Shown: in pieces, positions 1 through 64,000 of the stretch
How the letters are laid out: every line of letters begins with the position of its first letter
Position numbering within the stretch: the stretch's first letter is position 1
IMG/VR virus record: IMGVR_UViG_3300030002_000007
Coordinates: 17,479-81,478 of that record
DNA length: 64,000 bases
Reading direction: 5' to 3' (one strand)
Source of the DNA: a virus
Made by a program: the position numbers and the translations under genes
Notes under the pieces: model-generated
The model's database searches: none
Seen by the model: the letters and a program-made list of their open reading frames with translations, nothing else
Told to the model about the DNA's origin: nothing

Positions 1-1267
1 CACGATGCTTTGCCCATGCGGGGTGGAAGCCATTACCCATGTCCATCGTGAAACGATACAGCGCCCGGCACATGTCGGTCAGTCCGGAGGGCGCGGTGAT
101 GTTCAAGAGTTCAGACATCTTGATCTGACCCTTCAGCATCGCCACCGTAGCTTCGTTTACCACAGCATACATCTGGAACATGGTGTGCATACCGTGCAAC
201 GCATTCCCCATCGCCGCCAGCTTGAAGGCTAACGGGTTCCCGGCTACGTAGCAGATCGGGCAATTGCAAGGCAGCGCAAAGCTGAACGTCTGATTCGGAA
301 TTGCAAAGTTCGCGATCTTCGATTCCATCGTGTGCCGGATACCCAAGCTGCTGTGCGAGATCGCAGCCTGTGCATACGTTGACGAATCCGAACTGATGAA
401 TGGCGCCATACCAAGTGCAGTAAGGATGATGTAGATCGAGATCATGAATGGGTTGGTGGTTCCCAAGACGTGATACCTTTCGTACTCACCCTTCGTCAAA
501 TCTAGGACTGCCGACAAATTCACAACTGCCATGAGCTGTGAAGTGAATGCGGTGTCGTAGTTGGCCTGACCGATACCGCCCAACGCTAACCCTACCCCGG
601 CCTTGTGCTTCATGATGTACTCGGTGAACCTCAACCGATTCGCCAACGTGAGGCCGTGACTCACATCATAGATCGCGGCTTCACTGTTCAGGCTCTTCAG
701 ATGACCAGCAATGTACTTGTCGTTCAAAGCTGTCACTCGGGCCATCCTCATAAACCACTCCGTGTCTTGCAAGTGGCGAGAAAGCGGAATGTCCAAGCCG
801 ATGCCGTAGTCAACGTGGCGGTGATAATGATTGACCAGCTTGTCGGGTTCAATGAACGTCTCAACGCCCTTCGACAACTGGAAGCCACCTGAGTCAGAAA
901 AGATCTTCACCAAGCCGTTACGCTTGTGGTACGCATCCGGATGCTCGGGCAGCACCATCATGTGGTTGTATCCGATCGACTTCAGCATCTCCGGGTTACT
1001 TAACGGAGACAAAGGGAAGCACACATCGAACGCTTCGGACGCAATGCCTGCTGACGAAACGGAACCCATGCCGTAATACACAGTGCGATCGGGTAGGTAC
1101 ATCGTATCCAACCCGAGCTTGCGCTCTACGGTGTAGGGAGGCTTTTTTGGCTTACCAAACTTCGCCGCGAAGTAACTGTTCCGCGAGATCGAACAGACTG
1201 AGGCCGGCATGATCTCGACCTTAGCTGTACGACGGATTTCAACCGATGGCTTCTTTTGGGTATTCAT
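1..1267 (-). CDS. dpdA: DpdA/TGT-like 7-deazaguanine DNA transglycosylase (3' end cut by window)
   Basis: Translating the minus strand from the ATG at 1267 gives 422 open residues running off the left edge. Residues 125-130 read DSGGFQ, the hallmark of the tRNA-guanine transglycosylase fold. D294 (context ISSDSS) is the likely nucleophile. C334-x-C336-x2-C339 with H358 or H361 matches the TGT zinc site. TGT enzymes swap guanine for a 7-deazaguanine base in tRNA; the phage and bacterial DpdA branch does this in DNA. Assignment to DpdA rather than tRNA TGT rests on the phage setting and on QueC and QueD lying just upstream in the same run. The start overlaps the QueC end by 29 bases. A host-type Tgt is the main alternative. 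Confidence 0.8.
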   Translation of the reverse strand, partial: MNTQKKPSVEIRRTAKVEIMPASVCSISRNSYFAAKFGKPKKPPYTVERKLGLDTMYLPDRTVYYGMGSVSSAGIASEAFDVCFPLSPLSNPEMLKSIGYNHMMVLPEHPDAYHKRNGLVKIFSDSGGFQLSKGVETFIEPDKLVNHYHRHVDYGIGLDIPLSRHLQDTEWFMRMARVTALNDKYIAGHLKSLNSEAAIYDVSHGLTLANRLRFTEYIMKHKAGVGLALGGIGQANYDTAFTSQLMAVVNLSAVLDLTKGEYERYHVLGTTNPFMISIYIILTALGMAPFISSDSSTYAQAAISHSSLGIRHTMESKIANFAIPNQTFSFALPCNCPICYVAGNPLAFKLAAMGNALHGMHTMFQMYAVVNEATVAMLKGQIKMSELLNITAPSGLTDMCRALYRFTMDMGNGFHPAWAKHR

Positions 1268-1994
1268 AATCAATCATCTCGAGGGCCGGAAGGATTTCCT
1301 GTTTTCTGTGATCGTCGTAGTACGTGCCATAGAGCATCTCGTAAATGATGCGCTGGTTCTCTTCGACGTTCAAGGGATAGATGTTGTACTTCTCAGTCAG
1401 TCCCAACTGCGTGAAAATTCCCCAACGCCTGAAACAGACGACACACGCCCCACATTTGCCAGCCTCGCCAGAAAGACACGAAGAGGAATCAATGATCTCC
1501 TGAGCAGGGAGGCCGGCATCCAACGCCCACTTGGTAGCTGTGAACTTGTTGAAGCCCGCATCAGCAAGAGGAAAGCGCACTTGGATCTTCGTCTTGAACG
1601 GAGACAGTACATAATTCAAGGTGCGATTTGCATGCTCGAGGAACTCGTAGTTCTTGTCGGTGCCATGCGCGACTGTCTCACCGAGAAGGGCACCCATCCA
1701 GATTTCGTCAGGCAGGTCAGCGCAAGCAACCAGAGTAGCAAGCACCAAGTTGCGACCGGGGATGTAAATGTTACCCGACGTGCTGCCTTCCTTCGCTGCG
1801 GCAGCCTTGCCACCGAGCCAATCGAGCTTGCGACGAATCACGTAGTCGGGGAGGGCGGCCATTTCCTTCTCAAGGTACTCTTGGCCTATATCGTAGAACA
1901 CGCAAACAACTTCGGCTTCAGGGAAATAGAACTCGGCGTACTTCTTCATAATGAGCGAATCAAGTCCGCCAGAAAACAGGATGACGATTTTCAT
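1239..1994 (-). CDS. queC: 7-cyano-7-deazaguanine (preQ0) synthase QueC
   Basis: QueC uses ATP and ammonia to convert 7-carboxy-7-deazaguanine to preQ0. The 251-residue protein has the PP-loop SGGLDS at residues 8-13, the conserved RN at 81-82, and the zinc-binding cysteines C173, C181, C184 and C187 in the pattern CGxCxxC. Its length fits the family (about 220-250). It follows a 79-residue small gene by 2 bases and overlaps dpdA downstream, so it is probably co-translated with it. In a phage, preQ0 made here would supply DpdA rather than tRNA queuosine (inference). Confidence 0.95.
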   Translation of the reverse strand: MKIVILFSGGLDSLIMKKYAEFYFPEAEVVCVFYDIGQEYLEKEMAALPDYVIRRKLDWLGGKAAAAKEGSTSGNIYIPGRNLVLATLVACADLPDEIWMGALLGETVAHGTDKNYEFLEHANRTLNYVLSPFKTKIQVRFPLADAGFNKFTATKWALDAGLPAQEIIDSSSCLSGEAGKCGACVVCFRRWGIFTQLGLTEKYNIYPLNVEENQRIIYEMLYGTYYDDHRKQEILPALEMIDYEYPKEAIG

Positions 1995-1996
1995 GA

Positions 1997-2236
1997 CTAG
2001 TCCTTCTTCATGAGATCAACGATGGGGAGGTCAACCATAGCACGGACGACTCGGACTTCAGCACCTTCGGACACTTCAACGATCCGGGCAACAACGCCGG
2101 AACGAGTCGTGATAACAGCGCCGTCAGGGCTCGCTACTGCTTCCTGAAACATCGCAGTCAGCCGACTCAGATCCTCTGCCGAGGGGTTCCAGTCAGGCCC
2201 ACCCGCTTCGATATGCAAAATTTGACGTAAGCTCAT
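1997..2236 (-). CDS. Hypothetical 79-residue protein in the modification block
   Basis: The start is set by AGAAGGAGTAG six bases before ATG at 2236; a longer in-frame form would run into the preceding gene. The sequence begins MSLRQILHIEAGG and has no Cys cluster, membrane segment or motif I recognise. It sits between the phosphoribosyltransferase-like gene (4 bases upstream) and queC (2 bases downstream), so it is part of the same transcript. Function unknown. Confidence 0.75.
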   Translation of the reverse strand: MSLRQILHIEAGGPDWNPSAEDLSRLTAMFQEAVASPDGAVITTRSGVVARIVEVSEGAEVRVVRAMVDLPIVDLMKKD

Positions 2237-2240
2237 TGCT

Positions 2241-2747
2241 CTACTCCTTCTGTGAATTGGTTGAAGTACCGTCGCGGAACAATCCGTGGTCACCTTCGAC
2301 CACTCGATCCATTTCTTCGTAAGGGAACACTACCCAGTTGGGAGTGATCAACGCAGTCGACTGTGCAATGTGCGCGAAGTCTCCACCGTCGTACCGAGAG
2401 TCGATCACCGCTGGATAGATTTCGTAATTGAGAGTATCCGGTGCCCACTTCATGTGCGCGTGAATGCACTGAACGGTTCTGCCTGTAGCTATCACGTCTT
2501 CGAGATAGACGTAAGTAGCATCGCGCTCCACAGGCTCCGCGTAGTTCCGCGAGGGATGTAACGACTGACCCGACGCCGGGTAGTAAGTGCCAACAGGCAT
2601 TGCCAACTTGTAGCCAACCAGCTGGGCCAAGGTCATGCCGCCGCGTACCACAGCAAACAAGTAGGGGTTGGTGATCCGCGCCTTGATGTCTTCTGCAATG
2701 GCATAGGCAATCTTCTGCAGCTCAGCATACGTCATCTGGTGTTTCAT
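2241..2747 (-). CDS. Type I phosphoribosyltransferase-like protein
   Basis: This 168-residue protein has the PRPP-binding loop EDVIATGRT at residues 83-91 and a VVRGGM segment at 33-38 where the pyrophosphate loop is expected. Both are diagnostic of type I phosphoribosyltransferases, which join a base to PRPP or release it. The hood region that would show the base preference is not readable by eye. The start at 2747 has TAAAGGAGT upstream; a longer frame lacks a better site. It lies inside the DpdA/QueC/QueD run, so salvage or recycling of a purine or 7-deazapurine is conceivable (inference). Confidence 0.75.
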   Translation of the reverse strand: MKHQMTYAELQKIAYAIAEDIKARITNPYLFAVVRGGMTLAQLVGYKLAMPVGTYYPASGQSLHPSRNYAEPVERDATYVYLEDVIATGRTVQCIHAHMKWAPDTLNYEIYPAVIDSRYDGGDFAHIAQSTALITPNWVVFPYEEMDRVVEGDHGLFRDGTSTNSQKE

Positions 2748-2749
2748 GT

Positions 2750-3916
2750 TTACTCCTTTACTGGTGAGGGCCAAGGTTTACGATTTCTGAATTTCTGATC
2801 TTCGAGTGCCCAATCGATACCAATGTGATCTTGGGCGAATGGGTGCCACGCTCTCCGACCTGTCCACGAGGTATCTGGATCACTCCAGAACTCATTCAAC
2901 GGACTCAAGCCAAGAGGGAGTAGGAAGAACGCTGTGGCATACAAGCTGCCGGTGCTGATGTAAGAATCTGCGAGGGCTTCATCCACGGACACTAGTCCCG
3001 GTGTCAAGAAGCCTTCTGAGAACATGTGAGGCAGCATCAACTTCAGCGAGGCAGTCAGCGCACATCGAACTGCTGCGGGCCTTATGCCTGTATTTACAAT
3101 GTCACCATGGAGGGCGCCGTAGGCAAGTGCGTAGAAGGCACCGAGCCGATAAACGATTGAACGTCCGATTGCCGGGAAGCTTCCCGTCTCTGAGAACTGG
3201 CGCTCTTGGATTTCGAGGAAGCGCAAATAGCGAGCAACAAACACATCCCCCGTAGCTAAGGCGAAGGCACCCGGTATGGCTTTCATCAAATCTTGGATCG
3301 CCGGATGTACCACGATACTGTTGTAGTAGTTGGAGCTGTACAGTGGGCCATCACCATAGATACCATCTCCAACATAGAAGCCATTGAAGGTGTGGATGGC
3401 TCGACGCACTGCACTCGAATATTGACTGGCGTACGTAATGTCCGTCTCTTGCACGTACAGGAATGCGGTGACCAATGCCTTCTGCAGAATCCAGTTGTTG
3501 TCGTAGACGGGCATCATGTTGACAGACTGCAGCCAATGAACGAACGAGTGCCGTCCGTAAGAGTCCATCGCCTTCCAAAGCTTGGGACTCCGAGTGAACG
3601 CCTGACACAAGTATCCAGCCTCAATCACGCTCTGCTGCTCCAGCGCAGGTCCTCCGCTGTTGAACAGCGCGCGGAGGCATTCAACAGCCGAGTCATAGAG
3701 CTGATGACGCCTACGCAATTCGGTCTCAGTACACACTGGCATCGACAAGTCCGCTTGGAACCAAGGAGCAAGACCGCAGGTGGTTCTCGCAATAGCCTCG
3801 AGCTCAGAGCTTACAGGATTGCCAGTATGCAGCTCCGGCATCTTCGCACCAGAGTAGACTGGGGTTGCCAGCTGGACAGCAAAATTCACCCACAGCTTAC
3901 GTGCTTCATTTCGCAT
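2750..3916 (-). CDS. DUF2264 family protein
   Basis: The 388-residue protein carries segments I recognise from DUF2264: an N-terminal NARKLW-like stretch, YGDGP...NYYNSIVVHPAI near residues 200-220, and PAIGRSIVYRLGAF near 265-280. DUF2264 proteins are bacterial, predicted to have an alpha/alpha-toroid fold, and are often found near sugar-degrading genes; the activity is not established to my knowledge. The ATG at 3916 has AGGTGA upstream and overlaps the glycosyltransferase stop by 11 bases, suggesting coupled translation. Its place next to a glycosyltransferase inside a base-modification block is unusual. I cannot tell whether it acts on sugars, capsule or modified DNA. Confidence 0.7.
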   Translation of the reverse strand: MRNEARKLWVNFAVQLATPVYSGAKMPELHTGNPVSSELEAIARTTCGLAPWFQADLSMPVCTETELRRRHQLYDSAVECLRALFNSGGPALEQQSVIEAGYLCQAFTRSPKLWKAMDSYGRHSFVHWLQSVNMMPVYDNNWILQKALVTAFLYVQETDITYASQYSSAVRRAIHTFNGFYVGDGIYGDGPLYSSNYYNSIVVHPAIQDLMKAIPGAFALATGDVFVARYLRFLEIQERQFSETGSFPAIGRSIVYRLGAFYALAYGALHGDIVNTGIRPAAVRCALTASLKLMLPHMFSEGFLTPGLVSVDEALADSYISTGSLYATAFFLLPLGLSPLNEFWSDPDTSWTGRRAWHPFAQDHIGIDWALEDQKFRNRKPWPSPVKE

Positions 3917-4697
3917 AGTGATCACCTGTCCATGAACCGCCAATGAACGCATGCTCCATACCCATGTGGATTGCTTCACATCCAGTCACTAGCGTGATCT
4001 CGATCTTGTTCTCGTTGAGCAGCTCTTCAAGGCGAACATCGTAACCGCGAACACCCTTCACTTTGAACTTCTCGAGTATGTCGTCCCATAGCTCTGGAGC
4101 CTTCCACAACGCCTTGGGCAAACAATAGAGCTGTGTGATCGCCGGGTACTTGTGGTGGTAGGCCACTTGCTCGAAGCGATGGTGCTTTGCCTTGTCCATT
4201 TCCATGCCGGGCGTGCGAAGGTATGCGAACATCGAAGGAAAGATCTCGGTCGTGTAGTCAGCGTAACCCCGACTATCGTTTGCATCTACCACGCCCAAAG
4301 TCGCAACGCGATGAGTCTTAGCACGATGGACGCATTGCTTCAGGCGATACCACGCATGTCTAGGAACAAGAAGGTCGTCATCAAGGTTGATGAAGAAGTC
4401 AAACTCAATCAGCGGATCGACGTTGCGCTTAGTGTGGGCAACCGACATATCAGCTGGAACGGCCTTGACGATCAGTGCGTTACCTGTGAACTCAGCGAGC
4501 AGCTTAAGGTACGGGAACGGAGAGCATTCAGGCACTTCCCCGTAATGCTGGATGTTGAAGATAGCACCACTGACTGAAGTCATGACGGCTGCGAGTGTCA
4601 TCGGCAGCAGGTGGTAACGCGACGGGCTTGTTGTTGTGAGGAACAGAAAACCATCTAGTGATGTTTGACTAGAGGTCGTTGCTCTGGGGTGTGACAT
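3906..4697 (-). CDS. Glycosyltransferase-like protein with acidic DDD motif
   Basis: The 263-residue sequence starts with a beta-strand followed by a loop and helix (LFLTTTSPSRYHLLPMTLAAV) and has FFINLDDDLLVPRHAW at residues 101-116. D106-D108 would be the metal- and sugar-nucleotide-binding DXD motif of GT-A glycosyltransferases. No signal peptide or membrane segment is visible, so it is cytosolic. AGGGAG precedes ATG 4697, which lies inside the upstream kinase gene (43-base overlap). The sugar donor and acceptor cannot be read; modified phage DNA is one candidate acceptor given the neighbours (inference), a cell-envelope component another. Confidence 0.65.
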   Translation of the reverse strand: MSHPRATTSSQTSLDGFLFLTTTSPSRYHLLPMTLAAVMTSVSGAIFNIQHYGEVPECSPFPYLKLLAEFTGNALIVKAVPADMSVAHTKRNVDPLIEFDFFINLDDDLLVPRHAWYRLKQCVHRAKTHRVATLGVVDANDSRGYADYTTEIFPSMFAYLRTPGMEMDKAKHHRFEQVAYHHKYPAITQLYCLPKALWKAPELWDDILEKFKVKGVRGYDVRLEELLNENKIEITLVTGCEAIHMGMEHAFIGGSWTGDHYAK

Positions 4698-5152
4698 GAA
4701 TACTCCCTGACAAATGAAAGGACTGACTTGCGTAGTACGATAACAGCACTAGGAATATCCTCTACAGACGAGACCTCTAGGAAGGTCGTTGCTTCGACTG
4801 GAGAGGGAGGAACAAACAAGACTGCAGTGTCAGGATAAGGGCACGGCTGACCGGTGTTCATGTAGACGAGAATGTCCGGCTGCACTATGTGGCGATACTC
4901 GACGCACAGGCAGGCGAAGTCCAAGATGGCCACCGCATTCAGTGAGCCACAGTTGAGCCTCGCCAGTCTTGCCATGCGTACAGCTTGATGCCAACGACCT
5001 GTATCGGAGAAGTCCCAGTCGTCGTACATCGCGTGGATGTCATCTTCATTCAGCCAAGTGGCATTCACGGTGTCGATCAACGCCGCGTGCAGGGCCTTAG
5101 CTAGTAGGGACTTGCCCGAATTAGGCAGTCCCATAACAAGGACCTTAATCAC
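4655..5152 (-). CDS. Small P-loop kinase (APS-kinase/nucleotide-kinase-like)
   Basis: The GTG at 5152 follows the queD stop by 2 bases and has AGGA upstream, giving 165 residues. Walker A is GLPNSGKS at residues 8-15, as in adenylylsulfate kinases and related small-molecule kinases. The C-terminal half is divergent. Related P-loop kinases in other phages phosphorylate hydroxymethyluracil in DNA as a step in hypermodification (established for SPO1/ViI-type systems). Whether this one works on a deazaguanine side chain is inference. It overlaps the glycosyltransferase. Confidence 0.65.
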   Translation of the reverse strand: MIKVLVMGLPNSGKSLLAKALHAALIDTVNATWLNEDDIHAMYDDWDFSDTGRWHQAVRMARLARLNCGSLNAVAILDFACLCVEYRHIVQPDILVYMNTGQPCPYPDTAVLFVPPSPVEATTFLEVSSVEDIPSAVIVLRKSVLSFVREYSCHTPEQRPLVKHH

Positions 5153-5154
5153 GA

Positions 5155-5757
5155 CTATTCCTGAACGTAAAGCGAATGGCTCTTCGGAGTCTCCCACCAG
5201 TCTACAGACGCCACGCGACACAGGCGCTGCATCTTCCACGCGACAATATCGAACATCCACTTACTGAGGTTCTCACTCGTCGGCACGAAGTCGACGATGA
5301 AGAAGCTTTCCAGATACTCGCGCATATGGATCGGAAGCTCCGGAGGAAGCATGATGCGACGACCCACGACCATCTGCGAATACATGCCGCCGCTATTCGG
5401 AGAGTTGGCAACGTCCGTGCGTTCGATCTTCCACGGATACAGAATTGCGTCCGGGTGGCCGGGCATATTGAGCAACGACTGCATGAGAGGATCATTAACG
5501 TCGATGATGAAGTGGTGATCGATGATCTGGTTCAGGAACGTCTTGAGCCATTCGAGGTGACGGAAATCCGTGACCATGCCATTGCGGAGTTCGATGCCAC
5601 CGAGCAGCGAAGTGAGCGTAACGTCTACCTTGCCTTCGTGGCCGTGCAGATGTCGGCAAGCACACAGAAGATCGCTGGCGAACTCAGAGTCAAGAGTCTG
5701 ACTCCACACGCGGTGACCATAACAGAATTCGACGGCCTTCGTTATAAAGTGGGGCAT
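5155..5757 (-). CDS. queD: QueD (6-carboxy-5,6,7,8-tetrahydropterin synthase) with insertion
   Basis: QueD makes carboxytetrahydropterin from dihydroneopterin triphosphate, the second step towards 7-deazaguanines. H15 (FCYGHRV), H38 and H40 (HLHGH) are the zinc ligands and C34 fits the catalytic cysteine. VTDFRHL (62-68), DHHF (80-83) and PTSEN (159-163) complete the family signature. At 200 residues it is far longer than the usual 120; an insertion of about 65 residues lies between DHHF and PTSEN. The start at 5757 has AAAGGAA upstream. I see no FolE or QueE gene in this window; they may lie to the left or be supplied by the host. Confidence 0.92.
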   Translation of the reverse strand: MPHFITKAVEFCYGHRVWSQTLDSEFASDLLCACRHLHGHEGKVDVTLTSLLGGIELRNGMVTDFRHLEWLKTFLNQIIDHHFIIDVNDPLMQSLLNMPGHPDAILYPWKIERTDVANSPNSGGMYSQMVVGRRIMLPPELPIHMREYLESFFIVDFVPTSENLSKWMFDIVAWKMQRLCRVASVDWWETPKSHSLYVQE

Positions 5758-5759
5758 TG

Positions 5760-6068
5760 CTATTCCTTTCGGGGTGTGATGATTGAAATATCGACCTTGC
5801 GGGTATCGGATAGCTTGAAGCTCATTACTTTGGCACAAGCTACGTTGGAGATCTCGGTAACATCGCCACCGAGCAGTTTGGGGAGGACGGTGATTATGAG
5901 CTTCATGTGGTTGCTGTCTTCAGTCCTAGGCACAGCAACCAGATCAAGATCGTTGTCGCTATAGCCGTTGTTCAACACCCCACCAGCCAAGGCTAGGTAG
6001 TAGCCTGCCGCCATGACCTCAGGTTGCATAACGCGAATTAACCGAAGGGCTTCATCAGTCGTCCACAT
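5760..6068 (-). CDS. Nucleotidyltransferase-fold-like protein
   Basis: The ATG at 6068 overlaps the upstream stop as TGATG, which points to coupled translation; a GTG at 6119 would give a longer form. The 102-residue product has GG-x4-G-x-S-x2-D-x-D (residues 29-42), the metal-binding signature of the polymerase-beta-like nucleotidyltransferase superfamily. Only the minimal domain is present, as in MNT-type enzymes. Substrate unknown. It ends 2 bases before queD. Confidence 0.5.
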   Translation of the reverse strand: MWTTDEALRLIRVMQPEVMAAGYYLALAGGVLNNGYSDNDLDLVAVPRTEDSNHMKLIITVLPKLLGGDVTEISNVACAKVMSFKLSDTRKVDISIITPRKE

Positions 6069-6274
6069 CACAGACCCATCCATTTTGTTACGGCAGAGAA
6101 TCCCGGAGCCTTTTCCCACAACCAGTGTTCAATAGGAAAGCCCAATGTAGTGCCTATCCAGAACGAGGAGTCCATCAACACTGATTTACAGGAATGGTAA
6201 CAGGAAACCAGAAGCCCAGTGCGGTCATAGTGATAGTGGCGCTTGCCGGCCTCAGTCTTTGGAAACTTTATCAT
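6068..6274 (-). CDS. Hypothetical 68-residue protein
   Basis: A short Trp/Tyr-rich protein (MIKFPKTEAG start). GAGGATG precedes ATG 6274, which overlaps the metallopeptidase gene end by 23 bases. Its stop overlaps the next start. No motif recognised. The tight overlaps on both sides support it as real. Confidence 0.65.
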   Translation of the reverse strand: MIKFPKTEAGKRHYHYDRTGLLVSCYHSCKSVLMDSSFWIGTTLGFPIEHWLWEKAPGFSAVTKWMGL

Positions 6275-7268
6275 GCGTCATCCTCGCGTATGAAAGCGTT
6301 TTGTCGACGAGATCCTGAACGCGCTTCGGGAGCTTCTTGCCCATAAGGAAGAAGGCAACTGACTCGGCGATCAGCTCATACACCGATTTTGTCGCGTATT
6401 CGGAAACGATAGGAGCCAAATCCTTCTTGTGCAAAGTACGGATAGGCCACAGTGCTTTGATCTCGTCAAGGTCGCCAGACTCGAACAGCATGTCGAGCTC
6501 TTTGATCCCTACTGCGTGATCGGCCTTGATAAGGCGAATGATCTGCCGGTAGGCCAACGCATCTTCTTCCTCGAGATCAGACACGAAGCCTGATGGGAAA
6601 GTCTGCCCACCGACCAAGTTGTCGAGAAGCTTCTGGCTCAATGCTTTCGGCACAGTAGCCAGCTTGATGGACGTATTGAACTCGATCACCCACCTGGCCA
6701 TCAGCTTGGGATGGTTGGCATACAGGCGATTGAGTTGGTGCGCCAGCTCGTGATAGATGACGTAGGGGAATTCGGTCGGCACCATCTTCTCAGGGCGAAT
6801 GAGGAAGCGATGCGGGTTCTTTTCTGGCTTGGTGGAATGTTTGTACATCCCTGCATACTTGCCGCCACCCTTGGCACTACGGATTTCCCACACGCCGTCG
6901 CCCATGAGAAAATCAAGGCGATTCTTCTTCAGGGTCTTCGCTGCAATGTTGAAGGCTGACATGACTGAAGTGCCGACGTCCTTCTTGACGCGATACAGGA
7001 ACGAGATCTGACCGAAGTCGTCATGCTGCTTCGTGACTACGTGATAGGTAATGTCCACGCCGTAGATAGAACCATGCCGAGGCTCTTGCCCAAGGTTGAG
7101 CACTATGTCGGCAGGTACAACTTCGATGGGTGTGCGGCGAACCGTAACGTGATAGTCTTTGGCGAGAAACCCGTGAATGGTTCCTTTCGACAAAGACATG
7201 ACCTGCATCAGGAACGTCTGCTTCTGCTGCTCACACAGCAGGTAGTCTTTTACTTGAACTGTACTCAT
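6252..7268 (-). CDS. Putative zinc metallopeptidase (HELAH)
   Basis: The 338-residue protein contains YVIYHELAHQLN: H173, E174 and H177 form the HExxH zinc and catalytic site. ELIAESVAFFL near residue 305 may give the third ligand (Glu), as in gluzincins. No signal peptide is seen, so it should act in the cytoplasm, perhaps on a phage structural precursor or a host protein (inference). The start has only a weak ribosome site. It opens the run down to dpdA after the hairpin at 7290-7320. Confidence 0.65.
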   Translation of the reverse strand: MSTVQVKDYLLCEQQKQTFLMQVMSLSKGTIHGFLAKDYHVTVRRTPIEVVPADIVLNLGQEPRHGSIYGVDITYHVVTKQHDDFGQISFLYRVKKDVGTSVMSAFNIAAKTLKKNRLDFLMGDGVWEIRSAKGGGKYAGMYKHSTKPEKNPHRFLIRPEKMVPTEFPYVIYHELAHQLNRLYANHPKLMARWVIEFNTSIKLATVPKALSQKLLDNLVGGQTFPSGFVSDLEEEDALAYRQIIRLIKADHAVGIKELDMLFESGDLDEIKALWPIRTLHKKDLAPIVSEYATKSVYELIAESVAFFLMGKKLPKRVQDLVDKTLSYARMTHDKVSKD

Positions 7269-7289
7269 GATTAGTGCCCAAAGTAGAGT

Positions 7290-7320
7290 AGGGGTGCCCT
7301 CTAGTTACAAGAGCACCCCT
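7290..7320 (-). terminator. GC-rich hairpin after the 7341-8225 gene
   Basis: AGGGGTGC pairs with GCACCCCT, extended by CTCT/AGAG with a one-base bulge. No T run follows on the minus strand, so this is either a weak terminator or an mRNA 3'-end stabiliser. Confidence 0.5.
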
Positions 7321-7340
7321 GACTTGTGGAGGAAGCGGAA

Positions 7341-8225
7341 TTACGAAACTGCGACGACGGGGGCTGCGGGCGCCACAGCTGCATCCGGACCTGCGACAAC
7401 TGCAGCGGGGGCGACTGCCGCTTCAACTGCCACCGGGACGGTACCGAGTTCTTGTTGCAGCTTTTGATCGACAGCTTCAGGCGAATCGGAACCCAAGTGC
7501 AGACAGACGACGCTGTGCTTCTTCGACATCTTCGGGAAGACACCGAGATACGTCGACCAGTTCACCGTGAATGAATCTGTGACGACAAATGACGGGATCA
7601 CGCCGGACACGCTGTCTGGATCGAACAGTGACTCGAGGCCTTCGATTGTGACGCCGGCTTGCTCAAGGACTTTGCGGTCGAATTCGATGATGTGGTCGGT
7701 AAGGCCTTCGTTGAGCAACGGGTTCTGTGAATACGCGACGACTGCGGAGTTGAGGGTCAGCGCTGCGAGATGATGAACTGGCAAGGCTTCTTGCGTGAAT
7801 GACACCAAGGAAGGCTCCAGTACTGCTGTCAAGTCAACGCCTTCACGGCCGTCATCGACGACTTCATCATCGGCGTCAGGGGCTTCGTCGGTGATCTCGA
7901 GTTCGAGGCCATCGTCTTCAGGAACTTCTTCTGCATCCGTCTCGCCAGCTTCTTCCATATCGCTGAGATCGCGGTAGGCGAGAAGCTGATCGACCATGCT
8001 TTCGACCTCAGGGGCAACATTGAAGAACGTGCGCTCTTCCATGAACAGATCGAGGGGCTTCGTGAGGACTTGCCCGTCTTCGCTCAGGAACACAGCTTGC
8101 GGAGGGAACCGCTCTTGAACCCGAGGCTTGAGCTCCAAGTTGCTGATGAACAGGAGCGTTGATTTCTTGCCGGCTTCGTTGATCCAGACTGCACCGGGCG
8201 TCATGAACGTAATATCGTTGGACAT
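7341..8225 (-). CDS. Hypothetical protein with acidic linker and Ala/Pro/Val tail
   Basis: The start MSNDITFMTPG at 8225 has AAAGGAAAG upstream. The 294-residue protein has an N-terminal folded-looking part, a very acidic stretch at about 100-145, a second folded part with an alternating beta pattern, and a low-complexity VA/AP-rich tail (last 40 residues). No catalytic motif recognised. A YTGTAAATA promoter-like box lies 58 bases upstream and a hairpin follows, so it may be its own transcription unit, which suggests high expression. Confidence 0.75.
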   Translation of the reverse strand: MSNDITFMTPGAVWINEAGKKSTLLFISNLELKPRVQERFPPQAVFLSEDGQVLTKPLDLFMEERTFFNVAPEVESMVDQLLAYRDLSDMEEAGETDAEEVPEDDGLELEITDEAPDADDEVVDDGREGVDLTAVLEPSLVSFTQEALPVHHLAALTLNSAVVAYSQNPLLNEGLTDHIIEFDRKVLEQAGVTIEGLESLFDPDSVSGVIPSFVVTDSFTVNWSTYLGVFPKMSKKHSVVCLHLGSDSPEAVDQKLQQELGTVPVAVEAAVAPAAVVAGPDAAVAPAAPVVAVS

Positions 8226-8282
8226 CTTTTTTCTTTCCTTTGCTTTGTTGTAGTTGAACATCACCATGGTTTGCTACATCGA

Positions 8283-8296
8283 GTATTTACAGTATT
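8283..8296 (-). promoter_or_regulatory. CTGTAAATAC promoter-like box
   Basis: The minus strand reads AATACTGTAAATAC, followed by CTCGATGTAG. It matches the intergenic box found at ten other sites and has no visible -35. It lies upstream of the 8225 start. Best guess: a late or middle phage promoter. Confidence 0.45.
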
Positions 8297-8302
8297 GAGT
8301 TT

Positions 8303-8608
8303 TCACTTGTCGGCAATCTTCTTTCCGGCGGCGCCCTTGATCGTGTTGATAAGGACCAGCTTGCCGGAAGCACAGGACTCGTGCGACGTGACCCAAGTGT
8401 TAAGGACTTGGATCAACTCGTTCTCAGTGTAGGGTCGAAGCTCGAGCATTGGCAACGGAGCACAGGGGAGCAACTGCTCAGCGGGGATGTGCACGGACTT
8501 CACTGACGCTGCAACGTCCAAGGTGCCGTCATCCTTGGGAGGATTGGGAGCACATGCCGAAAGGAGAAATGCTAGGCTAAGAACGAGGAACAAAGAAATG
8601 CGTTTCAT
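8303..8608 (-). CDS. Outer-membrane spanin lipoprotein (Rz1-like)
   Basis: The 101-residue protein begins MKRISLFLVLSLAFLLSAC: a lipoprotein signal with lipobox L16-S17-A18-C19, followed by a Pro/Asp-rich mature start. Its first codons lie inside the end of the Rz-like gene in another frame (32-base overlap), the classic embedded or overlapped spanin arrangement. GGAGG precedes ATG 8608. Outer-membrane spanins join the inner-membrane spanin across the periplasm to fuse membranes at lysis of Gram-negative hosts. The mature part is longer than lambda Rz1. Confidence 0.75.
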   Translation of the reverse strand: MKRISLFLVLSLAFLLSACAPNPPKDDGTLDVAASVKSVHIPAEQLLPCAPLPMLELRPYTENELIQVLNTWVTSHESCASGKLVLINTIKGAAGKKIADK

Positions 8609-9137
8609 CAGATGCCTCCAGAAGTTGATTGACAATTTGCGCGTTGATAACTGACAGGCCACAAGCAAGCCCAGTACTTGGATCAGGGGACTGCATAGGT
8701 TCTTCACTTGCAGGTGGTGAACTTGTACCTGGAACAGTAGAAGGCTTCACAGGAATCTTGACCGGAGGTTTCGACTTTGGATCGCCACCAACAACTTGAG
8801 GCTGAGGCTTCAATGCTTCATTCAGGATCTTGTCGCGGGCCGTTGCCGATGTGTCGCCCTGTACTTTCGTGTTGGACAGTGTATCAGTCATGGCATCCTG
8901 CCCACCCTTGGCAGAGGTAACATCAGCTACGACCTGAGTGTTGACCTTGAGCTGCAATGCTGTGATCTTTGCATTCAGATCTTTGATCTCTTTCTGATCG
9001 GCTGAGGTCTGAAACACCACGCCGGCTTTGTAGCCACCGGCAGCCCCGATACCCATCAGGACAATGGCGGCTAGAACATAAAACGCGATCTTGACTAACA
9101 GGCTGTTACCACCTGTCCCTACGTCGAGCAGACTCAT
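8577..9137 (-). CDS. Inner-membrane spanin (Rz-like)
   Basis: The 186-residue protein has one N-terminal transmembrane helix (residues 14-38), then a predicted coiled coil (about 45-70) and a Pro/Lys-rich C-terminal part. This is the topology of class II i-spanins, and the overlapping lipoprotein gene supports the call. AAGGGG precedes ATG 9137, which overlaps the dNMP kinase stop as ATGA. It is odd to find lysis genes between replication genes with no holin or endolysin beside them. Confidence 0.7.
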   Translation of the reverse strand: MSLLDVGTGGNSLLVKIAFYVLAAIVLMGIGAAGGYKAGVVFQTSADQKEIKDLNAKITALQLKVNTQVVADVTSAKGGQDAMTDTLSNTKVQGDTSATARDKILNEALKPQPQVVGGDPKSKPPVKIPVKPSTVPGTSSPPASEEPMQSPDPSTGLACGLSVINAQIVNQLLEASDETHFFVPRS

Positions 9138-9733
9138 TTCGTTACCCCTTTGTGAAAGAATGTCCTGAGTATTTCGGCTTCGTACGCGGGACTGCTAGAG
9201 ACTGCCGTGTTTTTGAAATGCGGGAACTTTTTCTTGAAGTCCATGCAATGCAGCTCAGAGATGTGGGCTTTTCCTGCCTTCGCGTTAGCCTGAAGCTGAA
9301 GCTCCGCAGTCAAGCTGTACACGTAATAGAACTCAGCACCAACAGCTTCAAGTGCCTGAACCTCGATAGGAAAACGCATGTCGGTCACGATCTGAATGTC
9401 GATCCGATCCTGTGGCCTTACGGCTGCCGCTGCGAGTATCTCCCGGATAATAGGCTTCACCCAAATGGCGGGATCGAACTCCTTCGGCGTCTCCCCGATG
9501 AACTCCAAGAAATTTCGAGGGGTCTTTCCGTCGGGCAAGCCGGGATGGGGAATGTTCTTTAACTCAGGATCGCTGAAGAACTCGATCGGGATTCCGTAGA
9601 TCAAAGATGCGACCTCACGCATCTTGTCGGCAAAGGCCAACCGCTGAGCGTGATAATGCGTGAGGATGTAATTTGCGACTGTGTCCTTGCCTGAGCCCTT
9701 AGGGCCACAGAGGGCAATGATACGAACGGCCAT
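9134..9733 (-). CDS. Deoxynucleoside monophosphate kinase
   Basis: Walker A is GPKGSGKDT at residues 9-17. ADKMRE...FFSDPELK and IVTDMRFPIE..ALE match the T4 gp1-type phage dNMP kinase family, which phosphorylates dNMPs, including modified ones, to feed dNTP synthesis. Its 199 residues fit the phage family (about 200-240). GAAGGAGG precedes the ATG. If modified nucleotides are used as monomers it would be a candidate kinase, but DpdA acts after replication. Confidence 0.85.
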   Translation of the reverse strand: MAVRIIALCGPKGSGKDTVANYILTHYHAQRLAFADKMREVASLIYGIPIEFFSDPELKNIPHPGLPDGKTPRNFLEFIGETPKEFDPAIWVKPIIREILAAAAVRPQDRIDIQIVTDMRFPIEVQALEAVGAEFYYVYSLTAELQLQANAKAGKAHISELHCMDFKKKFPHFKNTAVSSSPAYEAEILRTFFHKGVTK

Positions 9734-9745
9734 GATGCCTCCTTC

Positions 9746-10714
9746 TTAACTGATCTTGAGTCGACGTTTCAAATCGTGGATGACTTCCACGGGGCAATTG
9801 CCCGGATCCCAATCCTCCTCCCCTTCCGGCGATTCTGGTATCTTGAATACTTTTGTGTTGAGCATCATGTTGACTGCACCCTTTATCATCTGCGTGGCCT
9901 TCTTGCCAGCCGCGTCTGCGTCAAACACCAGAACTACCGTTTCTACACCTGACAGTTCGAGCATCTTCGTCTTCGTCTCGCTCCACGACTGAGTACCCAA
10001 GATGGCAACGGCAGGGATACCGAACTTCAACAAGCGCAGGGCATCCCGAGGCCCTTCCACTAGCACCATAGTGGTCAAGCCCAACTTCTGCATAAGGGCT
10101 ATCGCGTAGTCCAAGGGGAACAGGCCGTACTTGTGTCCCCACTTGCCAGCAGAGTTCAAATACGAGGGTTTGTCTTTCACCTTCTTCATGCGGGCCCGAA
10201 TGTAACCCCGGAGCCTCTTGCGAACGACGACGGGCAAGTAGATGAAGTGCTCTGTAGTGTAGTCCGACTCGGAGTAATACACGTTGCACATCTTGCCGCC
10301 CAAATCGATAAGCAGACTGGTCGGAATGTTACGCCACACCTTCTTGGGAGGGATGTCTCCGATAATCTGAAGCTCCCCTTTGCCGTCATCCTCTTCACTG
10401 TCCTCGCTCAGGGGTTTGAGGTTTAGGTCACGAGTGTATTCGTCCTGCGGCTTTGGGGCTTTGAACGGCTGCAGGCCAAGGAGGGGAGCGACTTCATCCC
10501 ACTTGGCGTGCTTCCCGCAACCGTAACAACGAAAGTAGCCCGGGGACTTAGATGCGTCGCTGTGCCATATTCGAGCAGAGGGGTCTGTATCAGCGTGATA
10601 GGGACATACAACTAGCACGCTGTCACTGAGCTGCTTCTTTGGACCTGAGTACGCGTTCAACTGACTCCGCACGAACGAGAGTTTAGTCCCGAGCGAAGTA
10701 GCATCTATGGCCAT
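9746..10714 (-). CDS. DNA primase with CHC2 zinc finger and Toprim domain
   Basis: C37, H40, C63 and C66 (CPYH...CYGC) form the CHC2 zinc finger that reads template. The Toprim domain has LVEGPRDAL with E220 and VFDADAAG with D265 and D267, the metal-binding residues for RNA primer synthesis. At 322 residues it is compact, with no helicase domain, so a separate replicative helicase is needed. The start follows the upstream stop directly. Confidence 0.9.
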   Translation of the reverse strand: MAIDATSLGTKLSFVRSQLNAYSGPKKQLSDSVLVVCPYHADTDPSARIWHSDASKSPGYFRCYGCGKHAKWDEVAPLLGLQPFKAPKPQDEYTRDLNLKPLSEDSEEDDGKGELQIIGDIPPKKVWRNIPTSLLIDLGGKMCNVYYSESDYTTEHFIYLPVVVRKRLRGYIRARMKKVKDKPSYLNSAGKWGHKYGLFPLDYAIALMQKLGLTTMVLVEGPRDALRLLKFGIPAVAILGTQSWSETKTKMLELSGVETVVLVFDADAAGKKATQMIKGAVNMMLNTKVFKIPESPEGEEDWDPGNCPVEVIHDLKRRLKIS

Positions 10715-10716
10715 GG

Positions 10717-11211
10717 CTAGGTACCGGAAACAGACCCTGCTGCTTTGGTGGAGCCGTCAGTAGTAAGAACAAACGTACCGTGATCTTCGGCAGCATCGAC
10801 AGACAGAACGGAGTTAGCAGACAACGCCATCTTTATTGTGGCATCGAAGTCACCAGCGTCATGATCGCCGCAATGACAACCTTCGCAACCCGCGCACCCA
10901 TCAGCTGCTTCGGCTTCACCACACAGATACTGTAGCGCGGCCATAACGCTCTGGATGTCACGACCACGAACCGGCAAGCGAATAGTCTGACCAGCAGCGA
11001 AGTTATCCATGGCCCGACGCTTGCCTTCCTTCTTGTTGTAGCTGTCCCGGATGTTGCACAGGGCCGTCGCCACCAGCACTGTGGAGTCAGGCTTGTTATA
11101 GCGATTGAATTCATACAGGTAGGCGACAGTCAAGCCGCCTTTGGTGTCGACATTGCCGTCTGCCTTGATTCGGCGAATGTGTTGGATACGAATCTTGTTT
11201 TGCGCGCTCAT
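10717..11211 (-). CDS. Hypothetical protein with Cys cluster
   Basis: The start MSAQNKIRIQ at 11211 has AAGGAGT upstream. The 164-residue product contains C106, C109, C112 and C114 in a Gly-rich loop, a likely metal-binding knuckle, between an N-terminal beta-rich part and an acidic C-terminal region. It precedes primase with 2 bases between them, so a replication accessory role is possible. No family recognised. Confidence 0.7.
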   Translation of the reverse strand: MSAQNKIRIQHIRRIKADGNVDTKGGLTVAYLYEFNRYNKPDSTVLVATALCNIRDSYNKKEGKRRAMDNFAAGQTIRLPVRGRDIQSVMAALQYLCGEAEAADGCAGCEGCHCGDHDAGDFDATIKMALSANSVLSVDAAEDHGTFVLTTDGSTKAAGSVSGT

Positions 11212-11636
11212 GCGGGTACTCCTTCTTCGATGGTTACTGGGGTTGTATAAACGACTAAATCGGGTTCTGTGCCGTTCTTGAAAAAGCATTTCGCTAGGGC
11301 TGCGTGCTTCGTGTCAAAGTCGTCTGACGAAAGCCTTCCAGCCTGTTGCAGTTTGGTACATGAGTCAAATGCCATCTCGTTGGCCTTAACGAAACCAAGG
11401 TCGACGAAATACCGCTGCCCGTCCTTCATCCGTATGTGCTTGAGTCTTCGATCCTGATGCCAATTAACATGACTCATGACTCCGGTGCATTGGTAGCCAT
11501 TTTTCTTCTTGCAACAAGGAATGCTGAAGGGTGATACACCATCCCTTGAGTTCCACACTACCTCAATCATCTTGCAGGTCTCACACTGATACTGCATCAG
11601 ACAAAACGCTTCTTTGTGCTTATAGGTTACCACCAC
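11208..11636 (-). CDS. Putative zinc-ribbon protein
   Basis: A GTG start at 11636 has a near-perfect GGGAGGTGA site six bases upstream. C18-x2-C21 and C41/C42...C50 could form a zinc ribbon near the N-terminus, and several lysines follow. 142 residues; no family assigned. It overlaps the next gene by 4 bases. A CTGTAAAAATA box on the minus strand at 11695-11707, inside the upstream gene, could be its promoter. Confidence 0.65.
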   Translation of the reverse strand: MVVTYKHKEAFCLMQYQCETCKMIEVVWNSRDGVSPFSIPCCKKKNGYQCTGVMSHVNWHQDRRLKHIRMKDGQRYFVDLGFVKANEMAFDSCTKLQQAGRLSSDDFDTKHAALAKCFFKNGTEPDLVVYTTPVTIEEGVPA

Positions 11637-12283
11637 GCTGTCACCTCCCTGAAAATTTTCAACTCGAGTGCATTGAATGCAAACAGTGTATTGTTATTTT
11701 TACAGTATTGGTACATGTTCGCACAAGCAATCTGCACGGGGATGAACACCGCACGATCTTGCACCACGGGGAAGCGATAGAAGTACAGCTGCAGAGGGAA
11801 AGCGGCACGCAGCTTGTGGATTAAGTCAGCGTCGGTACTCCACACCAGATGGAGGCTATCCAACTGTGGATCAACTACACCCCACACATAGATGGGATCA
11901 CCGTGAGAGATCAAGGAAAAGCTGCCGTGCTTAGAAGTAGAGGCCACCAGCAGAGCATGGGGTACTCCCTCGCGTCTACGAATACGTTCCAGCTTAGACA
12001 ACCATGACTCGCCCACGTACTCTGAGTCCAACGTGGCCAGCCTGTTAGGGTAGTGAGCTTCAAGAGACTTGATCGAGTCGTCTGCTGAGCTGCTGAGGTA
12101 CAGATCTAGGTGCTTGTCTCTGGAAGGAATCGAGACCTCTTGATGGTTGAGACCTTCCACATCAAGTTCATAGCCGCCGATGTATCGACCGATGTAGTGG
12201 TCACCACGAACAAGGTTAGGACAAACAGGGGCTAACGAAAATGACGGAGCTTGTTGGGCACACAAGACTAATGAGCCATACAT
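11627..12283 (-). CDS. Hypothetical 218-residue protein
   Basis: ATG 12283 has GAGGG upstream. The protein is rich in aromatic residues and beta-like alternation with no recognised motif and no membrane segment. It overlaps the zinc-ribbon gene by 10 bases and follows the 12293 gene by 9 bases. It lies in the polymerase-primase run, but no function can be inferred. Confidence 0.7.
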   Translation of the reverse strand: MYGSLVLCAQQAPSFSLAPVCPNLVRGDHYIGRYIGGYELDVEGLNHQEVSIPSRDKHLDLYLSSSADDSIKSLEAHYPNRLATLDSEYVGESWLSKLERIRRREGVPHALLVASTSKHGSFSLISHGDPIYVWGVVDPQLDSLHLVWSTDADLIHKLRAAFPLQLYFYRFPVVQDRAVFIPVQIACANMYQYCKNNNTLFAFNALELKIFREVTAWW

Positions 12284-12292
12284 GGGATACCC

Positions 12293-12664
12293 TCAATGTA
12301 GGTTTGGTTTTGGAATTGGAGAGAAGGCAGTTGACGAATCAGTAGCAAGCTTGCCACCATAGTGAGAGAGCATGTGACGAGGGTTTGAGATGTCGCCCGC
12401 AGTCAAGTGCTCTAGTAGATCAAGTGCGAACGAGGGAACCTGAGCGTCCGTCAGGTACGCGTCAGTGCTGTACAGCTCAGTGCTAAATACGGGGAAGGGA
12501 AACTCGACGAGCTCTCCATGCACGGCAACGACCAACTTCGCATACGTTATATGGTAGAAGTTTTGGCGCCAGCTGTGCATGAATAGCATATACGAATCGT
12601 CTCGGCCATCGATGATCCATGTCAAGAGCGACACGGCCTCTAGCGAGAAGTAAGGAGGGCTCAC
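12293..12664 (-). CDS. Hypothetical 123-residue protein
   Basis: A GTG start overlaps the polymerase stop as GTGA, with GGAGGCGGC just before it, so translation is likely coupled to polymerase. The sequence (MSPPYFSLEAV...) shows no known motif. Translational coupling suggests a role near the polymerase, without further evidence. Confidence 0.65.
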   Translation of the reverse strand: MSPPYFSLEAVSLLTWIIDGRDDSYMLFMHSWRQNFYHITYAKLVVAVHGELVEFPFPVFSTELYSTDAYLTDAQVPSFALDLLEHLTAGDISNPRHMLSHYGGKLATDSSTAFSPIPKPNLH

Positions 12665-15600
12665 GCCGCCTCCATCTCAGGTTCAGGTTTACGGACATAC
12701 ACCGGTTTCACAGCGGTGAGGATCTGTTCGTCTAGGTCTGTGACATTCAACAACGGGAAATGCTCTTGCAGGTATGCCCGGACTTGCGCGCTACGCCACG
12801 GCTTGAAGATGCGCTTCATCACCTCAGCTTTCGGCATGTCCAGCTTCTTCATGTCTTCCATATCGGTGAGAGCCTTTTCGATATTGACGACTAGGTTGGG
12901 TATGGACCAATCCCACTTGTAGCTCTTGTCATCACGCGAGGACACTTCGATTTCGATTTCAGGTTCGATAGTGAAATGCACACCGAACTCATCTGCGTAG
13001 GCCTTAGTGATTCCATAGGTCGCCTCCCACTGCAAGATATGAATGAACGGGATCACCATCTCGTAAGGCACACAGAAGTACGAAGCGTCATGCACAATAC
13101 GATTGAAGAAGATGCGGAACCTCGACGGCTTCCAGTCATCAAGCTTCATCATCTTTCGGAGAGTGGCACATTGATCGTAGTACGTCTCCATGATCCGACG
13201 AGATGCCTTCGTGCCGATCTCCGACGCGAAGCCTTGGATAGGTGCATTTGCACCACGTCGGGTCTGCTTGGCAGTAATGCCTTGATCGCCCATCAACCCA
13301 GCTAGCATCAAACGCCGACGGCCAATCGGGGAGTAGACATAGAACTCTTCCTCCGCCATCTTCACCATCTTGTCGATCCAAGCCTTGCCCTTACTGAATT
13401 CGGCAAACAGCTTGTCCATGATGTCTTGAGCGTACGGGCTACGATCTTCTTCAAGCAAGGCTAGGAGTTGCTCTTCGACCACATCTATCTCTCCCTGCAC
13501 TTTCCGATCACCATCGCGTAGCCGCTTGTACATCCCATTAAGCTTTGCTCGTAGCTCTTTGATCTCTGCCTCTTTCGTGTCATGCCCCAACGTCCGAGCA
13601 CCCTTCAAGTAGATGACTCCGAAAATAACCTTCTTCACAGCGTCACGCAATGGGCTGCTCTTGTCCACGATCTTGTTGAAGAATCGCTTGACGTTCAGAA
13701 GGTGGAAGTCTCCATCTCGTTTGATCTCTGCTGCCATCTCGGGCGTCGGAGATTTGATCCAACGCTGCCGCAGCTTCTGACCAATCGCAAACACCGCAGC
13801 TAGAAGCTTGTCACCCGACACGATCGACCACACTCGAACTTCGTGGGCTGAATAATCGAACCGAATGAGCAAGTGACCGATAGGTGCTCGGAACATCGCC
13901 TTGATGATCTTCGACAGTTTACCTCGCGCCGGAATGTTTTGCAGGTTCGGATTCTTCGAGGCTAGGCGTCCCGTGTCCACATCGAAGAACGAATAGTCCG
14001 GGCGCAAATACGAATCAAGGGAGGAGTCAAGGTCTGATCTGATTCTTCGATACCAACCCTTGACGTAGGTGCTCAACAGCTTGGCGGCTTCTTGGTAGTC
14101 GCCGAACATTGAAACGATCAGGCTCTTGTCTTTGTAGTATGCGATGTAGTTCTTATCGATTGCATCGGCACCGGCCTTCGTCTTGGAGATTGCTGGCAGA
14201 TTCAATATGTCGAAGAAGAGCTTACGCTTATGCTCCGTCTTGCCGAGGGACAGTATCCAACGTGCTGCCGCACCTGCCTTAGCAAACAAGCCCTTCGACT
14301 TGAAGCCCGATTCTCCGAGCAACTCAGTATTAGCTTTCTGCACGTCAGGATGCAAATACAGCTCGTCGAGCAAGCGCTTGATTTCAATATCTAGCACTGA
14401 CCCTTCAGCCATCAACGACCGGAGGTATGTACGACTCACCAAGGAGCCATCTTGCTTCAAGTGCGAGAGCTGGTGGGCTGTGTCCGACATCTGGTAGCGC
14501 ATGTGGTTGTCGAAGTACGGCAACCAATCTTTGCCAGCGATCTTGATCCTTGACGCCCGCTCCCTCTGCATCTTCCGCATGTGCAATAAGCACACCGCAT
14601 CCATCGATGCATACTCAAGGAAGTCTGGATTGTTCGGCTCGACGTTCCCGCATGTGGCGCGTTCGCCCTTGGAGAACTTGGCTGTGTAGTAGTGATCGTT
14701 GCCGTAGCGACACAGGGCGGCAGCTAGGCCACCTGCTCGGAAGCCATAGGAAGGCAGGCTCGATATGTTCTCATCTAGCAAGTGCTCACCGGCAGTTATC
14801 TCCCACACCGGTGCTTTGATGATAAGCATGTTCAAGCACGTGCGAAGGACTCGCAGGTCGAACATGCCATTGTAGGTGAGGAAGATGTTGGTCTTCAGGC
14901 GTAGACGCGCTCGCAAGGTCGCCTTGATCTCTTTCCGTTCTTCCTGAGTGAATGGAGACTTGGGGTGGTCGACTGGAATGACAAAGCCCAGCTCGGGATT
15001 AGAGTCGAAGCACAGCTGCACGGTGTAGATCTTGTTGTGATAGACCGACAGATTCTTCGTCTCCGTGTCCAAGCCGATGTACTCAGACTTGTCGAACAGC
15101 TTGGTCATCTTCCTGAACAACTCGATCGTACCGACGTACTTGGGCTTGTTGATCAACTCCTTCAAAGAGCAGGGGTCTTTGCCGAGCAGCAAGTGTGAGA
15201 GATCCCGGCAGAAGAAGCCGAGCAGGTTGGCTAGGGCACCATTCTTCTCAGTGAGCCGTGCAAGATCGAGCGTAGAGGTGACCTTGCGCTTGTCGATAGT
15301 ATGAACCCAGCCATTCTTCTCGACGGGGTGGGTAACAGGATAGATCAGGGATAGATTCCCTGAGAACAAAATGTGCGTGGGGTTGAGCTTCTCGATCAGA
15401 TCGAGGGTACGCTCTTTGAAGGAACGCTCAACGTCGAGTCGAGCGGAGTCTCGCATGTGGAAGCTTTTGGCGTCGTTAAAGTTTATAACGGCGTAGGAGA
15501 ACTCAGGGATGTCGCCCCAAGTGCGGGCGAACTTGCGCGCGTACTTGATGCAGTTGGAGAGAGTGGGGGTGCTGGCTAATCTCCCACTCTTCAGATCTGC

Positions 15601-15717
15601 AGTGTCGACGGTCTGCAGGATGACCAGTAAGCGATGCTTGGACTGTTCCCATGACTGGTCACGGCCAAGGGTCAGGTTGTAATCTACGGTGTCAGCTTTG
15701 AATCCACGATCAAACAT
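12661..15717 (-). CDS. Family A DNA polymerase with 3'-5' exonuclease domain
   Basis: The replicative polymerase of this phage, 1018 residues. Exonuclease motifs are LDTET (about 216-220), NGMFD (about 290) and YASMD (about 375). Polymerase motif A is FDYSAHE (about 620) and motif B is KKVIFGVIYLKG (about 695), with R and K upstream in the fingers. QGFASEIG fits the family QG-TAADI segment. Motif C reads VHDAS near 875, where the family has HDE: the catalytic Asp is kept but the adjacent Glu is Ala. A charged insertion (about 705-770) sits in the fingers. The N-terminal 200 residues lack 5'-nuclease motifs and have a distinct fold. Confidence 0.93.
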   Translation of the reverse strand: MFDRGFKADTVDYNLTLGRDQSWEQSKHRLLVILQTVDTADLKSGRLASTPTLSNCIKYARKFARTWGDIPEFSYAVINFNDAKSFHMRDSARLDVERSFKERTLDLIEKLNPTHILFSGNLSLIYPVTHPVEKNGWVHTIDKRKVTSTLDLARLTEKNGALANLLGFFCRDLSHLLLGKDPCSLKELINKPKYVGTIELFRKMTKLFDKSEYIGLDTETKNLSVYHNKIYTVQLCFDSNPELGFVIPVDHPKSPFTQEERKEIKATLRARLRLKTNIFLTYNGMFDLRVLRTCLNMLIIKAPVWEITAGEHLLDENISSLPSYGFRAGGLAAALCRYGNDHYYTAKFSKGERATCGNVEPNNPDFLEYASMDAVCLLHMRKMQRERASRIKIAGKDWLPYFDNHMRYQMSDTAHQLSHLKQDGSLVSRTYLRSLMAEGSVLDIEIKRLLDELYLHPDVQKANTELLGESGFKSKGLFAKAGAAARWILSLGKTEHKRKLFFDILNLPAISKTKAGADAIDKNYIAYYKDKSLIVSMFGDYQEAAKLLSTYVKGWYRRIRSDLDSSLDSYLRPDYSFFDVDTGRLASKNPNLQNIPARGKLSKIIKAMFRAPIGHLLIRFDYSAHEVRVWSIVSGDKLLAAVFAIGQKLRQRWIKSPTPEMAAEIKRDGDFHLLNVKRFFNKIVDKSSPLRDAVKKVIFGVIYLKGARTLGHDTKEAEIKELRAKLNGMYKRLRDGDRKVQGEIDVVEEQLLALLEEDRSPYAQDIMDKLFAEFSKGKAWIDKMVKMAEEEFYVYSPIGRRRLMLAGLMGDQGITAKQTRRGANAPIQGFASEIGTKASRRIMETYYDQCATLRKMMKLDDWKPSRFRIFFNRIVHDASYFCVPYEMVIPFIHILQWEATYGITKAYADEFGVHFTIEPEIEIEVSSRDDKSYKWDWSIPNLVVNIEKALTDMEDMKKLDMPKAEVMKRIFKPWRSAQVRAYLQEHFPLLNVTDLDEQILTAVKPVYVRKPEPEMEAA

Positions 15718-15747
15718 TTAGGGAACCTCGATGGGTTGTGTTCCCTA

Positions 15748-15756
15748 GTATTTACA
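15748..15756 (-). promoter_or_regulatory. TGTAAATAC promoter-like box upstream of polymerase
   Basis: The minus strand reads AAAAATGTAAATACTAGGG, 31 bases before the polymerase start and in the gap after the 15761 gene. Same box as the other intergenic copies; no -35. Confidence 0.45.
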
Positions 15757-15760
15757 TTTT

Positions 15761-15991
15761 TCAATCCTGCGTCTTCTTCAGAGCATCCAGGATGGTGTTG
15801 CGGATCTCTTGCACCTCCGTACTGTGGGGAGTGTTAAGTCCAACGCGCCTACAGAAGTCGTCGATGTTAAGTTCGTCAGGGGTGTAGACACACACGCCTG
15901 TCGCCCGGTGCTTCCACAAGCACACGCCCCGGCTGAGAGGGCAAGAAGTCACAGCCAATTGTTTGTTGATGATTCCACAGTACGCACCCAC
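15761..15991 (-). CDS. Hypothetical Cys-rich 76-residue protein
   Basis: GTG 15991 follows GGAG by 7 bases and the preceding stop by 4, which decides the start over an upstream TTG. C5, C17, C24 and C34, with H28 between, could bind zinc or an iron-sulfur cluster. The C-terminal half looks helical. Function unknown. Confidence 0.65.
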   Translation of the reverse strand: MGAYCGIINKQLAVTSCPLSRGVCLWKHRATGVCVYTPDELNIDDFCRRVGLNTPHSTEVQEIRNTILDALKKTQD

Positions 15992-15995
15992 TTTG

Positions 15996-16247
15996 TCACT
16001 CCGTCGTTGTTGATGTTGCAACTGATACCGAATCTGTTGGCTCCACAGTTTCTAGAGCCTTCTGTGCCAGCGCCTGATCGGTAAAGTCTTGCAGCTTGGC
16101 GATAACAAACACGCCCAACTGAAAGCCCAACCACAACGTCTCCGTCTTAGTGCTGACGTAACCGTTGGGTCCTCGTGATACACTGTACTTCAAGCCATGT
16201 GCTTGCACTTCAAACAGTCGGCGCAGCTGCGCCTCACTCATAGCCAT
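15996..16247 (-). CDS. Hypothetical 83-residue protein
   Basis: ATG 16247 has GAGGAA upstream. The N-terminal part (MSEAQLRRLFEVQAHGLKYS) is helical and the tail is Ser/Thr/Val-rich and acidic. It begins 4 bases after the previous stop. No motif recognised. Confidence 0.65.
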   Translation of the reverse strand: MAMSEAQLRRLFEVQAHGLKYSVSRGPNGYVSTKTETLWLGFQLGVFVIAKLQDFTDQALAQKALETVEPTDSVSVATSTTTE

Positions 16248-16251
16248 ATTT

Positions 16252-16752
16252 TCAGTTCCTCATTTGATTGTAAGTCACCAGCGCTTTGGTCAGATATTGC
16301 TTGGCCAGAGCGATGTGGTGATCGTTCTGCATGTTCTCCGGACACGCTTCAAGATTGGCGACACCCAACTGCGCGGAGTCTTTCATCACAGTAAGCAGCT
16401 GACTGTTCTTGCTGATCGCTGCTACGATCCCTTCTGTCTGTTGGAGAACTTTGCGTAGGGACGCATCCAGTACCTGAACTTTATTGTCCAGCTTGTGCAA
16501 TGTATCCTTTACAGCAAGTACATCGACGGCAAAATCCTGCATTGTTGAGGAAGGAGCAGTAAGGGTTTCCACTTGTCGCTCGAGCAACGCGATCCGCTCA
16601 ATGGCAGAGAGGCGTCCGCGCTCTTCTGCCTCTGCGAACAGTGCGTTAAAGTCCTCGCCACTCAAGACTACATCTGCCACCGCAGGAGGAGTCTTCGCAG
16701 GTTCTTCACTTGGTATGGATGTATCACCGGTGTTGTCAATGTTAGAGGTCAT
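16252..16752 (-). CDS. Hypothetical coiled-coil protein
   Basis: 166 residues. An unstructured acidic N-terminus (1-30) is followed by long heptad-like helices (about 45-115), as in oligomeric scaffold or clamp-like accessory proteins. AAGGAA precedes the start. It sits between the SbcD-like nuclease and two small genes. Function unknown. Confidence 0.7.
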   Translation of the reverse strand: MTSNIDNTGDTSIPSEEPAKTPPAVADVVLSGEDFNALFAEAEERGRLSAIERIALLERQVETLTAPSSTMQDFAVDVLAVKDTLHKLDNKVQVLDASLRKVLQQTEGIVAAISKNSQLLTVMKDSAQLGVANLEACPENMQNDHHIALAKQYLTKALVTYNQMRN

Positions 16753-16777
16753 GATGATTCCTTACTTCTTATTGATG

Positions 16778-17794
16778 TTACCTGAGGGAGGATAAAATAC
16801 GCTTACGCGTAGCTTGGACAGAAGCCTTCAACTTGTCGGGGACATCCAAACCAGAGACCCACGAATTGAAAAACTCCTTGGTGGAAATTCTGTGATCGAT
16901 ACCGTCTGATGGTAAGTCCTCAGTAAGGACGGAGGCTAGCTGAGCTTTAGACTGGAAGTTGCGAACGACACAAACATTCAGATGCTTGTAGTCATCTGCA
17001 GTGACCTGTGCCCCGTCTTGCAGAACCAGCTTGACCAGATCGGTGCTCTTCAGATCGTGCGGGATGTCAGAAGCAGTTTGCACCGTGATCGTATGCAGCC
17101 GGTACTTCGGCTTGAACGGAACACTGGTGATCTCGAAATCCTGAGGGCCATTGAATTCGATGGAATGGAAAAACTTCTTGGGCTTCTCACCGAAGCACGT
17201 CTGGTACAGAGTACCTGAGTAGTAAGTGTTCCGTACAACTTGGTTCGTATGGATGTGACCCGCGACGGCAACACAGTCACTCTGGTCTCGCTCTTCATTC
17301 AATATCTGCCGACCGTTGTCTGTAGTGGCACCGTAGACGTCGAGGTGACAGACGTTCAAAGCTTTCGGATGGAACTTGTCCCGAGGGAACGGAAGGAAGC
17401 GCACAAGAGCGCCGTCGATCTTAACGTCAGCTCCAGCGAGGTAGATGTGAATGTTCGATCGCTTGGCAACTTCAAACTCACTCACGACTTCCAGCGAGTG
17501 TCCGACCTCGGGCGTACGCCCGATCGTGTCGTGATTACCGGGGATGATGAAAAATTCAAACTCTTTGTTGCTCAACACCTTTGAAAGCTCGAGCATGCCT
17601 GAGTAAGACATGCGTGGGTTCTCACAGATGTCACCGTAGAAGATAATGTTGCGTACGTTCTGTTGCTCAGCGTATCTGAGAACTCTCTGAACTTCACCAC
17701 ACACCATAGCGTCGTGGTTATCAATGTACTTGGAGAGGCCACCCAATCCTAGGTGGTCGGTCAAATGAAGGTCGCCAATTCCGAGTGCGCGCAT
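16778..17794 (-). CDS. SbcD/Mre11/T4 gp47-like recombination nuclease
   Basis: The five-motif metallophosphoesterase signature is present: GDLH (7-10), GDICEN (54-59), GNHD (86-89), and GHIH (179-182) plus H150 in between. These bind two Mn ions for endo/exonuclease action on DNA ends. At 338 residues it matches T4 gp47. The ATPase partner (SbcC/gp46) is not in this window. AGGAG precedes ATG 17794. It is the first gene of the leftward block. Confidence 0.88.
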   Translation of the reverse strand: MRALGIGDLHLTDHLGLGGLSKYIDNHDAMVCGEVQRVLRYAEQQNVRNIIFYGDICENPRMSYSGMLELSKVLSNKEFEFFIIPGNHDTIGRTPEVGHSLEVVSEFEVAKRSNIHIYLAGADVKIDGALVRFLPFPRDKFHPKALNVCHLDVYGATTDNGRQILNEERDQSDCVAVAGHIHTNQVVRNTYYSGTLYQTCFGEKPKKFFHSIEFNGPQDFEITSVPFKPKYRLHTITVQTASDIPHDLKSTDLVKLVLQDGAQVTADDYKHLNVCVVRNFQSKAQLASVLTEDLPSDGIDHRISTKEFFNSWVSGLDVPDKLKASVQATRKRILSSLR

Positions 17795-17845
17795 ATACTG
17801 AACTCCTAAATCTTTCTTTGTATGAAATTAGAACTGCTCCCTCAG

Positions 17846-17856
17846 AATTTACAGTA
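17846..17856 (-). promoter_or_regulatory. TACTGTAAATT promoter-like box (leftward)
   Basis: It lies 51 bases upstream of the SbcD-like start, on the minus strand, in the divergent strand-switch region. It mirrors the plus-strand copy at 18335. Confidence 0.45.
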
Positions 17857-18042
17857 TGAAAGGTTGCGAGAATTCAGTGAGTCTCTGTAATGATGAAGTC
17901 CTCTCTTCTATAAAACAAGCCAGACTGAAAGTGGGTCCGCGCTTGTCCTGACTTGCAGTTGATCCATCGTGTCCGTAGGACATGGACGGATCCGTTCCTC
18001 AAACGTAAGGTAGGCTCCATGACTCAACTGTTCTTGAACCTA

Positions 18043-18291
18043 GGAAGGGTTTGAGGCTTTAGCCTTCGCTCACCCACACGCTACCTCGAAGGGCGGAGCC
18101 CGAAGAGGGTGGGGGAATATCCGGTGCATTGCTGACTAGAAGGATCCGAACCTAAGAGAGATCCGATCCCTACCGCATCCTCAACCTTTACTGAGAAGCA
18201 AGAGCGATCCCTTCCTTACTGAACCGACAATTCCCCCCGAGGGCTCCGCCCTCTGTCGGGGTGATCAAAGGCTAAAGCCTCAAACCCTTCC
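18043..18291. repeat. Nested inverted repeats (24, 11 and 8 bp)
   Basis: The outer arms 18043-18066 and 18268-18291 are a perfect 24-base inverted repeat. Inside, GGGCGGAGCCC (18091-18101) pairs with GGGCTCCGCCC (18241-18251), and GGGGGAAT (18111-18118) with ATTCCCCC (18230-18237). The order is properly nested, so one long cruciform or RNA stem can form. Each arm also contains its own short palindrome (AGGCTTTAGCCT; GAGGGC/GCCCTC), so local hairpins compete with it. Confidence 0.85.
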
Positions 18292-18334
18292 ATTATTCTT
18301 TTGCGATAGCACTGTGAATGTCCTAGGATTCAAA

Positions 18335-18345
18335 TACTGTAAATT
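18335..18345 (+). promoter_or_regulatory. TACTGTAAATT promoter-like box (rightward)
   Basis: Located 120 bases before the helicase-like start on the plus strand, with AGGGG following. Paired with the leftward copy at 17846. Confidence 0.45.
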
Positions 18346-18464
18346 AGGGGAAATGAATTGTTATCCATCCACGTTCTATAATAAGCAATGACAATTCATT
18401 TCATTCATTGATCTCAGTACGATTTTGGGGCACAGAACAACACATTTCACAGAGGCGAATAAGC

Positions 18465-20555
18465 ATGAAAAGCACGACTCGTAAACCCCTAGAGAGTAAG
18501 GCCAATCCTATCTACTTCGCAGACGTGCTTCCAGGTGCAGGGAAGACTCTCTGGGCTATAGAGAAGATGCGAGACTGCATAGACAAGAAGAAGGGCATCA
18601 TCCTCTACGTGGCACCGACTCATGATCTCTTGGACGAAGTCGAGCGGAAGCTAGTCATCAACACTCGTGCTAGTTGTGTCCACCACATTCGCGCTACCAA
18701 CGATGGCGAGTCAACCTCTGTTGCTCTCCGCCTGAAGATCGACGGTGGTGTCTCGCGCTACGGTGCTACTATAAAGCCGTGCAGTCCCGGCACTGTATTA
18801 CTCTGCACTCACGAGACCTTTCTGTATCTCACCACCGATGTGAACTCTTCCATGTATATCAAACGTAGAGCGGAAGTGAATGTCATCTTCGACGAAGCGC
18901 GCAAGTGCGTGCTGTCCGAAACGAAATTCTCCTTACCGAGAGATGCCACTTCAGCCTTTCTGGAAACGTTCATCCACAGAGAGGACGCACCTGCGGGTCA
19001 TGAGTTTGGTCGCGTCCATCTGAAGAAGGACGTGCTAGACACTGAGGCCTTCGACGCCATCTTCTCTAGGAGCAGCAAGCTCCGGCGTTTCCGTAGTCGC
19101 GTGCTTCAGCAGCTAACTGCAATCCGTGGAGACTCTAACATTGAGATGTACGCTAGCATCAAGCGCATGGAGGACGCAGAGGACACCGAGTTCCTATTCC
19201 AGACTATGCTCGTGCCTCGCCACGCCTTCCATGGTTGGAAGAAGGCTGTCCTGCTTGCTGCCTTCTTCAAGAACTCTCAGATGTACCACCTGCTGGCGCA
19301 GTACGACGTGTCCTCTTTGCTAGGGACGACAGACAAGAGTAGTGCTGCTAAGTACGACCAATTGATCCTGTCTGCTGGTGGTGAAGATAAGCTGTGCAAG
19401 CTGATCGACATATCCACTAAGGTGGTTAGGGCTGCAAGGGTCAACGCCATCCTCAAACGCTATAAAGCACTGACCGTCACTTACATCAGCCCCAACACTT
19501 CGTTCACTATGTTTCATCTGCGGAACAGTGTGTTGGTTGGAAATATTGAGCCAGATACTCTAGCCGAGTTCACCTTGGCATACAGAGCGTGGAGTAGGAA
19601 GAGAGGGCACGCTCACATCCCTCTGGCTGCGTCGCTACCTGAGGTCTTCTCAGCCAGCCCTGATCCTGAACTAGTACGCATGTTCAAGCTGCTCAAGATC
19701 CACACGGAGTACTCTAGGCTGACACCTCTTCGTTACTATGTACGTGCAGCCTTTGGGTTATGTCGACGCTGGTTGTCCCAGCATCGGATGAAAAAAGAAA
19801 CTATCCCTATGCTGGTGAACATCGGCACTACGGAAGGATCTAGCTCCCGCAATCGCCACTGGGTGCAGGACGTGATGAAAGTTGTACCTGATCCTGCAGA
19901 CAATTTGTTGGAGGTGCCGTTTGTCAATCATGGCTTGAATAGGTTCAAAGAGTTGAACACTCTTGCCTTCCTCGCTACCCTGAATCCTACACCGACCACG
20001 GCTCGATTGTTTCGTCAGCTATGCCCGAGTTACAATCCCAAGCTAGACCACACTGTCGATCAGGCGATCCAGACGGCGATGCGCATTTCGATACGCGACA
20101 CATCCTCACGCACCAAGCCCCTAGTAGTGGTAACGGACCGTCCGTTGGCCGAAGCAATCGTCGAGCACCTACAGGGTGTGCCGTCCTTAGTTGAACCGCA
20201 GTCGATTTTTTCTGAGTTCCCAAACTTAGATCCATTTTTCTTACCTAGGGAGACGCACGCAGAGAAGAAAGTGAGACTCAAAGCCAATCCCGAGCTCGCA
20301 ACTAAGATGCGTGCCAAACAAGCCAATGCTATGGCCCGGTCCCGTGAGCGCAACGCAGAGCAGATAAAGTACATAAAAGAAAACAGTAAATATGTTAGTG
20401 CAGTAAACACGTTATCAATAAAGGTGACTCGCCTGAAGAAAGACGGAAAGCCGTTTGAGAAGCAGAAACTGGAGCTAACTGCCTTGCGTGAGAAAGCTAA
20501 AATGGAGAGGAAAGAGTTGATAGCGGAATTCAAGAAGGGACAGAGCAATGGTTGA
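18465..20555 (+). CDS. P-loop helicase-like protein (GAGKT / DEAR)
   Basis: The 696-residue protein has Walker A VLPGAGKT at residues 21-28 and Walker B IFDEAR near 143-146, as in SF2-like DNA helicases. A basic, Lys/Arg-rich coiled tail (about 600-690) may bind DNA. AGAGGCG precedes ATG 18465; an in-frame start 57 bases earlier has no ribosome site. It overlaps the Dda-like helicase by 8 bases. Motifs after Walker B are too divergent for me to name a subfamily. Confidence 0.75.
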   Translation: MKSTTRKPLESKANPIYFADVLPGAGKTLWAIEKMRDCIDKKKGIILYVAPTHDLLDEVERKLVINTRASCVHHIRATNDGESTSVALRLKIDGGVSRYGATIKPCSPGTVLLCTHETFLYLTTDVNSSMYIKRRAEVNVIFDEARKCVLSETKFSLPRDATSAFLETFIHREDAPAGHEFGRVHLKKDVLDTEAFDAIFSRSSKLRRFRSRVLQQLTAIRGDSNIEMYASIKRMEDAEDTEFLFQTMLVPRHAFHGWKKAVLLAAFFKNSQMYHLLAQYDVSSLLGTTDKSSAAKYDQLILSAGGEDKLCKLIDISTKVVRAARVNAILKRYKALTVTYISPNTSFTMFHLRNSVLVGNIEPDTLAEFTLAYRAWSRKRGHAHIPLAASLPEVFSASPDPELVRMFKLLKIHTEYSRLTPLRYYVRAAFGLCRRWLSQHRMKKETIPMLVNIGTTEGSSSRNRHWVQDVMKVVPDPADNLLEVPFVNHGLNRFKELNTLAFLATLNPTPTTARLFRQLCPSYNPKLDHTVDQAIQTAMRISIRDTSSRTKPLVVVTDRPLAEAIVEHLQGVPSLVEPQSIFSEFPNLDPFFLPRETHAEKKVRLKANPELATKMRAKQANAMARSRERNAEQIKYIKENSKYVSAVNTLSIKVTRLKKDGKPFEKQKLELTALREKAKMERKELIAEFKKGQSNG

Positions 20556-22071
20556 GAAAAAGAAGAGACCCAAGGAAGACCTAGACTTCTGGATCGACTA
20601 CGAAGCCGCGGTCTCTGCGCTTAACGAGGCGGGCGTTCCAGACACCGTTGGATTCGTGCGTCTGTCTCTGTGGGACAGGATTGCATACTACGGCGCCTTG
20701 CAAGTGGCCAAAGCTCAAGGGAGGATTCCTTCTCCTCCCTCTCCAATACTCCACGCGAAGCCGATGGATCTTCAAGTCCTTCCCGCCGACGTGCCTGAAG
20801 AGAAGAAAGCATTTGAGCTGACTGACGGGCAAGCCACAGCGTGGAAGAAGCTGAAGCGTTTCGTTGCCTCGAAAGAAGACAAGGATGACTTCTTTGTTCT
20901 CCGTGGGTTCGCTGGTACAGGCAAGACGTTCCTCCTCCAGATGCTGAAGGACCTCAACCTCTACAACATTCTCTACACCGCACCGACGAACAAGGCAGCG
21001 AAGGTGCTGTCGTCTATGCTCGAAGTGCAAGCGAAGACGATCTACTCCGCGTTGGGCATTCGCATGGAGTCTGAGGATGATACGGTCGTCCTGAAGTATC
21101 CTGATCGACTGCCAGCGAATCTTCGCAACTGTGTCTTGGTCATTGACGAAGCCTCGATGGTCGGCCAGCAGCTATTGGACTTCATCAAGCGTGCCCAGTA
21201 CGAACTCAACCTGAAGGTGATCTTCGTCGGTGATCCAGCACAGCTAAGGCCAGTAGGCGAAGATCGTTCATACGCTTGGGCTGTGACGGACAGGAAAGAG
21301 AATCGTGCCTTGCTCACGGAGGTCAAGCGAAACGACGCACAGCTCTTGGTTCTAGCAACCGCTCTGCGTCAGTGCTTGCGTACTCGACAGTACGACTTCG
21401 ACGTTGCCGACTACGTGGATGGCGAGCAGGTGAAGCAAGTGTCACAGAAGGAACTCGAACGGATGATGGACGGTGATCCGGACACTCGAGTCTTGGCATG
21501 GCGCAACAAGACAGTCACTCGGTACAATCGAATCATCCGTAAGCGGTTAGGGTTCACCGAAGAGTTCTGCATCGGCGACCTACTGTTGCTCGCGGGTCCG
21601 ATGAATGAGTACGATGCTCAGGGAGAGCCTGTATTGATTGGCAACACAGACGACGAGCTGACAGTGACGCAAGCCATACTCGACTACGTCACAGTGCAGG
21701 AAGTGCAGATCGAGATATGGAAGCTGACATGCAACCTAGACGGATTGACCAAGACGTTGAGGATTGCAACCGACAAGGGGCACGCAGCTCTAGCACCTCT
21801 GCTCTCTCGCATGGCAGCGAAGGCCCGGAAATTCGACAAGACCAAATCATCTATCGGTCAAGTTACGTGGAAGGACTTCTGGCGAGTGAAGAACACCTTC
21901 CATCGTGTTCGGTATGGCTGGGCATTGACCGCACACCGTGCCCAAGGTTCAACGATGAAGCGCGTGCTAGTTGATCAGGCAGACATCCTCGCTAACAGGG
22001 AGACAGCAGAAGCCTTCCAGTGCCTCTATGTCACCAGTACTCGACCCTCTCACGAAATCGTTTTCAACTAA
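20548..22071 (+). CDS. Dda/RecD-like SF1B DNA helicase
   Basis: Motif I is GFAGTGKT (120-127), motif II VIDEAS (about 199), motif III GDPAQLRPV (about 228), and motif VI ALTAHRAQGST (about 463). This is the RecD2/T4 Dda pattern of 5'-3' helicases that remodel forks and start origin-dependent replication in T4. Its 507 residues compare with 439 in Dda. The N-terminal 90 residues are extra. It overlaps the upstream helicase-like gene by 8 bases. Confidence 0.9.
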   Translation: MVEKKKRPKEDLDFWIDYEAAVSALNEAGVPDTVGFVRLSLWDRIAYYGALQVAKAQGRIPSPPSPILHAKPMDLQVLPADVPEEKKAFELTDGQATAWKKLKRFVASKEDKDDFFVLRGFAGTGKTFLLQMLKDLNLYNILYTAPTNKAAKVLSSMLEVQAKTIYSALGIRMESEDDTVVLKYPDRLPANLRNCVLVIDEASMVGQQLLDFIKRAQYELNLKVIFVGDPAQLRPVGEDRSYAWAVTDRKENRALLTEVKRNDAQLLVLATALRQCLRTRQYDFDVADYVDGEQVKQVSQKELERMMDGDPDTRVLAWRNKTVTRYNRIIRKRLGFTEEFCIGDLLLLAGPMNEYDAQGEPVLIGNTDDELTVTQAILDYVTVQEVQIEIWKLTCNLDGLTKTLRIATDKGHAALAPLLSRMAAKARKFDKTKSSIGQVTWKDFWRVKNTFHRVRYGWALTAHRAQGSTMKRVLVDQADILANRETAEAFQCLYVTSTRPSHEIVFN

Positions 22072-22084
22072 AGAAGGGATGCAT

Positions 22085-22486
22085 ATGTTTTCAGCAATAT
22101 GGAATGGGATACTCGATCATGTCTATCGTAACAGATTCACAGCTGCAGTGCAGGCAGCAGAGCACGAACTCATGGAGCTTCAGGCTGAACTGAGAGAGGT
22201 CAAGGAAAGACACAAGCTGCTGTCTGCTGCGATCCAAAGTCTAGAGCAGGCTGATGCGAATTTCGCCATTGCCTTCTCTGCGATGAATGCCTTCTCTATT
22301 GAACGCATCCCTCGCTGTACTATAGAGGGGGCGACTGCCGAAAGCTACGGAGTCCCCTGCAAGTCTGTCGTCGGTTATTTCTTCAAAGACGAAGTGCGCG
22401 AGTGGATGTTCACTTGCAGCCTCGCCACCCATCAACGACTCGTTCTCGAATTCAAGGAGTATCAAGCAGCTAAAACCAAGAACTAA
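22085..22486 (+). CDS. Hypothetical coiled-coil protein
   Basis: AAGAAGG lies 8 bases before ATG 22085. 133 residues with a clear coiled coil at about 18-58 (Glu/Leu heptads) and a C-terminal beta-like part with one Cys. Probably a dimer. Function unknown. Confidence 0.65.
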   Translation: MFSAIWNGILDHVYRNRFTAAVQAAEHELMELQAELREVKERHKLLSAAIQSLEQADANFAIAFSAMNAFSIERIPRCTIEGATAESYGVPCKSVVGYFFKDEVREWMFTCSLATHQRLVLEFKEYQAAKTKN

Positions 22487-22491
22487 CCTGT

Positions 22492-22499
22492 TGTAAATA
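22492..22499 (+). promoter_or_regulatory. TGTAAATA promoter-like box
   Basis: CCTGTTGTAAATATCGCATGG in the gap before the 22561 gene, with no -35. Confidence 0.4.
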
Positions 22500-22560
22500 T
22501 CGCATGGAATGGTTAGCGCGACCATTCATCACTTACAAACCTCATGAGGAGCACAAAAGC

Positions 22561-23244
22561 ATGGCAATAAAATACCTTGGCATTGAAGAGCTAGAAACCG
22601 GAGCGGCCACCGATCCGATTTGGGCAATCAACACAGCCTCCAGTTCGGAGATCGGAGTGTCCGGTGAAGTGCATATCGGCATCCCGAAGATCAACGGCTC
22701 GAAGATCGATCCCCTGCACATTCCGCAAACCTGGTTGGCAATCGAACTGACGCGCACCATTCCGCGTAGCCAACTTCTGCATGCGTCCGAATTCCGGACG
22801 GCCATCGACAACCAGCTCATTCAGTGCGTGAGCGCGAAGAGCGCAGCGTCGATCAATTCGCAAGAAGGTGCAGACGAAGAGCGTAGTCGATTGGCCGAGT
22901 TCCGTCGGCATGTTCGCGCAGCGGGTGCCGCTCGTACGCTGGGCAAAGGCATTGGCGAGATCAAGATGGTGACGGTCGGCAATGGGGCAGATGACGATGC
23001 AGACGGCGAGACGCAAGTCATCGGCGGTGGCGAGGATGACGAAGAGGACAGCCCGAAGAAAGGTTTGACGGCCGGCTTCCTCACGTTCGCGGAACGCCTC
23101 CCGTCCAAGAGCGACATCGTGGTGTTGAACGAGATCAAGAGCCGTCGCACCTTCTCACGTAAGGAGATGGTCTACCTGCAGACGCTTCTGAAGGACAAGC
23201 CGAAAACGCACGCGGCGATCTCGAAGCAGCTCAAGAGCAAGTAA
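22561..23244 (+). CDS. Hypothetical 227-residue protein
   Basis: GAGGAG precedes ATG 22561. The N-terminal 100 residues look like a beta-rich fold, residues about 150-175 are strongly acidic, and the C-terminus is a basic helix ending QLKSK. It is flanked by its own TGTAAATA box and a strong terminator, so it appears to be a single-gene unit, which often marks an abundant protein such as a DNA-binding or structural one (inference). Confidence 0.75.
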   Translation: MAIKYLGIEELETGAATDPIWAINTASSSEIGVSGEVHIGIPKINGSKIDPLHIPQTWLAIELTRTIPRSQLLHASEFRTAIDNQLIQCVSAKSAASINSQEGADEERSRLAEFRRHVRAAGAARTLGKGIGEIKMVTVGNGADDDADGETQVIGGGEDDEEDSPKKGLTAGFLTFAERLPSKSDIVVLNEIKSRRTFSRKEMVYLQTLLKDKPKTHAAISKQLKSK

Positions 23245-23265
23245 AGTTTACTGGCACGCGTAGTC

Positions 23266-23305
23266 ATGGGGAGTCTTCCTTTTCATCGGGAGATTCCCCA
23301 TTTTT
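23266..23305 (+). terminator. Intrinsic terminator
   Basis: ATGGGGA pairs with TCCCCAT, extended by CTTCC/GGGAG after a small bulge. The stem is directly followed by TTTTT. The best terminator in the window. Confidence 0.85.
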
Positions 23306-23586
23306 CGTTTGTGCTCTCGTTTGTAGCACGGCCCAGTTGCGTATAGTTCAGCACTGCAAAAACGACCCGCAACCCCTGCATTTCCAAGGGTTACGTCACT
23401 TTGCCTGTTAGTCGCCTTTTCCCTCGAAAACAGCCCAAAAAGAGGCGAAAAAGAGCAGTAAACCCCTGTAACTCATTGATTTTGTAGGGAAAAACAGGCT
23501 AAAAACCCTTGATTTTGGGGCATTTTTCCTGTAAAATGGAGTTGTAGCAAATCCGTTCATCAATCCATAAGGAAGGAAAAATCAAA
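23306..23586 (+). other. Intergenic leader region
   Basis: About 280 bases with no gene. It holds several short A/G-rich segments, then the sigma70-like promoter at 23509-23537 and the leader of the 23587 gene. The promoter's CCCTTGATTTTGGG context recurs at 28738. Confidence 0.5.
23509..23537 (+). promoter_or_regulatory. Sigma70-like promoter
   Basis: TTGATT, 17-base spacer, TAAAAT, with TG one base before the -10 (extended -10). The sequence TTTTTCCTGTAAAATG followed by GTTGTAG is shared with the promoters at 28825 and 43598. Confidence 0.75.
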
Positions 23587-23838
23587 ATGAGTAACTCGAA
23601 AAAGAACAAAGTCACCAAAGGCCAAATGCTTGACCTGTTGGCATTCATAGTTGTTACCAAGCCAACTACGCTCAAGATGGTGCCGAAGTGCATTAGCAAG
23701 CTGGCACTCAAAGACGACTTGATCGTCAAGCACACCGTCGGCAAGCGTAGCTACGCGATCCGTCCAAACGGGCGTCGCCTTCTGACCGAGCAGTTTGCCC
23801 GCTGCACCCAAGTCATGGCATTGCTCGCAAATTGGTAA
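23587..23838 (+). CDS. Hypothetical basic 83-residue protein
   Basis: AAGGAAGG precedes the ATG. A small basic protein whose helix-helix-beta pattern (KGQMLDLLAFIV...KLALKDDLIVKHTVGKRSYAI) resembles a winged-helix DNA-binding domain, but without a family match. It is first in a unit driven by a strong promoter, which suggests an early regulator or host-takeover protein (inference). Confidence 0.7.
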   Translation: MSNSKKNKVTKGQMLDLLAFIVVTKPTTLKMVPKCISKLALKDDLIVKHTVGKRSYAIRPNGRRLLTEQFARCTQVMALLANW

Positions 23839-23855
23839 TCGTTTTTTGTCACACC

Positions 23856-23875
23856 GGGAACTCGGAAGGGTTCCC
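23856..23875 (+). terminator. Hairpin with weak T run
   Basis: GGGAAC pairs with GTTCCC across an 8-base loop; TGTTTTTCC follows 7 bases later. Confidence 0.45.
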
Positions 23876-23919
23876 TCTCCTGTTTTTCCAACCCGTAGTT
23901 CATTTCTGGAGTTTCAACA

Positions 23920-24462
23920 ATGTCTTCTGCAAAATCCACCAAAGCCATCATCCCCTCCGTCAATCGTCATGGTGTTGCGCTGATCGCGTTGCAGCCGGGT
24001 ACGCTTGTCAACGTTCGCAAGGTTGAAGTTTCTGATTGCGTCGAAGGTAATCCCAATGTCGTTCCTGCTCTAATCATGAGCAGCATGATCGGCGTCGGCG
24101 ATGTTCGCGGCACTACGATGACTTCGAGCAAGCAAATGAAAGAGCTGAATCGGCGTCGGCTCGTGGTGATGGTGCGTACTCTGCCCGAGGTGTATGAGCT
24201 GTTCACGGTTAGCGTCAAGCATATCTGCTGGAGCTTCGGTCCGTTGGATTTGGAACAGAGCGCATCACTTACCACGAAGATGACACCTGCAGTCAGTGAC
24301 GCTCCGAAAATTGACACGCCTGCAGTCACAGTGGCGGCAGTTAAGGAAGTCAAGCCTAACACGATCACGCAACCGAAAGTGACAAAGCCGCGCAGTCGTA
24401 GCAAGACAGCAACAGGCGTGGTGCAGACGCCGGGCCTTCGTGACAAGCCCGCATTTGCGTAA
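23920..24462 (+). CDS. Hypothetical 180-residue protein
   Basis: TCTGGAGTTTCAACA precedes the ATG. The N-terminal 115 residues look folded; the rest is a Lys/Thr/Pro/Val-rich flexible tail (TKPRSRSKTATG). No motif recognised. It follows a GTAGTTCATTT leader segment that recurs before other genes. Confidence 0.7.
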   Translation: MSSAKSTKAIIPSVNRHGVALIALQPGTLVNVRKVEVSDCVEGNPNVVPALIMSSMIGVGDVRGTTMTSSKQMKELNRRRLVVMVRTLPEVYELFTVSVKHICWSFGPLDLEQSASLTTKMTPAVSDAPKIDTPAVTVAAVKEVKPNTITQPKVTKPRSRSKTATGVVQTPGLRDKPAFA

Positions 24463-24479
24463 TTGATCCACTGAAGCAC

Positions 24480-24505
24480 GGGGTTGGGTGCGTTCTCCCA
24501 ACCCC
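24480..24505 (+). terminator. Strong hairpin without T run
   Basis: A perfect 9-bp stem GGGGTTGGG/CCCAACCCC with an 8-base loop, 30 bases before the next start. It may stabilise the upstream mRNA end. Confidence 0.5.
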
Positions 24506-24534
24506 CATTGAGTTTATGAATGGGAGATTTCATC

Positions 24535-24873
24535 ATGGCATCACGCGACTTGTGGTTCACGGAAAAAGCACCGACGATCAAATGTATTCATTGTGGTCAG
24601 CCGAAGATGAGCCACTTGGCCGTCACGCATCATTGCCCCTTGGGTGCCAAGAATCGCACCCTTGGATATACCCAGTACAGCAACACGAAGCGCTTCGCAC
24701 CCAAGCCCCTGACCTTGCGTAAGGTGTGGCTGGACAATCGTGCAGCCCTTGAAGTGTATTTGCAGTCGCACGGTTTCGTTGGCGTGTATCCAAAGAGCCT
24801 GCGCCTCCTTCAAGCCTTGGTGCAGGATACCAACGACACCTACCTGTCTCGCCCGAAGTCCTGCAAGCCCTGA
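24535..24873 (+). CDS. Hypothetical zinc-finger-like protein
   Basis: GGGAGA precedes ATG 24535 (112 residues). C17-x2-C20 followed by H32, H33 and C34 suggests an N-terminal zinc site; a basic, helical C-terminal part follows. No family recognised. Confidence 0.65.
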   Translation: MASRDLWFTEKAPTIKCIHCGQPKMSHLAVTHHCPLGAKNRTLGYTQYSNTKRFAPKPLTLRKVWLDNRAALEVYLQSHGFVGVYPKSLRLLQALVQDTNDTYLSRPKSCKP

Positions 24874-24885
24874 TTTTTCAAGTCG

Positions 24886-24895
24886 CTGTAAATAC
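24886..24895 (+). promoter_or_regulatory. CTGTAAATAC promoter-like box
   Basis: Intergenic, 55 bases before the GTG of the next gene; same box as at 8283 and 57536. Confidence 0.45.
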
Positions 24896-24949
24896 ACAGT
24901 GACGGTATTTCGTTTTAATCATCCGCCGTTTCATCATTAGGAGATTCCA

Positions 24950-25372
24950 GTGAAAGCAGTTATCTATCAGTTGTTCGCTACCTCAGACATGTTCAGTATC
25001 CCCGAAGCTGAAGCCTACCACGCATTGCAGCACGGGCACTATGTCGTCAAGGCGTTGTACGACGACGAAGCACGCCAAGGCGCCGCCGTGCAGGTGTTCA
25101 ATCGGAAATTCCCGAACCTGCATTACAACGCTGTGGCCTCCATGCAGTTCGATCCGGAGAACAAGATGACGTTTCTCCAAGCCCTCAATCTGGTCTTCGA
25201 CAAGACGAACAACATCGACGAGCCGTGGACGGGTAATGCGGAGATTACTCACAAGCTGAGTTCATCATTGCCGTCTCTGCGCGTCGGTGATCTGATCAAG
25301 TTCAACAAACAGGGCTACTTCTTGGTCGACCCCGTCGGCTTTTCCAAACTCAAAATCGAAAGCGCAAAATGA
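24950..25372 (+). CDS. Hypothetical 140-residue protein before ligase
   Basis: A GTG start with TTAGGAGA upstream. The stop overlaps the ligase ATG as ATGA, so the two are coupled. The sequence has an alpha/beta look (MKAVIYQLFATSDMF) without recognisable motifs. Confidence 0.7.
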   Translation: MKAVIYQLFATSDMFSIPEAEAYHALQHGHYVVKALYDDEARQGAAVQVFNRKFPNLHYNAVASMQFDPENKMTFLQALNLVFDKTNNIDEPWTGNAEITHKLSSSLPSLRVGDLIKFNKQGYFLVDPVGFSKLKIESAK

Positions 25373-27246
25373 AAACGGCTATGACACTCAAAGAAATGCA
25401 AGCCCAGTACCTTGCGGCCAAAGAGGCTTACTACAACGAAGAACCGATCATGACCGACAAGGCTTTCGACAAGTTGGAAAACGACATTCGTGCCTTAGCT
25501 CCCAAGTGGAAAGAGCTGGCGAAGACGGGCGTTGAAGCCGACAAGAAGATGAAGGCTGAGCTGCCGAATTACATGCCGTCGTTGAACAAGTGCTACCCTG
25601 AGCAGTTCCCAAAATGGCTCACCAAGCGGAACGCTGATTCCCACCTGCTCATGGACAAGCTGGACGGGTCGGCGTTGCATGTGTCGTACTTGAACGGCAA
25701 GCCCTTCACTGTCATGACTCGCGGCGACGGCACCATCGGCGGTGACATTAGCTTCATGGCGAAGAAGCTCAACCTTCCGACGATTAAGGACAAGGCCCCA
25801 CGTAGCATGCGTTGCGAAGCGGTCATCTCGAAGAAGAACTTCAAGAAGTGGGCGAAGGATTTTGACAATCCCCGCAACATGGTCAATGGGCTGCTGAATA
25901 GAAAGGCCACCGAGCGGGCCCACCCTGCATTGAAGGATGTGGACATAGTGGTGTTGGGTGTGTATGGTTCGATCATGACTTCGTCACCAGCAGACGACGT
26001 ACCGCGAGGTCTTGAGTGGGCCAAAGCCCAGGGCTTCAAGACTGTGGCTCACATCATCACAGACAACGTGCTCGATAACGTCAGCGTCGCTCTAGCCCAT
26101 CGCAAAGAGAAATCGCCCTACGAGATTGACGGCTTGGTCGTCACATCACCGGGTACTCTGTTCCAGTACTCGAATGCCGAGAAGCCCGGTTGGGTCACAG
26201 CGTACAAAGAGAATCTTGATTCGACAGCGGCAGAGGCCGTAGTCGAGCAGATCATCTATCAGGTATCGAATCGTCGTCGGATCATTCCGAAGATCCAAAT
26301 CGAGCCGGTGAAGCTTGACGGAGCGATGGTGCGTTTTGCCACTTGCCATAACGCGAAGTGGATGCGTGATCGTAAGATCGGACCGGGAGCTGTCATTCGT
26401 ATTCTGCGGTCGGGTGGTGTGATCCCGAAGATCATTGCGGTCACGAAGCCGGGTGTGTTTCAAGAGCCTGATATTAAGTACCGTTTGCTTGGAGTGCATT
26501 TCGTTGTCGATGGTAACGATGATGAAAAAGCAAATCGCACTATCGGCATTCAGTCGGCCAACAAGTTCTTGGGTACGTTGGGTGTCGAGTTCATTGCCGT
26601 CAAGACGATCGAAACTCTGTACGATGCAGGCTGCACAACGCCTTTCCATTACATGAGCTTGGCAAGCAAGGGCAACGTTGCTCCTATGCTCAAGGCCGGC
26701 ATCGGTGATGCTAATGCCAAGAAGATCATGGGCGAATTGAAGCGTGCGTTCTCCCCGTGCAGTCTGTTGAAGTTGATGGTTGCCTCAAACCTGTTTGGCG
26801 TTGGCGTTGGTGAACGGCGTTTGACGGCAATCCAAGCAGCGGGAATATCAATGACGAAATTGATGGCCATGGATGAAGACACCGCCCTCAACGCAATCGT
26901 CAAGATCCCCGGCTTCCAAAGCACTACGGCAGGGTTGGTCGTTGCAGGGTTGCCACGGTTCAAGAAGTTCTTGGCGACGGCTAAGAAGTACATCACGGTG
27001 AAAGACCTGAAGCCTGTAGCGAAGAAAGTGGTGCAGGGTAAGCTGACAGGTCAGAAGGTGTCGTGGACGGGCTATCGTGACAGCACCGAAGAAGCGGCAG
27101 TTGAAGCGGCAGGTGGCGAGGTCGTGAGTTTCGGATCGAAGACGACGGTGCTTCTGTATAAGCCCACAGGTAAGCCGTCGGCAAAAGTTGCGAAGGCAAA
27201 AGCCTCAGGCATCAAGGTTGTTCAATTCAAGGACCTCAAGGTCTAA
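25369..27246 (+). CDS. ligA: NAD-dependent DNA ligase (LigA-type)
   Basis: Seals nicks using NAD+. The Ia domain motif YY-x2-EPIMTDKAFD (21-34) binds NMN. The adenylation motif is MDKLDGS with K97 as the AMP-carrying lysine, followed by the TRGDGTIGGD segment. The OB fold, helix-hairpin-helix region (about 410-530) and a C-terminal BRCT domain (GKLTGQKVSWTGYRDSTEEA) follow. The four cysteines of the usual zinc finger are not seen around 370-400, so this motif has been lost or replaced. 625 residues against about 670 in E. coli. Phages more often carry ATP-dependent ligases. Confidence 0.93.
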   Translation: MKTAMTLKEMQAQYLAAKEAYYNEEPIMTDKAFDKLENDIRALAPKWKELAKTGVEADKKMKAELPNYMPSLNKCYPEQFPKWLTKRNADSHLLMDKLDGSALHVSYLNGKPFTVMTRGDGTIGGDISFMAKKLNLPTIKDKAPRSMRCEAVISKKNFKKWAKDFDNPRNMVNGLLNRKATERAHPALKDVDIVVLGVYGSIMTSSPADDVPRGLEWAKAQGFKTVAHIITDNVLDNVSVALAHRKEKSPYEIDGLVVTSPGTLFQYSNAEKPGWVTAYKENLDSTAAEAVVEQIIYQVSNRRRIIPKIQIEPVKLDGAMVRFATCHNAKWMRDRKIGPGAVIRILRSGGVIPKIIAVTKPGVFQEPDIKYRLLGVHFVVDGNDDEKANRTIGIQSANKFLGTLGVEFIAVKTIETLYDAGCTTPFHYMSLASKGNVAPMLKAGIGDANAKKIMGELKRAFSPCSLLKLMVASNLFGVGVGERRLTAIQAAGISMTKLMAMDEDTALNAIVKIPGFQSTTAGLVVAGLPRFKKFLATAKKYITVKDLKPVAKKVVQGKLTGQKVSWTGYRDSTEEAAVEAAGGEVVSFGSKTTVLLYKPTGKPSAKVAKAKASGIKVVQFKDLKV

Positions 27247-27259
27247 GGAAGGAATCGTC

Positions 27260-27475
27260 ATGGGAATTTTCGGTACTATACTTAAAGTTGGGGTAAACAT
27301 CGCAGTCGGTTTTGCGGATAGCGCCTTGCTCGGAGCTGCGGCTAATCGGTTGCCTAAGTCAGGGCGTCAAGGACTTATTGGCTACGGCCTGCAGAAGAAA
27401 GACGGCAGTCACGATCACCGCTACAACAAGGGATCGGATCGCACCCCCGCGCAGCAAGCTGGCGACAAGAAGTAA
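27260..27475 (+). CDS. Hypothetical 71-residue protein
   Basis: GGAAGGAA precedes ATG 27260, 14 bases after ligA. The first 30 residues (GIFGTILKVGVNIAVGFADSALLG) are hydrophobic and glycine-rich, perhaps a membrane-associated helix; the rest is charged and Gly/Ser-rich. Function unknown. Confidence 0.6.
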   Translation: MGIFGTILKVGVNIAVGFADSALLGAAANRLPKSGRQGLIGYGLQKKDGSHDHRYNKGSDRTPAQQAGDKK

Positions 27476-27495
27476 TCAACTAGAGGGAGATTGTG

Positions 27496-28050
27496 ATGTG
27501 TTCTATTCTTGAACGAGTAAGTGTCATGTCTGCACCTGACGAGACTCCTAGGCACTCGCCGTATGGTTACGTGATCCAGCCAGACGGCACGGCGTACGCA
27601 CTTTTGCAAGAGTTCTGTCATGGCTTCGTGTTGGCCTGTTTGTACCCTGAAGCCTTGGCAGAGTACAGAGAGGAAGATCCGCGGTACGAGACAGTCGGCG
27701 ATGAATCGGTCGAGGTTTACACTTTGTCGATTCCCGAGAGCGTCGATGACATAAACGTGTTTGCTTTCCAGCGCTTTGAGGGTGCCCAAGAAGGAAAGCT
27801 TCCGGCAATTCGTATCTGCACATCTCGCATGTTCGGAGATACCACCGTGGATCTTCCGAAGGAGCCCTGCCCTGATAGGCAAATCCTGACGCTTGAGCGC
27901 ACCCTCTACAAGAGCCTTGAGCATTCTCCTGAGGACGATGTGCAGATGGACTTCGCACAGACCACGATGAAAAAGTGCTTGATGCTCGCCGTCAAGGATA
28001 GCGATGAGCGCTTCAAGCTGATCTACGACAAGCGAGGCCAAGAATGGTAA
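27496..28050 (+). CDS. Hypothetical 184-residue protein
   Basis: ATG 27496 with AGAGGGAGA upstream (GTG 27493 is the alternative). Soluble, acidic, with two short Cys-containing segments. No motif recognised. It overlaps the next gene by 7 bases. Confidence 0.65.
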   Translation: MCSILERVSVMSAPDETPRHSPYGYVIQPDGTAYALLQEFCHGFVLACLYPEALAEYREEDPRYETVGDESVEVYTLSIPESVDDINVFAFQRFEGAQEGKLPAIRICTSRMFGDTTVDLPKEPCPDRQILTLERTLYKSLEHSPEDDVQMDFAQTTMKKCLMLAVKDSDERFKLIYDKRGQEW

Positions 28051-28541
28051 CGCTTCCCTCGCACGTGTTCTTCACACCCAAGCGTTATTTTTGGGCATTG
28101 ATGCAAGAGCTATACAGCTGTGCAGTGACAGTTACTGATTGCGGCTGCGGCATGGGGATTCTTTTGGGCATGGCTGATTACTTCAAGCTCCCAATGCGCG
28201 GGGTCGACATTTGCCATCGCGAGGCTTTATCGAACAAGATCGAGTTCATTGATGCTACTACACTGAGCTGGAGTTCGTCAGAGTGGCCTATGCTGTGTAG
28301 GCCCTCGCATGGTCAGTGGATCGGGACAATGATCGATCGAGTTCGAGCTGACGGGTCGTGCATGATCTACATTGGCTTACCCCGCAACGTGAAGCGTGAT
28401 CTTGCAGGTGCTCGTTTCGTCAAGATCACCACCAAGCCCGTTGGTATTGATGGAGAACATTTCTACGTAGTCCCATCCAACGGATTTCCTTACTGGCCCA
28501 CCATACGCGATGCTTTGAAGCGCGTGCCTTATTTGGAGTAG
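28044..28541 (+). CDS. Putative SAM-dependent methyltransferase-like protein
   Basis: 165 residues with VTDCGCGMGILLGMA (29-43), which fits the glycine-rich SAM-binding loop, and RGVDI (52-56), which fits motif II with its acidic residue. The rest is too short to show a target-recognition or catalytic motif (no DPPY or PC motif seen). It could be a nucleic-acid methyltransferase, a remnant or an inactive relative. Confidence 0.5.
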   Translation: MVTLPSHVFFTPKRYFWALMQELYSCAVTVTDCGCGMGILLGMADYFKLPMRGVDICHREALSNKIEFIDATTLSWSSSEWPMLCRPSHGQWIGTMIDRVRADGSCMIYIGLPRNVKRDLAGARFVKITTKPVGIDGEHFYVVPSNGFPYWPTIRDALKRVPYLE

Positions 28542-28544
28542 CGC

Positions 28545-28736
28545 ATGACTTTGAAAACTCAATTCACTTTGGGTGACGTAACTCCCGACTCTATCGGAGA
28601 GAATCCCCAGTGGCGTTACATCCACATGGTAACCCCTCGACCCAACCGAGATCCTGCACGGCAGACGATCGTGCTTCCTGAGAAGGATGCGTACTTGCTG
28701 TTCGGTGCGGCTGAATTGGTCGATAAAGTCGGTTAA
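28545..28736 (+). CDS. Hypothetical 63-residue protein
   Basis: Begins 3 bases after the previous stop. No motif. It is the last gene before the hairpin at 28745. Confidence 0.6.
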   Translation: MTLKTQFTLGDVTPDSIGENPQWRYIHMVTPRPNRDPARQTIVLPEKDAYLLFGAAELVDKVG

Positions 28737-28744
28737 ACCCTTGA

Positions 28745-28789
28745 TTTTGGGCAGTTTCGGCAGTTTTTTCATGCTGATTCTGCCCAAAA
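28745..28789 (+). terminator. Inverted repeat, possible terminator
   Basis: TTTTGGGCAG and CTGCCCAAAA form a perfect 10-bp stem around a 25-base loop that contains T6. TTTTCATGCTGAT is directly repeated at 28767 and 28807. Confidence 0.5.
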
Positions 28790-28824
28790 GTGCGTCCTAA
28801 CCCCGGTTTTCATGCTGATATTGC

Positions 28825-28853
28825 TTGTTTTAACGTACTTTTTCCTGTAAAAT
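28825..28853 (+). promoter_or_regulatory. Sigma70-like promoter
   Basis: TTGTTT, 17 bases, TAAAAT with a TG extension; the downstream GGGGTTGTAGG matches the other two members of this promoter group. It drives the small-gene cluster from 28896. Confidence 0.75.
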
Positions 28854-28895
28854 GGGGTTGTAGGCAATCCGTTTATCACTTATCAGGAGATCACC

Positions 28896-29453
28896 ATGAG
28901 CACATTGAATATCGTCAAACAATTGTTGAAGTCCCGCTCCCCAGTAATGAACAAGCTCGAGTCGTTGGCTGACCGTTGGTCGGAAGAGAAGCAGTACGAA
29001 GACATCAACGAGTACGCAGCTGCGATCAAAGCCGTGTTGCCGAAGAACATTAAGTTCATCAGCATCTCGAGTTCCCCGTTCGGGTTTACGTTTGCCGTCG
29101 AAGGTGACGTGTGGCGCGTGAAGTTCAATGCGTCGTCAGTCAGCGTCAAGTGCCTCAAGCAGGCAACTAGTGCCCAGCGTCGTACATCAGCATCGACCGC
29201 TACCAAGCCGGTGCGCTCGTCGCATAAGCAATTCACGCAGAAACAGTTGCACGAAGCGTTCGAGATGGTTCAGAACAAAAAGAACTGGAAAGGCGTCGTG
29301 CGTTGCACATTGCCAAACCCGGGTGAGTTGAACATTGAATGTGCTCGGCAGGCAATCGTTCACTTCACCGGCTCACTTCCAGAAGTTATCCTGCTCGGTG
29401 GTGACCGAGTTCGTTTTCGCGCAGCAGGCTACTACGCAACAATCGGTAGCTGA
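28896..29453 (+). CDS. Hypothetical 185-residue protein
   Basis: AGGAGATCACC precedes the ATG. Basic, with a Ser/Thr-rich linker at about 90-110 between two folded-looking halves. First gene after a strong promoter. No motif recognised. Confidence 0.65.
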   Translation: MSTLNIVKQLLKSRSPVMNKLESLADRWSEEKQYEDINEYAAAIKAVLPKNIKFISISSSPFGFTFAVEGDVWRVKFNASSVSVKCLKQATSAQRRTSASTATKPVRSSHKQFTQKQLHEAFEMVQNKKNWKGVVRCTLPNPGELNIECARQAIVHFTGSLPEVILLGGDRVRFRAAGYYATIGS

Positions 29454-29521
29454 GTTTTTCTTGTAGTTCATTTTCGTTTCAATCGTTCATTTTCCGTTCA
29501 TCACTTTATCAGGAGTTCCAA

Positions 29522-29815
29522 ATGAAAACCATCTCTATCAAATTCGCTCAAGCCAACCAACTCGTGACTGAGTCCTCCATCCTCAAGGCTTTCCAAGCCC
29601 AGCGTCGTGCCTACATGCAAGCCCTTGGTACGAAAGAGTTGCCGGTTGAAGACAAGCCGCTCACCAAGTACGCCATCCAGTGCTTCAAGGCGTTCAAAGC
29701 GAACCACAAGCTCTGTCAGTCGGCGCACGATCACAAGCGCCTTGCCAAGTTCTTCGCCGTGAAGACTGCCACCAAGGGCATCGAGTTCCTAAAGGCGCGC
29801 AAACTCGCAAAGTAA
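29522..29815 (+). CDS. Hypothetical basic 97-residue protein
   Basis: AGGAGTTCCAA precedes the ATG. Lys-rich and helical throughout, ending ARKLAK; possibly nucleic-acid binding. It has its own GTAGTTCATTT leader and a hairpin behind it. Confidence 0.65.
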   Translation: MKTISIKFAQANQLVTESSILKAFQAQRRAYMQALGTKELPVEDKPLTKYAIQCFKAFKANHKLCQSAHDHKRLAKFFAVKTATKGIEFLKARKLAK

Positions 29816-29832
29816 AACTGCCGTAACAAGGA

Positions 29833-29850
29833 AGGGGGCGAAAGCCCCCT
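29833..29850 (+). terminator. Perfect GNRA-capped hairpin
   Basis: AGGGGGC-GAAA-GCCCCCT. Very stable, with no T run after it; a terminator-like or mRNA-stabilising element. Confidence 0.55.
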
Positions 29851-29878
29851 GATCCCACGTTCTGAATTGGAGTTCGTC

Positions 29879-30172
29879 ATGTCTGAAAAAGTCGGCAAAG
29901 GTAATCCCGTCTCTATTCCCGTCGGCAGCATAGTTGAGGTTTTGCGCACCCCTCACACTGAGAAGGTCGTACCGAAGAGCATCTTTTCTTCTGTGTATGT
30001 CGTCAAGGCTGAAGCCATCAACAATCTTCACGATCCCGAGCATCACATCGCATACACCATTCACACTGATCTCACCGTGCGGTTGTTCTCCGGCGACCTG
30101 AAAGTGATGGAGCTGTGCACTAGTGCCGACCAGTTGTTGGCAGCCGCTGAAACAGACGGCTTCTCTTTTTAG
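29879..30172 (+). CDS. Hypothetical 97-residue protein
   Basis: TTGGAGTTCGTC precedes ATG 29879. Predicted beta-rich with no Cys pair or membrane segment that suggests a function. Part of the serial small-gene cluster. Confidence 0.6.
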   Translation: MSEKVGKGNPVSIPVGSIVEVLRTPHTEKVVPKSIFSSVYVVKAEAINNLHDPEHHIAYTIHTDLTVRLFSGDLKVMELCTSADQLLAAAETDGFSF

Positions 30173-30185
30173 GGAGTTGTTCATC

Positions 30186-30413
30186 ATGGCACTCACACTC
30201 AAAGCAGTCAACGCAGAGATCACGAAGCGTGGCCTCAACCTTGAACTCTTCAAGGGGCAGGGTTACTTCTACTTCAGTGGCGATGCGTGTAACTTGCGGC
30301 AGAGTACGAGCGTCATGGTCAATAGCCTGAACCAGTTGACGCTTGAGCAGTGGGTTGAAGAAGCCGTCGAGATGGCCAAGCCCTCCAGCAGTTACATCCC
30401 AGTTAATGATTGA
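30186..30413 (+). CDS. Hypothetical 75-residue protein
   Basis: GGGAGTTGTTCATC precedes the ATG. Sequence MALTLKAVNAEITKRGLNLELFKGQGYFYF resembles small phage proteins of unknown role with a helix followed by beta strands. No assignment. Confidence 0.6.
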   Translation: MALTLKAVNAEITKRGLNLELFKGQGYFYFSGDACNLRQSTSVMVNSLNQLTLEQWVEEAVEMAKPSSSYIPVND

Positions 30414-30423
30414 GGAGTTTCTC

Positions 30424-30657
30424 ATGGAAGATACAACGCAAAGACCGCTTATCACCGCGAGTCAAGTCGAAGAAGTTGAAGCTCACAGGTTCATAGCTGA
30501 TGCGTCAGATCTGCAGTGGCCACCGGGGTACTTCCCCGAAGTATTGGACACCAGCCTCGGAAACAAGCTGCCGTTTTATCGTGTGTCGTTGACTGCGCAG
30601 GCTGCCAAGTACGAGCAGCACTCTGGTTGCATTTCGCTCACTGTATTGAACGACTAG
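30424..30657 (+). CDS. Hypothetical 77-residue protein
   Basis: TGAGGAGTTTCTC precedes ATG 30424; the previous stop is 10 bases upstream. No recognised motif. Confidence 0.6.
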   Translation: MEDTTQRPLITASQVEEVEAHRFIADASDLQWPPGYFPEVLDTSLGNKLPFYRVSLTAQAAKYEQHSGCISLTVLND

Positions 30658-30666
30658 GAGTCGATC

Positions 30667-30987
30667 ATGTCAAAAACCAAACCCAAGTACTTGCAGGCTC
30701 TTCAAGAGCGGCAGCAAGCGATGATGTTGCACGTAGCCGACATTGTTGATCTGAAAAAGAAGAACCATCCCCAGCTGCGAGACGGTATCAAGAACAAGCC
30801 CGTCGAGTATTGGATGGGGTTGGCTGACGGAGTGAACGCCCTCTTTGAAGATGCTCTGCATAAGGCGAAGTGCTACAAGGGCTTCTCGTATGTCTACTTC
30901 GAGCATGGCGAGATGCATCGCGTGGCCACCGAAGATGTTCAACAGAACAAAGGGCGGTACCAAGAGTGGTGCCGTGAATATCACTGA
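30667..30987 (+). CDS. Hypothetical 106-residue protein
   Basis: AGGAGTCGATC precedes the ATG. Helical, Lys/Gln-rich, soluble. No motif recognised. Confidence 0.6.
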   Translation: MSKTKPKYLQALQERQQAMMLHVADIVDLKKKNHPQLRDGIKNKPVEYWMGLADGVNALFEDALHKAKCYKGFSYVYFEHGEMHRVATEDVQQNKGRYQEWCREYH

Positions 30988-31001
30988 CAAGGAGTTTGAC
31001 A

Positions 31002-31310
31002 ATGAGCAAAGAATACCTTTTGGCACTGTGGCAGCGTGCTGATCGTTCCACTTGGTGGGCAGTTGCTTGCGGCATCGTGATGTGCTTCTACGGCATCTAC
31101 AACGAAAGCTTGGGTCTCATCTTCGTTCATGCCTTCGGGCTCTTCGGTTGGTTCTGTGTGCTCAACAGGGAAGCCCAAGTGTCCTTTCAGGAAGAGACCA
31201 TTGCTTTCCACCTGAAGTACATAGAGACCATACTCCCGCTGCTTCCGGAGTCAGTCAAAACCCAAACAGAAGAATTCTTCTTCGGAGAAGATCATGACGC
31301 ATCAAACTAA
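31002..31310 (+). CDS. Small membrane protein (two helices)
   Basis: AAGGAGTTTGAC precedes ATG 31002. 102 residues with hydrophobic helices at about 17-33 and 38-55 and a charged cytosolic-looking tail. It overlaps the next gene by 17 bases. Possibly a superinfection-exclusion or host-membrane protein (inference from topology only). Confidence 0.6.
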   Translation: MSKEYLLALWQRADRSTWWAVACGIVMCFYGIYNESLGLIFVHAFGLFGWFCVLNREAQVSFQEETIAFHLKYIETILPLLPESVKTQTEEFFFGEDHDASN

Positions 31311-31773
31311 AGAGGACAGGGTCCGGGCCGTCTGCCTGACGTTCATCAATCGCGTGAAGTTCACGTGGAATGAAGTCGAAGCTGCTGTGCGTGCAGCCCA
31401 TCTAGGTGACGCTGGTGTCGATATTGCTAGCCGGGTCATTTTGTCATTTGCAGACGACCATGTGATCCTGCGTATTGGCGACGTGGTGCCGGGTGCCTAT
31501 GGTCCTCATCCCGCAGCGGTTTCCCCGTTGTTCATTGCATTGTGTTTTCGTCGTCAGCTCAAAGCGTACAACGAGCGCAAGAAGCTGCTCGAGTACATCG
31601 ACATTCCGCAAGCACGACTCGAGCTGTTTGCCCAGCGCAGATACGAGTCGTATCGGGCACACCTTGCTAAATGCACTACGCCCAGAGACGTCCACAAGCT
31701 GGTAGCCGCGCTTGCTGATCGGCTGGACCCGAATGGAGAAGACTTCCTTTCCATTCTCCACGACGCAGTTTAA
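31294..31773 (+). CDS. Hypothetical 159-residue protein
   Basis: The start lies inside the membrane-protein gene. Mixed alpha/beta, Arg-rich C-terminal half. No motif recognised. Confidence 0.6.
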   Translation: MTHQTKEDRVRAVCLTFINRVKFTWNEVEAAVRAAHLGDAGVDIASRVILSFADDHVILRIGDVVPGAYGPHPAAVSPLFIALCFRRQLKAYNERKKLLEYIDIPQARLELFAQRRYESYRAHLAKCTTPRDVHKLVAALADRLDPNGEDFLSILHDAV

Positions 31774-31785
31774 CTGGAGATCATC

Positions 31786-32214
31786 ATGTTACGTACTTTG
31801 TATCAGTTGTACAATCGGCTTCCCTTGATCACTCGGTTCGCCTTGCTCTTCCATGTAGTGCTGCCTATGGTTCTGGTTTGGCGTTACTTAGCGAGTGGCA
31901 GTACCGGTTTCTCATACTTCGACTTCGAGTTCTTTTGGGCAATCAGTTTTACGGGGTGGCTTGCACATGCGCGCAGTTACATCAAGCTGCAAGTTGAGCG
32001 TGCTGGCTTTGACCCACTGGTCAAGTGTATTGAGTCGAGGATCTCTATCAATGGCGAAGCGGCTATCGTCGTGTGCTATGCTGATCCTGAGAACCCGTCA
32101 ATCAAGAACTTGAGGTTTGGATACCTCAACACTATCGACGAGGCCGAGGCGAAGGTAGTGCCAGAGGGCAGTGTCTCGAAAAAAGAGTTCCTGCGTTCTG
32201 TATATACCGACTAA
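31786..32214 (+). CDS. Hypothetical membrane protein
   Basis: 142 residues; hydrophobic helices at about 15-34 and 43-61, then a soluble domain of 75 residues. TGGAGATCATC precedes the ATG. Function unknown. Confidence 0.6.
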   Translation: MLRTLYQLYNRLPLITRFALLFHVVLPMVLVWRYLASGSTGFSYFDFEFFWAISFTGWLAHARSYIKLQVERAGFDPLVKCIESRISINGEAAIVVCYADPENPSIKNLRFGYLNTIDEAEAKVVPEGSVSKKEFLRSVYTD

Positions 32215-32232
32215 GAGAAGGAAGAGAACATC

Positions 32233-32661
32233 ATGTCGATCCGACTTTCTGATTTGCGTGCCGTCGCCGATAACAACAACACCAATTGCATGACCTTTAA
32301 TCCTGCGAAGTTTGAAAAGGCATTCCGTCAACCCGATGAAGGCACCAAGGGTTTTGAGCGTCGGGTCGCCACTGAGCTCGAGCCTTACAACCTGTGCGTG
32401 TGTTTCGGCAATAATGCAACCCTCGTCGTTGCCGATTCTGATTTCCACCCCGTGAGCTTGGAACGCAGGCTTGAAGTGCCTTTGGTCTTCGAAGACGAGC
32501 TGATTCGTATCGTGGAACAAGATGGCGTCAGGTTCAAAGAAGACGATGCCGGTTGGTTCTGGTTGTATAAGGGCCGCACCTACAGTAGTGAACCTGCCAA
32601 TACGAAAGCTGCTGCAGCTCGAGCAGCCCACGATTACTTGATCGCTAATCACTACCTATGA
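32233..32661 (+). CDS. Hypothetical 142-residue protein
   Basis: GAAGGAAGAG precedes the ATG. The last third has an Ala-rich helix (TKAAAARAAHDYLIANHYL). Ends in an ATGA junction with a tiny ORF. No motif. Confidence 0.6.
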   Translation: MSIRLSDLRAVADNNNTNCMTFNPAKFEKAFRQPDEGTKGFERRVATELEPYNLCVCFGNNATLVVADSDFHPVSLERRLEVPLVFEDELIRIVEQDGVRFKEDDAGWFWLYKGRTYSSEPANTKAAAARAAHDYLIANHYL

Positions 32662-32711
32662 CCTACCATATCGTGCTAGTCGCAATGGCATTGATAGTGC
32701 TGTGGGTCTGA
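32658..32711 (+). CDS. Possible 17-residue hydrophobic peptide
   Basis: The ATG overlaps the previous stop as ATGA. It reads MTYHIVLVAMALIVLWV, long enough for one short membrane helix. Coupled translation is possible; it could also be chance. Confidence 0.3.
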   Translation: MTYHIVLVAMALIVLWV

Positions 32712-32713
32712 AA

Positions 32714-32884
32714 ATGATCTCGCAATATCTGCCTGAAGACCTGCTCGAGTTGGAGCGTCAGTTCAGCCCTTCGTTTTATCAAGCCGCCCTTGAAGAGCTC
32801 AAGCCGTTTTACGCTCAGCAGGATTGTGAATACGTGGCGTGGATAGATTTCCTCGACGCCTTCCCTATGTACCTGAACCTATAG
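32714..32884 (+). CDS. Hypothetical acidic 56-residue protein
   Basis: ATG 32714 follows the tiny ORF by 2 bases; GTG 32702 is an alternative start. Acidic and helical (PEDLLELERQFSPSFYQAAL). No motif; the ribosome site is weak. Confidence 0.5.
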   Translation: MISQYLPEDLLELERQFSPSFYQAALEELKPFYAQQDCEYVAWIDFLDAFPMYLNL

Positions 32885-32893
32885 GAGTGAGTC

Positions 32894-33145
32894 ATGTTAG
32901 ATCAGAAGACGGCACGAACATTCGTGTTTTGGGCAATCGTAATCTTCAGCACGCTCAGTTGGTTGCATTACGTAGCGACGCGCAGGTTCCTTCCTGCCGG
33001 TCATCCATGGAAGGATCGCCGGCGTACTCTGGTGGAATGGGCTACGCATTCAACACCCCTAATGCACCAAATCAATTTGTGTTTCTGGCTATGTACCAGC
33101 ATCGCGGTTGAGTTGATTGTAGTTGTGGTGAGGCACGTACCGTGA
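32894..33145 (+). CDS. Small membrane protein (two helices)
   Basis: AGGAGTGAGTC precedes the ATG. 83 residues with helices at about 9-27 and 59-79 and a basic loop between them. Ends in a GTGA junction with the next gene. Confidence 0.6.
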   Translation: MLDQKTARTFVFWAIVIFSTLSWLHYVATRRFLPAGHPWKDRRRTLVEWATHSTPLMHQINLCFWLCTSIAVELIVVVVRHVP

Positions 33146-33480
33146 ACGCCGGCAAGCCAAAGGGCGACGTAAGAGTCACCGGAATTATCGCCACTGGGGA
33201 TCCCAACAAGATCAGTGTGACCGCAACGATAGAGTGTATGGATTCTGAAGGCACGAAGTTCTCTTTCAGCGCGTGTTACTTCGTCAATGAACTCAGTCCG
33301 TACAATCCCAAGCAGGTGATGCCGTTTGGCGATTGGCGGACGGCACGAGAGGAGTTCATCAAAAACCATCCCAAGCGTTGGTACGTAAAGGACGATGCGT
33401 ATAGACGAGAGTTTCTCATTCACGCGTACATGAAGGGCACCCCGTTCGATCAGGTGCCCGGATTGGAGAAAGGAAAATAG
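33142..33480 (+). CDS. Hypothetical 112-residue protein
   Basis: A GTG start overlapping the previous stop. N-terminal beta strands, then a basic helical region. No motif recognised. Confidence 0.6.
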   Translation: MNAGKPKGDVRVTGIIATGDPNKISVTATIECMDSEGTKFSFSACYFVNELSPYNPKQVMPFGDWRTAREEFIKNHPKRWYVKDDAYRREFLIHAYMKGTPFDQVPGLEKGK

Positions 33481-33481
33481 C

Positions 33482-33742
33482 ATGGCTCGCACTAAGACCA
33501 AAGATCAACTGATCCTAGCCCTGATCCGTAAGCTCAACGCGGACTCAAGGTATGACAAGTACGCAGATGGTAAGCACTGCTATCGAAATCTTACTCGAGC
33601 TTCTGTTCAAAAGGATTTCGGTGTTGACCTTAACGAACTGTGGAAGATGCCTTCTGCTGATCGCGCTTGGATTGACAAGTCTGTATCGTCCTCTCCCGCT
33701 CACTATCAGATCGGCTACCGTTTCGGCCGAGTCATACACTAA
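33482..33742 (+). CDS. Hypothetical basic 86-residue protein
   Basis: GAAAGGAAAATAGC precedes the ATG, 1 base after the previous stop. Basic N-terminus, otherwise featureless. Confidence 0.6.
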   Translation: MARTKTKDQLILALIRKLNADSRYDKYADGKHCYRNLTRASVQKDFGVDLNELWKMPSADRAWIDKSVSSSPAHYQIGYRFGRVIH

Positions 33743-33752
33743 GGAGAATAGC

Positions 33753-34004
33753 ATGGCAACAGTAACGTATCACATCAAGACTGTTTATTACGCCCACAAC
33801 AAATCAGTTGTGAAGATTAACCATGCGGGGCATGCAAATAGTGCCGTCCCTCGTTGCGTGTACCACATGCAGTTGAACAGGTATGAGGCAACAGTGGCGG
33901 AAGTGTTTGATGACGCCTCTGGCGTTCTTCATGCGGTCATCACCCGCTCGGTAAACGGTGACATAAAGATCATATTCAAACGTACTGTCGAAGAAGGGAT
34001 GTGA
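33753..34004 (+). CDS. Hypothetical 83-residue protein
   Basis: AAGGAGAATAGC precedes ATG 33753. Beta-rich small protein (MATVTYHIKTVYYAHNKS). No motif. Confidence 0.6.
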   Translation: MATVTYHIKTVYYAHNKSVVKINHAGHANSAVPRCVYHMQLNRYEATVAEVFDDASGVLHAVITRSVNGDIKIIFKRTVEEGM

Positions 34005-34005
34005 C

Positions 34006-34452
34006 ATGAGAACCACAGCAAGCAGAGAAGAACAATTAGTTCGTGCGTCTAAGTTGCGCGCGTTGATTATTGGCTACCTCAATACCAATGCACAGACCAT
34101 GGCGGTGACTCGTAGTGACATGGTTGCTGATTTATCAGATCAACTGAAAGAGCTCGGTTACAAAGAGTCGGCCGTAGACAATTTCTTGTACGTCATGTCC
34201 AAGGACCTGCTTATCGGCAAGGCTGCCAAGCAGGGGACTAAGGTTACCTACTGTTCAAAAGACAGTAGCCTAGCCACAAACATCCCATATCGCAAGAAGG
34301 CAAAAGACCGAGACGCCAGCACTGCAGTCGTAGTAACAAAGAAGTCCAAGTCTTCAAGGGTTCCGGAAATCTCTCTTGACTACGTGAAAAGTTCCAATCG
34401 TGTCCGCTTGACGATCAACGGTCTTGTTATCGAGATCGGCGTTGTTGATTAG
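34006..34452 (+). CDS. Hypothetical 148-residue protein, winged-helix-like N-terminus
   Basis: GAAGGGATGTGAC precedes the ATG. Residues 15-75 have a helix-turn-helix-like alternation (RSDMVADLSDQLKELGYKES), then a basic linker. A DNA-binding role is possible but unproven. Confidence 0.55.
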   Translation: MRTTASREEQLVRASKLRALIIGYLNTNAQTMAVTRSDMVADLSDQLKELGYKESAVDNFLYVMSKDLLIGKAAKQGTKVTYCSKDSSLATNIPYRKKAKDRDASTAVVVTKKSKSSRVPEISLDYVKSSNRVRLTINGLVIEIGVVD

Positions 34453-34474
34453 TTGTGACTATAAGGAGATTAGC

Positions 34475-34846
34475 ATGGCCTACGTTACTGGACCGATAAG
34501 CACTTTGCCCGGTCACCACTCGAAGTCCCCAGACGGTGAAGTTTGCGATCACCATCCTGATCGACCTGCCATCCATAGGGTGCAGGGAGAGACCGACTCG
34601 TTCGGCTGCGAGGGTGCTGATTACTGCCAAGAGTGCTACGACAAACAAGAGGCGGAAGTTGCCAAGCACAAAGCTGAGGCTGCCACTGGTATGTGCGAGT
34701 GGTGCAAGAACCACGCGACCGACCTGAAGAAGCACCGGGACTTTGAAGAAGGTGCATCCGGCCGAGTTTACGATGTGTGCTTAGCTTGCCGCAGACGCGA
34801 GTCCGAGGCGCTTGCAGCCGAGCACGACGATAACGATTACTACTGA
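34475..34846 (+). CDS. Hypothetical zinc-binding protein
   Basis: AAGGAGATTAGC precedes ATG 34475. 123 residues with several Cys/His clusters: CDHH, a C-x6-C-x2-C group in the middle, then CEWC and CLAC in the second half. They suggest two treble-clef or zinc-ribbon sites. Acidic tail. No family recognised. Confidence 0.6.
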   Translation: MAYVTGPISTLPGHHSKSPDGEVCDHHPDRPAIHRVQGETDSFGCEGADYCQECYDKQEAEVAKHKAEAATGMCEWCKNHATDLKKHRDFEEGASGRVYDVCLACRRRESEALAAEHDDNDYY

Positions 34847-34857
34847 AAGGAAGTGAA

Positions 34858-35307
34858 ATGAGAAAGACGATCATCCTGAATATCAAAAACGACCAAGCCA
34901 TACTCAAGCCTGTGTGCTATGGCTGCGGTTACTTGGTTGCCGGATCAACGGCCTTCTACAAGTGCCATGTCGCAGGTAGCTGTCCTGCAGTTGCTGCACC
35001 CAAAGCCAAAGCACCACTAGGGAAGGTTTCCTTGGTCGACGCCAAAAGCAAAAGCAAACCTGCAATCTCGTACCCGATCGGTGCTGTAGTCATCATCACC
35101 AAGAAGGGTCGGGATGCAAACGACGGGAAGCCTGAAGTGATAACGGGTGTGACGTTCAACACCAACGGAAACTATTTGATGTATTCCGTTGGATGTTGCT
35201 CATGGTTCACCCATAAAGATTTTGAGTACCAATGTGGGCCCACCAAGAAGAGCCTGAAGCGCGTCGCCCAACTCCTGCACGAAGAAGAGGACACTGACGA
35301 AGAATAG
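34858..35307 (+). CDS. Hypothetical protein with N-terminal Cys4 site
   Basis: GAAAGGAAGTG precedes the ATG. C20, C23, C36 and C42 may bind zinc. A Lys/Ala-rich linker (45-70) leads to a beta-rich domain and an acidic tail. 149 residues. No family recognised. Confidence 0.6.
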   Translation: MRKTIILNIKNDQAILKPVCYGCGYLVAGSTAFYKCHVAGSCPAVAAPKAKAPLGKVSLVDAKSKSKPAISYPIGAVVIITKKGRDANDGKPEVITGVTFNTNGNYLMYSVGCCSWFTHKDFEYQCGPTKKSLKRVAQLLHEEEDTDEE

Positions 35308-35370
35308 TAGCAAGTCGCTAATCAACAAACCCTACCATTCACCATTCACCACTCAAACAAAGGAATAGCC

Positions 35371-35994
35371 ATGAACGCCAAGAAGTTTCGTAAAGCCGTA
35401 CTGAGTATCCTCACCTCCGACTCTGATCGTTGTGCTTTGTTCAACGGGAATGATACCAAGTTCAAAAACACAACGGACAAGCAGATACTCGAGATGATGG
35501 ATAACGGACTATCAACACTGTTCTCTTTCACGCCGGCTCGGTTACCTATCCCGAAGAATGAAGGCTTCCGCACCGGGATGGTTTCTCCCAAAGCAGACAA
35601 AGACCCGGTCATCAACTGCGCCGGCCCTGATCGCACGTTGCTGTTTCAGGCATTACCTAATGCCGTGATCCACCAGCACGCAGACTTCTTCATCCGGTGC
35701 CTTCCTCCTCGCGAACTTAAAGAACTTGAGCTTGAAGGCATCGCGGTCTTCAGCAAGAATAAGCCGGAGCAGCGTGCGAAGATGGTCGGTCGCGTCGTAG
35801 TCATGCCGCTTCAGGTCGGCTATGTGCAACCTCTTCTATCCTCCCTCTCGCCTAAAGGAATCCTGCTCGGCAAGTACCTTGAAGAGTGCTCTCGTAACCG
35901 CCCAGCCTTGCAGGCTATGTGGCAGGCTGCATACACCGAGATCCTCAATGCATACTACGCTAGCCTTAGTGGGCGTCACGATGACGAAGAATGA
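35371..35994 (+). CDS. Hypothetical 207-residue protein
   Basis: AAAGGAATAGCC precedes the ATG. Mixed alpha/beta protein with no catalytic motif seen. It overlaps the ParB-like gene by 14 bases. Confidence 0.65.
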   Translation: MNAKKFRKAVLSILTSDSDRCALFNGNDTKFKNTTDKQILEMMDNGLSTLFSFTPARLPIPKNEGFRTGMVSPKADKDPVINCAGPDRTLLFQALPNAVIHQHADFFIRCLPPRELKELELEGIAVFSKNKPEQRAKMVGRVVVMPLQVGYVQPLLSSLSPKGILLGKYLEECSRNRPALQAMWQAAYTEILNAYYASLSGRHDDEE

Positions 35995-36436
35995 AGTGTT
36001 CTTCAACTTGGTATCAAACGGGTTGGCGCGTGAGACATTCACATCCATCGATTTTGAATTCGTGATCGACATCTCCTCTATTCGGGAGATCGTGGTTGCC
36101 AATCCTAAGCGCTGGCCCGTAACTCGCGTGCTTCTCAATCCGCAGGTGGTTGACTTCGTCAGCTCGAAGCGCGAGATCGATGCAGACAGGATGAAGACCC
36201 TGACTCGGGCGCAGCTGGAAGACTTTGGATTCGTCGCTACGTTTCCAGACGGCAAGGACGGCGTGTGCCCGATTGATGGTCACCACCGAATGATGCGCAG
36301 GTACGAGATAGGGCTTCCGTTCATGGATGTGTATTTGATTCCGTGGATGGATCTGCCACAAGCCGATCCAAATCGCCCCACTGTCTCATGGGGCAACAAG
36401 CAGGTAAATCGCGAAACTGGTGACTGGGACGACTAG
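35981..36436 (+). CDS. ParB-like fold protein (DGHHR)
   Basis: 151 residues. PIDGHHRMMRRYEIG (97-111) matches the nucleotide-binding DGxHR box of the ParB N-terminal/sulfiredoxin-like fold. An upstream beta-strand segment with VLLNPQVVDFV fits the expected order. No helix-turn-helix domain follows, as in many phage ParB-like proteins that act as CTPases or nucleases. A GTG 12 bases upstream is an alternative start. Confidence 0.55.
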   Translation: MTKNEVFFNLVSNGLARETFTSIDFEFVIDISSIREIVVANPKRWPVTRVLLNPQVVDFVSSKREIDADRMKTLTRAQLEDFGFVATFPDGKDGVCPIDGHHRMMRRYEIGLPFMDVYLIPWMDLPQADPNRPTVSWGNKQVNRETGDWDD

Positions 36437-36446
36437 AACACGAAAC

Positions 36447-36475
36447 TAGACAGAAACGGCCAGTTGTGATATACT
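36447..36475 (+). promoter_or_regulatory. Sigma70-like promoter
   Basis: TAGACA, 17 bases, TATACT with TGTGA before the -10; GTAGTTGTG follows, as at other phage promoters here. Confidence 0.7.
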
Positions 36476-36506
36476 GTAGTTGTGAAACAATCAAATGGAG
36501 GCAAAA

Positions 36507-36845
36507 ATGAAGCGATTAACCCCCAAAATACAGACATCTACAACTGAGCTGTTTTCGGTTCAGAGAAACCTTGCAAGACTTCGCGCACAGGTTCGAGTAT
36601 TGGAAGGGATTGAAACGGAGTTGGTTGAAAAGCTTACTCCAGTGTATGCCGCCACGAAAGCCCCACAAGGCATGGCTGAGATCGACGTTCTGATTGCCGG
36701 TATGAACTATACTGTAAAATACAGACATGCAGAACGACGAATCGCAGACATGGTTAAAGTCGGTAAAGTGTTCGCATCCCTAGGTAAACGAGTGCCGACG
36801 AAAAACATCAGTATCGACACTCTGAAAGTCGTCAAGAGCGCGTAG
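36507..36845 (+). CDS. Hypothetical coiled-coil protein
   Basis: TGGAGGCAAAA precedes ATG 36507. 112 residues; helix about 12-50 with heptads, then a basic region. No motif recognised. It has its own promoter. Confidence 0.65.
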   Translation: MKRLTPKIQTSTTELFSVQRNLARLRAQVRVLEGIETELVEKLTPVYAATKAPQGMAEIDVLIAGMNYTVKYRHAERRIADMVKVGKVFASLGKRVPTKNISIDTLKVVKSA

Positions 36846-36919
36846 TCGTACAAATCACAATTTGACCGCAGTTAGGTCGTTCCTGTTTTTAACGTAGTTC
36901 ACTCTCAAGGAGTTTCACC

Positions 36920-37660
36920 ATGGTAGTCAAAAAGCCCCTCGCAAAGAAGCCGCTGATCGATCAGGCCAAGAAGGCCGTCGCGAAGATCGGCACGAAGACA
37001 GCAGCAGCCCCAGTCAAGAAAGGTGCGTTCGGTCGTCCGGTAGTTGCAGGTGCTGCAAAGAAGGCTCCAGTGCGGAAGGCCGCTCCCGCAAAGCGCAAGC
37101 CAGTTCTGTTTGCAGCGCCGGCTGACTTCAAGCCCCACTTCCTGTTGATCGAAGTCCATTCGGAAAAAGACGGACTGATCGGCGGCAACGTTGGTGCCGT
37201 TCGCTACATGGGTCGTTTCGACCCTGCTGCAGACGACAAGAAAAAGTCGAACATGGCCGAATACGACCAAGACACGTTGCGCGGCATTGCAGCACGGCTC
37301 GCAGCTATCACGTTCAAGACCAACGCTGATCGCGTCTTCTCAGCAGATCCGTCCGAACGTGAAGGTGTGCGCGGTGCACATCGCCTTCCGCGTTCGACAG
37401 TGTTTCACGTCCTGGTTCGTGTTGGCAGTCGCAAGGCCGACGGCAGCATCATGTGTCCCGTTCGTGCAATCTATCAACGCGTGCAGAAGAAATCGACCAA
37501 GACCGGCAAGGTCGTCAGCAAGTCCGTGGCTTTGACGAAGACCGATCCAGTTTCACGTATGTTGCGTCGCGTCGGCCGTATTCTTCCGGCGGCGTTCAAG
37601 AATGTCCTCATGCCTCCGAAGAAGACCCGTGGCAGTCGTAAGGAAGAAGCCGAAGAATGA
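36920..37660 (+). CDS. Lys/Ala/Pro-rich (histone H1-like) N-terminus fused to unknown domain
   Basis: The first 62 residues are a low-complexity Lys/Ala/Pro stretch (KKPLAKKPL, KKAPVRKAAPAKRKP) like bacterial H1-type DNA-binding tails. Residues 70-215 look folded (FKPHFLLIEVHSEKDG...). A basic end follows. AAGGAG precedes the ATG. Together with 38214 and 43713 it suggests a set of nucleic-acid-coating proteins (inference). Confidence 0.65.
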   Translation: MVVKKPLAKKPLIDQAKKAVAKIGTKTAAAPVKKGAFGRPVVAGAAKKAPVRKAAPAKRKPVLFAAPADFKPHFLLIEVHSEKDGLIGGNVGAVRYMGRFDPAADDKKKSNMAEYDQDTLRGIAARLAAITFKTNADRVFSADPSEREGVRGAHRLPRSTVFHVLVRVGSRKADGSIMCPVRAIYQRVQKKSTKTGKVVSKSVALTKTDPVSRMLRRVGRILPAAFKNVLMPPKKTRGSRKEEAEE

Positions 37661-37694
37661 GTTTTCGGTAGTTCGTAGTACAGCAGCGACCCAA

Positions 37695-37704
37695 CTTGTA
37701 AATA
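37695..37704 (+). promoter_or_regulatory. CTTGTAAATA promoter-like box
   Basis: Followed by GCCCGTAGTTGTGAG; intergenic, 77 bases before the 37781 start. Confidence 0.4.
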
Positions 37705-37780
37705 GCCCGTAGTTGTGAGCTATTCTGCTAGACGGGTCGCTTATCTTTTAGTGTCCCAATCACAGAAGATGGAGTAGAAC

Positions 37781-38086
37781 ATGGCCGTGAAGAAAGCAAC
37801 TGTTGTAAATACGAAGCGTAACAACAAGGCAGTAGAAGAGCAGCTGGAGATTCCCTCGGTCGTAGCACGACTCGAAGCCGCTGTTTTGCAGTTGAAGAGA
37901 ACGTTAGCTGAACTGTCTTCTCGCTTGACTCCAGTCACAGCAAGTGATTTCGAGTTCGGAAGTGAGGAAGTCCCTGAGGGGGATAGCTGCGAGACACCAC
38001 TCGGCCAGCAGTTGGAAGATGTTGTTGCAGACATAACCGCACAGGAGGAATTCATCAGGGCGCAGATCGAAGCATTGCGCATCTGA
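37781..38086 (+). CDS. Hypothetical coiled-coil protein
   Basis: 101 residues with a leucine heptad helix at about 26-48 and an acidic second half. A TGTAAATA occurs inside the coding start (37804) and is probably chance. Function unknown. Confidence 0.65.
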   Translation: MAVKKATVVNTKRNNKAVEEQLEIPSVVARLEAAVLQLKRTLAELSSRLTPVTASDFEFGSEEVPEGDSCETPLGQQLEDVVADITAQEEFIRAQIEALRI

Positions 38087-38096
38087 AGAAACAAAA

Positions 38097-38105
38097 CTGT
38101 AAATA
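38097..38105 (+). promoter_or_regulatory. CTGTAAATA promoter-like box
   Basis: Followed by TTTGTTGTAG, in the 127-base gap before the acidic-tail protein. Nearby GTAGTACTGCAGTAGTACG contains a 10-bp palindrome. Confidence 0.4.
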
Positions 38106-38213
38106 TTTGTTGTAGCAGCAAAATGTTTCACCACGTAGTACTGCAGTAGTACGAGTTAATGATTGCGCTCGCCATAAAGACAATCTGTTATCTATCACAA
38201 GGAATCAAGCAAA

Positions 38214-38885
38214 ATGATCGCAAAGAAAAAAGCCCCAGCCAACAAGCCCGCCGCCAAGAAGCCTGTTGCTCGCGTTGTTGCCAAAGCGCCGGGCAAGACC
38301 AAGCGTCGCGTGGTTGAAGTTGAAGAGGACGAGGATGAAGTCGAAGCCGAAGAGTCCTCCAGCCAATGCGTCCTTCTGAACTACGTTGCTCAAATCACCG
38401 GCAAGAAGATCATCCCCTCCGACGTCGGCTACACGGTTGACGGCGAACTGATCCTCAAGGCCCAAGTCGTTGCAGTCGTCGGCAAGACGATCTTCTATCG
38501 CACTTCCGTCAACCTTGGCGAGATGGGCGAAGTCCAGTTGATCAAGGGCATGACCTGCATCGATACGGAAGAAGGCAAGCTGGTGGTGTTTGATCCGTCG
38601 GCCATCACGATCGTGACCCTCAATGCCGGCGCCGGTGCCGAAGAAGAAGCCGAGGACGAAGATGAAGTCCCCGACGAGGACGAAGATGAAGATGAAGCTC
38701 CTGCTCCGAAGAAGAAAAAGGGCAAGAAGGTAGTCGAGGAAGAAGATGACGACGAAGTCCCGGAAGATGACGACGAAGTCCCGGATGACGACGAGGACGA
38801 CGAAGTCGAAGTCCCGAAGAAGAAAAAGGGCAAGAAGGTTGTTGAAGAAGATGACGACGAAGGTGACGACGACTTCTCCTTCTGA
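38214..38885 (+). CDS. Protein with basic N-terminus and long acidic Lys-patch tail
   Basis: 223 residues. A basic AK-rich N-terminus (1-38), a beta-rich middle (48-140), then an Asp/Glu tail of about 80 residues interrupted by two copies of PKKKKGKKVVEE. A beta core with an acidic tail recalls nucleoplasmin-type histone chaperones or acidic-tail SSB-like proteins, but I cannot assign a family. Its own upstream TGTAAATA box and following hairpin suggest strong single-gene expression. Confidence 0.65.
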   Translation: MIAKKKAPANKPAAKKPVARVVAKAPGKTKRRVVEVEEDEDEVEAEESSSQCVLLNYVAQITGKKIIPSDVGYTVDGELILKAQVVAVVGKTIFYRTSVNLGEMGEVQLIKGMTCIDTEEGKLVVFDPSAITIVTLNAGAGAEEEAEDEDEVPDEDEDEDEAPAPKKKKGKKVVEEEDDDEVPEDDDEVPDDDEDDEVEVPKKKKGKKVVEEDDDEGDDDFSF

Positions 38886-38917
38886 GCGTCAAGGTTGACA
38901 GGTAATTGATACTGAAC

Positions 38918-38940
38918 GGGAGGGGCATTTTGCCCTTCCC
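38918..38940 (+). terminator. GC-rich hairpin
   Basis: GGGAGGGGCA pairs with TGCCCTTCCC across a 3-base loop (one wobble). Followed by ATTCTAGC, no T run. Confidence 0.5.
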
Positions 38941-38970
38941 ATTCTAGCATCAGAAATAGGAGAATGTGTT

Positions 38971-39279
38971 ATGCCGGCGATAGAGTATCTTGCCCTGTAT
39001 TCAACGAACTGCAAGCGTTGCCACTACCTTGATCCACAGGAGCCGAAGAAGTTCACCCGGTGCCATTTCTCCAAAGGCAATACCGACTGCCCCGCAACTG
39101 AAATACGAATCGTGATTGCAGGGAAAGCGACGCGCATGGCTCACAAAGTAGTGGAAGCACGAAAGAACAGAGACAGCGTTGCCGAGGCTGCGATCTTTGC
39201 AGCACTAGTGAGTGAGAGTGCCGCATTTCAATCTCGTTTTTACGACGATCTGGAGAGCATATGCCCCAAAAAGTCATAA
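38971..39279 (+). CDS. Hypothetical Cys4 protein
   Basis: ATAGGAGAATG precedes the ATG. C14, C17, C31 and C40 could bind zinc or an iron-sulfur cluster; a helical C-terminal half follows. Overlaps the next gene by 19 bases. Confidence 0.6.
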   Translation: MPAIEYLALYSTNCKRCHYLDPQEPKKFTRCHFSKGNTDCPATEIRIVIAGKATRMAHKVVEARKNRDSVAEAAIFAALVSESAAFQSRFYDDLESICPKKS

Positions 39280-39725
39280 CGTTAGTCAAGCTGAAACAGT
39301 GGCTCATCCCCGCTGACATTGATAGTTACCGAATTCTGCACCAACTCAAAGTCCCGAACGTTCGCTTCCATGAAGAGTTCCTTCCGACCTTGATGTTGCT
39401 CCTGAAGAAAAAGAAAGTTGAAGTTCAAGGCCTACCGTTTGCCGACGTCTTGAACGAGTTCATGGATCGCTTCGTTTCGGAATGGGAAAAGAACCCGAAG
39501 CGCACCATCTACATGTCGAAGGGAGTACTCAAGCTCGAATCGAAAGACCTGCGGAATGTGAAGCGTACTTTCCCCGAGGCTGAGACCTGCCTTCGCCGAT
39601 TCTTCCGTCGTTGGGGTTTCGACAACACGGCGACCTTCTCCGAATCACCAACTCGAGCAAAGCTTGTAGTGACGTTCGAGATCTCAAAGACCAAACAACC
39701 GATCATCGAGTTCCTGAAGGACTGA
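39261..39725 (+). CDS. Hypothetical 154-residue protein
   Basis: GGAGAGCAT precedes ATG 39261. Basic, alpha/beta; no motif recognised. Two bases separate it from the next gene, in the topoisomerase operon. Confidence 0.65.
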   Translation: MPQKVITLVKLKQWLIPADIDSYRILHQLKVPNVRFHEEFLPTLMLLLKKKKVEVQGLPFADVLNEFMDRFVSEWEKNPKRTIYMSKGVLKLESKDLRNVKRTFPEAETCLRRFFRRWGFDNTATFSESPTRAKLVVTFEISKTKQPIIEFLKD

Positions 39726-39727
39726 GC

Positions 39728-40054
39728 ATGGAAGCGCGAAAGCGAAAACCAGCCGAGCCGTACATCTCGCAATTTGAATGCAAGGCGATCGACCTTCTGT
39801 TGAAGTTGGGTCCGTGCATTGGTCGAGTGTTCGCTGTAAAGTATTGGGGTGTAGTCAAGCACAGTAGCAGTAAGTACTCGGACTATGCGCTGAAAGGTGC
39901 TGTAGGTCTGAACCGGATGCGTCGGCATGGCCTAGTATATAGCACTGTTCCGAGCAGCGGGTTTAAGTCCCCAGCGTATCACCTGTGGCACGTAACTGAA
40001 TTGGGTATCCTCTTGCAACACAACTACCTCGCACGATATGGCGAACCAAAATGA
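39728..40054 (+). CDS. Hypothetical winged-helix-like protein
   Basis: 108 residues. FECKAIDLLLKLGPCIGRVFAVKYW...LNRMRRHGLVYS...YHLWHVTELG fits a winged-helix layout of three helices and a beta wing. Overlaps topoisomerase large subunit by 4 bases (ATGA). A DNA-binding regulator is plausible. Confidence 0.5.
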   Translation: MEARKRKPAEPYISQFECKAIDLLLKLGPCIGRVFAVKYWGVVKHSSSKYSDYALKGAVGLNRMRRHGLVYSTVPSSGFKSPAYHLWHVTELGILLQHNYLARYGEPK

Positions 40055-41970
40055 CGACAACGACAACAAAGAGTGCAGTACCTCGTAAATATGATTCGGA
40101 TAGTATTGAAACACTTCAGTTCCCTCTCAACGTTAGAGCTAATGCGTCGCAGTACATCGGCGGTGTGGACGAGCAAGGTCTGTTCAACGTGTGGCGGGAG
40201 TTGGGAGACAATGCAGTTGATGAAGCATTAGCTGGACGCAACACCGGAGTCCTGTTCTACTTCGACAAGGACGGCAGCTACTGGGTGCAGGATAAGGGTC
40301 ATGGCATCCCGCAAGGCATGAAGACGCAGATCATCAATGTGTCCGGCAAGCCGGTCAAGAGCCAGATGCCAACGATGCAAGCTGTGTTCGGCGCTCTGCA
40401 TACCTCCGGCAAGTATCGCGACGACGCGTACAAAGTGTCGATCGGGTCACACGGCATTGGCGCAAAGGGTACGAATGCGACGGCTGAGTTCTTCGAAGTG
40501 TGGACGAAGTACGAAAATCAGTGGTACAACATCGCATTCAAGAAAGGCCACTTGATCACCGGCGTGCGCAAATGCAACAGACCCAAAGCGCCAGTCGGCA
40601 CGATCACTGAAGGCACGCTGATCCACTACAAGCCGGACAGCACGATCTTCTCAGCCAAGCGCTTCCCAGTATCAATGGCCGTCGAGTGGGCACAGATCAT
40701 GGCCTACATGAACCCCGGCTTCAAGATCATCCTTGCTGCTCATACCGGCAAGACGAAGAGCTTCTACTCCAAGCTGGGTGCAAAGGACTATATCACTGAG
40801 CGTTTGACGGTCATGAAGTGTGATGCAGAGCCCTCCGTGTTCGAGCATCATTCGTCGTTGGCAGACGTCGTAATTGCCTTTTCATCCTACGATGGATCAG
40901 ACCTCCGGGGTTTCACAAACGGCCTCTTCAACATACAGGGCGGGTATCATGTCGACGCTGTGTCGAAAGCCCTGTACCGAGCCATCGAGCCGTACAAGAA
41001 CAAGAAGCACACGTTCACTCGCCGTGAGTTCGATGATGGGCTTCTCGGTATCGTGAATGCGAAGTTGCATAAGGCATCTTTCAGTTCGCAGGACAAGGCA
41101 AAGCTCACGGACACTCGCATGGGTGCCGAGTTCGAGGAAACGTTGTTCGCTGATGCTACTGCGTTCTTCAAGGGCAACAAAGCCTTGGCCCTTCGGCTGT
41201 GCGACAAGGCCAACAAGATCGCTGAATTGCGCACGAAGTTCAAGGCGTCCAAAGCTGTGGTGTCTGCGATCAACGGCATGAGGCGTGGTGGGTTGCCGTC
41301 GAATTACGCACCAGCAGGCCGAGACGTGAAGATCAAGGATCGCGAGTTGTTCATTGTCGAAGGGGAGTCAGCAGCAGGGGGCTTCCGCAAAGTACGCGCA
41401 AGGCACCAAGCATTGCTCCCCATGCGTGGCAAGGTGTTGAACCTCCTGAAGAAGGGGCAGCAAGCCCTAGTGTCAAAGGCGATCATTGCCATCTTGGTGG
41501 CAGTCGGTTATGATGCAAAGGCTGAAGATCCTATCGGCAAGTTCCAGTTCGGACGGATCGTACTCCTTGCAGATGCTGATGCAGACGGCGGTCACATCAA
41601 CAGCCTGTTGCTCACTCTGTTCTACAAGCTGATGCCTGAAGTGTTTGATCGAGGTTTGGTCTATGTGGCAGACATGCCGGAGTTCATGGCTCAGCCGAAG
41701 GGGTTGCTAGTCACAGGCAACTCGAACAGTGAAGTGCAAGCGAAGCTCAAGACGTTGGGATTGAAAGCGCCAGTGAAGCACTTCAAGGGATGGGGTGAAG
41801 TTGATCCACCTGTGCTGAAAATCCTTGCTGTAAATGATTCACGTAAGCTGATCAAGATCCAACCGATCTCCAAAGAGTCGGGGGTTAGGTTTGAGGCCAT
41901 CATGGCGAAGGACGTTGAGGCGAGGCGCGAGGCGCTTGGCATTACCGAGGAAAAGCACCATGCAGAGTAG
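40051..41970 (+). CDS. DNA topoisomerase II large subunit (GyrB/gp39-like)
   Basis: ATPase subunit, 639 residues. N54 in ELGDNAVDEA binds Mg-ATP in the GHKL fold. The GSHGIGAKG lid loop follows near 130-140. The Toprim domain has VEGESAAGGF (about 435) and LADADADGGHI (about 507). It is intermediate in length between T4 gp39 and GyrB (804), lacking the GyrB insert. It overlaps the second subunit by 11 bases. With 41960 it forms the enzyme that relaxes or unlinks phage DNA. Confidence 0.93.
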   Translation: MTTTTTKSAVPRKYDSDSIETLQFPLNVRANASQYIGGVDEQGLFNVWRELGDNAVDEALAGRNTGVLFYFDKDGSYWVQDKGHGIPQGMKTQIINVSGKPVKSQMPTMQAVFGALHTSGKYRDDAYKVSIGSHGIGAKGTNATAEFFEVWTKYENQWYNIAFKKGHLITGVRKCNRPKAPVGTITEGTLIHYKPDSTIFSAKRFPVSMAVEWAQIMAYMNPGFKIILAAHTGKTKSFYSKLGAKDYITERLTVMKCDAEPSVFEHHSSLADVVIAFSSYDGSDLRGFTNGLFNIQGGYHVDAVSKALYRAIEPYKNKKHTFTRREFDDGLLGIVNAKLHKASFSSQDKAKLTDTRMGAEFEETLFADATAFFKGNKALALRLCDKANKIAELRTKFKASKAVVSAINGMRRGGLPSNYAPAGRDVKIKDRELFIVEGESAAGGFRKVRARHQALLPMRGKVLNLLKKGQQALVSKAIIAILVAVGYDAKAEDPIGKFQFGRIVLLADADADGGHINSLLLTLFYKLMPEVFDRGLVYVADMPEFMAQPKGLLVTGNSNSEVQAKLKTLGLKAPVKHFKGWGEVDPPVLKILAVNDSRKLIKIQPISKESGVRFEAIMAKDVEARREALGITEEKHHAE

Positions 41971-43534
41971 GCCAGCAACACCTACGGTTAAGAAAGCAGT
42001 AACGAAGCGTGCATCACCCAAAGCAAAGGGCTTGGCAACACTGGGTGGTGGCATCGTGCGTGAAGGTTCGATTGACGACTACGCGCAGGAGACAATGAGT
42101 GAGTACGCTGAAGAAGTGAACCTAGCGCGCTCAGTGCCTGATTTGATGGATGGGCTGAAGCCTGTGCAACGACGCATCATGTGGTCAGCGCACAAGATGC
42201 CCGGTTCCGGTTTCCGCAAGACAGCCCGCATAGTTGGTGATTGCATCGGTAAGTATCACCCACACGGTGACGGGTCAGTGGATGGGGCGATCGAGACGTT
42301 GGTGCAGCATCCAACGCCAACGATGCTGGGTAGCGGCAATTGGGGCGGCTTGTTGGATAGCGCGGCAGCAATGCGATACACCAACTGCAAACTGTCCAGT
42401 TACGGCGAGTCCTTCTTCCTTCCTGACTACATCAACAGTTCGGTGACGTCGTTTGTTCCCAACTACGACGGCGAAGACGACGAGCCTGTGAGCTTGCCTT
42501 CAATGCTTCCGAACGTGCTGCTCAATGGTGGTGAAGGTATCGGCGTTGGCGTCACGACGTTGATCCCGACATTCAGCCCCGAGTCGATCATTATCATGCT
42601 GAAGCGCGTGCTTGCTGGCGAGACACTGACTCCAGTCGACTACGCGAAGACCTTGAAGTTCCAGTCGAAGTGGGGTGGGCATGTATTGAACACCAAAGAG
42701 AATAGGGCGGCGTGGTTGCAACTGTTCAAGACCGGATCGGCATCAGTGCAGTTCAAGGCTGCGTTGCACATTGATCGGAACGGCAAGGCGATCGAGATTG
42801 ACGATTGGCCACCCGGCCTCAATCCTGTGGCTTTGGTCGACAAGATCAGACCCAAGGAAATGAAGAACGGCAAGGTACGTGCAGGGCTTGCCGAGGTCGA
42901 TCAGGTGTTCAATCACAACGGGGACACCGGCTTCCGCATCGAAATGAAGAAGGACCGGAACTACACGCAATTCGATGAACTGGTCAAGAAGATCGAACGC
43001 CTGACTACGTCGCGCAAGAGCTTCAAGATCAACGTTACTTATCGGAAAGCGACAGTGGAAGATGGCAAGGTGATCTTCAACACGCGGTTCCTGTCAGTGT
43101 CCATTCCGAAGTTGCTGTCCCTGTGGCTCAAGGAAAGGCTGCAGATCGAAAAGCGCAGTCTCGAGTATCGGCTGAAGAACCAAGCGGCTATGATCGCCTA
43201 CTCGAAGCTCCTGATTTACGCATCGACGAAACTCGAGGTCGTGTTTGCTGCATTGAAGTCTCAGGACTCCAAGGCTTACTTGGTGACGAACCTCAAGCTA
43301 ACACCTGAGCAAGCCGACACGATCCTTGAGTTGCGCGTTCGTCAGTTGTCGAAACTTGACAAGGCTGCAATGGAGTCGAAGCTCAAGGAACAGGTTGCCT
43401 TCGAGGCCCAGCTGCAGAAGTGGTACAAAGCCCCACGGGCCAAGGTGTCTGCTGATATGGACACTTGCCTACTGGCGATCCAGAAGGATCGGACCTATGA
43501 AAACGTGAAGGAAGAAGAGCTCACGATTGCCTAA
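41960..43534 (+). CDS. DNA topoisomerase II cleavage subunit (GyrA/ParC/gp52-like)
   Basis: 524 residues. IGKYHPHGDGSVDGAI is the winged-helix region; the active-site tyrosine is Y140 in MRYTNCKLS. The GEGIGVG segment and a coiled-coil C-gate region follow. The C-terminal DNA-wrapping beta-pinwheel of GyrA (about 300 residues) is absent, so the enzyme should relax and decatenate rather than supercoil, as T4 topoisomerase. AGGAAAA precedes ATG 41960. Confidence 0.93.
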   Translation: MQSRPATPTVKKAVTKRASPKAKGLATLGGGIVREGSIDDYAQETMSEYAEEVNLARSVPDLMDGLKPVQRRIMWSAHKMPGSGFRKTARIVGDCIGKYHPHGDGSVDGAIETLVQHPTPTMLGSGNWGGLLDSAAAMRYTNCKLSSYGESFFLPDYINSSVTSFVPNYDGEDDEPVSLPSMLPNVLLNGGEGIGVGVTTLIPTFSPESIIIMLKRVLAGETLTPVDYAKTLKFQSKWGGHVLNTKENRAAWLQLFKTGSASVQFKAALHIDRNGKAIEIDDWPPGLNPVALVDKIRPKEMKNGKVRAGLAEVDQVFNHNGDTGFRIEMKKDRNYTQFDELVKKIERLTTSRKSFKINVTYRKATVEDGKVIFNTRFLSVSIPKLLSLWLKERLQIEKRSLEYRLKNQAAMIAYSKLLIYASTKLEVVFAALKSQDSKAYLVTNLKLTPEQADTILELRVRQLSKLDKAAMESKLKEQVAFEAQLQKWYKAPRAKVSADMDTCLLAIQKDRTYENVKEEELTIA

Positions 43535-43597
43535 TTTTTAAGCACGGATTTGCGAGGAGAACCAGCAGATATCTTGGTTTTCTTTGCGATGTAGTAC

Positions 43598-43626
43598 TTG
43601 TTTTCTCCTGCTTTTTCCTGTAAAAT
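43598..43626 (+). promoter_or_regulatory. Sigma70-like promoter
   Basis: TTGTTT, 17 bases, TAAAAT; third copy of the TTTTTCCTGTAAAATG...GTTGTAG element. Drives the H1-like gene at 43713. A TGTAAATC sits 30 bases downstream. Confidence 0.75.
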
Positions 43627-43712
43627 GAGGTTGTAGGGGCAACAAGGATGTTGTAAATCAAATGCAGGGATCCTCCCTGTATCATTTTCTAACTCGATAG
43701 AAGGAAAAAATC

Positions 43713-44036
43713 ATGTTGAAAGAACTCGCTCAAATCACCAAAGGCGTTCGTGTCCTGACCCGTGAAAATGGTTCACTGCAACGCAAGCTGACCGCCGCCG
43801 AAAACAAGATCGCGCGTTTGACGGGCAAAGCCGTTCCGGTCAAGGCCGCGAAAGCCGCCAAAGCGCCGGTCGCCAAAACCGTCAAGGGTAAAGTCGCCAA
43901 GGCAGCGCCGGCGAAGGCAGTCAAGGCAGCGCCGGCAAAAGCCGCCAAGGTCGTCAAGGGTGCCGCCAAGAAGGCAGCTCCGGCGAAAGCAGTCAAGGGC
44001 GGTGGCAAGAAGGCAGCCTCCGAGTTCCTGCTGTAA
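43713..44036 (+). CDS. Histone H1-like Lys/Ala/Pro-repeat protein
   Basis: 107 residues: an N-terminal coiled coil (1-35) and a repetitive KAAPAKA/KVAKA tail (38-100), like bacterial Hc1/AlgP-type H1 tails. Such tails bind DNA or RNA without sequence preference. It has a strong sigma70-like promoter and a terminator-like hairpin behind it, so it is probably made early and abundantly. It may coat phage DNA or disturb the host nucleoid (inference). Confidence 0.75.
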   Translation: MLKELAQITKGVRVLTRENGSLQRKLTAAENKIARLTGKAVPVKAAKAAKAPVAKTVKGKVAKAAPAKAVKAAPAKAAKVVKGAAKKAAPAKAVKGGGKKAASEFLL

Positions 44037-44069
44037 TCGAAGCTGACGAGCAAGGCTGAAGTTGGAAGG

Positions 44070-44101
44070 AAGGGGAGAAAGCGTAAAGGCTATCTCCCCT
44101 T
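44070..44101 (+). terminator. Hairpin followed by CTTTCTCGCATTGTG
   Basis: AAGGGGAGA/TCTCCCCTT, 9 bp. The 16 bases CCTTTCTCGCATTGTG at its 3' side recur exactly after the hairpin at 57561. Confidence 0.55.
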
Positions 44102-44151
44102 TCTCGCATTGTGCATCTGAAGTTCAACATCACTGATCGGGAGTAGCAACC

Positions 44152-44583
44152 ATGAGCAAATCGACGAAATCACCAACCAAGACGAAAAGCACGAAAGCCC
44201 CTGAGGCCAAGCCTGCATCCATCCAAGACAAAGTCAAGGAAGCACGCACTGCAAACCCCTCACTGCATCTTCTATACACTGGCTGGGCAGTCAAGCACAT
44301 CCTGTTACTCAACGACTGCATGGCTAAGCTGGCAGAGACTTCCAATAGCAACCTGCTTGCCGCACAATCTGCACTCGCTAACGCACGCGAGGATCTGATC
44401 CAGACCGATCCTGCATTCTTTGAAGCAGACGCCATCCTCGCTGGCATACAAGAGTATCTGCCGAAGCGATTGCGCTATGATCGTGAGCGGGGCACTGGTC
44501 GCCTAGTCGACACAGAGGGCAGCAAGATCGATCTTGCGACTCTGCAACCCATAGCGAGTAGTGACGCCGGGTTCGACGAGTAA
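44152..44583 (+). CDS. Hypothetical 143-residue protein
   Basis: GGGAGTAGCAACC precedes the ATG. Lys/Ser/Thr-rich N-terminus (1-25), then helices. No motif recognised. Confidence 0.65.
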   Translation: MSKSTKSPTKTKSTKAPEAKPASIQDKVKEARTANPSLHLLYTGWAVKHILLLNDCMAKLAETSNSNLLAAQSALANAREDLIQTDPAFFEADAILAGIQEYLPKRLRYDRERGTGRLVDTEGSKIDLATLQPIASSDAGFDE

Positions 44584-44660
44584 CTGATTGCAACACGGCT
44601 GGTCAGTACGCCGGTATCTGACCCACCGAACTTATCCGGCACTATAGGAGTAACAGTATC

Positions 44661-44990
44661 ATGAATGCATCTGATGAAAAATCCGTCGTTGCTTTTTTCC
44701 GCGAACTGCTCGAAGAGGGGCATAGCAATACCCCAGTCGTAGCCTTCGACTCTTCCCACATTACCGGGAAGGTTCGGAACACTCGACGCAATCGCGCGAT
44801 GGAAGACATCAATGACATCTTGTCAGGTTCAGACACTTGCGTCGAGCTAGGCGGCATTTACACCGTCTGCGAATACGAAAGCAACGTCTGGTTCTTGATT
44901 AAGGCGGAGTTGGCCACGTCTGCGACGAGTCTGTTCGATCCCGCGAAAAAGACGATAGCCGCAGCTCTCTGCGAAGAAGACGACGAGTAA
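44661..44990 (+). CDS. Hypothetical acidic 109-residue protein
   Basis: ATAGGAGTAACAG precedes the ATG. Alpha/beta, ends EEDDE. No motif recognised. Confidence 0.65.
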   Translation: MNASDEKSVVAFFRELLEEGHSNTPVVAFDSSHITGKVRNTRRNRAMEDINDILSGSDTCVELGGIYTVCEYESNVWFLIKAELATSATSLFDPAKKTIAAALCEEDDE

Positions 44991-45008
44991 CTGATGTAGT
45001 GTAGCAAA

Positions 45009-45041
45009 GAGAGGGAGCTCCGACAGTGACGTCTCCCTCTC
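45009..45041 (+). terminator. Hairpin after the 44661 gene
   Basis: GAGAGGGAG pairs with CTCCCTCTC. No T run. It sits just before the tRNA-like element. Confidence 0.5.
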
Positions 45042-45075
45042 GTCGAATTTCATACATTCACCAACCGAGACGTGT

Positions 45076-45232
45076 TAGTGGAGGTGCAGCCATAGGTGTG
45101 ACCACAACGGAGGCGTAGCCGCGAGTCTACGTAAGGCAGGACGGATTGGGAAAGCAGCGTTCACGTTGCGCACCCCCTAGCGGAGCCGTTGCATCTTGCC
45201 GAGTGCTGGTTCGAATCCAGCCACCTCCACTA
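45076..45232 (+). ncRNA. tRNA-like element (about 157 nt) with canonical T arm and acceptor stem
   Basis: GGAGGTG (45080-45086) pairs with CACCTCC (45222-45228) as a 7-bp acceptor stem, and four more pairs extend it outward. A canonical T arm (GCTGG-TTCGAAT-CCAGC) abuts it. The middle 115 bases do not form normal D and anticodon arms. They hold CGTAG/CTACG, GCAGCG/CGTTGC, and two crossing helices (CAACGG/CCGTTG and GGCAGG/CTTGCC) that would make a pseudoknot. It could be a tRNA with an intron or insertion, a tmRNA-like mimic or a new ncRNA. No CCA is encoded. Confidence 0.5.
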
Positions 45233-45258
45233 ACATTTTTCCAGAAGGAGAGCACAGC

Positions 45259-46221
45259 ATGTCTGATACAAAATCTGCAGTCGAACAACGCATTGTCAAA
45301 CTCGATCGACTCGTCGCACGGACCAAGGCGATCGCACTGGGGTTGGCTGATCTGTACGTGTGTAACAAGCCCAACCGTCTCAAATCGCTAACGGCGGCGA
45401 TGAAGACTGTCGACGCCCTGCGTGCTGAAAAGGTAGTCGGGACCCGCCTCGTGATCGATACGTGCATGAATGAGCTGACCAGTTTGCGCGAAGGCATCTT
45501 CACAGGTGCTGCCCTCGACAAATCTGACCTCCAGATTCAAACGTGTGCTGCAGCCGTTGGGAAGTTCCAAGAGCTTATGGCATCTGCCCGTCGCCGGCTG
45601 GACAGCATGAAGCGCGACAATGCCGAAGAGCAAGGCATCGAAGTCGAGGCTGACGTTGATTACTCGGAACTGGCAATCATCAAGAACCTGAAAGAGAAAG
45701 CGAAGCTGCCAGAGATCAAGGGCAAGGCCTTCGTCGTCGGTCGGGCGCCTGTGGTCATCGTCACTACGCCGGGTGGTGGTTCGTCCTCTGGTGTTCCGGG
45801 TGCGAAGAAGGTCACCTTCCAGCAAAAGGACAACCCATCGAACTTCGTCAACCGCACCGTTCTGGAGAAGGGTGGCTTCAGCGTCGACAACATCGACGGC
45901 TATGCGATCATTCACGACCAGTTAGTGATTGGCGTCAACAAGTCGATGATCGAACTCGACAAGCGTGGCCGTCCGGCGGAGACGATTCAGGAAGTGGCGC
46001 AGCGGGTCATGACTTCATTGTCCAAGGCCTCCAAGAAGCAAATGACGCTGGTCACTGACGGCGTGTATGGCTACGGCGGCGGCTCGTGGTTCTGGATCAT
46101 GCCTGAGAAAGAGATGAGCCTCTTCTCAAAAGCGTTCCCCGGTGGTCACCCCAAGTTGAAGGTTTGGGGGTTGGCCTTTGCGAATCACTCACAGACCATG
46201 GTTCGTCGCACCAAGGTCTAA
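45259..46221 (+). CDS. Hypothetical 320-residue protein
   Basis: AGAAGGAGAGC precedes ATG 45259. The N-terminal half is helical, a Gly/Ser-rich hinge (about 175-185, TPGGGSSSG) follows, then an alpha/beta C-terminal domain ending with a YGYGGGSWFWIMP segment. No family recognised. Good coding character and size make it a real gene. Confidence 0.75.
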   Translation: MSDTKSAVEQRIVKLDRLVARTKAIALGLADLYVCNKPNRLKSLTAAMKTVDALRAEKVVGTRLVIDTCMNELTSLREGIFTGAALDKSDLQIQTCAAAVGKFQELMASARRRLDSMKRDNAEEQGIEVEADVDYSELAIIKNLKEKAKLPEIKGKAFVVGRAPVVIVTTPGGGSSSGVPGAKKVTFQQKDNPSNFVNRTVLEKGGFSVDNIDGYAIIHDQLVIGVNKSMIELDKRGRPAETIQEVAQRVMTSLSKASKKQMTLVTDGVYGYGGGSWFWIMPEKEMSLFSKAFPGGHPKLKVWGLAFANHSQTMVRRTKV

Positions 46222-46231
46222 GGAGACATCT

Positions 46232-46822
46232 ATGAAGCTCAAGGCCGTGGAAAGGTTGACAGCTGTACCTCAGCTAATCTCGTTGAACGACGTCGAGGTC
46301 AAGGACGCCATACTTGACTGCAAGAAGAACTTCGATGCGGCTAAAGATGTAGAATCGATCGGCTCAGGTGCAAAGCTGTTTCAGTTGGACACACCTAGTG
46401 GTGGATACTTCTTCGTTATGGAAACTTCCTCCCGTGAGATTCACTACTTGGTGCGCTACAAGCAAGTGGAGCTTAGTTCCAAGCTTAATCTTCCATCTGG
46501 AAGTTCCGCCTGCCGTCAAGTCTTAGTATGGCGCACTACGAATAGTGGCTACGCGACGGGCGTTGCTGCAAAAGTGTTCTGGAAGTACCTCTTCCACCAA
46601 TATAAGGTTTTGGTGTCGGACTCACAGCAATCAGAAAAGGGTAAAGCCTTTTGGCAGTATCAAGTTCAGAAGGCGTTCGAGACAGAGCATACCGTTCGGC
46701 TGGTAAACACCAACGACTGGAGCTTCATTGAGCTTTCTTCTGAAGCCGAGCTCAATGAGCTTGCGCCCAAAGTGTGGGGTTTGCCCGATTGGTTTCGTCG
46801 CATGGTCATCGTCATCTATTGA
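46232..46822 (+). CDS. Hypothetical 196-residue protein
   Basis: AAGGAGACATC precedes ATG 46232. A beta-rich first half is followed by TGVAAKVFWKYLFHQYKVLVSDSQQSEKGKAFW, a helix-strand pattern reminiscent of acetyltransferase-like folds. The identification is too weak to name. Confidence 0.65.
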   Translation: MKLKAVERLTAVPQLISLNDVEVKDAILDCKKNFDAAKDVESIGSGAKLFQLDTPSGGYFFVMETSSREIHYLVRYKQVELSSKLNLPSGSSACRQVLVWRTTNSGYATGVAAKVFWKYLFHQYKVLVSDSQQSEKGKAFWQYQVQKAFETEHTVRLVNTNDWSFIELSSEAELNELAPKVWGLPDWFRRMVIVIY

Positions 46823-46833
46823 AAGGGATCAAC

Positions 46834-47268
46834 ATGAACAAGTACGTGCTATACGCTTTGCTTGAGCCGGACAGCCTTGCCCATCTCAAGTCTCTGATCC
46901 AGCAATCGCCCATCTCGATGCTGGACATTCCCGCGTTGTACATTGGCTACTCGGTGATGCCACTTAAGGTCGACGAGCACGCGAAGTACTCGGCAATGCC
47001 CACGACGTTCTCGCTGCAAAAGAATCCGGTGACAGGTAACACTTCGCTAGTCCTCGGTTTGACATTGACAGACGACACGCTCGAAGATCGGTTCATGGCG
47101 TTGGATTCTCCTGAGGTCGGAGAGCCCCTCGATCCCTGCATCATTATGAGTGACATGGTGCATGCCATCCCCCGCAACTACCGGGCGTACCTCAACTCGA
47201 TCGAAGAGACGTTTGCGCGTGAGCAGTTCGAGTATGAGTTTCATGCCGAGTTCGTCGTCGAGCAATAG
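46834..47268 (+). CDS. Hypothetical 144-residue protein
   Basis: GAAAGGGATCAAC precedes ATG 46834. Alpha/beta with an acidic C-terminus; no motif recognised. Confidence 0.65.
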   Translation: MNKYVLYALLEPDSLAHLKSLIQQSPISMLDIPALYIGYSVMPLKVDEHAKYSAMPTTFSLQKNPVTGNTSLVLGLTLTDDTLEDRFMALDSPEVGEPLDPCIIMSDMVHAIPRNYRAYLNSIEETFAREQFEYEFHAEFVVEQ

Positions 47269-47270
47269 TC

Positions 47271-47696
47271 ATGTGCAGCGAAAAATGTGAGACCTCAACA
47301 GGCAGGACCCCAACTGAAGTCGGCTACTTCGATAACCTTTACCCCCACCAGCGTCGTCTGTTGGAGAGCTTGCAAGATAAGAAGGCAATAGTGTTCCTTT
47401 CACCAAACTGGTCAATGGGTGACTTGACGCAGATAGAAAGTCGTCTTGCCGCCTCCAGAGCACGAGCTCTGCCACCTCCGTGTGTCGACGGCACAGACGT
47501 TCCTGTTTATGACCTCAGCGGCGCCCGAGTTACTACACCATTGCGTGACTTCAGGCCTAATCCTTCAGAGTTCAGCGAGTACATGGCTGAGCCTGATCCT
47601 GAAGAAGAGCATGTTGCCGTTACTGCAGAGGGCAGAAAGGTGCCAAAGCAATACGGCCCTCCGCAGCACACGGGCAAGGGTAAGGCCCGGTGGTGA
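47271..47696 (+). CDS. Hypothetical 141-residue protein
   Basis: Starts 2 bases after the previous stop with only a weak ribosome site. Proline-rich and probably partly disordered. Overlaps the HNH gene by 7 bases. Confidence 0.6.
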   Translation: MCSEKCETSTGRTPTEVGYFDNLYPHQRRLLESLQDKKAIVFLSPNWSMGDLTQIESRLAASRARALPPPCVDGTDVPVYDLSGARVTTPLRDFRPNPSEFSEYMAEPDPEEEHVAVTAEGRKVPKQYGPPQHTGKGKARW

Positions 47697-48148
47697 TAAA
47701 GAGTCTGATCTTTCCGTTCTGTTGGGTCTGCCAGCGCAGGTTCAACAATCAAGTGCCTCCCGGCCCGGCACTTGAAGAACGGCATCACCTGTTTCCACAA
47801 GCGGCCGGTGGTGTAGACGGCCCGGTGGTTTCTCTGTGTGATTCAGACCACACTCGCGCCCACAAGATTGCCTACGCCATGAAGGGCAACCGATCATTCA
47901 TGCACTTGCTCGCGGGCTGTACGAAAGAGCAAGCACAGAAGCTGGTGTGGATTGCCACGCTGATCGTCAAGGCAGAGGCTTTGGCCGCCAACGATCCGAA
48001 CAAGCCAGTCAAGGTGCGGCTGATACTCAATCGCACCCGTCAGGCTCAAATGCAATGGCTACAGAAGCGCCTGAATGCCAAGTCAATGGCTGCTGTGTAT
48101 GACGCTGCCTTCGATGCCCTGTATTCGTACCATCGACGGCAATCTTGA
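47690..48148 (+). CDS. HNH-like nuclease or zinc protein
   Basis: GTG start inside the previous stop region (two in-frame GTGs, 47690 and 47693). C11-x2-C14, H32-H33 (EERHHLFP) and C50...H54...H58 fit the HNH/beta-beta-alpha-metal fold: a CxxC knuckle, the catalytic His pair and the final His. Such genes in phages are homing or packaging endonucleases. Here it is in frame with its neighbours, so it is not an obvious intron-borne gene. A sigma70-like promoter overlaps its end. Confidence 0.6.
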   Translation: MVIKSLIFPFCWVCQRRFNNQVPPGPALEERHHLFPQAAGGVDGPVVSLCDSDHTRAHKIAYAMKGNRSFMHLLAGCTKEQAQKLVWIATLIVKAEALAANDPNKPVKVRLILNRTRQAQMQWLQKRLNAKSMAAVYDAAFDALYSYHRRQS

Positions 48149-48173
48149 CAAATGCTTGACAATGCTGTATCCT
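48145..48173 (+). promoter_or_regulatory. Sigma70-like promoter
   Basis: TTGACA, 17 bases, TATCCT. A second TTGACA lies 11 bases in. It would drive the AAA+/VWA pair. Confidence 0.65.
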
Positions 48174-48246
48174 GTATGTGAGAGTGCTCCATTACTCTAT
48201 TTTGGGTGGCTTATGTCACCCACACTTCTCTCAAAGGAAAAAGAAA

Positions 48247-49554
48247 ATGACGCCGCTACAAAAGAAGCTACAACAAGTTCGTACAGAACTGAACAGCCTT
48301 GTGCTCGAGCGTGAAGATGAAACGACGGGCATCCTACTCAGCGTGCTATCAGGTGGCAGCGCCCTATTCTTGGGTGACGTTGGTACTGCCAAAACGATGC
48401 ACATTCAACTAGCCTCAACGATGTTGGGCATGACCAACTTCGACATCCTCATGAGCGAGACGGTGAAGCCCGAGCAAATCTTCGGGCCCACCGACATCCC
48501 GGCACTGGCCAGAGGCGTTCAGCAAACCAAGTACGTCGGCTATGCACCTGACGCGGAGATTCTGTTCTTCGACGAAATCTTCAAGGCGAACGCCACAGTG
48601 CTCAATCCCCTGCTGTGGCTGATCAACGAGCACAAGTTTCGCAATGGCGATAAGGGCGTGATGACTTGCCCTGTTCGTGCGACCTTCGCAGCCTCGAACG
48701 AGATCCCCACCGAGCCGATCCTCAAGGCGATTTATGACCGCCTGCTCTTGCGTTACAACGTGTCGTACCTGAAGGACGAGACGAGTACCCGCAAGCTGAT
48801 CGCCTCTGCCTTGTCGCCCAAAGCTAAGACCGTAGCCATCCTCACTTCGGCTGAGGTGGACGCTTTGCGTGCTCAGGTTCGCAAAGTCAAACTGCCTGAT
48901 GACGTTCGTGATGTTGCCATTCGTATTAGGCGGCAAGTTGAGATGAGCTTGCACTACCAGATTTCTGATCGCCGGTTCGTGAATGCGTTCAAGGTCATGC
49001 AAGCCTCAGCCTTGCTGAAGGGCAACGACGCCGTAGAGCTGCAGGACGTCGAAGTGTTGGCGAACATCCTGTGGAACGAGTTGGCTCACATTCCGAAAGT
49101 GCAGGCCATCGTGTATTCAAACACTTCGGGCGATACGTCAGTACTGTCGACGCTGCTCGAAGAAGCTGTGCAGATCCGCGACTCCTTGCATCAAGGCGGC
49201 AACATTCGCGGCAAGCTGCGTCGGATTCAAGCACTGTACGACACGGTCAAGCAGGCCAGCAGCCGCTACGCCAAGCAAGTCACTGTGGAAATTCGTGCCA
49301 TTGGGTTGTTCGGTCTAGGCTTGCTCACCGAGCGGAAGAAGTTCACGCTGCTCGAAGTTACGATTGCCGAGAAGACCATCTTCAAAGTCAATCAGACGAC
49401 CGCGATGGTGTGGTCAACGATGGAGCTCCGCAAGATGGGCTTCCATACCAAACGCAAGGCTAACTACTGGTACTCAGCCGAACCTATCGGCAAAATTAAG
49501 GCACGGCTGAAGAGTGTCGGTATAGAAGAAGTCATCGTCTCCAAGATGCAGTGA
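48247..49554 (+). CDS. MoxR/RavA/CobS-like AAA+ ATPase
   Basis: 435 residues. Walker A is GDVGTAKT (43-50), Walker B LFFDEIFKAN (about 107), sensor 1 AASNEIP, and an Arg-rich sensor 2 region. The layout fits MoxR/RavA-type AAA+ proteins, which act with VWA-domain partners to remodel protein complexes. The partner is the next gene. AAAGGAAAAAG precedes ATG 48247. Confidence 0.85.
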   Translation: MTPLQKKLQQVRTELNSLVLEREDETTGILLSVLSGGSALFLGDVGTAKTMHIQLASTMLGMTNFDILMSETVKPEQIFGPTDIPALARGVQQTKYVGYAPDAEILFFDEIFKANATVLNPLLWLINEHKFRNGDKGVMTCPVRATFAASNEIPTEPILKAIYDRLLLRYNVSYLKDETSTRKLIASALSPKAKTVAILTSAEVDALRAQVRKVKLPDDVRDVAIRIRRQVEMSLHYQISDRRFVNAFKVMQASALLKGNDAVELQDVEVLANILWNELAHIPKVQAIVYSNTSGDTSVLSTLLEEAVQIRDSLHQGGNIRGKLRRIQALYDTVKQASSRYAKQVTVEIRAIGLFGLGLLTERKKFTLLEVTIAEKTIFKVNQTTAMVWSTMELRKMGFHTKRKANYWYSAEPIGKIKARLKSVGIEEVIVSKMQ

Positions 49555-49561
49555 GGCTATC

Positions 49562-51946
49562 ATGGAAATGTTCCCCGAACAGGCACGCAGTTGTGTGTAT
49601 CGCCTAGTGAAGCACTTCGGAGCAGGCGTGTTTCAGATCCCGCTCTTTTTCTTTGACGGCAATCCACGACTGGTTGCCTACACTGGCATCAACGGCATTG
49701 GGTTGAATCGCAGCCTTCTCCGCACCGACCCATCAAGGCTCGACAAGTACGTGATGCACGAGATTTTCCATGACGTAGTTAGTGATGTGCATTTGACGCA
49801 CCGCTTCTCCGCTGAAATCATGAACTACGCGGAAGACTACAAAATCAACCAGCTCGGTGACGTGCTGTATGGTCACAACTTTAAGGCAAGGCCGCATCCT
49901 GGTCTGCGTGACAAGCGGTACGACAAGCTGTCATTGAAGGCACTGGCTACGCACCTGACGAAAATTCCGCTGCCGAAGACTATGCTCAAGCTGTCGCAGA
50001 AGCCCGGCGTCAACCACACGCTTCACCCTGCGTTGCAGAACCTCGTAGCTAAGCTGCGCCTCGAACTCAGTCAAACGCCGTTGGGCAAATCCATCGGTAT
50101 CACGCCCTTGCATGAGGTCGTGATTCTGTCCGACGATGAGCAGCAGGTTTATTTCAATGTAATGAGCAGTGCCCACAAGAAGTTTGTGTTTGACCAACTG
50201 CCCAATGTCGAACCGATGCTGTTGGTGCAGGGTCTGTTCGGTCGTTTGCATTCGATGTACCCCGCATACAATCGATCAGTGATTGGAGCCAAGCTCACGC
50301 AGACTCAAGCCCTAGTGCTCGGCCCGTCATTAGCCAAGTACGACTTCGCTATTGGTGATCCGCAGTTCGCCATGAGTACTGCCTTGCGCCTAGTTACGAA
50401 ACTGAACTCGGCGCGTGACGTTATCAAGTCCTTGATCTACCACCAAGGGGACCGCCTCCAGAAGTTGTATGATCGCCAAAGTGATATACGCTACAAACTA
50501 AAGGACCTCAAGGCGTCGAAGAATGTATCACCCGTGCTCAAGTCGGTGCGAACGGATCGATTCCTTCTGCGCTTGGAAGCGTTGAAGGCCTCCATTCAAC
50601 ATGCTCATGAACGTATCACGATGCTGGATGAACTACCTGCGTTCATCGATGTGTTGAAAACGGCACCACTTGTTACCTCGTACTCGACTTCAGGAAGAAC
50701 GCCGTCACTGGCAGTAAAGATTCGATCAGAATTATCGCGGCCGTCGTTCCAGCACACCCACATACTCATTCGCATGTGCAACCTCATAATCAACAATGAG
50801 CTCAAACGCATGGCCGTAGTGAAGGAGCTCACGGACAGCATAGACGATGAATTCCCCGAAATGGGAGAGGAAGATCCTGACGAGCCCGAAGAGGCGTCAC
50901 CTGAAGATGACATTGACGACACCCCTACAAAGAAAGACAAGGAAGCCCCTCAAGCGACAGACGAGGACGAGGGTGATGAAGATGAACCCGAAGACGCCAG
51001 TTCGGGTTCGGGTGGTTCGCCCCAAGACGGAGACGGAGACAATGCAGACCCTGACACTGACGCCACTGGCAGTGGGGGCGAAGCTGACGATGACCAGTCA
51101 GACGAAGAACCTAGTGATCTGAATGTGGACGGAAGTGCGGGTGAGGGCAAAGGGCAAGGTAGTCAGTCGGGCGTGTCACACAAGCTCAAAGTAATTGACG
51201 AGCTCGCAGCCAACCCCTCTCTGTTCCGAGCCATACTTCGAGCAGCACATGACTTCGGAGAGAAGCTCACCTCAGCATCGTCACGAAAGGAGAACCCGAA
51301 CGGGCTTCTTGATCGGAGCTTGACGAATGGCAATGACCTGAGTCGAGTCACTCAGTCCGATTTGGGCAGGCTCGGCAATAAGCTAACCAAGCTGTCGTTT
51401 CTGGCCGACCTCGCTAACGGCAACCTGCTGCAGTACGTTGATATTGACCCTCGCCGTAGTCCTGTGGTGCTGTTGCTCGACGCCTCAGGCTCCATGATGA
51501 GTGACGGTTTCTACGTCATGGCTGTCGGGTTTTGCTTAGCGTTGATTCGCAAGCTGCAAGACGCCAAGCGAGGTGTGGTGCTAATCATGTTCGCCAGTGG
51601 CATCGATCACGTAATGGTTTGGGACAAGATGGAGCAGGTGCCACTTCTGACGTTACTGCGCACGGTTGCCACTCCGTCAAGTGGCGGCACGGTGTTTGAT
51701 ACGGCGTTGCGTGCTGGCTACAAGCAGATCGCTGATCGACATTGGAACCAGGCACAGGTGCTGCTAGTGTCCGACGGAGGCGGGTGCATTAGCCCTGAAG
51801 TGGCGATGGAGAAACCCAAGAATGTCACGCTGACTGCGGTGCTAGTTGATAGGAATGCCCACATTGAAGGGGCCGACATGGAAATACACACCAAGCTGCA
51901 AGGCACCGAGCTGAGCTTGATTTCAGCAGGTCGCGCCGTCCTTTAG
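49562..51946 (+). CDS. Metallopeptidase-like plus VWA domain protein (MoxR partner)
   Basis: 794 residues. The N-terminal H66-E67-x2-H70 followed by NYAEDYKIN resembles the DUF2201-type metallopeptidase-like domain often fused to VWA. A long Asp/Glu-rich linker (about 435-540) leads to a C-terminal VWA domain with the MIDAS motif DASGS (640-644) and a later Thr/Asp (VSDGG). With the AAA+ gene it forms a chaperone-like MoxR-VWA pair. In bacteria such pairs (RavA-ViaA, CobS-CobT) insert metals or remodel complexes; the phage role is not established. Confidence 0.8.
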   Translation: MEMFPEQARSCVYRLVKHFGAGVFQIPLFFFDGNPRLVAYTGINGIGLNRSLLRTDPSRLDKYVMHEIFHDVVSDVHLTHRFSAEIMNYAEDYKINQLGDVLYGHNFKARPHPGLRDKRYDKLSLKALATHLTKIPLPKTMLKLSQKPGVNHTLHPALQNLVAKLRLELSQTPLGKSIGITPLHEVVILSDDEQQVYFNVMSSAHKKFVFDQLPNVEPMLLVQGLFGRLHSMYPAYNRSVIGAKLTQTQALVLGPSLAKYDFAIGDPQFAMSTALRLVTKLNSARDVIKSLIYHQGDRLQKLYDRQSDIRYKLKDLKASKNVSPVLKSVRTDRFLLRLEALKASIQHAHERITMLDELPAFIDVLKTAPLVTSYSTSGRTPSLAVKIRSELSRPSFQHTHILIRMCNLIINNELKRMAVVKELTDSIDDEFPEMGEEDPDEPEEASPEDDIDDTPTKKDKEAPQATDEDEGDEDEPEDASSGSGGSPQDGDGDNADPDTDATGSGGEADDDQSDEEPSDLNVDGSAGEGKGQGSQSGVSHKLKVIDELAANPSLFRAILRAAHDFGEKLTSASSRKENPNGLLDRSLTNGNDLSRVTQSDLGRLGNKLTKLSFLADLANGNLLQYVDIDPRRSPVVLLLDASGSMMSDGFYVMAVGFCLALIRKLQDAKRGVVLIMFASGIDHVMVWDKMEQVPLLTLLRTVATPSSGGTVFDTALRAGYKQIADRHWNQAQVLLVSDGGGCISPEVAMEKPKNVTLTAVLVDRNAHIEGADMEIHTKLQGTELSLISAGRAVL

Positions 51947-51957
51947 GAGTCAAGTTC

Positions 51958-52248
51958 ATGAATGTAAATAAAGCCGCACAGACGGGGTTGGCCTTTGGCT
52001 GCACCTCTGAGCAAATCATCAACTACTTCCGATACAGTAGCAAGTCGGACATGGCACTCGCGATGTCGATGTATGCGATCCTGCATAAGCCAACTCCGTC
52101 TTGCTGGAGGCCTTACGTCAACACCTCAGCCATATGCGACGCCTACTATAGCCGTACGTTTGGTGAATTCAAGTTTCATGCAATACCCAAACCCGATCGT
52201 CTATACGAGACGGTGATCGCATCGCACCTGCAGCATCTGTTTTCTTAA
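51958..52248 (+). CDS. Hypothetical 96-residue protein
   Basis: TAGGAGTCAAG precedes the ATG. Helical; no motif. Confidence 0.6.
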   Translation: MNVNKAAQTGLAFGCTSEQIINYFRYSSKSDMALAMSMYAILHKPTPSCWRPYVNTSAICDAYYSRTFGEFKFHAIPKPDRLYETVIASHLQHLFS

Positions 52249-52277
52249 CCCGTAATTTCATCCATAGGAGTTTCAAC

Positions 52278-52601
52278 ATGAACGTCGTAGTCCTGTATCT
52301 CATCTCCGGTCAAGTCATCATCGGCAAACTGGAAGGCATGATCCTCAGTGCCCCGTTTGAATTGCTGGCTTCCCCGTCACCACAGGGAGTTCGCGTCTCC
52401 CTTCTCGCATTCGGCTCCCTCTTCGGCGCTCTTGCCCCGATCCCCCAACTCGACCTGAACGAGCTGCCGATCCTTTGCAATCCGGTGGAGGCTCCTGCTC
52501 ACTTGGTTGCTGAATACACGAAGATCACCACCGGCATCATGCTGCCTACTCCGAACGGCAATATGAGCAAGGGAGGCTTGACTCTGGTTCCGGGGGCTTG
52601 A
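52278..52601 (+). CDS. Hypothetical 107-residue protein
   Basis: TAGGAGTTTCAAC precedes the ATG. The N-terminal MNVVVLYLISGQVIIGKLEG suggests a small SH3-like or Sm-like beta barrel; uncertain. Confidence 0.6.
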   Translation: MNVVVLYLISGQVIIGKLEGMILSAPFELLASPSPQGVRVSLLAFGSLFGALAPIPQLDLNELPILCNPVEAPAHLVAEYTKITTGIMLPTPNGNMSKGGLTLVPGA

Positions 52602-52602
52602 T

Positions 52603-52830
52603 ATGGTCATGAAGAAAGCTACCGATGTGTGTCCGCATCACAATTCTGTGTTCCGGATGTGCACCAAATGCTTCGCGGAAAAGAACGCAGTCGAAGACGT
52701 ACAGCACATCGAAGACTACATGCCCTTGGTAGCTCAGATGGGTGATGTGCGTCAGTCACTGACTGAAGAAGTACCTCAAGAACTCTTCGAGGCTATGAAG
52801 ACGGAACCGCAAATCAATATTCCGCAGTAA
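52603..52830 (+). CDS. Hypothetical zinc-knuckle-like protein
   Basis: Starts 1 base after the previous stop. C10, H12, C20 and C23 may form a small zinc site; acidic C-terminus. 75 residues. Confidence 0.55.
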   Translation: MVMKKATDVCPHHNSVFRMCTKCFAEKNAVEDVQHIEDYMPLVAQMGDVRQSLTEEVPQELFEAMKTEPQINIPQ

Positions 52831-52972
52831 CCGATTTCTCAACTCAAAGAAAGGAGTACCATAGCGATCCTGCCCTTTCGGGGTGGCAAGCAAAGACTCG
52901 GATGTGCTTCACTGTAGTGCTTTCGTTCAACATCCGAGCCTAAGTCCAACACAACCTAAGAAGGAGTCAACG

Positions 52973-53647
52973 ATGACTACCTACATTCCCTCAATGTCAC
53001 AGTATCATTTCGACGGTCGCGTGTTCCGCAAAAGAAAGTGGTCACCGGCTCCGTATTTACTAACCCTGTTTTTCTTTTGTTGTATGTCGTATTCGTATTC
53101 GGCTACACCTGAACAAATGCCCGAGCAAGAGCGTGTGGCGTTTGTCAGTCCTGCGGACGCAGAACCTCCAGCAGCTCAGGTGTTACCCGAAGCTACCGAG
53201 TACATCCTATCGGTCAATTCTTCTCTCGGCAAAGCTGACGCGTCTGCGTTCGCAAGGCATATCATTGATGCCGCCGAGGTGTTCAAGCTTGACTTGTCTC
53301 TGCTACTGGCAATCATCACGGTTGAGTCTCGATTCAATCCTGATGCAATGTCGAAGGCGGGTGCAGTAGGACTTACTCAGGTCATCCCCAAATGGCATGG
53401 TAGCAAAATCAAAGCAGCACGAGTGGTCACAGATGCGTATAGCTTGTTTGAACCCAAGCTCAACATCTATGTCGGTGCAGGTGCGTTGTCAGAGCTGCTG
53501 GACTCTACAGCCAACAACGTCGCACTGAGCCTGTCGAAATACAACGGCAGTGCAGGTGATGCCAGTAGGGCATACGCTAATCGCGTGATAGCTGAGGCTA
53601 AGAAAGCTCGTGTGTATTTGAATGGTAGCTTGCAGGCCAAACTGTAA
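52973..53647 (+). CDS. Lytic transglycosylase (SLT-type) with N-terminal membrane segment
   Basis: AGAAGGAGTC precedes ATG 52973. 224 residues with a signal-anchor at about 28-44. The SLT/goose-lysozyme-like catalytic motif AIITVESRFNPDAMS has E118 as the catalytic acid, followed by AVGLTQVIP and the KYNGS segment. It cleaves peptidoglycan glycan strands. In phages such proteins are endolysins or virion entry enzymes. The membrane signal fits a periplasm-delivered lysin. Confidence 0.88.
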   Translation: MTTYIPSMSQYHFDGRVFRKRKWSPAPYLLTLFFFCCMSYSYSATPEQMPEQERVAFVSPADAEPPAAQVLPEATEYILSVNSSLGKADASAFARHIIDAAEVFKLDLSLLLAIITVESRFNPDAMSKAGAVGLTQVIPKWHGSKIKAARVVTDAYSLFEPKLNIYVGAGALSELLDSTANNVALSLSKYNGSAGDASRAYANRVIAEAKKARVYLNGSLQAKL

Positions 53648-53650
53648 ATA
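53642..53650 (+). promoter_or_regulatory. CTGTAAATA promoter-like box at the stop codon
   Basis: Overlaps the transglycosylase TAA. It could be chance, since the stop contributes three bases. Confidence 0.3.
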
Positions 53651-53778
53651 CCATGAAACGAAACGGAGCCTGTCATCTCAAGGCAGGTTCCGTTACAAAT
53701 TTTCGGAGCAGAGAAATGCTGCTCTGTGGTAGGGCCGACGTAGTCTTTCATTCAACCTTTTGTGGAGGTATCTCGTAT

Positions 53779-53844
53779 ATGGCGAATCGCGACAAGCCCA
53801 AGAAGGAAGCAAAGAAGCCGAAGAAGGATCCGGTCAAGAAGTAA
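53779..53844 (+). CDS. Tiny Lys-rich 21-residue protein
   Basis: TGGAGGTATCTCGTAT precedes the ATG. It reads MANRDKPKKEAKKPKKDPVK plus K, like short Lys-rich proteins annotated in many bacteria. The stop overlaps the next start (TAATG), arguing for real translation. Confidence 0.5.
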   Translation: MANRDKPKKEAKKPKKDPVKK

Positions 53845-54074
53845 TGGCTAAGCTCTATCGGATTCGGACGTCAGACGGCGTGGTGGGATGTATTGCAGCT
53901 ACAAGCGAAGACGTAGCCAGAGCCTACGCGATTGGTAAATACGATGCAGGTGCCGAAGTGGAGCGTGTGACGGTTAAGGCCGCACTTTCCGTTACCGGTG
54001 TCTGTGTCCTAGTATCCAGTCACGTGGTTGTGCATTCGTCCACTACACCAAAGGCCTTCCGGGTCATAGAATGA
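53844..54074 (+). CDS. Hypothetical 76-residue protein
   Basis: Coupled to the tiny Lys-rich ORF through TAATG. Beta-rich, ends AFRVIE. Overlaps a possible 22-residue ORF by 4 bases. Confidence 0.55.
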   Translation: MAKLYRIRTSDGVVGCIAATSEDVARAYAIGKYDAGAEVERVTVKAALSVTGVCVLVSSHVVVHSSTTPKAFRVIE

Positions 54075-54139
54075 CAAGCACCGCGCCAACGCCTAAGCCG
54101 TACTCGACCGCACAGTTCAAGGCTGTGCTTGGCCGATAA
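54071..54139 (+). CDS. Possible 22-residue protein
   Basis: The ATG overlaps the previous stop as ATGA. It reads MTSTAPTPKPYSTAQFKAVL plus GR. Small and unproven, but well placed. Confidence 0.35.
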   Translation: MTSTAPTPKPYSTAQFKAVLGR

Positions 54140-54379
54140 CGGCTCGAGGCCTACAACTCATATTGATACCTCTCGCATGAGGGGTATGGGTGTTAAGTAC
54201 TACACGCTACATATTACGTCCTAACTTTCGCGTTGGAGTTTCGGCCGGAACGAAAACCAAAGACCTAGGCTAAATTGCTGTAGCTGCGTACTTTTGAAAC
54301 CCACAACTGCTTTACCCGATCTGTCCGAGCGCACATGTCGCATAAAGGTTGATCGATGTTTTTTTAGTGAGGTGCCGTT
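54140..54379 (+). other. Gene-free segment with hairpins and a T8 run
   Basis: About 240 bases without a supported gene. ATACCTC/GAGGGGTAT, GTGT/ACAC and GTTTC/GGAAC can form stems, and GATCGATGTTTTTTTTA ends it. It could be a small structured RNA with its own terminator. Confidence 0.35.
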
Positions 54380-54385
54380 TTGGAT

Positions 54386-54850
54386 ATGACTGTGTATCAC
54401 GGAACAGACCTTATGTTCTCTGAGTTCCGTTTCGACGTAGCAGCTCCACCTAATGGCGCAAGCAATGGTTACTTGGGTGTGTGGTTATCGAAAACCCCAA
54501 GGCTAGCCGAGAGATTCGGTCAGTACTGCCTGACAGTCTCAGCGCATGTTGGTCGCACGTATTCTATGCCCCTTACCGAGCTGGTTCGGTTGCATGATGA
54601 AGTACAAAGTCGTGTGCGCCAGCGCAGTGCTGATGCGGATCTAGCTGTTATCGAGCGGGACTTCTACGCAAGCGTGCACATTAAGCTCCTTGGTGGGGGT
54701 TTCGATTTTATCGACATAGTTGAGGATTCAGGTCGGGTACATATGTGCGTTGGGTTGGTTACTGCGAACCTTACCATCCTCAGTCGCACTTCCGATCACG
54801 TAGCCGACCCGACACGTTCGGTTAGGTCGTTAACAGCATTCAACATTTAA
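54386..54850 (+). CDS. ADP-ribosyltransferase-like protein
   Basis: 154 residues. TVYHGTDLMFSEF near the start and GYLGVWLSKTPRLAERFGQY near 29-48 resemble the H-Y-[E] type ART fold (NAD-binding His, then a strand ending in a flexible lobe). E65 or a later Glu would be catalytic; this is not certain. TTG 54380 with GAGGTG is an alternative start. Phage ARTs (T4 Alt/Mod) modify host proteins. It lies next to the RNA cluster. Confidence 0.5.
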   Translation: MTVYHGTDLMFSEFRFDVAAPPNGASNGYLGVWLSKTPRLAERFGQYCLTVSAHVGRTYSMPLTELVRLHDEVQSRVRQRSADADLAVIERDFYASVHIKLLGGGFDFIDIVEDSGRVHMCVGLVTANLTILSRTSDHVADPTRSVRSLTAFNI

Positions 54851-54854
54851 GGGC

Positions 54855-54962
54855 GGGCGCTCAGCGTTAGTTCCGAGCCAAGCTGAAGGCTTCAAACATA
54901 ATCCCACAAGAGCCGGAGTGGGAAGCCGGTTGCGAACCCGGTAGACCTCATTTCGAGCGCCC
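54855..54962 (+). ncRNA. Stem-closed structured segment (108 nt)
   Basis: GGGCGCTC pairs with GAGCGCCC. Inside are GAGCC/GGCTT, CCCAC/GTGGG and CCGG-TTGCGAAC-CCGG. The arm layout recalls a tRNA with a long variable arm, but a normal T arm next to the acceptor stem is lacking. CCCAAG/CTTGGG just downstream can compete with the closing stem. Confidence 0.4.
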
Positions 54963-55000
54963 AAGGCATGGCCTACCAGAGCTACTTGGGTGACTAAGGC

Positions 55001-55077
55001 GGCCCCATAGCTTAGTGGTTAGAGCGGCGAGGTGAAAATAGTACTCGTAGACGGAGGTTCGATTCCTCTTGGGGCCG
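55001..55077 (+). tRNA. tRNA with 12-base anticodon loop
   Basis: Acceptor GGCCCCA/TGGGGCC (two further pairs outside), TA linker, D arm GCTT-AGTGGTTA-GAGC, anticodon stem GCGAG/CTCGT, variable AGAC, T arm GGAGG-TTCGATT-CCTCT, discriminator G. All arms are canonical except the anticodon loop: 12 bases (GTGAAAATAGTA) instead of 7. The anticodon therefore cannot be assigned. It may carry a 5-base insertion or mini-intron, decode unusually, or be a decoy or degraded gene. No CCA is encoded. Confidence 0.65.
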
Positions 55078-55090
55078 CACGAACATTTTG

Positions 55091-55385
55091 AAGTCTTAGG
55101 TCAGCGCCGGCGTGGATTGGACACGCTAAGCACGATGCAGAAACACGGAATTGTCACCGCATGCAAGCTCTGCAATCAACAGGGATGGATTTCCCCAAGA
55201 TAGTCAACTTGCTAGACGCGGCCCTCGGCATTTTACGAGTGCTTCCGAAGCGGGTATTCGACAACTGCGAAGGTGTGTATAGGAAAATTACATGGGCCCT
55301 GTGGACGCACATCCCTGTGGAGGCCGCTGCCTAGTGTGCGGCTGATCGGGTATCAAGCCCCGAGCGCTGACCTAAGACTTTTTTT
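55091..55385 (+). ncRNA. Large structured RNA closed by a 17-bp helix
   Basis: AAGTCTTAGGTCAGCGC (55091-55107) is exactly complementary to 55364-55380, which runs into seven Ts. This looks like a P1 helix that also serves as the terminator. Internal stems include GCGTG-GATTGGA-CACGC, TGCAGA/TCTGCA, GCGGCC/GGCCGC and CGGG-TATCAAG-CCCG. No RNase P, tmRNA or group I/II signature was found. Directly follows the tRNA. Confidence 0.6.
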
Positions 55386-55392
55386 GTGGAGT

Positions 55393-55734
55393 ATGGCAAT
55401 GACAATCGTAACCAAAGCAGCAACACCAGATTACCTTTCTGGTCATGAGCGTATTTGGGGCAGCAAGAAGAACAGCCTGATTGATTTCAAGGTGGTCTGT
55501 GATGCCTCTAATCAAGATCCCCTGGATACGGCACCTCAGCCGGTGCGACTTGGAACCAAGGTCATTATTGATGGCGTGCCTAAGGTGTTTACCGAACAAG
55601 AGTGGGTGCCGAGTAAGAAGGAAGAAGTAACTTCGTTCGGTGGGCCGAGTAAGACAATAACCCTCCGCACCGAAGACATATTGCCTCTTCCCACGAGCGC
55701 GGAAGATGGCGTCACCAAGTCGCTGGATGACTAA
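55393..55734 (+). CDS. Hypothetical 113-residue protein
   Basis: TGTGGAGT precedes ATG 55393, just after the RNA's T run. Beta-rich (TKVIIDGVPKVFTEQEW). The stop overlaps the DenV-like start (TAATG). Confidence 0.6.
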   Translation: MAMTIVTKAATPDYLSGHERIWGSKKNSLIDFKVVCDASNQDPLDTAPQPVRLGTKVIIDGVPKVFTEQEWVPSKKEEVTSFGGPSKTITLRTEDILPLPTSAEDGVTKSLDD

Positions 55735-56126
55735 TGCGCCTGTGGATGGTTGATCCTCGGTTCATGTGCAGGAAACACTTGTTGGGTGAGCATGTTGAGT
55801 GTCACATGTTCGTCGGCTCCATACTCAAGGGTACGTCGATGAATGGATACTTGGCTGACGGCTTCTTGGAGATCGAGAGCCTTCGCAGCCGCCACGAAGA
55901 ACTTGCAGCTGAGCTAGTGCGTAGGAATTACAACCACGCATCGCCGCTGCCTGATTTCTCAGTGGAACGATTCTCCGTTCACCAACTCACAATTCGTATT
56001 GACCGCAGTAAATCGCTGGCGCTCCTCCATGATCGGTGTCTAGGGTGTGCCACTAACTATAACGTAGGAGACGTTGATGGAGTTATCGAAAGATCACGAA
56101 GGCGCCATAATAAGGGCCTTGGTTGA
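55734..56126 (+). CDS. Pyrimidine-dimer DNA glycosylase (DenV/endonuclease V-like)
   Basis: 130 residues, close to T4 DenV (138). LLGEHVEC places E22 at the position of T4's catalytic Glu23, and FLEIESLRSRHEELAAELVRRNYNH aligns in pattern with the DenV helix [23 protein letters not shown]. The enzyme removes UV dimers and nicks the abasic site. The start overlaps the previous stop. The T4 Thr2 nucleophile is not matched at position 2 here (Arg); the alternative N-terminal residue needs checking. Confidence 0.7.
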   Translation: MRLWMVDPRFMCRKHLLGEHVECHMFVGSILKGTSMNGYLADGFLEIESLRSRHEELAAELVRRNYNHASPLPDFSVERFSVHQLTIRIDRSKSLALLHDRCLGCATNYNVGDVDGVIERSRRRHNKGLG

Positions 56127-57048
56127 CGAAGAAGACGGTCTTGACTTTACCGAGCTGTTTGATTCAGCCAACATCTTTGAAGAGCGCCGTGAGCTGTCGA
56201 TGGCCCTTCATGCCATGATTCAGCAAGGCACCGTGTATAAGAGAGGCGAGCAGTATTTCGCCACTGATCTGAGTGCTACTCCGAAGCCTGCAGTCGCTGC
56301 AGCTCAGGAAGCATCCGACGATGACGATGAAGACACAGAGTCCGACGAGGCTGAAAATATTCCTCCGGTGTCGAAGCGCGTTGAGTCTATCAGGGAGGCA
56401 GCAAATCGCATAGCTGCCGCTTCTACTAAGATGCCTCCCAAGTTTCCTGTCCTGAAGCAAGGCAATCTTCGTCGTACAATCGGTAATCAGATCGCCTTCG
56501 TGCTTTATCGCTACCGCAACGAAGACTACAGCCTGCCGGTCTCTCGCATCAAGGACTCCCTCCGGGATCAGCCCACCGGCCTCTATAAGGCGTTGCTCAA
56601 TCTCACTGAGGCTGGGTACATCAAGCGCTTCGGTACCGGCAGGGCCACTTCCTACAAGTGGTCAGGTGAGTACAAGTATCCGTTCGCAGACGTTCGGGCT
56701 GAAGACGAGACGTATTGCAAAATCCTTCCCAAGAGCGAACGGGGTGCCTCGTCGCTGGCGATCTCCATGACTATACCCGGTAAGGTTGAAGCTCCGGCAG
56801 TTGTAGAGACTGATGAAAAGGAAGAGAAGAAGATTCTGTTCATCATTCCTTCTGACCCGGTGGCTGAGTTTCCTGTCACAGCCTCGCAGTCCCTGCCGAC
56901 TTCGCCAGCCAACACTCCGCATTGCTCTCCGAGCCTTGCGGCTATCGATGCACAGATTCAAAGCTGCAAAGAACATCTTAGCTTCCTGCAAGAGCTTCGA
57001 GCAACCATGCTTCGTGAGTTGTGTGCTCCCTGCAAGAAGTCCGCGTAG
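56077..57048 (+). CDS. Winged-helix-containing hypothetical protein
   Basis: 323 residues. TAGGAGACGTTG precedes ATG 56077, 50 bases inside the DenV-like gene. Two winged-helix-like segments (about 1-65 and 135-205, the second with KDSLRDQPTGLYKALLNLTEAGYIKR), an acidic linker (about 80-95), and a C-terminal helix. Probably a DNA-binding regulator. Confidence 0.55.
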   Translation: MELSKDHEGAIIRALVDEEDGLDFTELFDSANIFEERRELSMALHAMIQQGTVYKRGEQYFATDLSATPKPAVAAAQEASDDDDEDTESDEAENIPPVSKRVESIREAANRIAAASTKMPPKFPVLKQGNLRRTIGNQIAFVLYRYRNEDYSLPVSRIKDSLRDQPTGLYKALLNLTEAGYIKRFGTGRATSYKWSGEYKYPFADVRAEDETYCKILPKSERGASSLAISMTIPGKVEAPAVVETDEKEEKKILFIIPSDPVAEFPVTASQSLPTSPANTPHCSPSLAAIDAQIQSCKEHLSFLQELRATMLRELCAPCKKSA

Positions 57049-57535
57049 CATTTCGGTGGTAGTTTAAGTTAAAACAGCGAGTAGGGCCGCGTAGCAACCG
57101 CGGGTCACTGGGCCTAACAGGCCAGGCATCGAAAAGATGCGTGATGCGATTACGTGGTAGGCCGAGGCTATGTCAGTATCGAATCTGGTCCACCGACCCA
57201 TTTTTGTAATCCGGCTCGTTTGTAGTGTGTCGTTCTTTCACAACGCGCATTTACGCGGAGCTTGTAGCCTCCTGTTGGCTGGTATATCTGACAGGGTCTC
57301 GCTACTAGTTCTTCGATTGTTGGCAGGTGCCGGATTGCAAGTCGTATGTTCCCTGCCAGCAACTCCCTTTCAAAGCTAGAACGTCGGAATCGTTTTTCAC
57401 GTACGGTCCGGCAGTAACTCCGCTAGTAATATACCTAACAACTCATCGCCATCTTTGCCTGCCGGTCCACACCGGCGGCCGCGTGCGAAACACGAGCCTC
57501 GGAGTTACAACCCTATTCTACTCATCCGAGTAACA
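57049..57535 (+). ncRNA. Long gene-free structured segment
   Basis: About 490 bases with no gene on either strand that has a ribosome site and coding look. It is dense in stems: CCGCG-TAGCAAC-CGCGG, GGCCT/AGGCC, GCATC/GATGC, GCAGG/CCTGC, CCGGCAG/CTGCCGG and CTCGGA/TCCGAG. It could be a large ornate phage RNA (like ROOL/GOLLD in genomic setting) or several tRNA-like units. No known signature confirmed. Confidence 0.4.
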
Positions 57536-57545
57536 CTGTAAATAC
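57536..57545 (+). promoter_or_regulatory. CTGTAAATAC promoter-like box
   Basis: AACACTGTAAATACTGTAGATAAC just before the hairpin and the 57616 gene. Confidence 0.45.
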
Positions 57546-57560
57546 TGTAGATAACAATTA

Positions 57561-57595
57561 GAAAGGAGGAACTCGTAAATGGGTGTCCTCCTTTC
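57561..57595 (+). terminator. 10-bp hairpin enclosing a ribosome site
   Basis: GAAAGGAGGA/TCCTCCTTTC, 15-base loop containing ATGGGTG. It is followed by the 16-base flank shared with 44070. It may end a transcript or hide the AGGAGG site. Confidence 0.5.
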
Positions 57596-57615
57596 TCGCA
57601 TTGTGGTTTCCGAAA

Positions 57616-57786
57616 ATGCAAACGCGCTGTGCCACCTGTAACGTAAAACTGACGAACAAAGAACTCTCGGCAGGTACCATCTTCTGTACGCCCTGTACTC
57701 ATACTTGGTGGGCTACAGCCCACGCCATCTACTACCGCAAACTTCCAAAGGAACTCAAGCATGACCTCGACCCACCTATGGGGTGA
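57616..57786 (+). CDS. Hypothetical Cys4 zinc-ribbon protein
   Basis: 56 residues: C5-x2-C8 and C24-x2-C27 form a typical zinc ribbon. The start ATG 57616 has no good ribosome site; a GTG at 57583 within the hairpin is the alternative. Overlaps the HAD gene by 26 bases. Confidence 0.5.
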   Translation: MQTRCATCNVKLTNKELSAGTIFCTPCTHTWWATAHAIYYRKLPKELKHDLDPPMG

Positions 57787-58369
57787 ATGTCCCGTCGGCA
57801 CTGCCGATGCAGACGAGACCCAAGCTATCACCTTCGCATTGTTTGACTTCCTAGAGCTCAATAAGGACACACCCGTTGCCCTGATCGACATTGATGGTGT
57901 TGTGCTCAACAACAATCACAGGCTTCACCACATCGTCGAGACAGGTGCAGATGGGAAGCAACGTCCTCGATCTGACCCTGACTGGAAAGCGTTCCACGCA
58001 GCCGCGCATCTCGACACTCCCGGTGTGTTTGCACCGATAGTGAGAGACCTAATTATCGGGCAGTACTATCCGATCTTCCTCACGGCACGCGTTGAGATTT
58101 GGGACACCACGAGATCCAACTTGGTCCAGATGCTCAGTGCTGCTATTCAGTACCCTATCGACCCGCGCTTCATCATTCTCCGTGATCGAGACTCTTCGTG
58201 GCCTGCCGACAAGTTCAAGGCCCACATCGTCAGCCAGATGATTATGCGTGGTATCAAGATCGGAGTAGCACTCGATGACTCTCACGCCAACTGCCAAGCG
58301 TATCGGCTAATGGGCATCCCTGTTCTCCGGGCATACAATCATCTACGCGAAGACGCGTTGGAGTACTGA
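57761..58369 (+). CDS. HAD-family phosphatase (polynucleotide-kinase phosphatase-like)
   Basis: 202 residues. Motif I is LIDIDGVVLN with D43 (nucleophile) and D45, motif II is IFLTAR (T near 110), a Lys follows near 148, and motif IV is ALDDSHAN near 173. It resembles the 3'-phosphatase domain of T4 polynucleotide kinase without a kinase domain. Likely to heal DNA or RNA 3' ends or hydrolyse nucleotides. AAAGGAACTC precedes the ATG. Confidence 0.7.
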   Translation: MTSTHLWGECPVGTADADETQAITFALFDFLELNKDTPVALIDIDGVVLNNNHRLHHIVETGADGKQRPRSDPDWKAFHAAAHLDTPGVFAPIVRDLIIGQYYPIFLTARVEIWDTTRSNLVQMLSAAIQYPIDPRFIILRDRDSSWPADKFKAHIVSQMIMRGIKIGVALDDSHANCQAYRLMGIPVLRAYNHLREDALEY

Positions 58370-58370
58370 C

Positions 58371-58871
58371 ATGACACTTGACGACGTGATCGTAGTCACC
58401 AACAACCTTGACTATGCTTCTGAAAAAGAGCTTGAGGTAGTGTATGTAGTCGGCAAGAACTCCACACCACAAGACATTAAACTCATGCGCTCGGCGATCC
58501 TTGAGTTGTGGAGAATAGCTGAGAGCCTTCCATACTGTACTTGGTACGGGCTCTACGGGTTGCAACGCGGTGTCCTGAACATTGTAGCTGAGAGTCGAGT
58601 TGCGGTATGGACAGAGTACGATATGGACTATGCCATTATGCGAGGCTTGAACCCCGTGCGGTTCTTTACCGGATATGGCCTAGTTCTTTGGAGTGCCGAA
58701 GTCCGAGCCTTCGACAAGCCCTTGATCCAAACTCCAGTGCGCCCTAGCTACACGGGTGACACCTGGCTCACAAACATGGCCTCAGTAGGAACCTTAAAGG
58801 GCCGTGGTGTTATTTTCAACCCTATCAACATCAGAGAGGCCACAAATGAAACTCCTGCGCAACATACCTGA
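58371..58871 (+). CDS. Hypothetical 166-residue protein
   Basis: TTGGAGTACTGAC precedes the ATG, 1 base after the HAD stop. Alpha/beta; no motif. Overlaps the next gene by 26 bases. Confidence 0.65.
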   Translation: MTLDDVIVVTNNLDYASEKELEVVYVVGKNSTPQDIKLMRSAILELWRIAESLPYCTWYGLYGLQRGVLNIVAESRVAVWTEYDMDYAIMRGLNPVRFFTGYGLVLWSAEVRAFDKPLIQTPVRPSYTGDTWLTNMASVGTLKGRGVIFNPINIREATNETPAQHT

Positions 58872-59205
58872 ACGCAAAGGCCGTTGTAAGTACGCACTGA
58901 TACGGCTCGACAAACTCGGCCTCTCTGACACACAGATCGGCAACATGACTCTGACTGAATTGCTCTTCTGTCTAAGCTCTACTCCACGGGCAGATGGCAC
59001 CAAGCTCGAAGACCTGATCGAGTTCGGTGAGCCCGGTTCCGAGAACGAATTCTTCACTGTCAAGCTCAAGGATCGCAACAGTCCTGCGGCCTTGGCTGCG
59101 TACAGTGGCCGCATTCACGCGAAAGATCCCGGGATGGCCGATGACGTTTTCCAGCTCATTGAGAGAGCCGGACAGAATCACCTTTCCTGCAAAGACCCGG
59201 ACTAA
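58846..59205 (+). CDS. Hypothetical 119-residue protein
   Basis: AGAGAGGCCACAA precedes ATG 58846. Soluble, mixed. Four bases before the dCTP deaminase. No motif. Confidence 0.6.
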
Positions 59206-59209
59206 TACG

Positions 59210-59959
59210 ATGACGATCAAATCAGACAAGTGGATCAAGCGCCAGTGCATGGCGCCATCCTTCGTGGTTCAAACCTTGGTGCCCCAAGCACAGCACCCGA
59301 TGGGCGACGTATATATGATCCCCTACGAACAGTGGATCCCCTCTTGGGCTACCGTTGAACAACTCGAAGATCAGATCCGGGAACACAAAGTCCTTGACTG
59401 CCGACCCTTGACGGCAGAAGAAGTGTTGGCCTTCAAGCCCATGATCGAGCCATTCGAGCCCTCACAGGTTCGGCAGCTTGAGGGGAATAAAGTGATCAGC
59501 TATGGACTGTCGAGCTATGGTTACGACATTCGTGCCTCTGACGAGTTCAAGGTCTTCACCAACATCAACTCAACCATTGTCGATCCCAAGAACTTCGATC
59601 CAGGTTGCTTCGTTGATGTCTCGGGCAAGGGCTACTGCATCATCCCTCCGAACAGCTTCGCGTTGGCCCGCACGGTCGAATACTTCCGCATTCCTCGCAA
59701 CGTGCTGACTATCTGCTTGGGCAAGAGCACCTACGCCCGTTGCGGCATCGTGGTCAACGTCACTCCGTTCGAGCCTGAGTGGGAAGGGCATGTCACGCTG
59801 GAGTTCTCCAACACCACGCCATTGCCAGCCAAGATTTACGCCAACGAAGGTGTGGCTCAGGTCATGTTCTTCGAGAGCGATGAAGACTGCGAAGTCTCCT
59901 ACAAAGACCGGCAGGGCAAGTACCAAGGGCAGCAGGGCGTAACAGTGCCGAGAGTCTGA
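59210..59959 (+). CDS. dcd: dCTP deaminase (Dcd-like) with N-terminal extension
   Basis: Converts dCTP to dUTP, feeding dTTP or modified pyrimidine synthesis. SYGYDIR (102-108), [10 protein letters not shown] (171-180), catalytic E198 in TLEFSN and GVAQVMFF (214-221) are all family signatures. 249 residues against about 190; the first 90 are extra and could add regulation or interaction. The start follows the previous stop by 4 bases without a clear ribosome site. Confidence 0.92.
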
Positions 59960-59960
59960 C

Positions 59961-60203
59961 ATGACTACCGGAATTGATGACTACGGTTTGTTGCGTGAGG
60001 GCTGGGCTATTCGTTTAGATAGGGACGATCTCTTATCTAGTAAGAAGCATGTGTTCCCGGAAGCAGAGGCTGAGACTCACACTCCTAAAGACTGTTCGTG
60101 TTGTCCGACGATTGATGAAGCCCGTGGTTTGGTTCTTCATCATGCGTTTTCTGGGAGCCTTCCAACCTTGTCAAGGATTCAAAATGACTGCCAACACGCC
60201 TGA
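59961..60203 (+). CDS. Hypothetical 80-residue protein
   Basis: Starts 1 base after dcd. Acidic; a CSCC cluster at residues 45-48. Overlaps the next gene by 20 bases. Confidence 0.55.
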   Translation: MTTGIDDYGLLREGWAIRLDRDDLLSSKKHVFPEAEAETHTPKDCSCCPTIDEARGLVLHHAFSGSLPTLSRIQNDCQHA

Positions 60204-60690
60204 GTACTATCTGTCGTTTGCCCGAACAGTTGCTGCCGCGCTGCCGCCCGCCCCTTCTTTCAACATCCCGCTATCCATAGACCTGATCGCCAACATGCGT
60301 GTCTCGCTGACTCATCGTGGTGTAGTCGCGAACCACGTATTCCTCGGCTCTACGGTATGGAGCCTACTGATGGGTTATCAGGACTTCACAGACATGTTCG
60401 ACCCCGTGACCGAGGCAGAAGTCCTAGCTAGTGGTCATCTAGGCACCTTGTTTGGTTCGTTCGTATTCACCGATTGCTACTTCGAGCTCGACAACCGAGT
60501 GTTCACTAACGACCTGCTTGCCGTCGCCTCTATAGACTTCCCGTCCAAGCGCGACACCGTGGTGGTGCGCGACATAGTCGCCGTGCATTGCGGATCGCTG
60601 CTTCGTCAGAAGCTGGTGGTCGACAATTCTGCGCTTGATTCAGTTAAGTCAGACCTGAGTTCTATCAAGCGCCATCTCGGTCTATTCTAA
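60184..60690 (+). CDS. Hypothetical 168-residue protein
   Basis: AAGGATTCAAA precedes ATG 60184. Predicted alpha/beta, ends in a Lys/Ser helix. No motif. Confidence 0.6.
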   Translation: MTANTPEYYLSFARTVAAALPPAPSFNIPLSIDLIANMRVSLTHRGVVANHVFLGSTVWSLLMGYQDFTDMFDPVTEAEVLASGHLGTLFGSFVFTDCYFELDNRVFTNDLLAVASIDFPSKRDTVVVRDIVAVHCGSLLRQKLVVDNSALDSVKSDLSSIKRHLGLF

Positions 60691-60700
60691 AGGAGCCACC

Positions 60701-61003
60701 ATGATTTCCAGAATTCACATTCGTCTTACCTTTCCATCTAGGAGATCAGAGACCTACGTAGCTGACGTAGGCGAAAGTCCTCAGGTCTTTACCTTAGTGC
60801 GTCCCACTACACGCAACCCTGACGATAAGCTGTTGGAAGCACACGTTGTGTTTCGCGATGTCGCTTCAGGTGAAGAAGTACCTTGGGGGTTCACTATCAT
60901 GTCCGATCAGGCCATGGATTATTTCCCTCCCAGTTACATTAACGTTCCGTCGAAGCCCTCCATGTTCAGTATGCTCCGGGGCCTCTTCAGGAAGGCATCA
61001 TGA
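60701..61003 (+). CDS. Hypothetical 100-residue protein
   Basis: AAAGGAGCCACC precedes the ATG. Beta-rich. Ends in an ATGA junction. Confidence 0.6.
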   Translation: MISRIHIRLTFPSRRSETYVADVGESPQVFTLVRPTTRNPDDKLLEAHVVFRDVASGEEVPWGFTIMSDQAMDYFPPSYINVPSKPSMFSMLRGLFRKAS

Positions 61004-61233
61004 CTGCGGCTCAGTTCTATCCGCATCACGAGTGTGACTTTCCTGACGATGCAAGCTCCACGATCACGTGCAGAAAGTGCGGTAAGCTTTTCCATCTGAG
61101 CGACAAGGACGTGCGGCAAAAGCTCAAGGACGCGGTCTGTCCAGAAAGCCTACTTCATCGTGTCACCCTCGGCGATGTCTCGGAGGTAACAACAATTGCC
61201 GATACGAAGATCCGCTATAAAACGCACCTGTAG
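61000..61233 (+). CDS. Hypothetical zinc-finger-like protein
   Basis: 77 residues. H9/H10, C12, C24 and C27 in HHEC...CRKCGKLF fit a zinc finger. Coupled by ATGA to the previous gene. Confidence 0.55.
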   Translation: MTAAQFYPHHECDFPDDASSTITCRKCGKLFHLSDKDVRQKLKDAVCPESLLHRVTLGDVSEVTTIADTKIRYKTHL

Positions 61234-61251
61234 ACCCCTGATTTTGCCCTA

Positions 61252-61280
61252 TTGACACCCAACACCAGATGTGATATAAT
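61252..61280 (+). promoter_or_regulatory. Consensus sigma70 promoter
   Basis: TTGACA, exactly 17 bases, TATAAT, with TGTGA before the -10 (extended). The strongest promoter in the window. Drives the 61429 and sigma-like genes; the leader is about 140 bases. Confidence 0.9.
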
Positions 61281-61428
61281 CGTTTTGTAGGTTAGTGGAG
61301 AATCAGCAAAACTCCGGTTCATTCAATTATCATTCCGGGAGATCGTTATTGAAGAAAACTCTTTCACATTCAGCGCGCAGTATCAAAAACATCCTTTCAG
61401 TTTCAAAATATAAAGAGGGAGTTTCGCC

Positions 61429-62130
61429 GTGTTAAAGAAAGACGTATTAGGAACAGCATCATCGAAGTCATTGGAAGACGCTTTTAAGTGCGGCGAGTGC
61501 CTGCACTTTACGCAATCGTGTCACCCTCGCCGTGAGGCAGTATGTAAGACCCTAGGCGTGCGAGCCTTCGCATTAGCCCCAGCATGTTTCACCCCTGACG
61601 TTACAAAAATAATCACCAACACAGAACAGTTCGTAGTTCTGGCGTCAATCTTCAATTCCTATACTGCTCAGCAGAAGCGTATCCTCCTTGGTACGCTGCG
61701 TGGCAACAAGACCACCAAAGGAACAAAAAACCTCAAGTTCGGAACTAAGGTCTATCTCAAGACTGGCAAGGACGTACTCAACTCCTACTACTGTGCCTAC
61801 GTTGTCGGCTACACAAGTTGCGGAGAGCTCATCCTGGCCGGCAGCGCAGATCGTCGATCAGCAGGCTCGACATTCTTCGCGTACTTGAAAACTACAGAAG
61901 GCTTGCTCACACCAAAAGAGTGGAAGCTCAAACGAGCAGAGCTTGTGAGCCGAAGCGCATTCGATGACACCACCAACAGAAAGGATAGTGCCCTACACGA
62001 CAAGTACTTGGACTACGAAGTCCCAACCATTGACACCAACCCCGAAATGTTCGAGCGACGCGATGGTGCTAAGCCTGCACGAAGAAAGAGCATGCGTGCT
62101 ACAGAGTTGACAGAATTCATCGTTTCGTAA
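61429..62130 (+). CDS. Hypothetical protein with N-terminal Cys4
   Basis: GTG start with GAGGGAG upstream. C21, C24, C31 and C39 suggest a zinc or iron-sulfur site. Residues 50-120 are basic. 233 residues. Being first after a perfect host-type promoter suggests an early regulator (inference). Confidence 0.65.
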   Translation: MLKKDVLGTASSKSLEDAFKCGECLHFTQSCHPRREAVCKTLGVRAFALAPACFTPDVTKIITNTEQFVVLASIFNSYTAQQKRILLGTLRGNKTTKGTKNLKFGTKVYLKTGKDVLNSYYCAYVVGYTSCGELILAGSADRRSAGSTFFAYLKTTEGLLTPKEWKLKRAELVSRSAFDDTTNRKDSALHDKYLDYEVPTIDTNPEMFERRDGAKPARRKSMRATELTEFIVS

Positions 62131-62148
62131 TTCGGGGGTCACAACACC

Positions 62149-63096
62149 ATGTTAAGTTCCATACTAGAAGTCCCACGGGGAGATTTTGATCGAGTTGCCA
62201 GTGGGCTCTTTGCTTACTTGTTCGGCCTGATAAACAGGCAGCGCTTCTTCGAGTTCGTCGAGGATCGCGCATTAGCCAAGCAGGTGCTGGCTGCATCAAG
62301 AAGTTCGGGTTACGTCCTCAAAGACTGCAAGCTGTTTGCCCATGCACACTACGTCACTCGAAAGGAAGACAAGCACCCGAGCCCGCTAGCCTATAGCGTC
62401 ACGCGCAAGGACGCAAATTTCCTCAAACGTCTCGACCTCAAGACTGACCGCTTCTGCTATTTCACTCCTGAGCAGTTTGATCGGCTGATTGCCAAGTCCC
62501 TACTAACCCCGGACATGCGAGCCCACATCGGCAAGCTAGTTTCCAAGAAGATGACCTTCTTGGTGTCCTCATACGGAGTCACGAAAGACGACCTAGCATC
62601 CACTTTACGCAACGCTGCTTTGCGTGCCTTGTATCAACAGTACCCACGATACGAGTCAGCACTTCATGCGAAGAACATCTGCAAGACGACAATTCATAAC
62701 ACCGCAATGAACCTCATTCAGTATCACACGCGAGGCAAGCGTCAAATGCTCCGCTCTGTGTTGGGTGGGGGTGCCTTCGAGAGCGTCCATGTTCCTATGG
62801 AAGCTGTTTTCGACATGGCTGCACCAAAGCAAGACAGTACATCGATCCTAGTCCTCAAGGATCTAGCAGCAATCGAGGACAAGATCCCGGCAAGGGGGCA
62901 GGAGTTTGTGAAGGCCGCAGTAGGTGCCTATCACGAAGGCTTGTCAGTCTTCATCGGGGAAGACAACAGGGACGCCGTAGAGCGTATGAGTTATGAGCAG
63001 TACCTCAAGACCCTGCGTTCCTACTTCAATATAACCGAACAGCAGAACGACGCACTGTTCAACAGCCTCAAGCCTTATCTCAGGGAGTGTCTGTAA
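62149..63096 (+). CDS. Possible sigma-factor-like protein
   Basis: 315 residues. The stretch at about 125-200 (KDDLASTLRNAALRALYQQYPRYE...KTTIHNTAMNLIQYHTRGKRQ) has the helix spacing of sigma70 region 2: DDL-x-Q-E-like start, aromatic YP-x-Y, then a second helix ending in basic residues. A C-terminal helical part (about 265-315) could be region 4. The acidic and aromatic consensus is incomplete, so this is tentative. A phage sigma would explain the TGTAAATA boxes. Confidence 0.35.
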   Translation: MLSSILEVPRGDFDRVASGLFAYLFGLINRQRFFEFVEDRALAKQVLAASRSSGYVLKDCKLFAHAHYVTRKEDKHPSPLAYSVTRKDANFLKRLDLKTDRFCYFTPEQFDRLIAKSLLTPDMRAHIGKLVSKKMTFLVSSYGVTKDDLASTLRNAALRALYQQYPRYESALHAKNICKTTIHNTAMNLIQYHTRGKRQMLRSVLGGGAFESVHVPMEAVFDMAAPKQDSTSILVLKDLAAIEDKIPARGQEFVKAAVGAYHEGLSVFIGEDNRDAVERMSYEQYLKTLRSYFNITEQQNDALFNSLKPYLRECL

Positions 63097-63303
63097 ATGT
63101 TTACCAGTACGAGGGAATCAGTACCGTTCGCAACGAACCGCGAGTGTACTCAACACAGGGGCATGGTGCCAAGTAGCGACAAGGGGGAGTTTGTAGTTTC
63201 CCCTGACCGGATGCATCGTCGGTATGTTTGTGCTTCTTGTGCTCAACGCAACACTAACAAGCTGGCCGCTCTGTTCGGCGTCGATGAATTGACGGAGGCT
63301 TGA
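63097..63303 (+). CDS. Hypothetical zinc-binding 68-residue protein
   Basis: ATG immediately after the preceding TAA. C17, H20, C45 and C48 fit a small zinc site. Confidence 0.55.
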   Translation: MFTSTRESVPFATNRECTQHRGMVPSSDKGEFVVSPDRMHRRYVCASCAQRNTNKLAALFGVDELTEA

Positions 63304-63304
63304 C

Positions 63305-63418
63305 ATGTCGAGGATACGAACCGTAGTCCAAGTCGTGTCAATCCTTCTTGTGGGTTTCGTGGGAGTAGCTTTGCTGAAAGCTAGCAACGTTGCTCCTTTC
63401 CTCTTTGTCACCTATTGA
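63305..63418 (+). CDS. Small single-helix membrane protein (37 residues)
   Basis: ACGGAGGCTTGAC precedes ATG 63305. One transmembrane helix at about 7-24 (VVQVVSILLVGFVGVALL). Too short for usual gene finders; well placed. Confidence 0.5.
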   Translation: MSRIRTVVQVVSILLVGFVGVALLKASNVAPFLFVTY

Positions 63419-63425
63419 GATCGCT

Positions 63426-63596
63426 ATGGCAGCTCAGAAGTTTGACCACAACGAAAAATATCTGCAGCCGGGCATGCAACGTTACTATGCCCCGTCGATC
63501 TCGGCGTCGCGGAAGAAAGAGAACGAGGCCCGGCATCGGCTGGAGAACCTCAGAGAAGAACTCGAGCTCAAGAGGGAACAAGATGGCTACGTCTGA
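63426..63596 (+). CDS. Hypothetical charged 56-residue protein
   Basis: Starts 7 bases after the small membrane gene. A C-terminal Glu/Lys/Arg coiled coil. Overlaps the next gene by 14 bases. Confidence 0.55.
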   Translation: MAAQKFDHNEKYLQPGMQRYYAPSISASRKKENEARHRLENLREELELKREQDGYV

Positions 63597-63828
63597 AAAC
63601 GTAAAGTCTCCGATCACTGACCGCATCCGCAAGGAAATTGATCTAGAGATAGCAGAGCTCAAGAAGCTCAATCGACAAGCACCCTCGAAGCTGTATCTCG
63701 GCACCGCAAGTTACGCAGCCTTCAAGAAATCACTCGGCATCACCTCGAATCAGCAAATAGGTGCGTACCGAGACTTGAAGGTTAGCGTCATCTCCGACTC
63801 ACCTGCACTTGTCTTCAGGATGTCTTAA
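63583..63828 (+). CDS. Hypothetical 81-residue protein
   Basis: AGAGGGAACAAG precedes ATG 63583. An N-terminal helix, then an alpha/beta segment. No motif. Confidence 0.6.
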   Translation: MATSENVKSPITDRIRKEIDLEIAELKKLNRQAPSKLYLGTASYAAFKKSLGITSNQQIGAYRDLKVSVISDSPALVFRMS

Positions 63829-63830
63829 CA

Positions 63831-64000
63831 ATGCGAATCCCAAATAGCCCGTTTCAGTTCTCTCCCAACTTCGACGCCATCCTTAACGTGTGCGATGCGC
63901 GCCAAGCGTGGGAGTGTTTCTTAGCCTTCAACTCCTCCGGCCAACTCCCCTACCACAATTCGACTCACACCCGCTTTGTGGTTGAAGACGCATTCATGCT
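63831..64000 (+). CDS. Unidentified gene (3' end outside window)
   Basis: ATG 63831 starts 2 bases after the previous stop and stays open to the window end (56 residues). It includes LPYHNSTHTRF, faintly like the first HD-phosphohydrolase motif (H-x4-H spacing), but too little is present to call it. Confidence 0.5.
   Translation, partial: MRIPNSPFQFSPNFDAILNVCDARQAWECFLAFNSSGQLPYHNSTHTRFVVEDAFM

What the first reader, a model, noticed from the sequence alone, without database searches (positions are those of the whole stretch)
55091..55385. 295-nt RNA closed by a perfect 17-bp helix that doubles as terminator
The exact complement 270 bases apart, ending in T7, is hard to explain by chance and gives a defined 5' and 3' end. 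Multiple internal stems are present and I could not match it to a known RNA class. It directly follows the tRNA.
Basis: partly seen in the sequence, partly recalled or inferred. Interest (0 to 1): 0.72.

Follow-up and report, generated by a model that had tools for sequence, protein, structure and literature searches.

The report
Phage tRNA-like RNA on a stalk
In a large uncultured virus of bacteria, a stretch just after a transfer-RNA gene is predicted to make a 290-base RNA whose two ends zip together perfectly and carry tRNA-like arms at their inner end; it resembles in plan, but is unrelated in sequence to, a stable RNA of phage T4 whose role has stayed unknown.

Summary
The inverted repeat is real: perfect 17-bp arms (55091-55107, 55364-55380), then U7, 13 nt after a tRNA gene. 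The 'multiple internal stems' are not supported: the interior folds no better than shuffled sequence (z -0.09). What stands out is where two hairpins sit. A T-arm-shaped hairpin abuts the 3' arm, and a D-arm-shaped hairpin with GG in its loop starts 2 nt inside the 5' arm, as in a tRNA, with about 220 nt where the anticodon arm would be. A second element in the same contig (45073-45240; 14-bp helix, U5) has a canonical T-arm abutting its helix. In about 2.5 Mb of large-phage DNA these are the only two inverted repeats with both a T-arm-shaped hairpin and a U-run. The nearest known thing is T4 species 1 RNA (rnaC), whose acceptor stem and T-arm I found supported by compensatory changes; a model of that family does not match here, so it is alike in plan, not a member. 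No homologue, no Rfam match, no expression data. Best reading: a tRNA-like stable phage RNA whose closing stalk also ends the tRNA transcript. Function is inferred. New variant of a known kind.

The parts
55091..55107 (+). 5' arm of the perfect 17-bp closing helix; inner 7 nt (55101-55107) correspond to an acceptor-stem strand
   Evidence: exact complement of 55364-55380
55110..55126 (+). D-arm-shaped hairpin GCGTG-GATTGGA-CACGC, 2-nt linker from the closing helix, GG in loop
   Evidence: pair probability 0.99; 5' hairpin with 2-nt linker and GG in 0.22% of shuffles
55127..55345 (+). 219-nt unique insert in the place of anticodon arm and variable loop; no excess fold stability; 57-aa ORF 55161-55334 with no homologue
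   Evidence: interior z -0.09; codon test undecided; no family or tblastn match
55346..55363 (+). T-arm-shaped hairpin TCGGG-TATCAAGC-CCCGA abutting the 3' arm; 8-nt loop resembles T-loop TTCAAGC with one extra A
   Evidence: 0.195% of shuffles; pair probability about 0.4-0.56
55364..55380 (+). 3' arm of the closing helix; C-CTA follows the acceptor-like 7 nt
55379..55385 (+). T7 run at the end of the helix (possible intrinsic terminator tail)
   Evidence: one of two T>=7 runs on the + strand of the window
55001..55078 (+). tRNA gene 13 nt upstream; called tRNA-Ile(aat) by default, better read as tRNA-Phe(GAA) with about 5 extra nt in the anticodon loop
   Evidence: Rfam tRNA 57.1 bits; ARAGORN intron mode gives Phe; aligns with tRNA-Phe of three large phages
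45073..45240 (+). second element of the same plan: 14-bp closing helix, canonical T-arm GCTGG-TTCGAAT-CCAGC abutting it, then T5
   Evidence: Rfam tRNA 25.6 bits, E 0.003, below the gathering score of 29
54855..54962 (+). possible further structured RNA just before the tRNA: 8-bp closing helix round three hairpins
   Evidence: z -3.1, 0 of 200 shuffles; with more flank z -1.3, 20 of 200; no Rfam match

Best explanation
55091-55385 is the last unit of a small RNA cassette (54851-55385): it is transcribed with the tRNA-Phe-like gene just upstream and makes a tRNA-like, untranslated RNA. The inner 7 bp of the 17-bp helix act as an acceptor stem, followed by a 2-nt linker and D-arm on one side and a T-arm on the other, so the base of the helix can form a tRNA-like elbow; a 219-nt unique segment replaces the anticodon arm. 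The outer 10 bp pair leader with trailer, clamp both ends and, with the U-run, end the transcript. 45073-45240 is a second RNA of this plan. Shown: helix, U-run, position and shape of the arms, recurrence in the contig. Inferred: transcription, termination, elbow formation, stability. Most likely role, by inference only: a stable tRNA mimic that occupies a tRNA-handling protein of the host (a nuclease, RNase P, EF-Tu or a modification enzyme).
For: Arms and U-run. D-arm-shaped hairpin with 2-nt linker and GG in 0.22% and abutting T-arm-shaped hairpin in 0.195% of 20,000 shuffles; a 5' hairpin and a T-arm-shaped hairpin together in none. Of 1340 strand-oriented inverted repeats >=10 bp in four large phages, 6 have an abutting T-arm-shaped hairpin, and only this one has both. 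Of 748 with arms >=11 bp in 2.49 Mb, 4 have the T-arm shape and 7 a T5 run; only this element and 45073-45240 combine them. The second element's T-arm is canonical and its 3' end matches tRNA genes of named phages. Both carry C-T-A where tRNA has CCA. T4 rnaC has the same ends: acceptor stem plus abutting T-arm, three pairs with compensatory changes, next to tRNA genes.
Against: The tRNA-likeness was noticed before it was tested, so the p-values are after the fact. The T-loop has 8 nt and the T-arm is only about half populated in the ensemble. No anticodon-arm-like stem forms (pair probability 0). The Rfam tRNA model does not find it. The interior has no excess stability. No homologue exists in any collection searched, so nothing tests conservation. 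No sigma-70-like promoter upstream. Terminating through a 256-nt loop is unusual.
Confidence: 0.48

Rival explanations
1. Only the closing helix matters: a long-range stem with U-run ends and protects the tRNA transcript before the gene at 55393; the interior is unconstrained filler and the two hairpins are chance.
For: Interior z -0.09. Long perfect helices stand directly after tRNA 3' ends in other large phages (BcepSauron 117307-117404, 20 bp; L093 11596-11694, 14 bp) without T-arm hairpins.
Against: Arms placed as in a tRNA in a joint pattern seen in none of 20,000 shuffles and once in 1340 repeats; the second element has an unmistakable T-arm in the same place.
Confidence: 0.22
2. A degenerate tRNA or tmRNA: a tRNA gene split by an insertion, or a tmRNA decayed beyond recognition, with no present function.
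For: tmRNA-like size; loop GGATTGGAC resembles the tmRNA GGNUUCGAC element (own comparison); a related phage carries a permuted tmRNA; the tRNA upstream has an odd anticodon loop.
Against: No tmRNA or tRNA model matches even at E<=10; no G3-U70 pair, no CCA; a decayed gene should not keep a perfect 17-bp helix with T7.
Confidence: 0.12
3. A messenger for the 57-aa ORF (55161-55334), held inactive by pairing of its two ends, as in hok-type toxin mRNAs.
For: Open frame of 57 codons; codon score lies midway between genes and wrong frames; end-to-end pairing recalls hok mRNA (own knowledge).
Against: No ribosome-binding site seen; no PHROGs match; tblastn best E about 1; such a frame is expected by chance in six frames; no antisense RNA was looked for.
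Confidence: 0.1
4. A small non-autonomous mobile element whose 17-bp terminal inverted repeats are the arms.
For: Perfect terminal inverted repeats; TTTTG flanks both sides, with one extra T on the right.
Against: No second copy in the contig, none in phages; paired arms not found in the genome collection and only by chance in viral contigs.
Confidence: 0.05

Closest known systems
T4 species 1 RNA (rnaC, RNAC), Tevenvirinae
   Same: Phage-encoded, at the end of a run of tRNA genes; 7-bp acceptor-like closing stem with a T-arm abutting its 3' strand and no CCA; unique interior; role unknown (PMC3014915, PMC9697503)
   Different: 139 nt against 290; no 17-bp stalk or U-run at the helix; no D-arm-shaped hairpin; covariance model of the rnaC family finds nothing in the window
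tmRNA, including the permuted form carried by a related large phage (L094)
   Same: tRNA-like end holding a long insert; similar length; present in a related phage
   Different: no match to any tmRNA model; no CCA, no G3-U70; L094's tmRNA lies elsewhere and is not similar
GOLLD and ROOL RNAs
   Same: large non-coding RNAs (PMC12286853), often near tRNA genes in phages and prophages (own knowledge)
   Different: no Rfam match; far shorter; no rich folding of the interior
Leader-trailer stalks of rRNA precursors (RNase III processing stems)
   Same: long perfect helix joining both ends of an RNA
   Different: here followed by a U-run and with no known mature RNA; analogy from own knowledge

Membership tests
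T4 species 1 RNA (rnaC) | sequence and structure of the family (covariance model from six phages) | tested here: not met
   no match in the window at E<=10; the model finds T4 and Salmonella phage Melville
T4 species 1 RNA (rnaC) | acceptor-like closing stem with T-arm abutting its 3' strand | tested here: met
   closing helix plus TCGGG-TATCAAGC-CCCGA; canonical in 45073-45240; the feature itself is supported in rnaC by compensatory changes
T4 species 1 RNA (rnaC) | beside tRNA gene(s) in a phage | tested here: met
   13 nt after the tRNA
T4 species 1 RNA (rnaC) | accumulates as a stable small RNA | not testable with these tools
   no expression data for this phage
tRNA | match to the tRNA model (RF00005) | tested here: not met
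   no match at E<=10 over 55085-55390
tRNA | anticodon arm | tested here: not met
   the candidate stem has pair probability 0
tmRNA | match to a tmRNA model of Rfam | tested here: not met
   none at E<=10
tmRNA | alanine identity (G3-U70) and CCA end | tested here: not met
   A-U at the third pair of the acceptor-like stem, C-CTA follows
Intrinsic terminator | stem directly followed by a U-run | tested here: met
   17 bp then T7
Intrinsic terminator | short loop | tested here: not met
   256 nt between the arms; a scan with loops of 3-8 does not list it
Mobile element with terminal inverted repeats | more than one copy | tested here: not met

The most novel reading that the evidence does not exclude
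The phage makes at least two RNAs of a new tRNA-mimic design: a tRNA elbow (D- and T-arm) set on a long stalk that also ends the transcript, carrying a unique payload in place of the anticodon arm, and used against host tRNA-directed enzymes or defences.
Probability: 0.25. Interest if true: 0.68.

Novelty: new variant of a known kind. Interest (0 to 1): 0.42.

Why it matters
[quoted passage not shown] A phage from another lineage with RNAs built on the same end plan, unrelated in sequence, would suggest that tRNA-like non-tRNA RNAs arise repeatedly in phages with tRNA genes, and that the acceptor plus T-arm end is what is selected. It also gives a simple way to look for more: inverted repeats with a T-arm hairpin abutting the 3' arm, which tRNA finders pass over.

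Tried and rejected
Homology searches of the element and its cassette: phages blastn, megablast of 24 kb (7), arm-pair patterns in viral contigs (51: four chance hits, none extends outward or resembles the interior) and genomes (52), proteins next to it (10, 11, 18, 31, 87, 88), whole records of relatives (36, 101: one clear match, the tRNA itself, E 2e-4; the rest at chance level). Group I intron: some core-like words seen by eye, but in the wrong order and no Rfam match; rejected. RNase P RNA, 6S and GOLLD/ROOL: no Rfam match. Sequence similarity between the element, 45073-45240, 54855-54962 and 18043-18291: none above shuffles, so the two tRNA-like elements share plan, not sequence. ARAGORN at lowered thresholds returns hundreds of false genes and was not used.

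Full report
Setting. The window is 17479-81478 of an 81,478-base virus record, linear, probably a fragment. It encodes a T4-like two-subunit topoisomerase, Dda-like helicase, family A DNA polymerase, NAD-dependent ligase, a MoxR ATPase and dCTP deaminase, so it is a piece of a large tailed phage. The nearest relatives found are Burkholderia phage BcepSauron (GyrA-like 51%, part of the gene order kept) and a 238-kb IMG/VR record, G002 (39%). No close relative was found in any collection.

Observation. Arms 55091-55107 and 55364-55380 are perfect complements and T7 follows. In the contig only a 24-bp repeat (18043-18291) is longer; third comes a 14-bp repeat at 45073-45235, also followed directly by T5. 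The whole folds at z -3.7 to -4.0, but the interior alone is at z -0.09, like the controls on either side. So the 'multiple internal stems' are what any such sequence would show.

What is special inside. The hairpin next to the 3' arm, TCGGG-TATCAAGC-CCCGA (55346-55363), has five Watson-Crick pairs and no nucleotide between it and the closing helix, like the T-arm of a tRNA; its loop reads as the T-loop TTCAAGC with an extra A. The hairpin next to the 5' arm, GCGTG-GATTGGA-CACGC (55110-55126), begins after two nucleotides, as the D-arm does after positions 8 and 9, and has GG in its loop. In 20,000 shuffles the strict D-arm-shaped case arose in 0.22%, the T-arm-shaped case in 0.195%, both kinds together never. 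As a natural null, 1340 strand-oriented inverted repeats of at least 10 bp in four large phages gave six with an abutting T-arm-shaped hairpin and one, this one, with both; 748 repeats in 2.49 Mb gave four with the T-arm shape, and only this one and 45073-45240 also have a U-run. The test was framed after the pattern was seen, so these numbers overstate the case somewhat.

The second element. 45073-45240 has a canonical T-arm (GCTGG-TTCGAAT-CCAGC) abutting a 14-bp helix whose inner seven pairs are GGAGGTG/CACCTCC, then T5. ARAGORN reports a tRNA there only when a long insertion is allowed; the Rfam tRNA model gives 25.6 bits, under its gathering score of 29; blastn matches its 3' end to tRNA genes of named phages. 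Both elements have C-T-A where a tRNA has CCA. They share no sequence.

The cassette. 54851-55385, between two genes, holds a possible structured stretch (54855-54962), the tRNA and the element. The stretch is weak: z -3.1 when cut exactly at its helix, -1.3 with flanks. The tRNA, called Ile(aat) by default, aligns with tRNA-Phe(GAA) of G002, G004 and BcepSauron and carries about five extra nucleotides in its anticodon loop.

Comparison with T4. T4 rnaC (species 1 RNA) lies at the end of the T4 tRNA run. Its 3' end is a T-arm followed by a stretch that pairs with its 5' end. Aligning six relatives, including Enterobacter and Yersinia phages, the acceptor stem and T-arm are supported by three pairs with changes on both sides, and sliding the partner strand destroys the signal. 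rnaC is therefore a tRNA-ended non-tRNA RNA. A covariance model of that family finds T4 and a Salmonella phage, but nothing in the window. So the window's elements are like rnaC in plan and are not shown to be members. The literature gives rnaC no role (PMC3014915; PMC9697503 classes it as a late RNA, checked by Northern blot).

Mechanism. The best-supported reading is a tRNA-like stable RNA co-transcribed with the tRNA. The outer 10 bp of the helix pair leader and trailer, which would hide both ends from exonucleases and, with the U-run, could end the transcript. Whether a helix with a 256-nt loop can terminate transcription is open: the 5' arm must stay free until the 3' arm emerges. The role as tRNA mimic is inference from shape. 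The rival that only the helix matters is serious, because other large phages have long perfect helices right after tRNA 3' ends without any T-arm (BcepSauron, 20 bp; L093, 14 bp).

Limits. No homologue, hence no covariation; no expression data; the T-arm is about half populated in the predicted ensemble; the 57-aa ORF inside cannot be excluded as coding.

Noticed in passing
window 18043-18291 (within 17795-18407): 24-bp perfect inverted repeat 249 nt long with a nested 12-bp repeat (z -7.4), in the intergenic space between divergently transcribed genes, which holds further long inverted repeats (17846/18345, 18350/18402). Possibly an origin or regulatory region; no Rfam match.
   Followed up: partly
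window 55001-55078: tRNA-Phe(GAA)-like gene with about 5 extra nucleotides in the anticodon loop; the default run names it Ile(aat). Decoy, intron or decayed gene is open.
   Followed up: partly
BcepSauron NC_049851.1 117250-117404: An orphan tRNA 3' half ending in CCA, with no matching 5' acceptor strand found upstream, runs directly into a 98-nt element closed by a perfect 20-bp helix.
   Followed up: partly
L093 11512-11694: tRNA-Leu whose CCA end runs straight into a 99-nt element closed by a 14-bp perfect helix.
   Followed up: no
L094 11530-11694 and 11787-12194: Large phage with a permuted tmRNA (tag ANDENFRMVA) and, about 90 nt upstream of it, a 165-nt element closed by a 16-bp perfect helix.
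   Followed up: partly
G002:C1:62011-62187: 177-nt stretch closed by a perfect 19-bp helix, shortly before an ATG with a ribosome-binding-site-like sequence.
   Followed up: no
L110-L114 (Enterobacter, Yersinia, Salmonella phages): Homologues of T4 rnaC, not annotated as rnaC in these records; in Yersinia phage fHe-Yen9-01 the acceptor stem is fully paired over 7 bp.
   Followed up: partly
window 48178-51946: MoxR ATPase gene followed by a gene for a 794-aa protein with a C-terminal stretch like a von Willebrand A domain (read by eye); no counterpart in the stretch of BcepSauron compared, and neither has a close relative in viral contigs.
   Followed up: no
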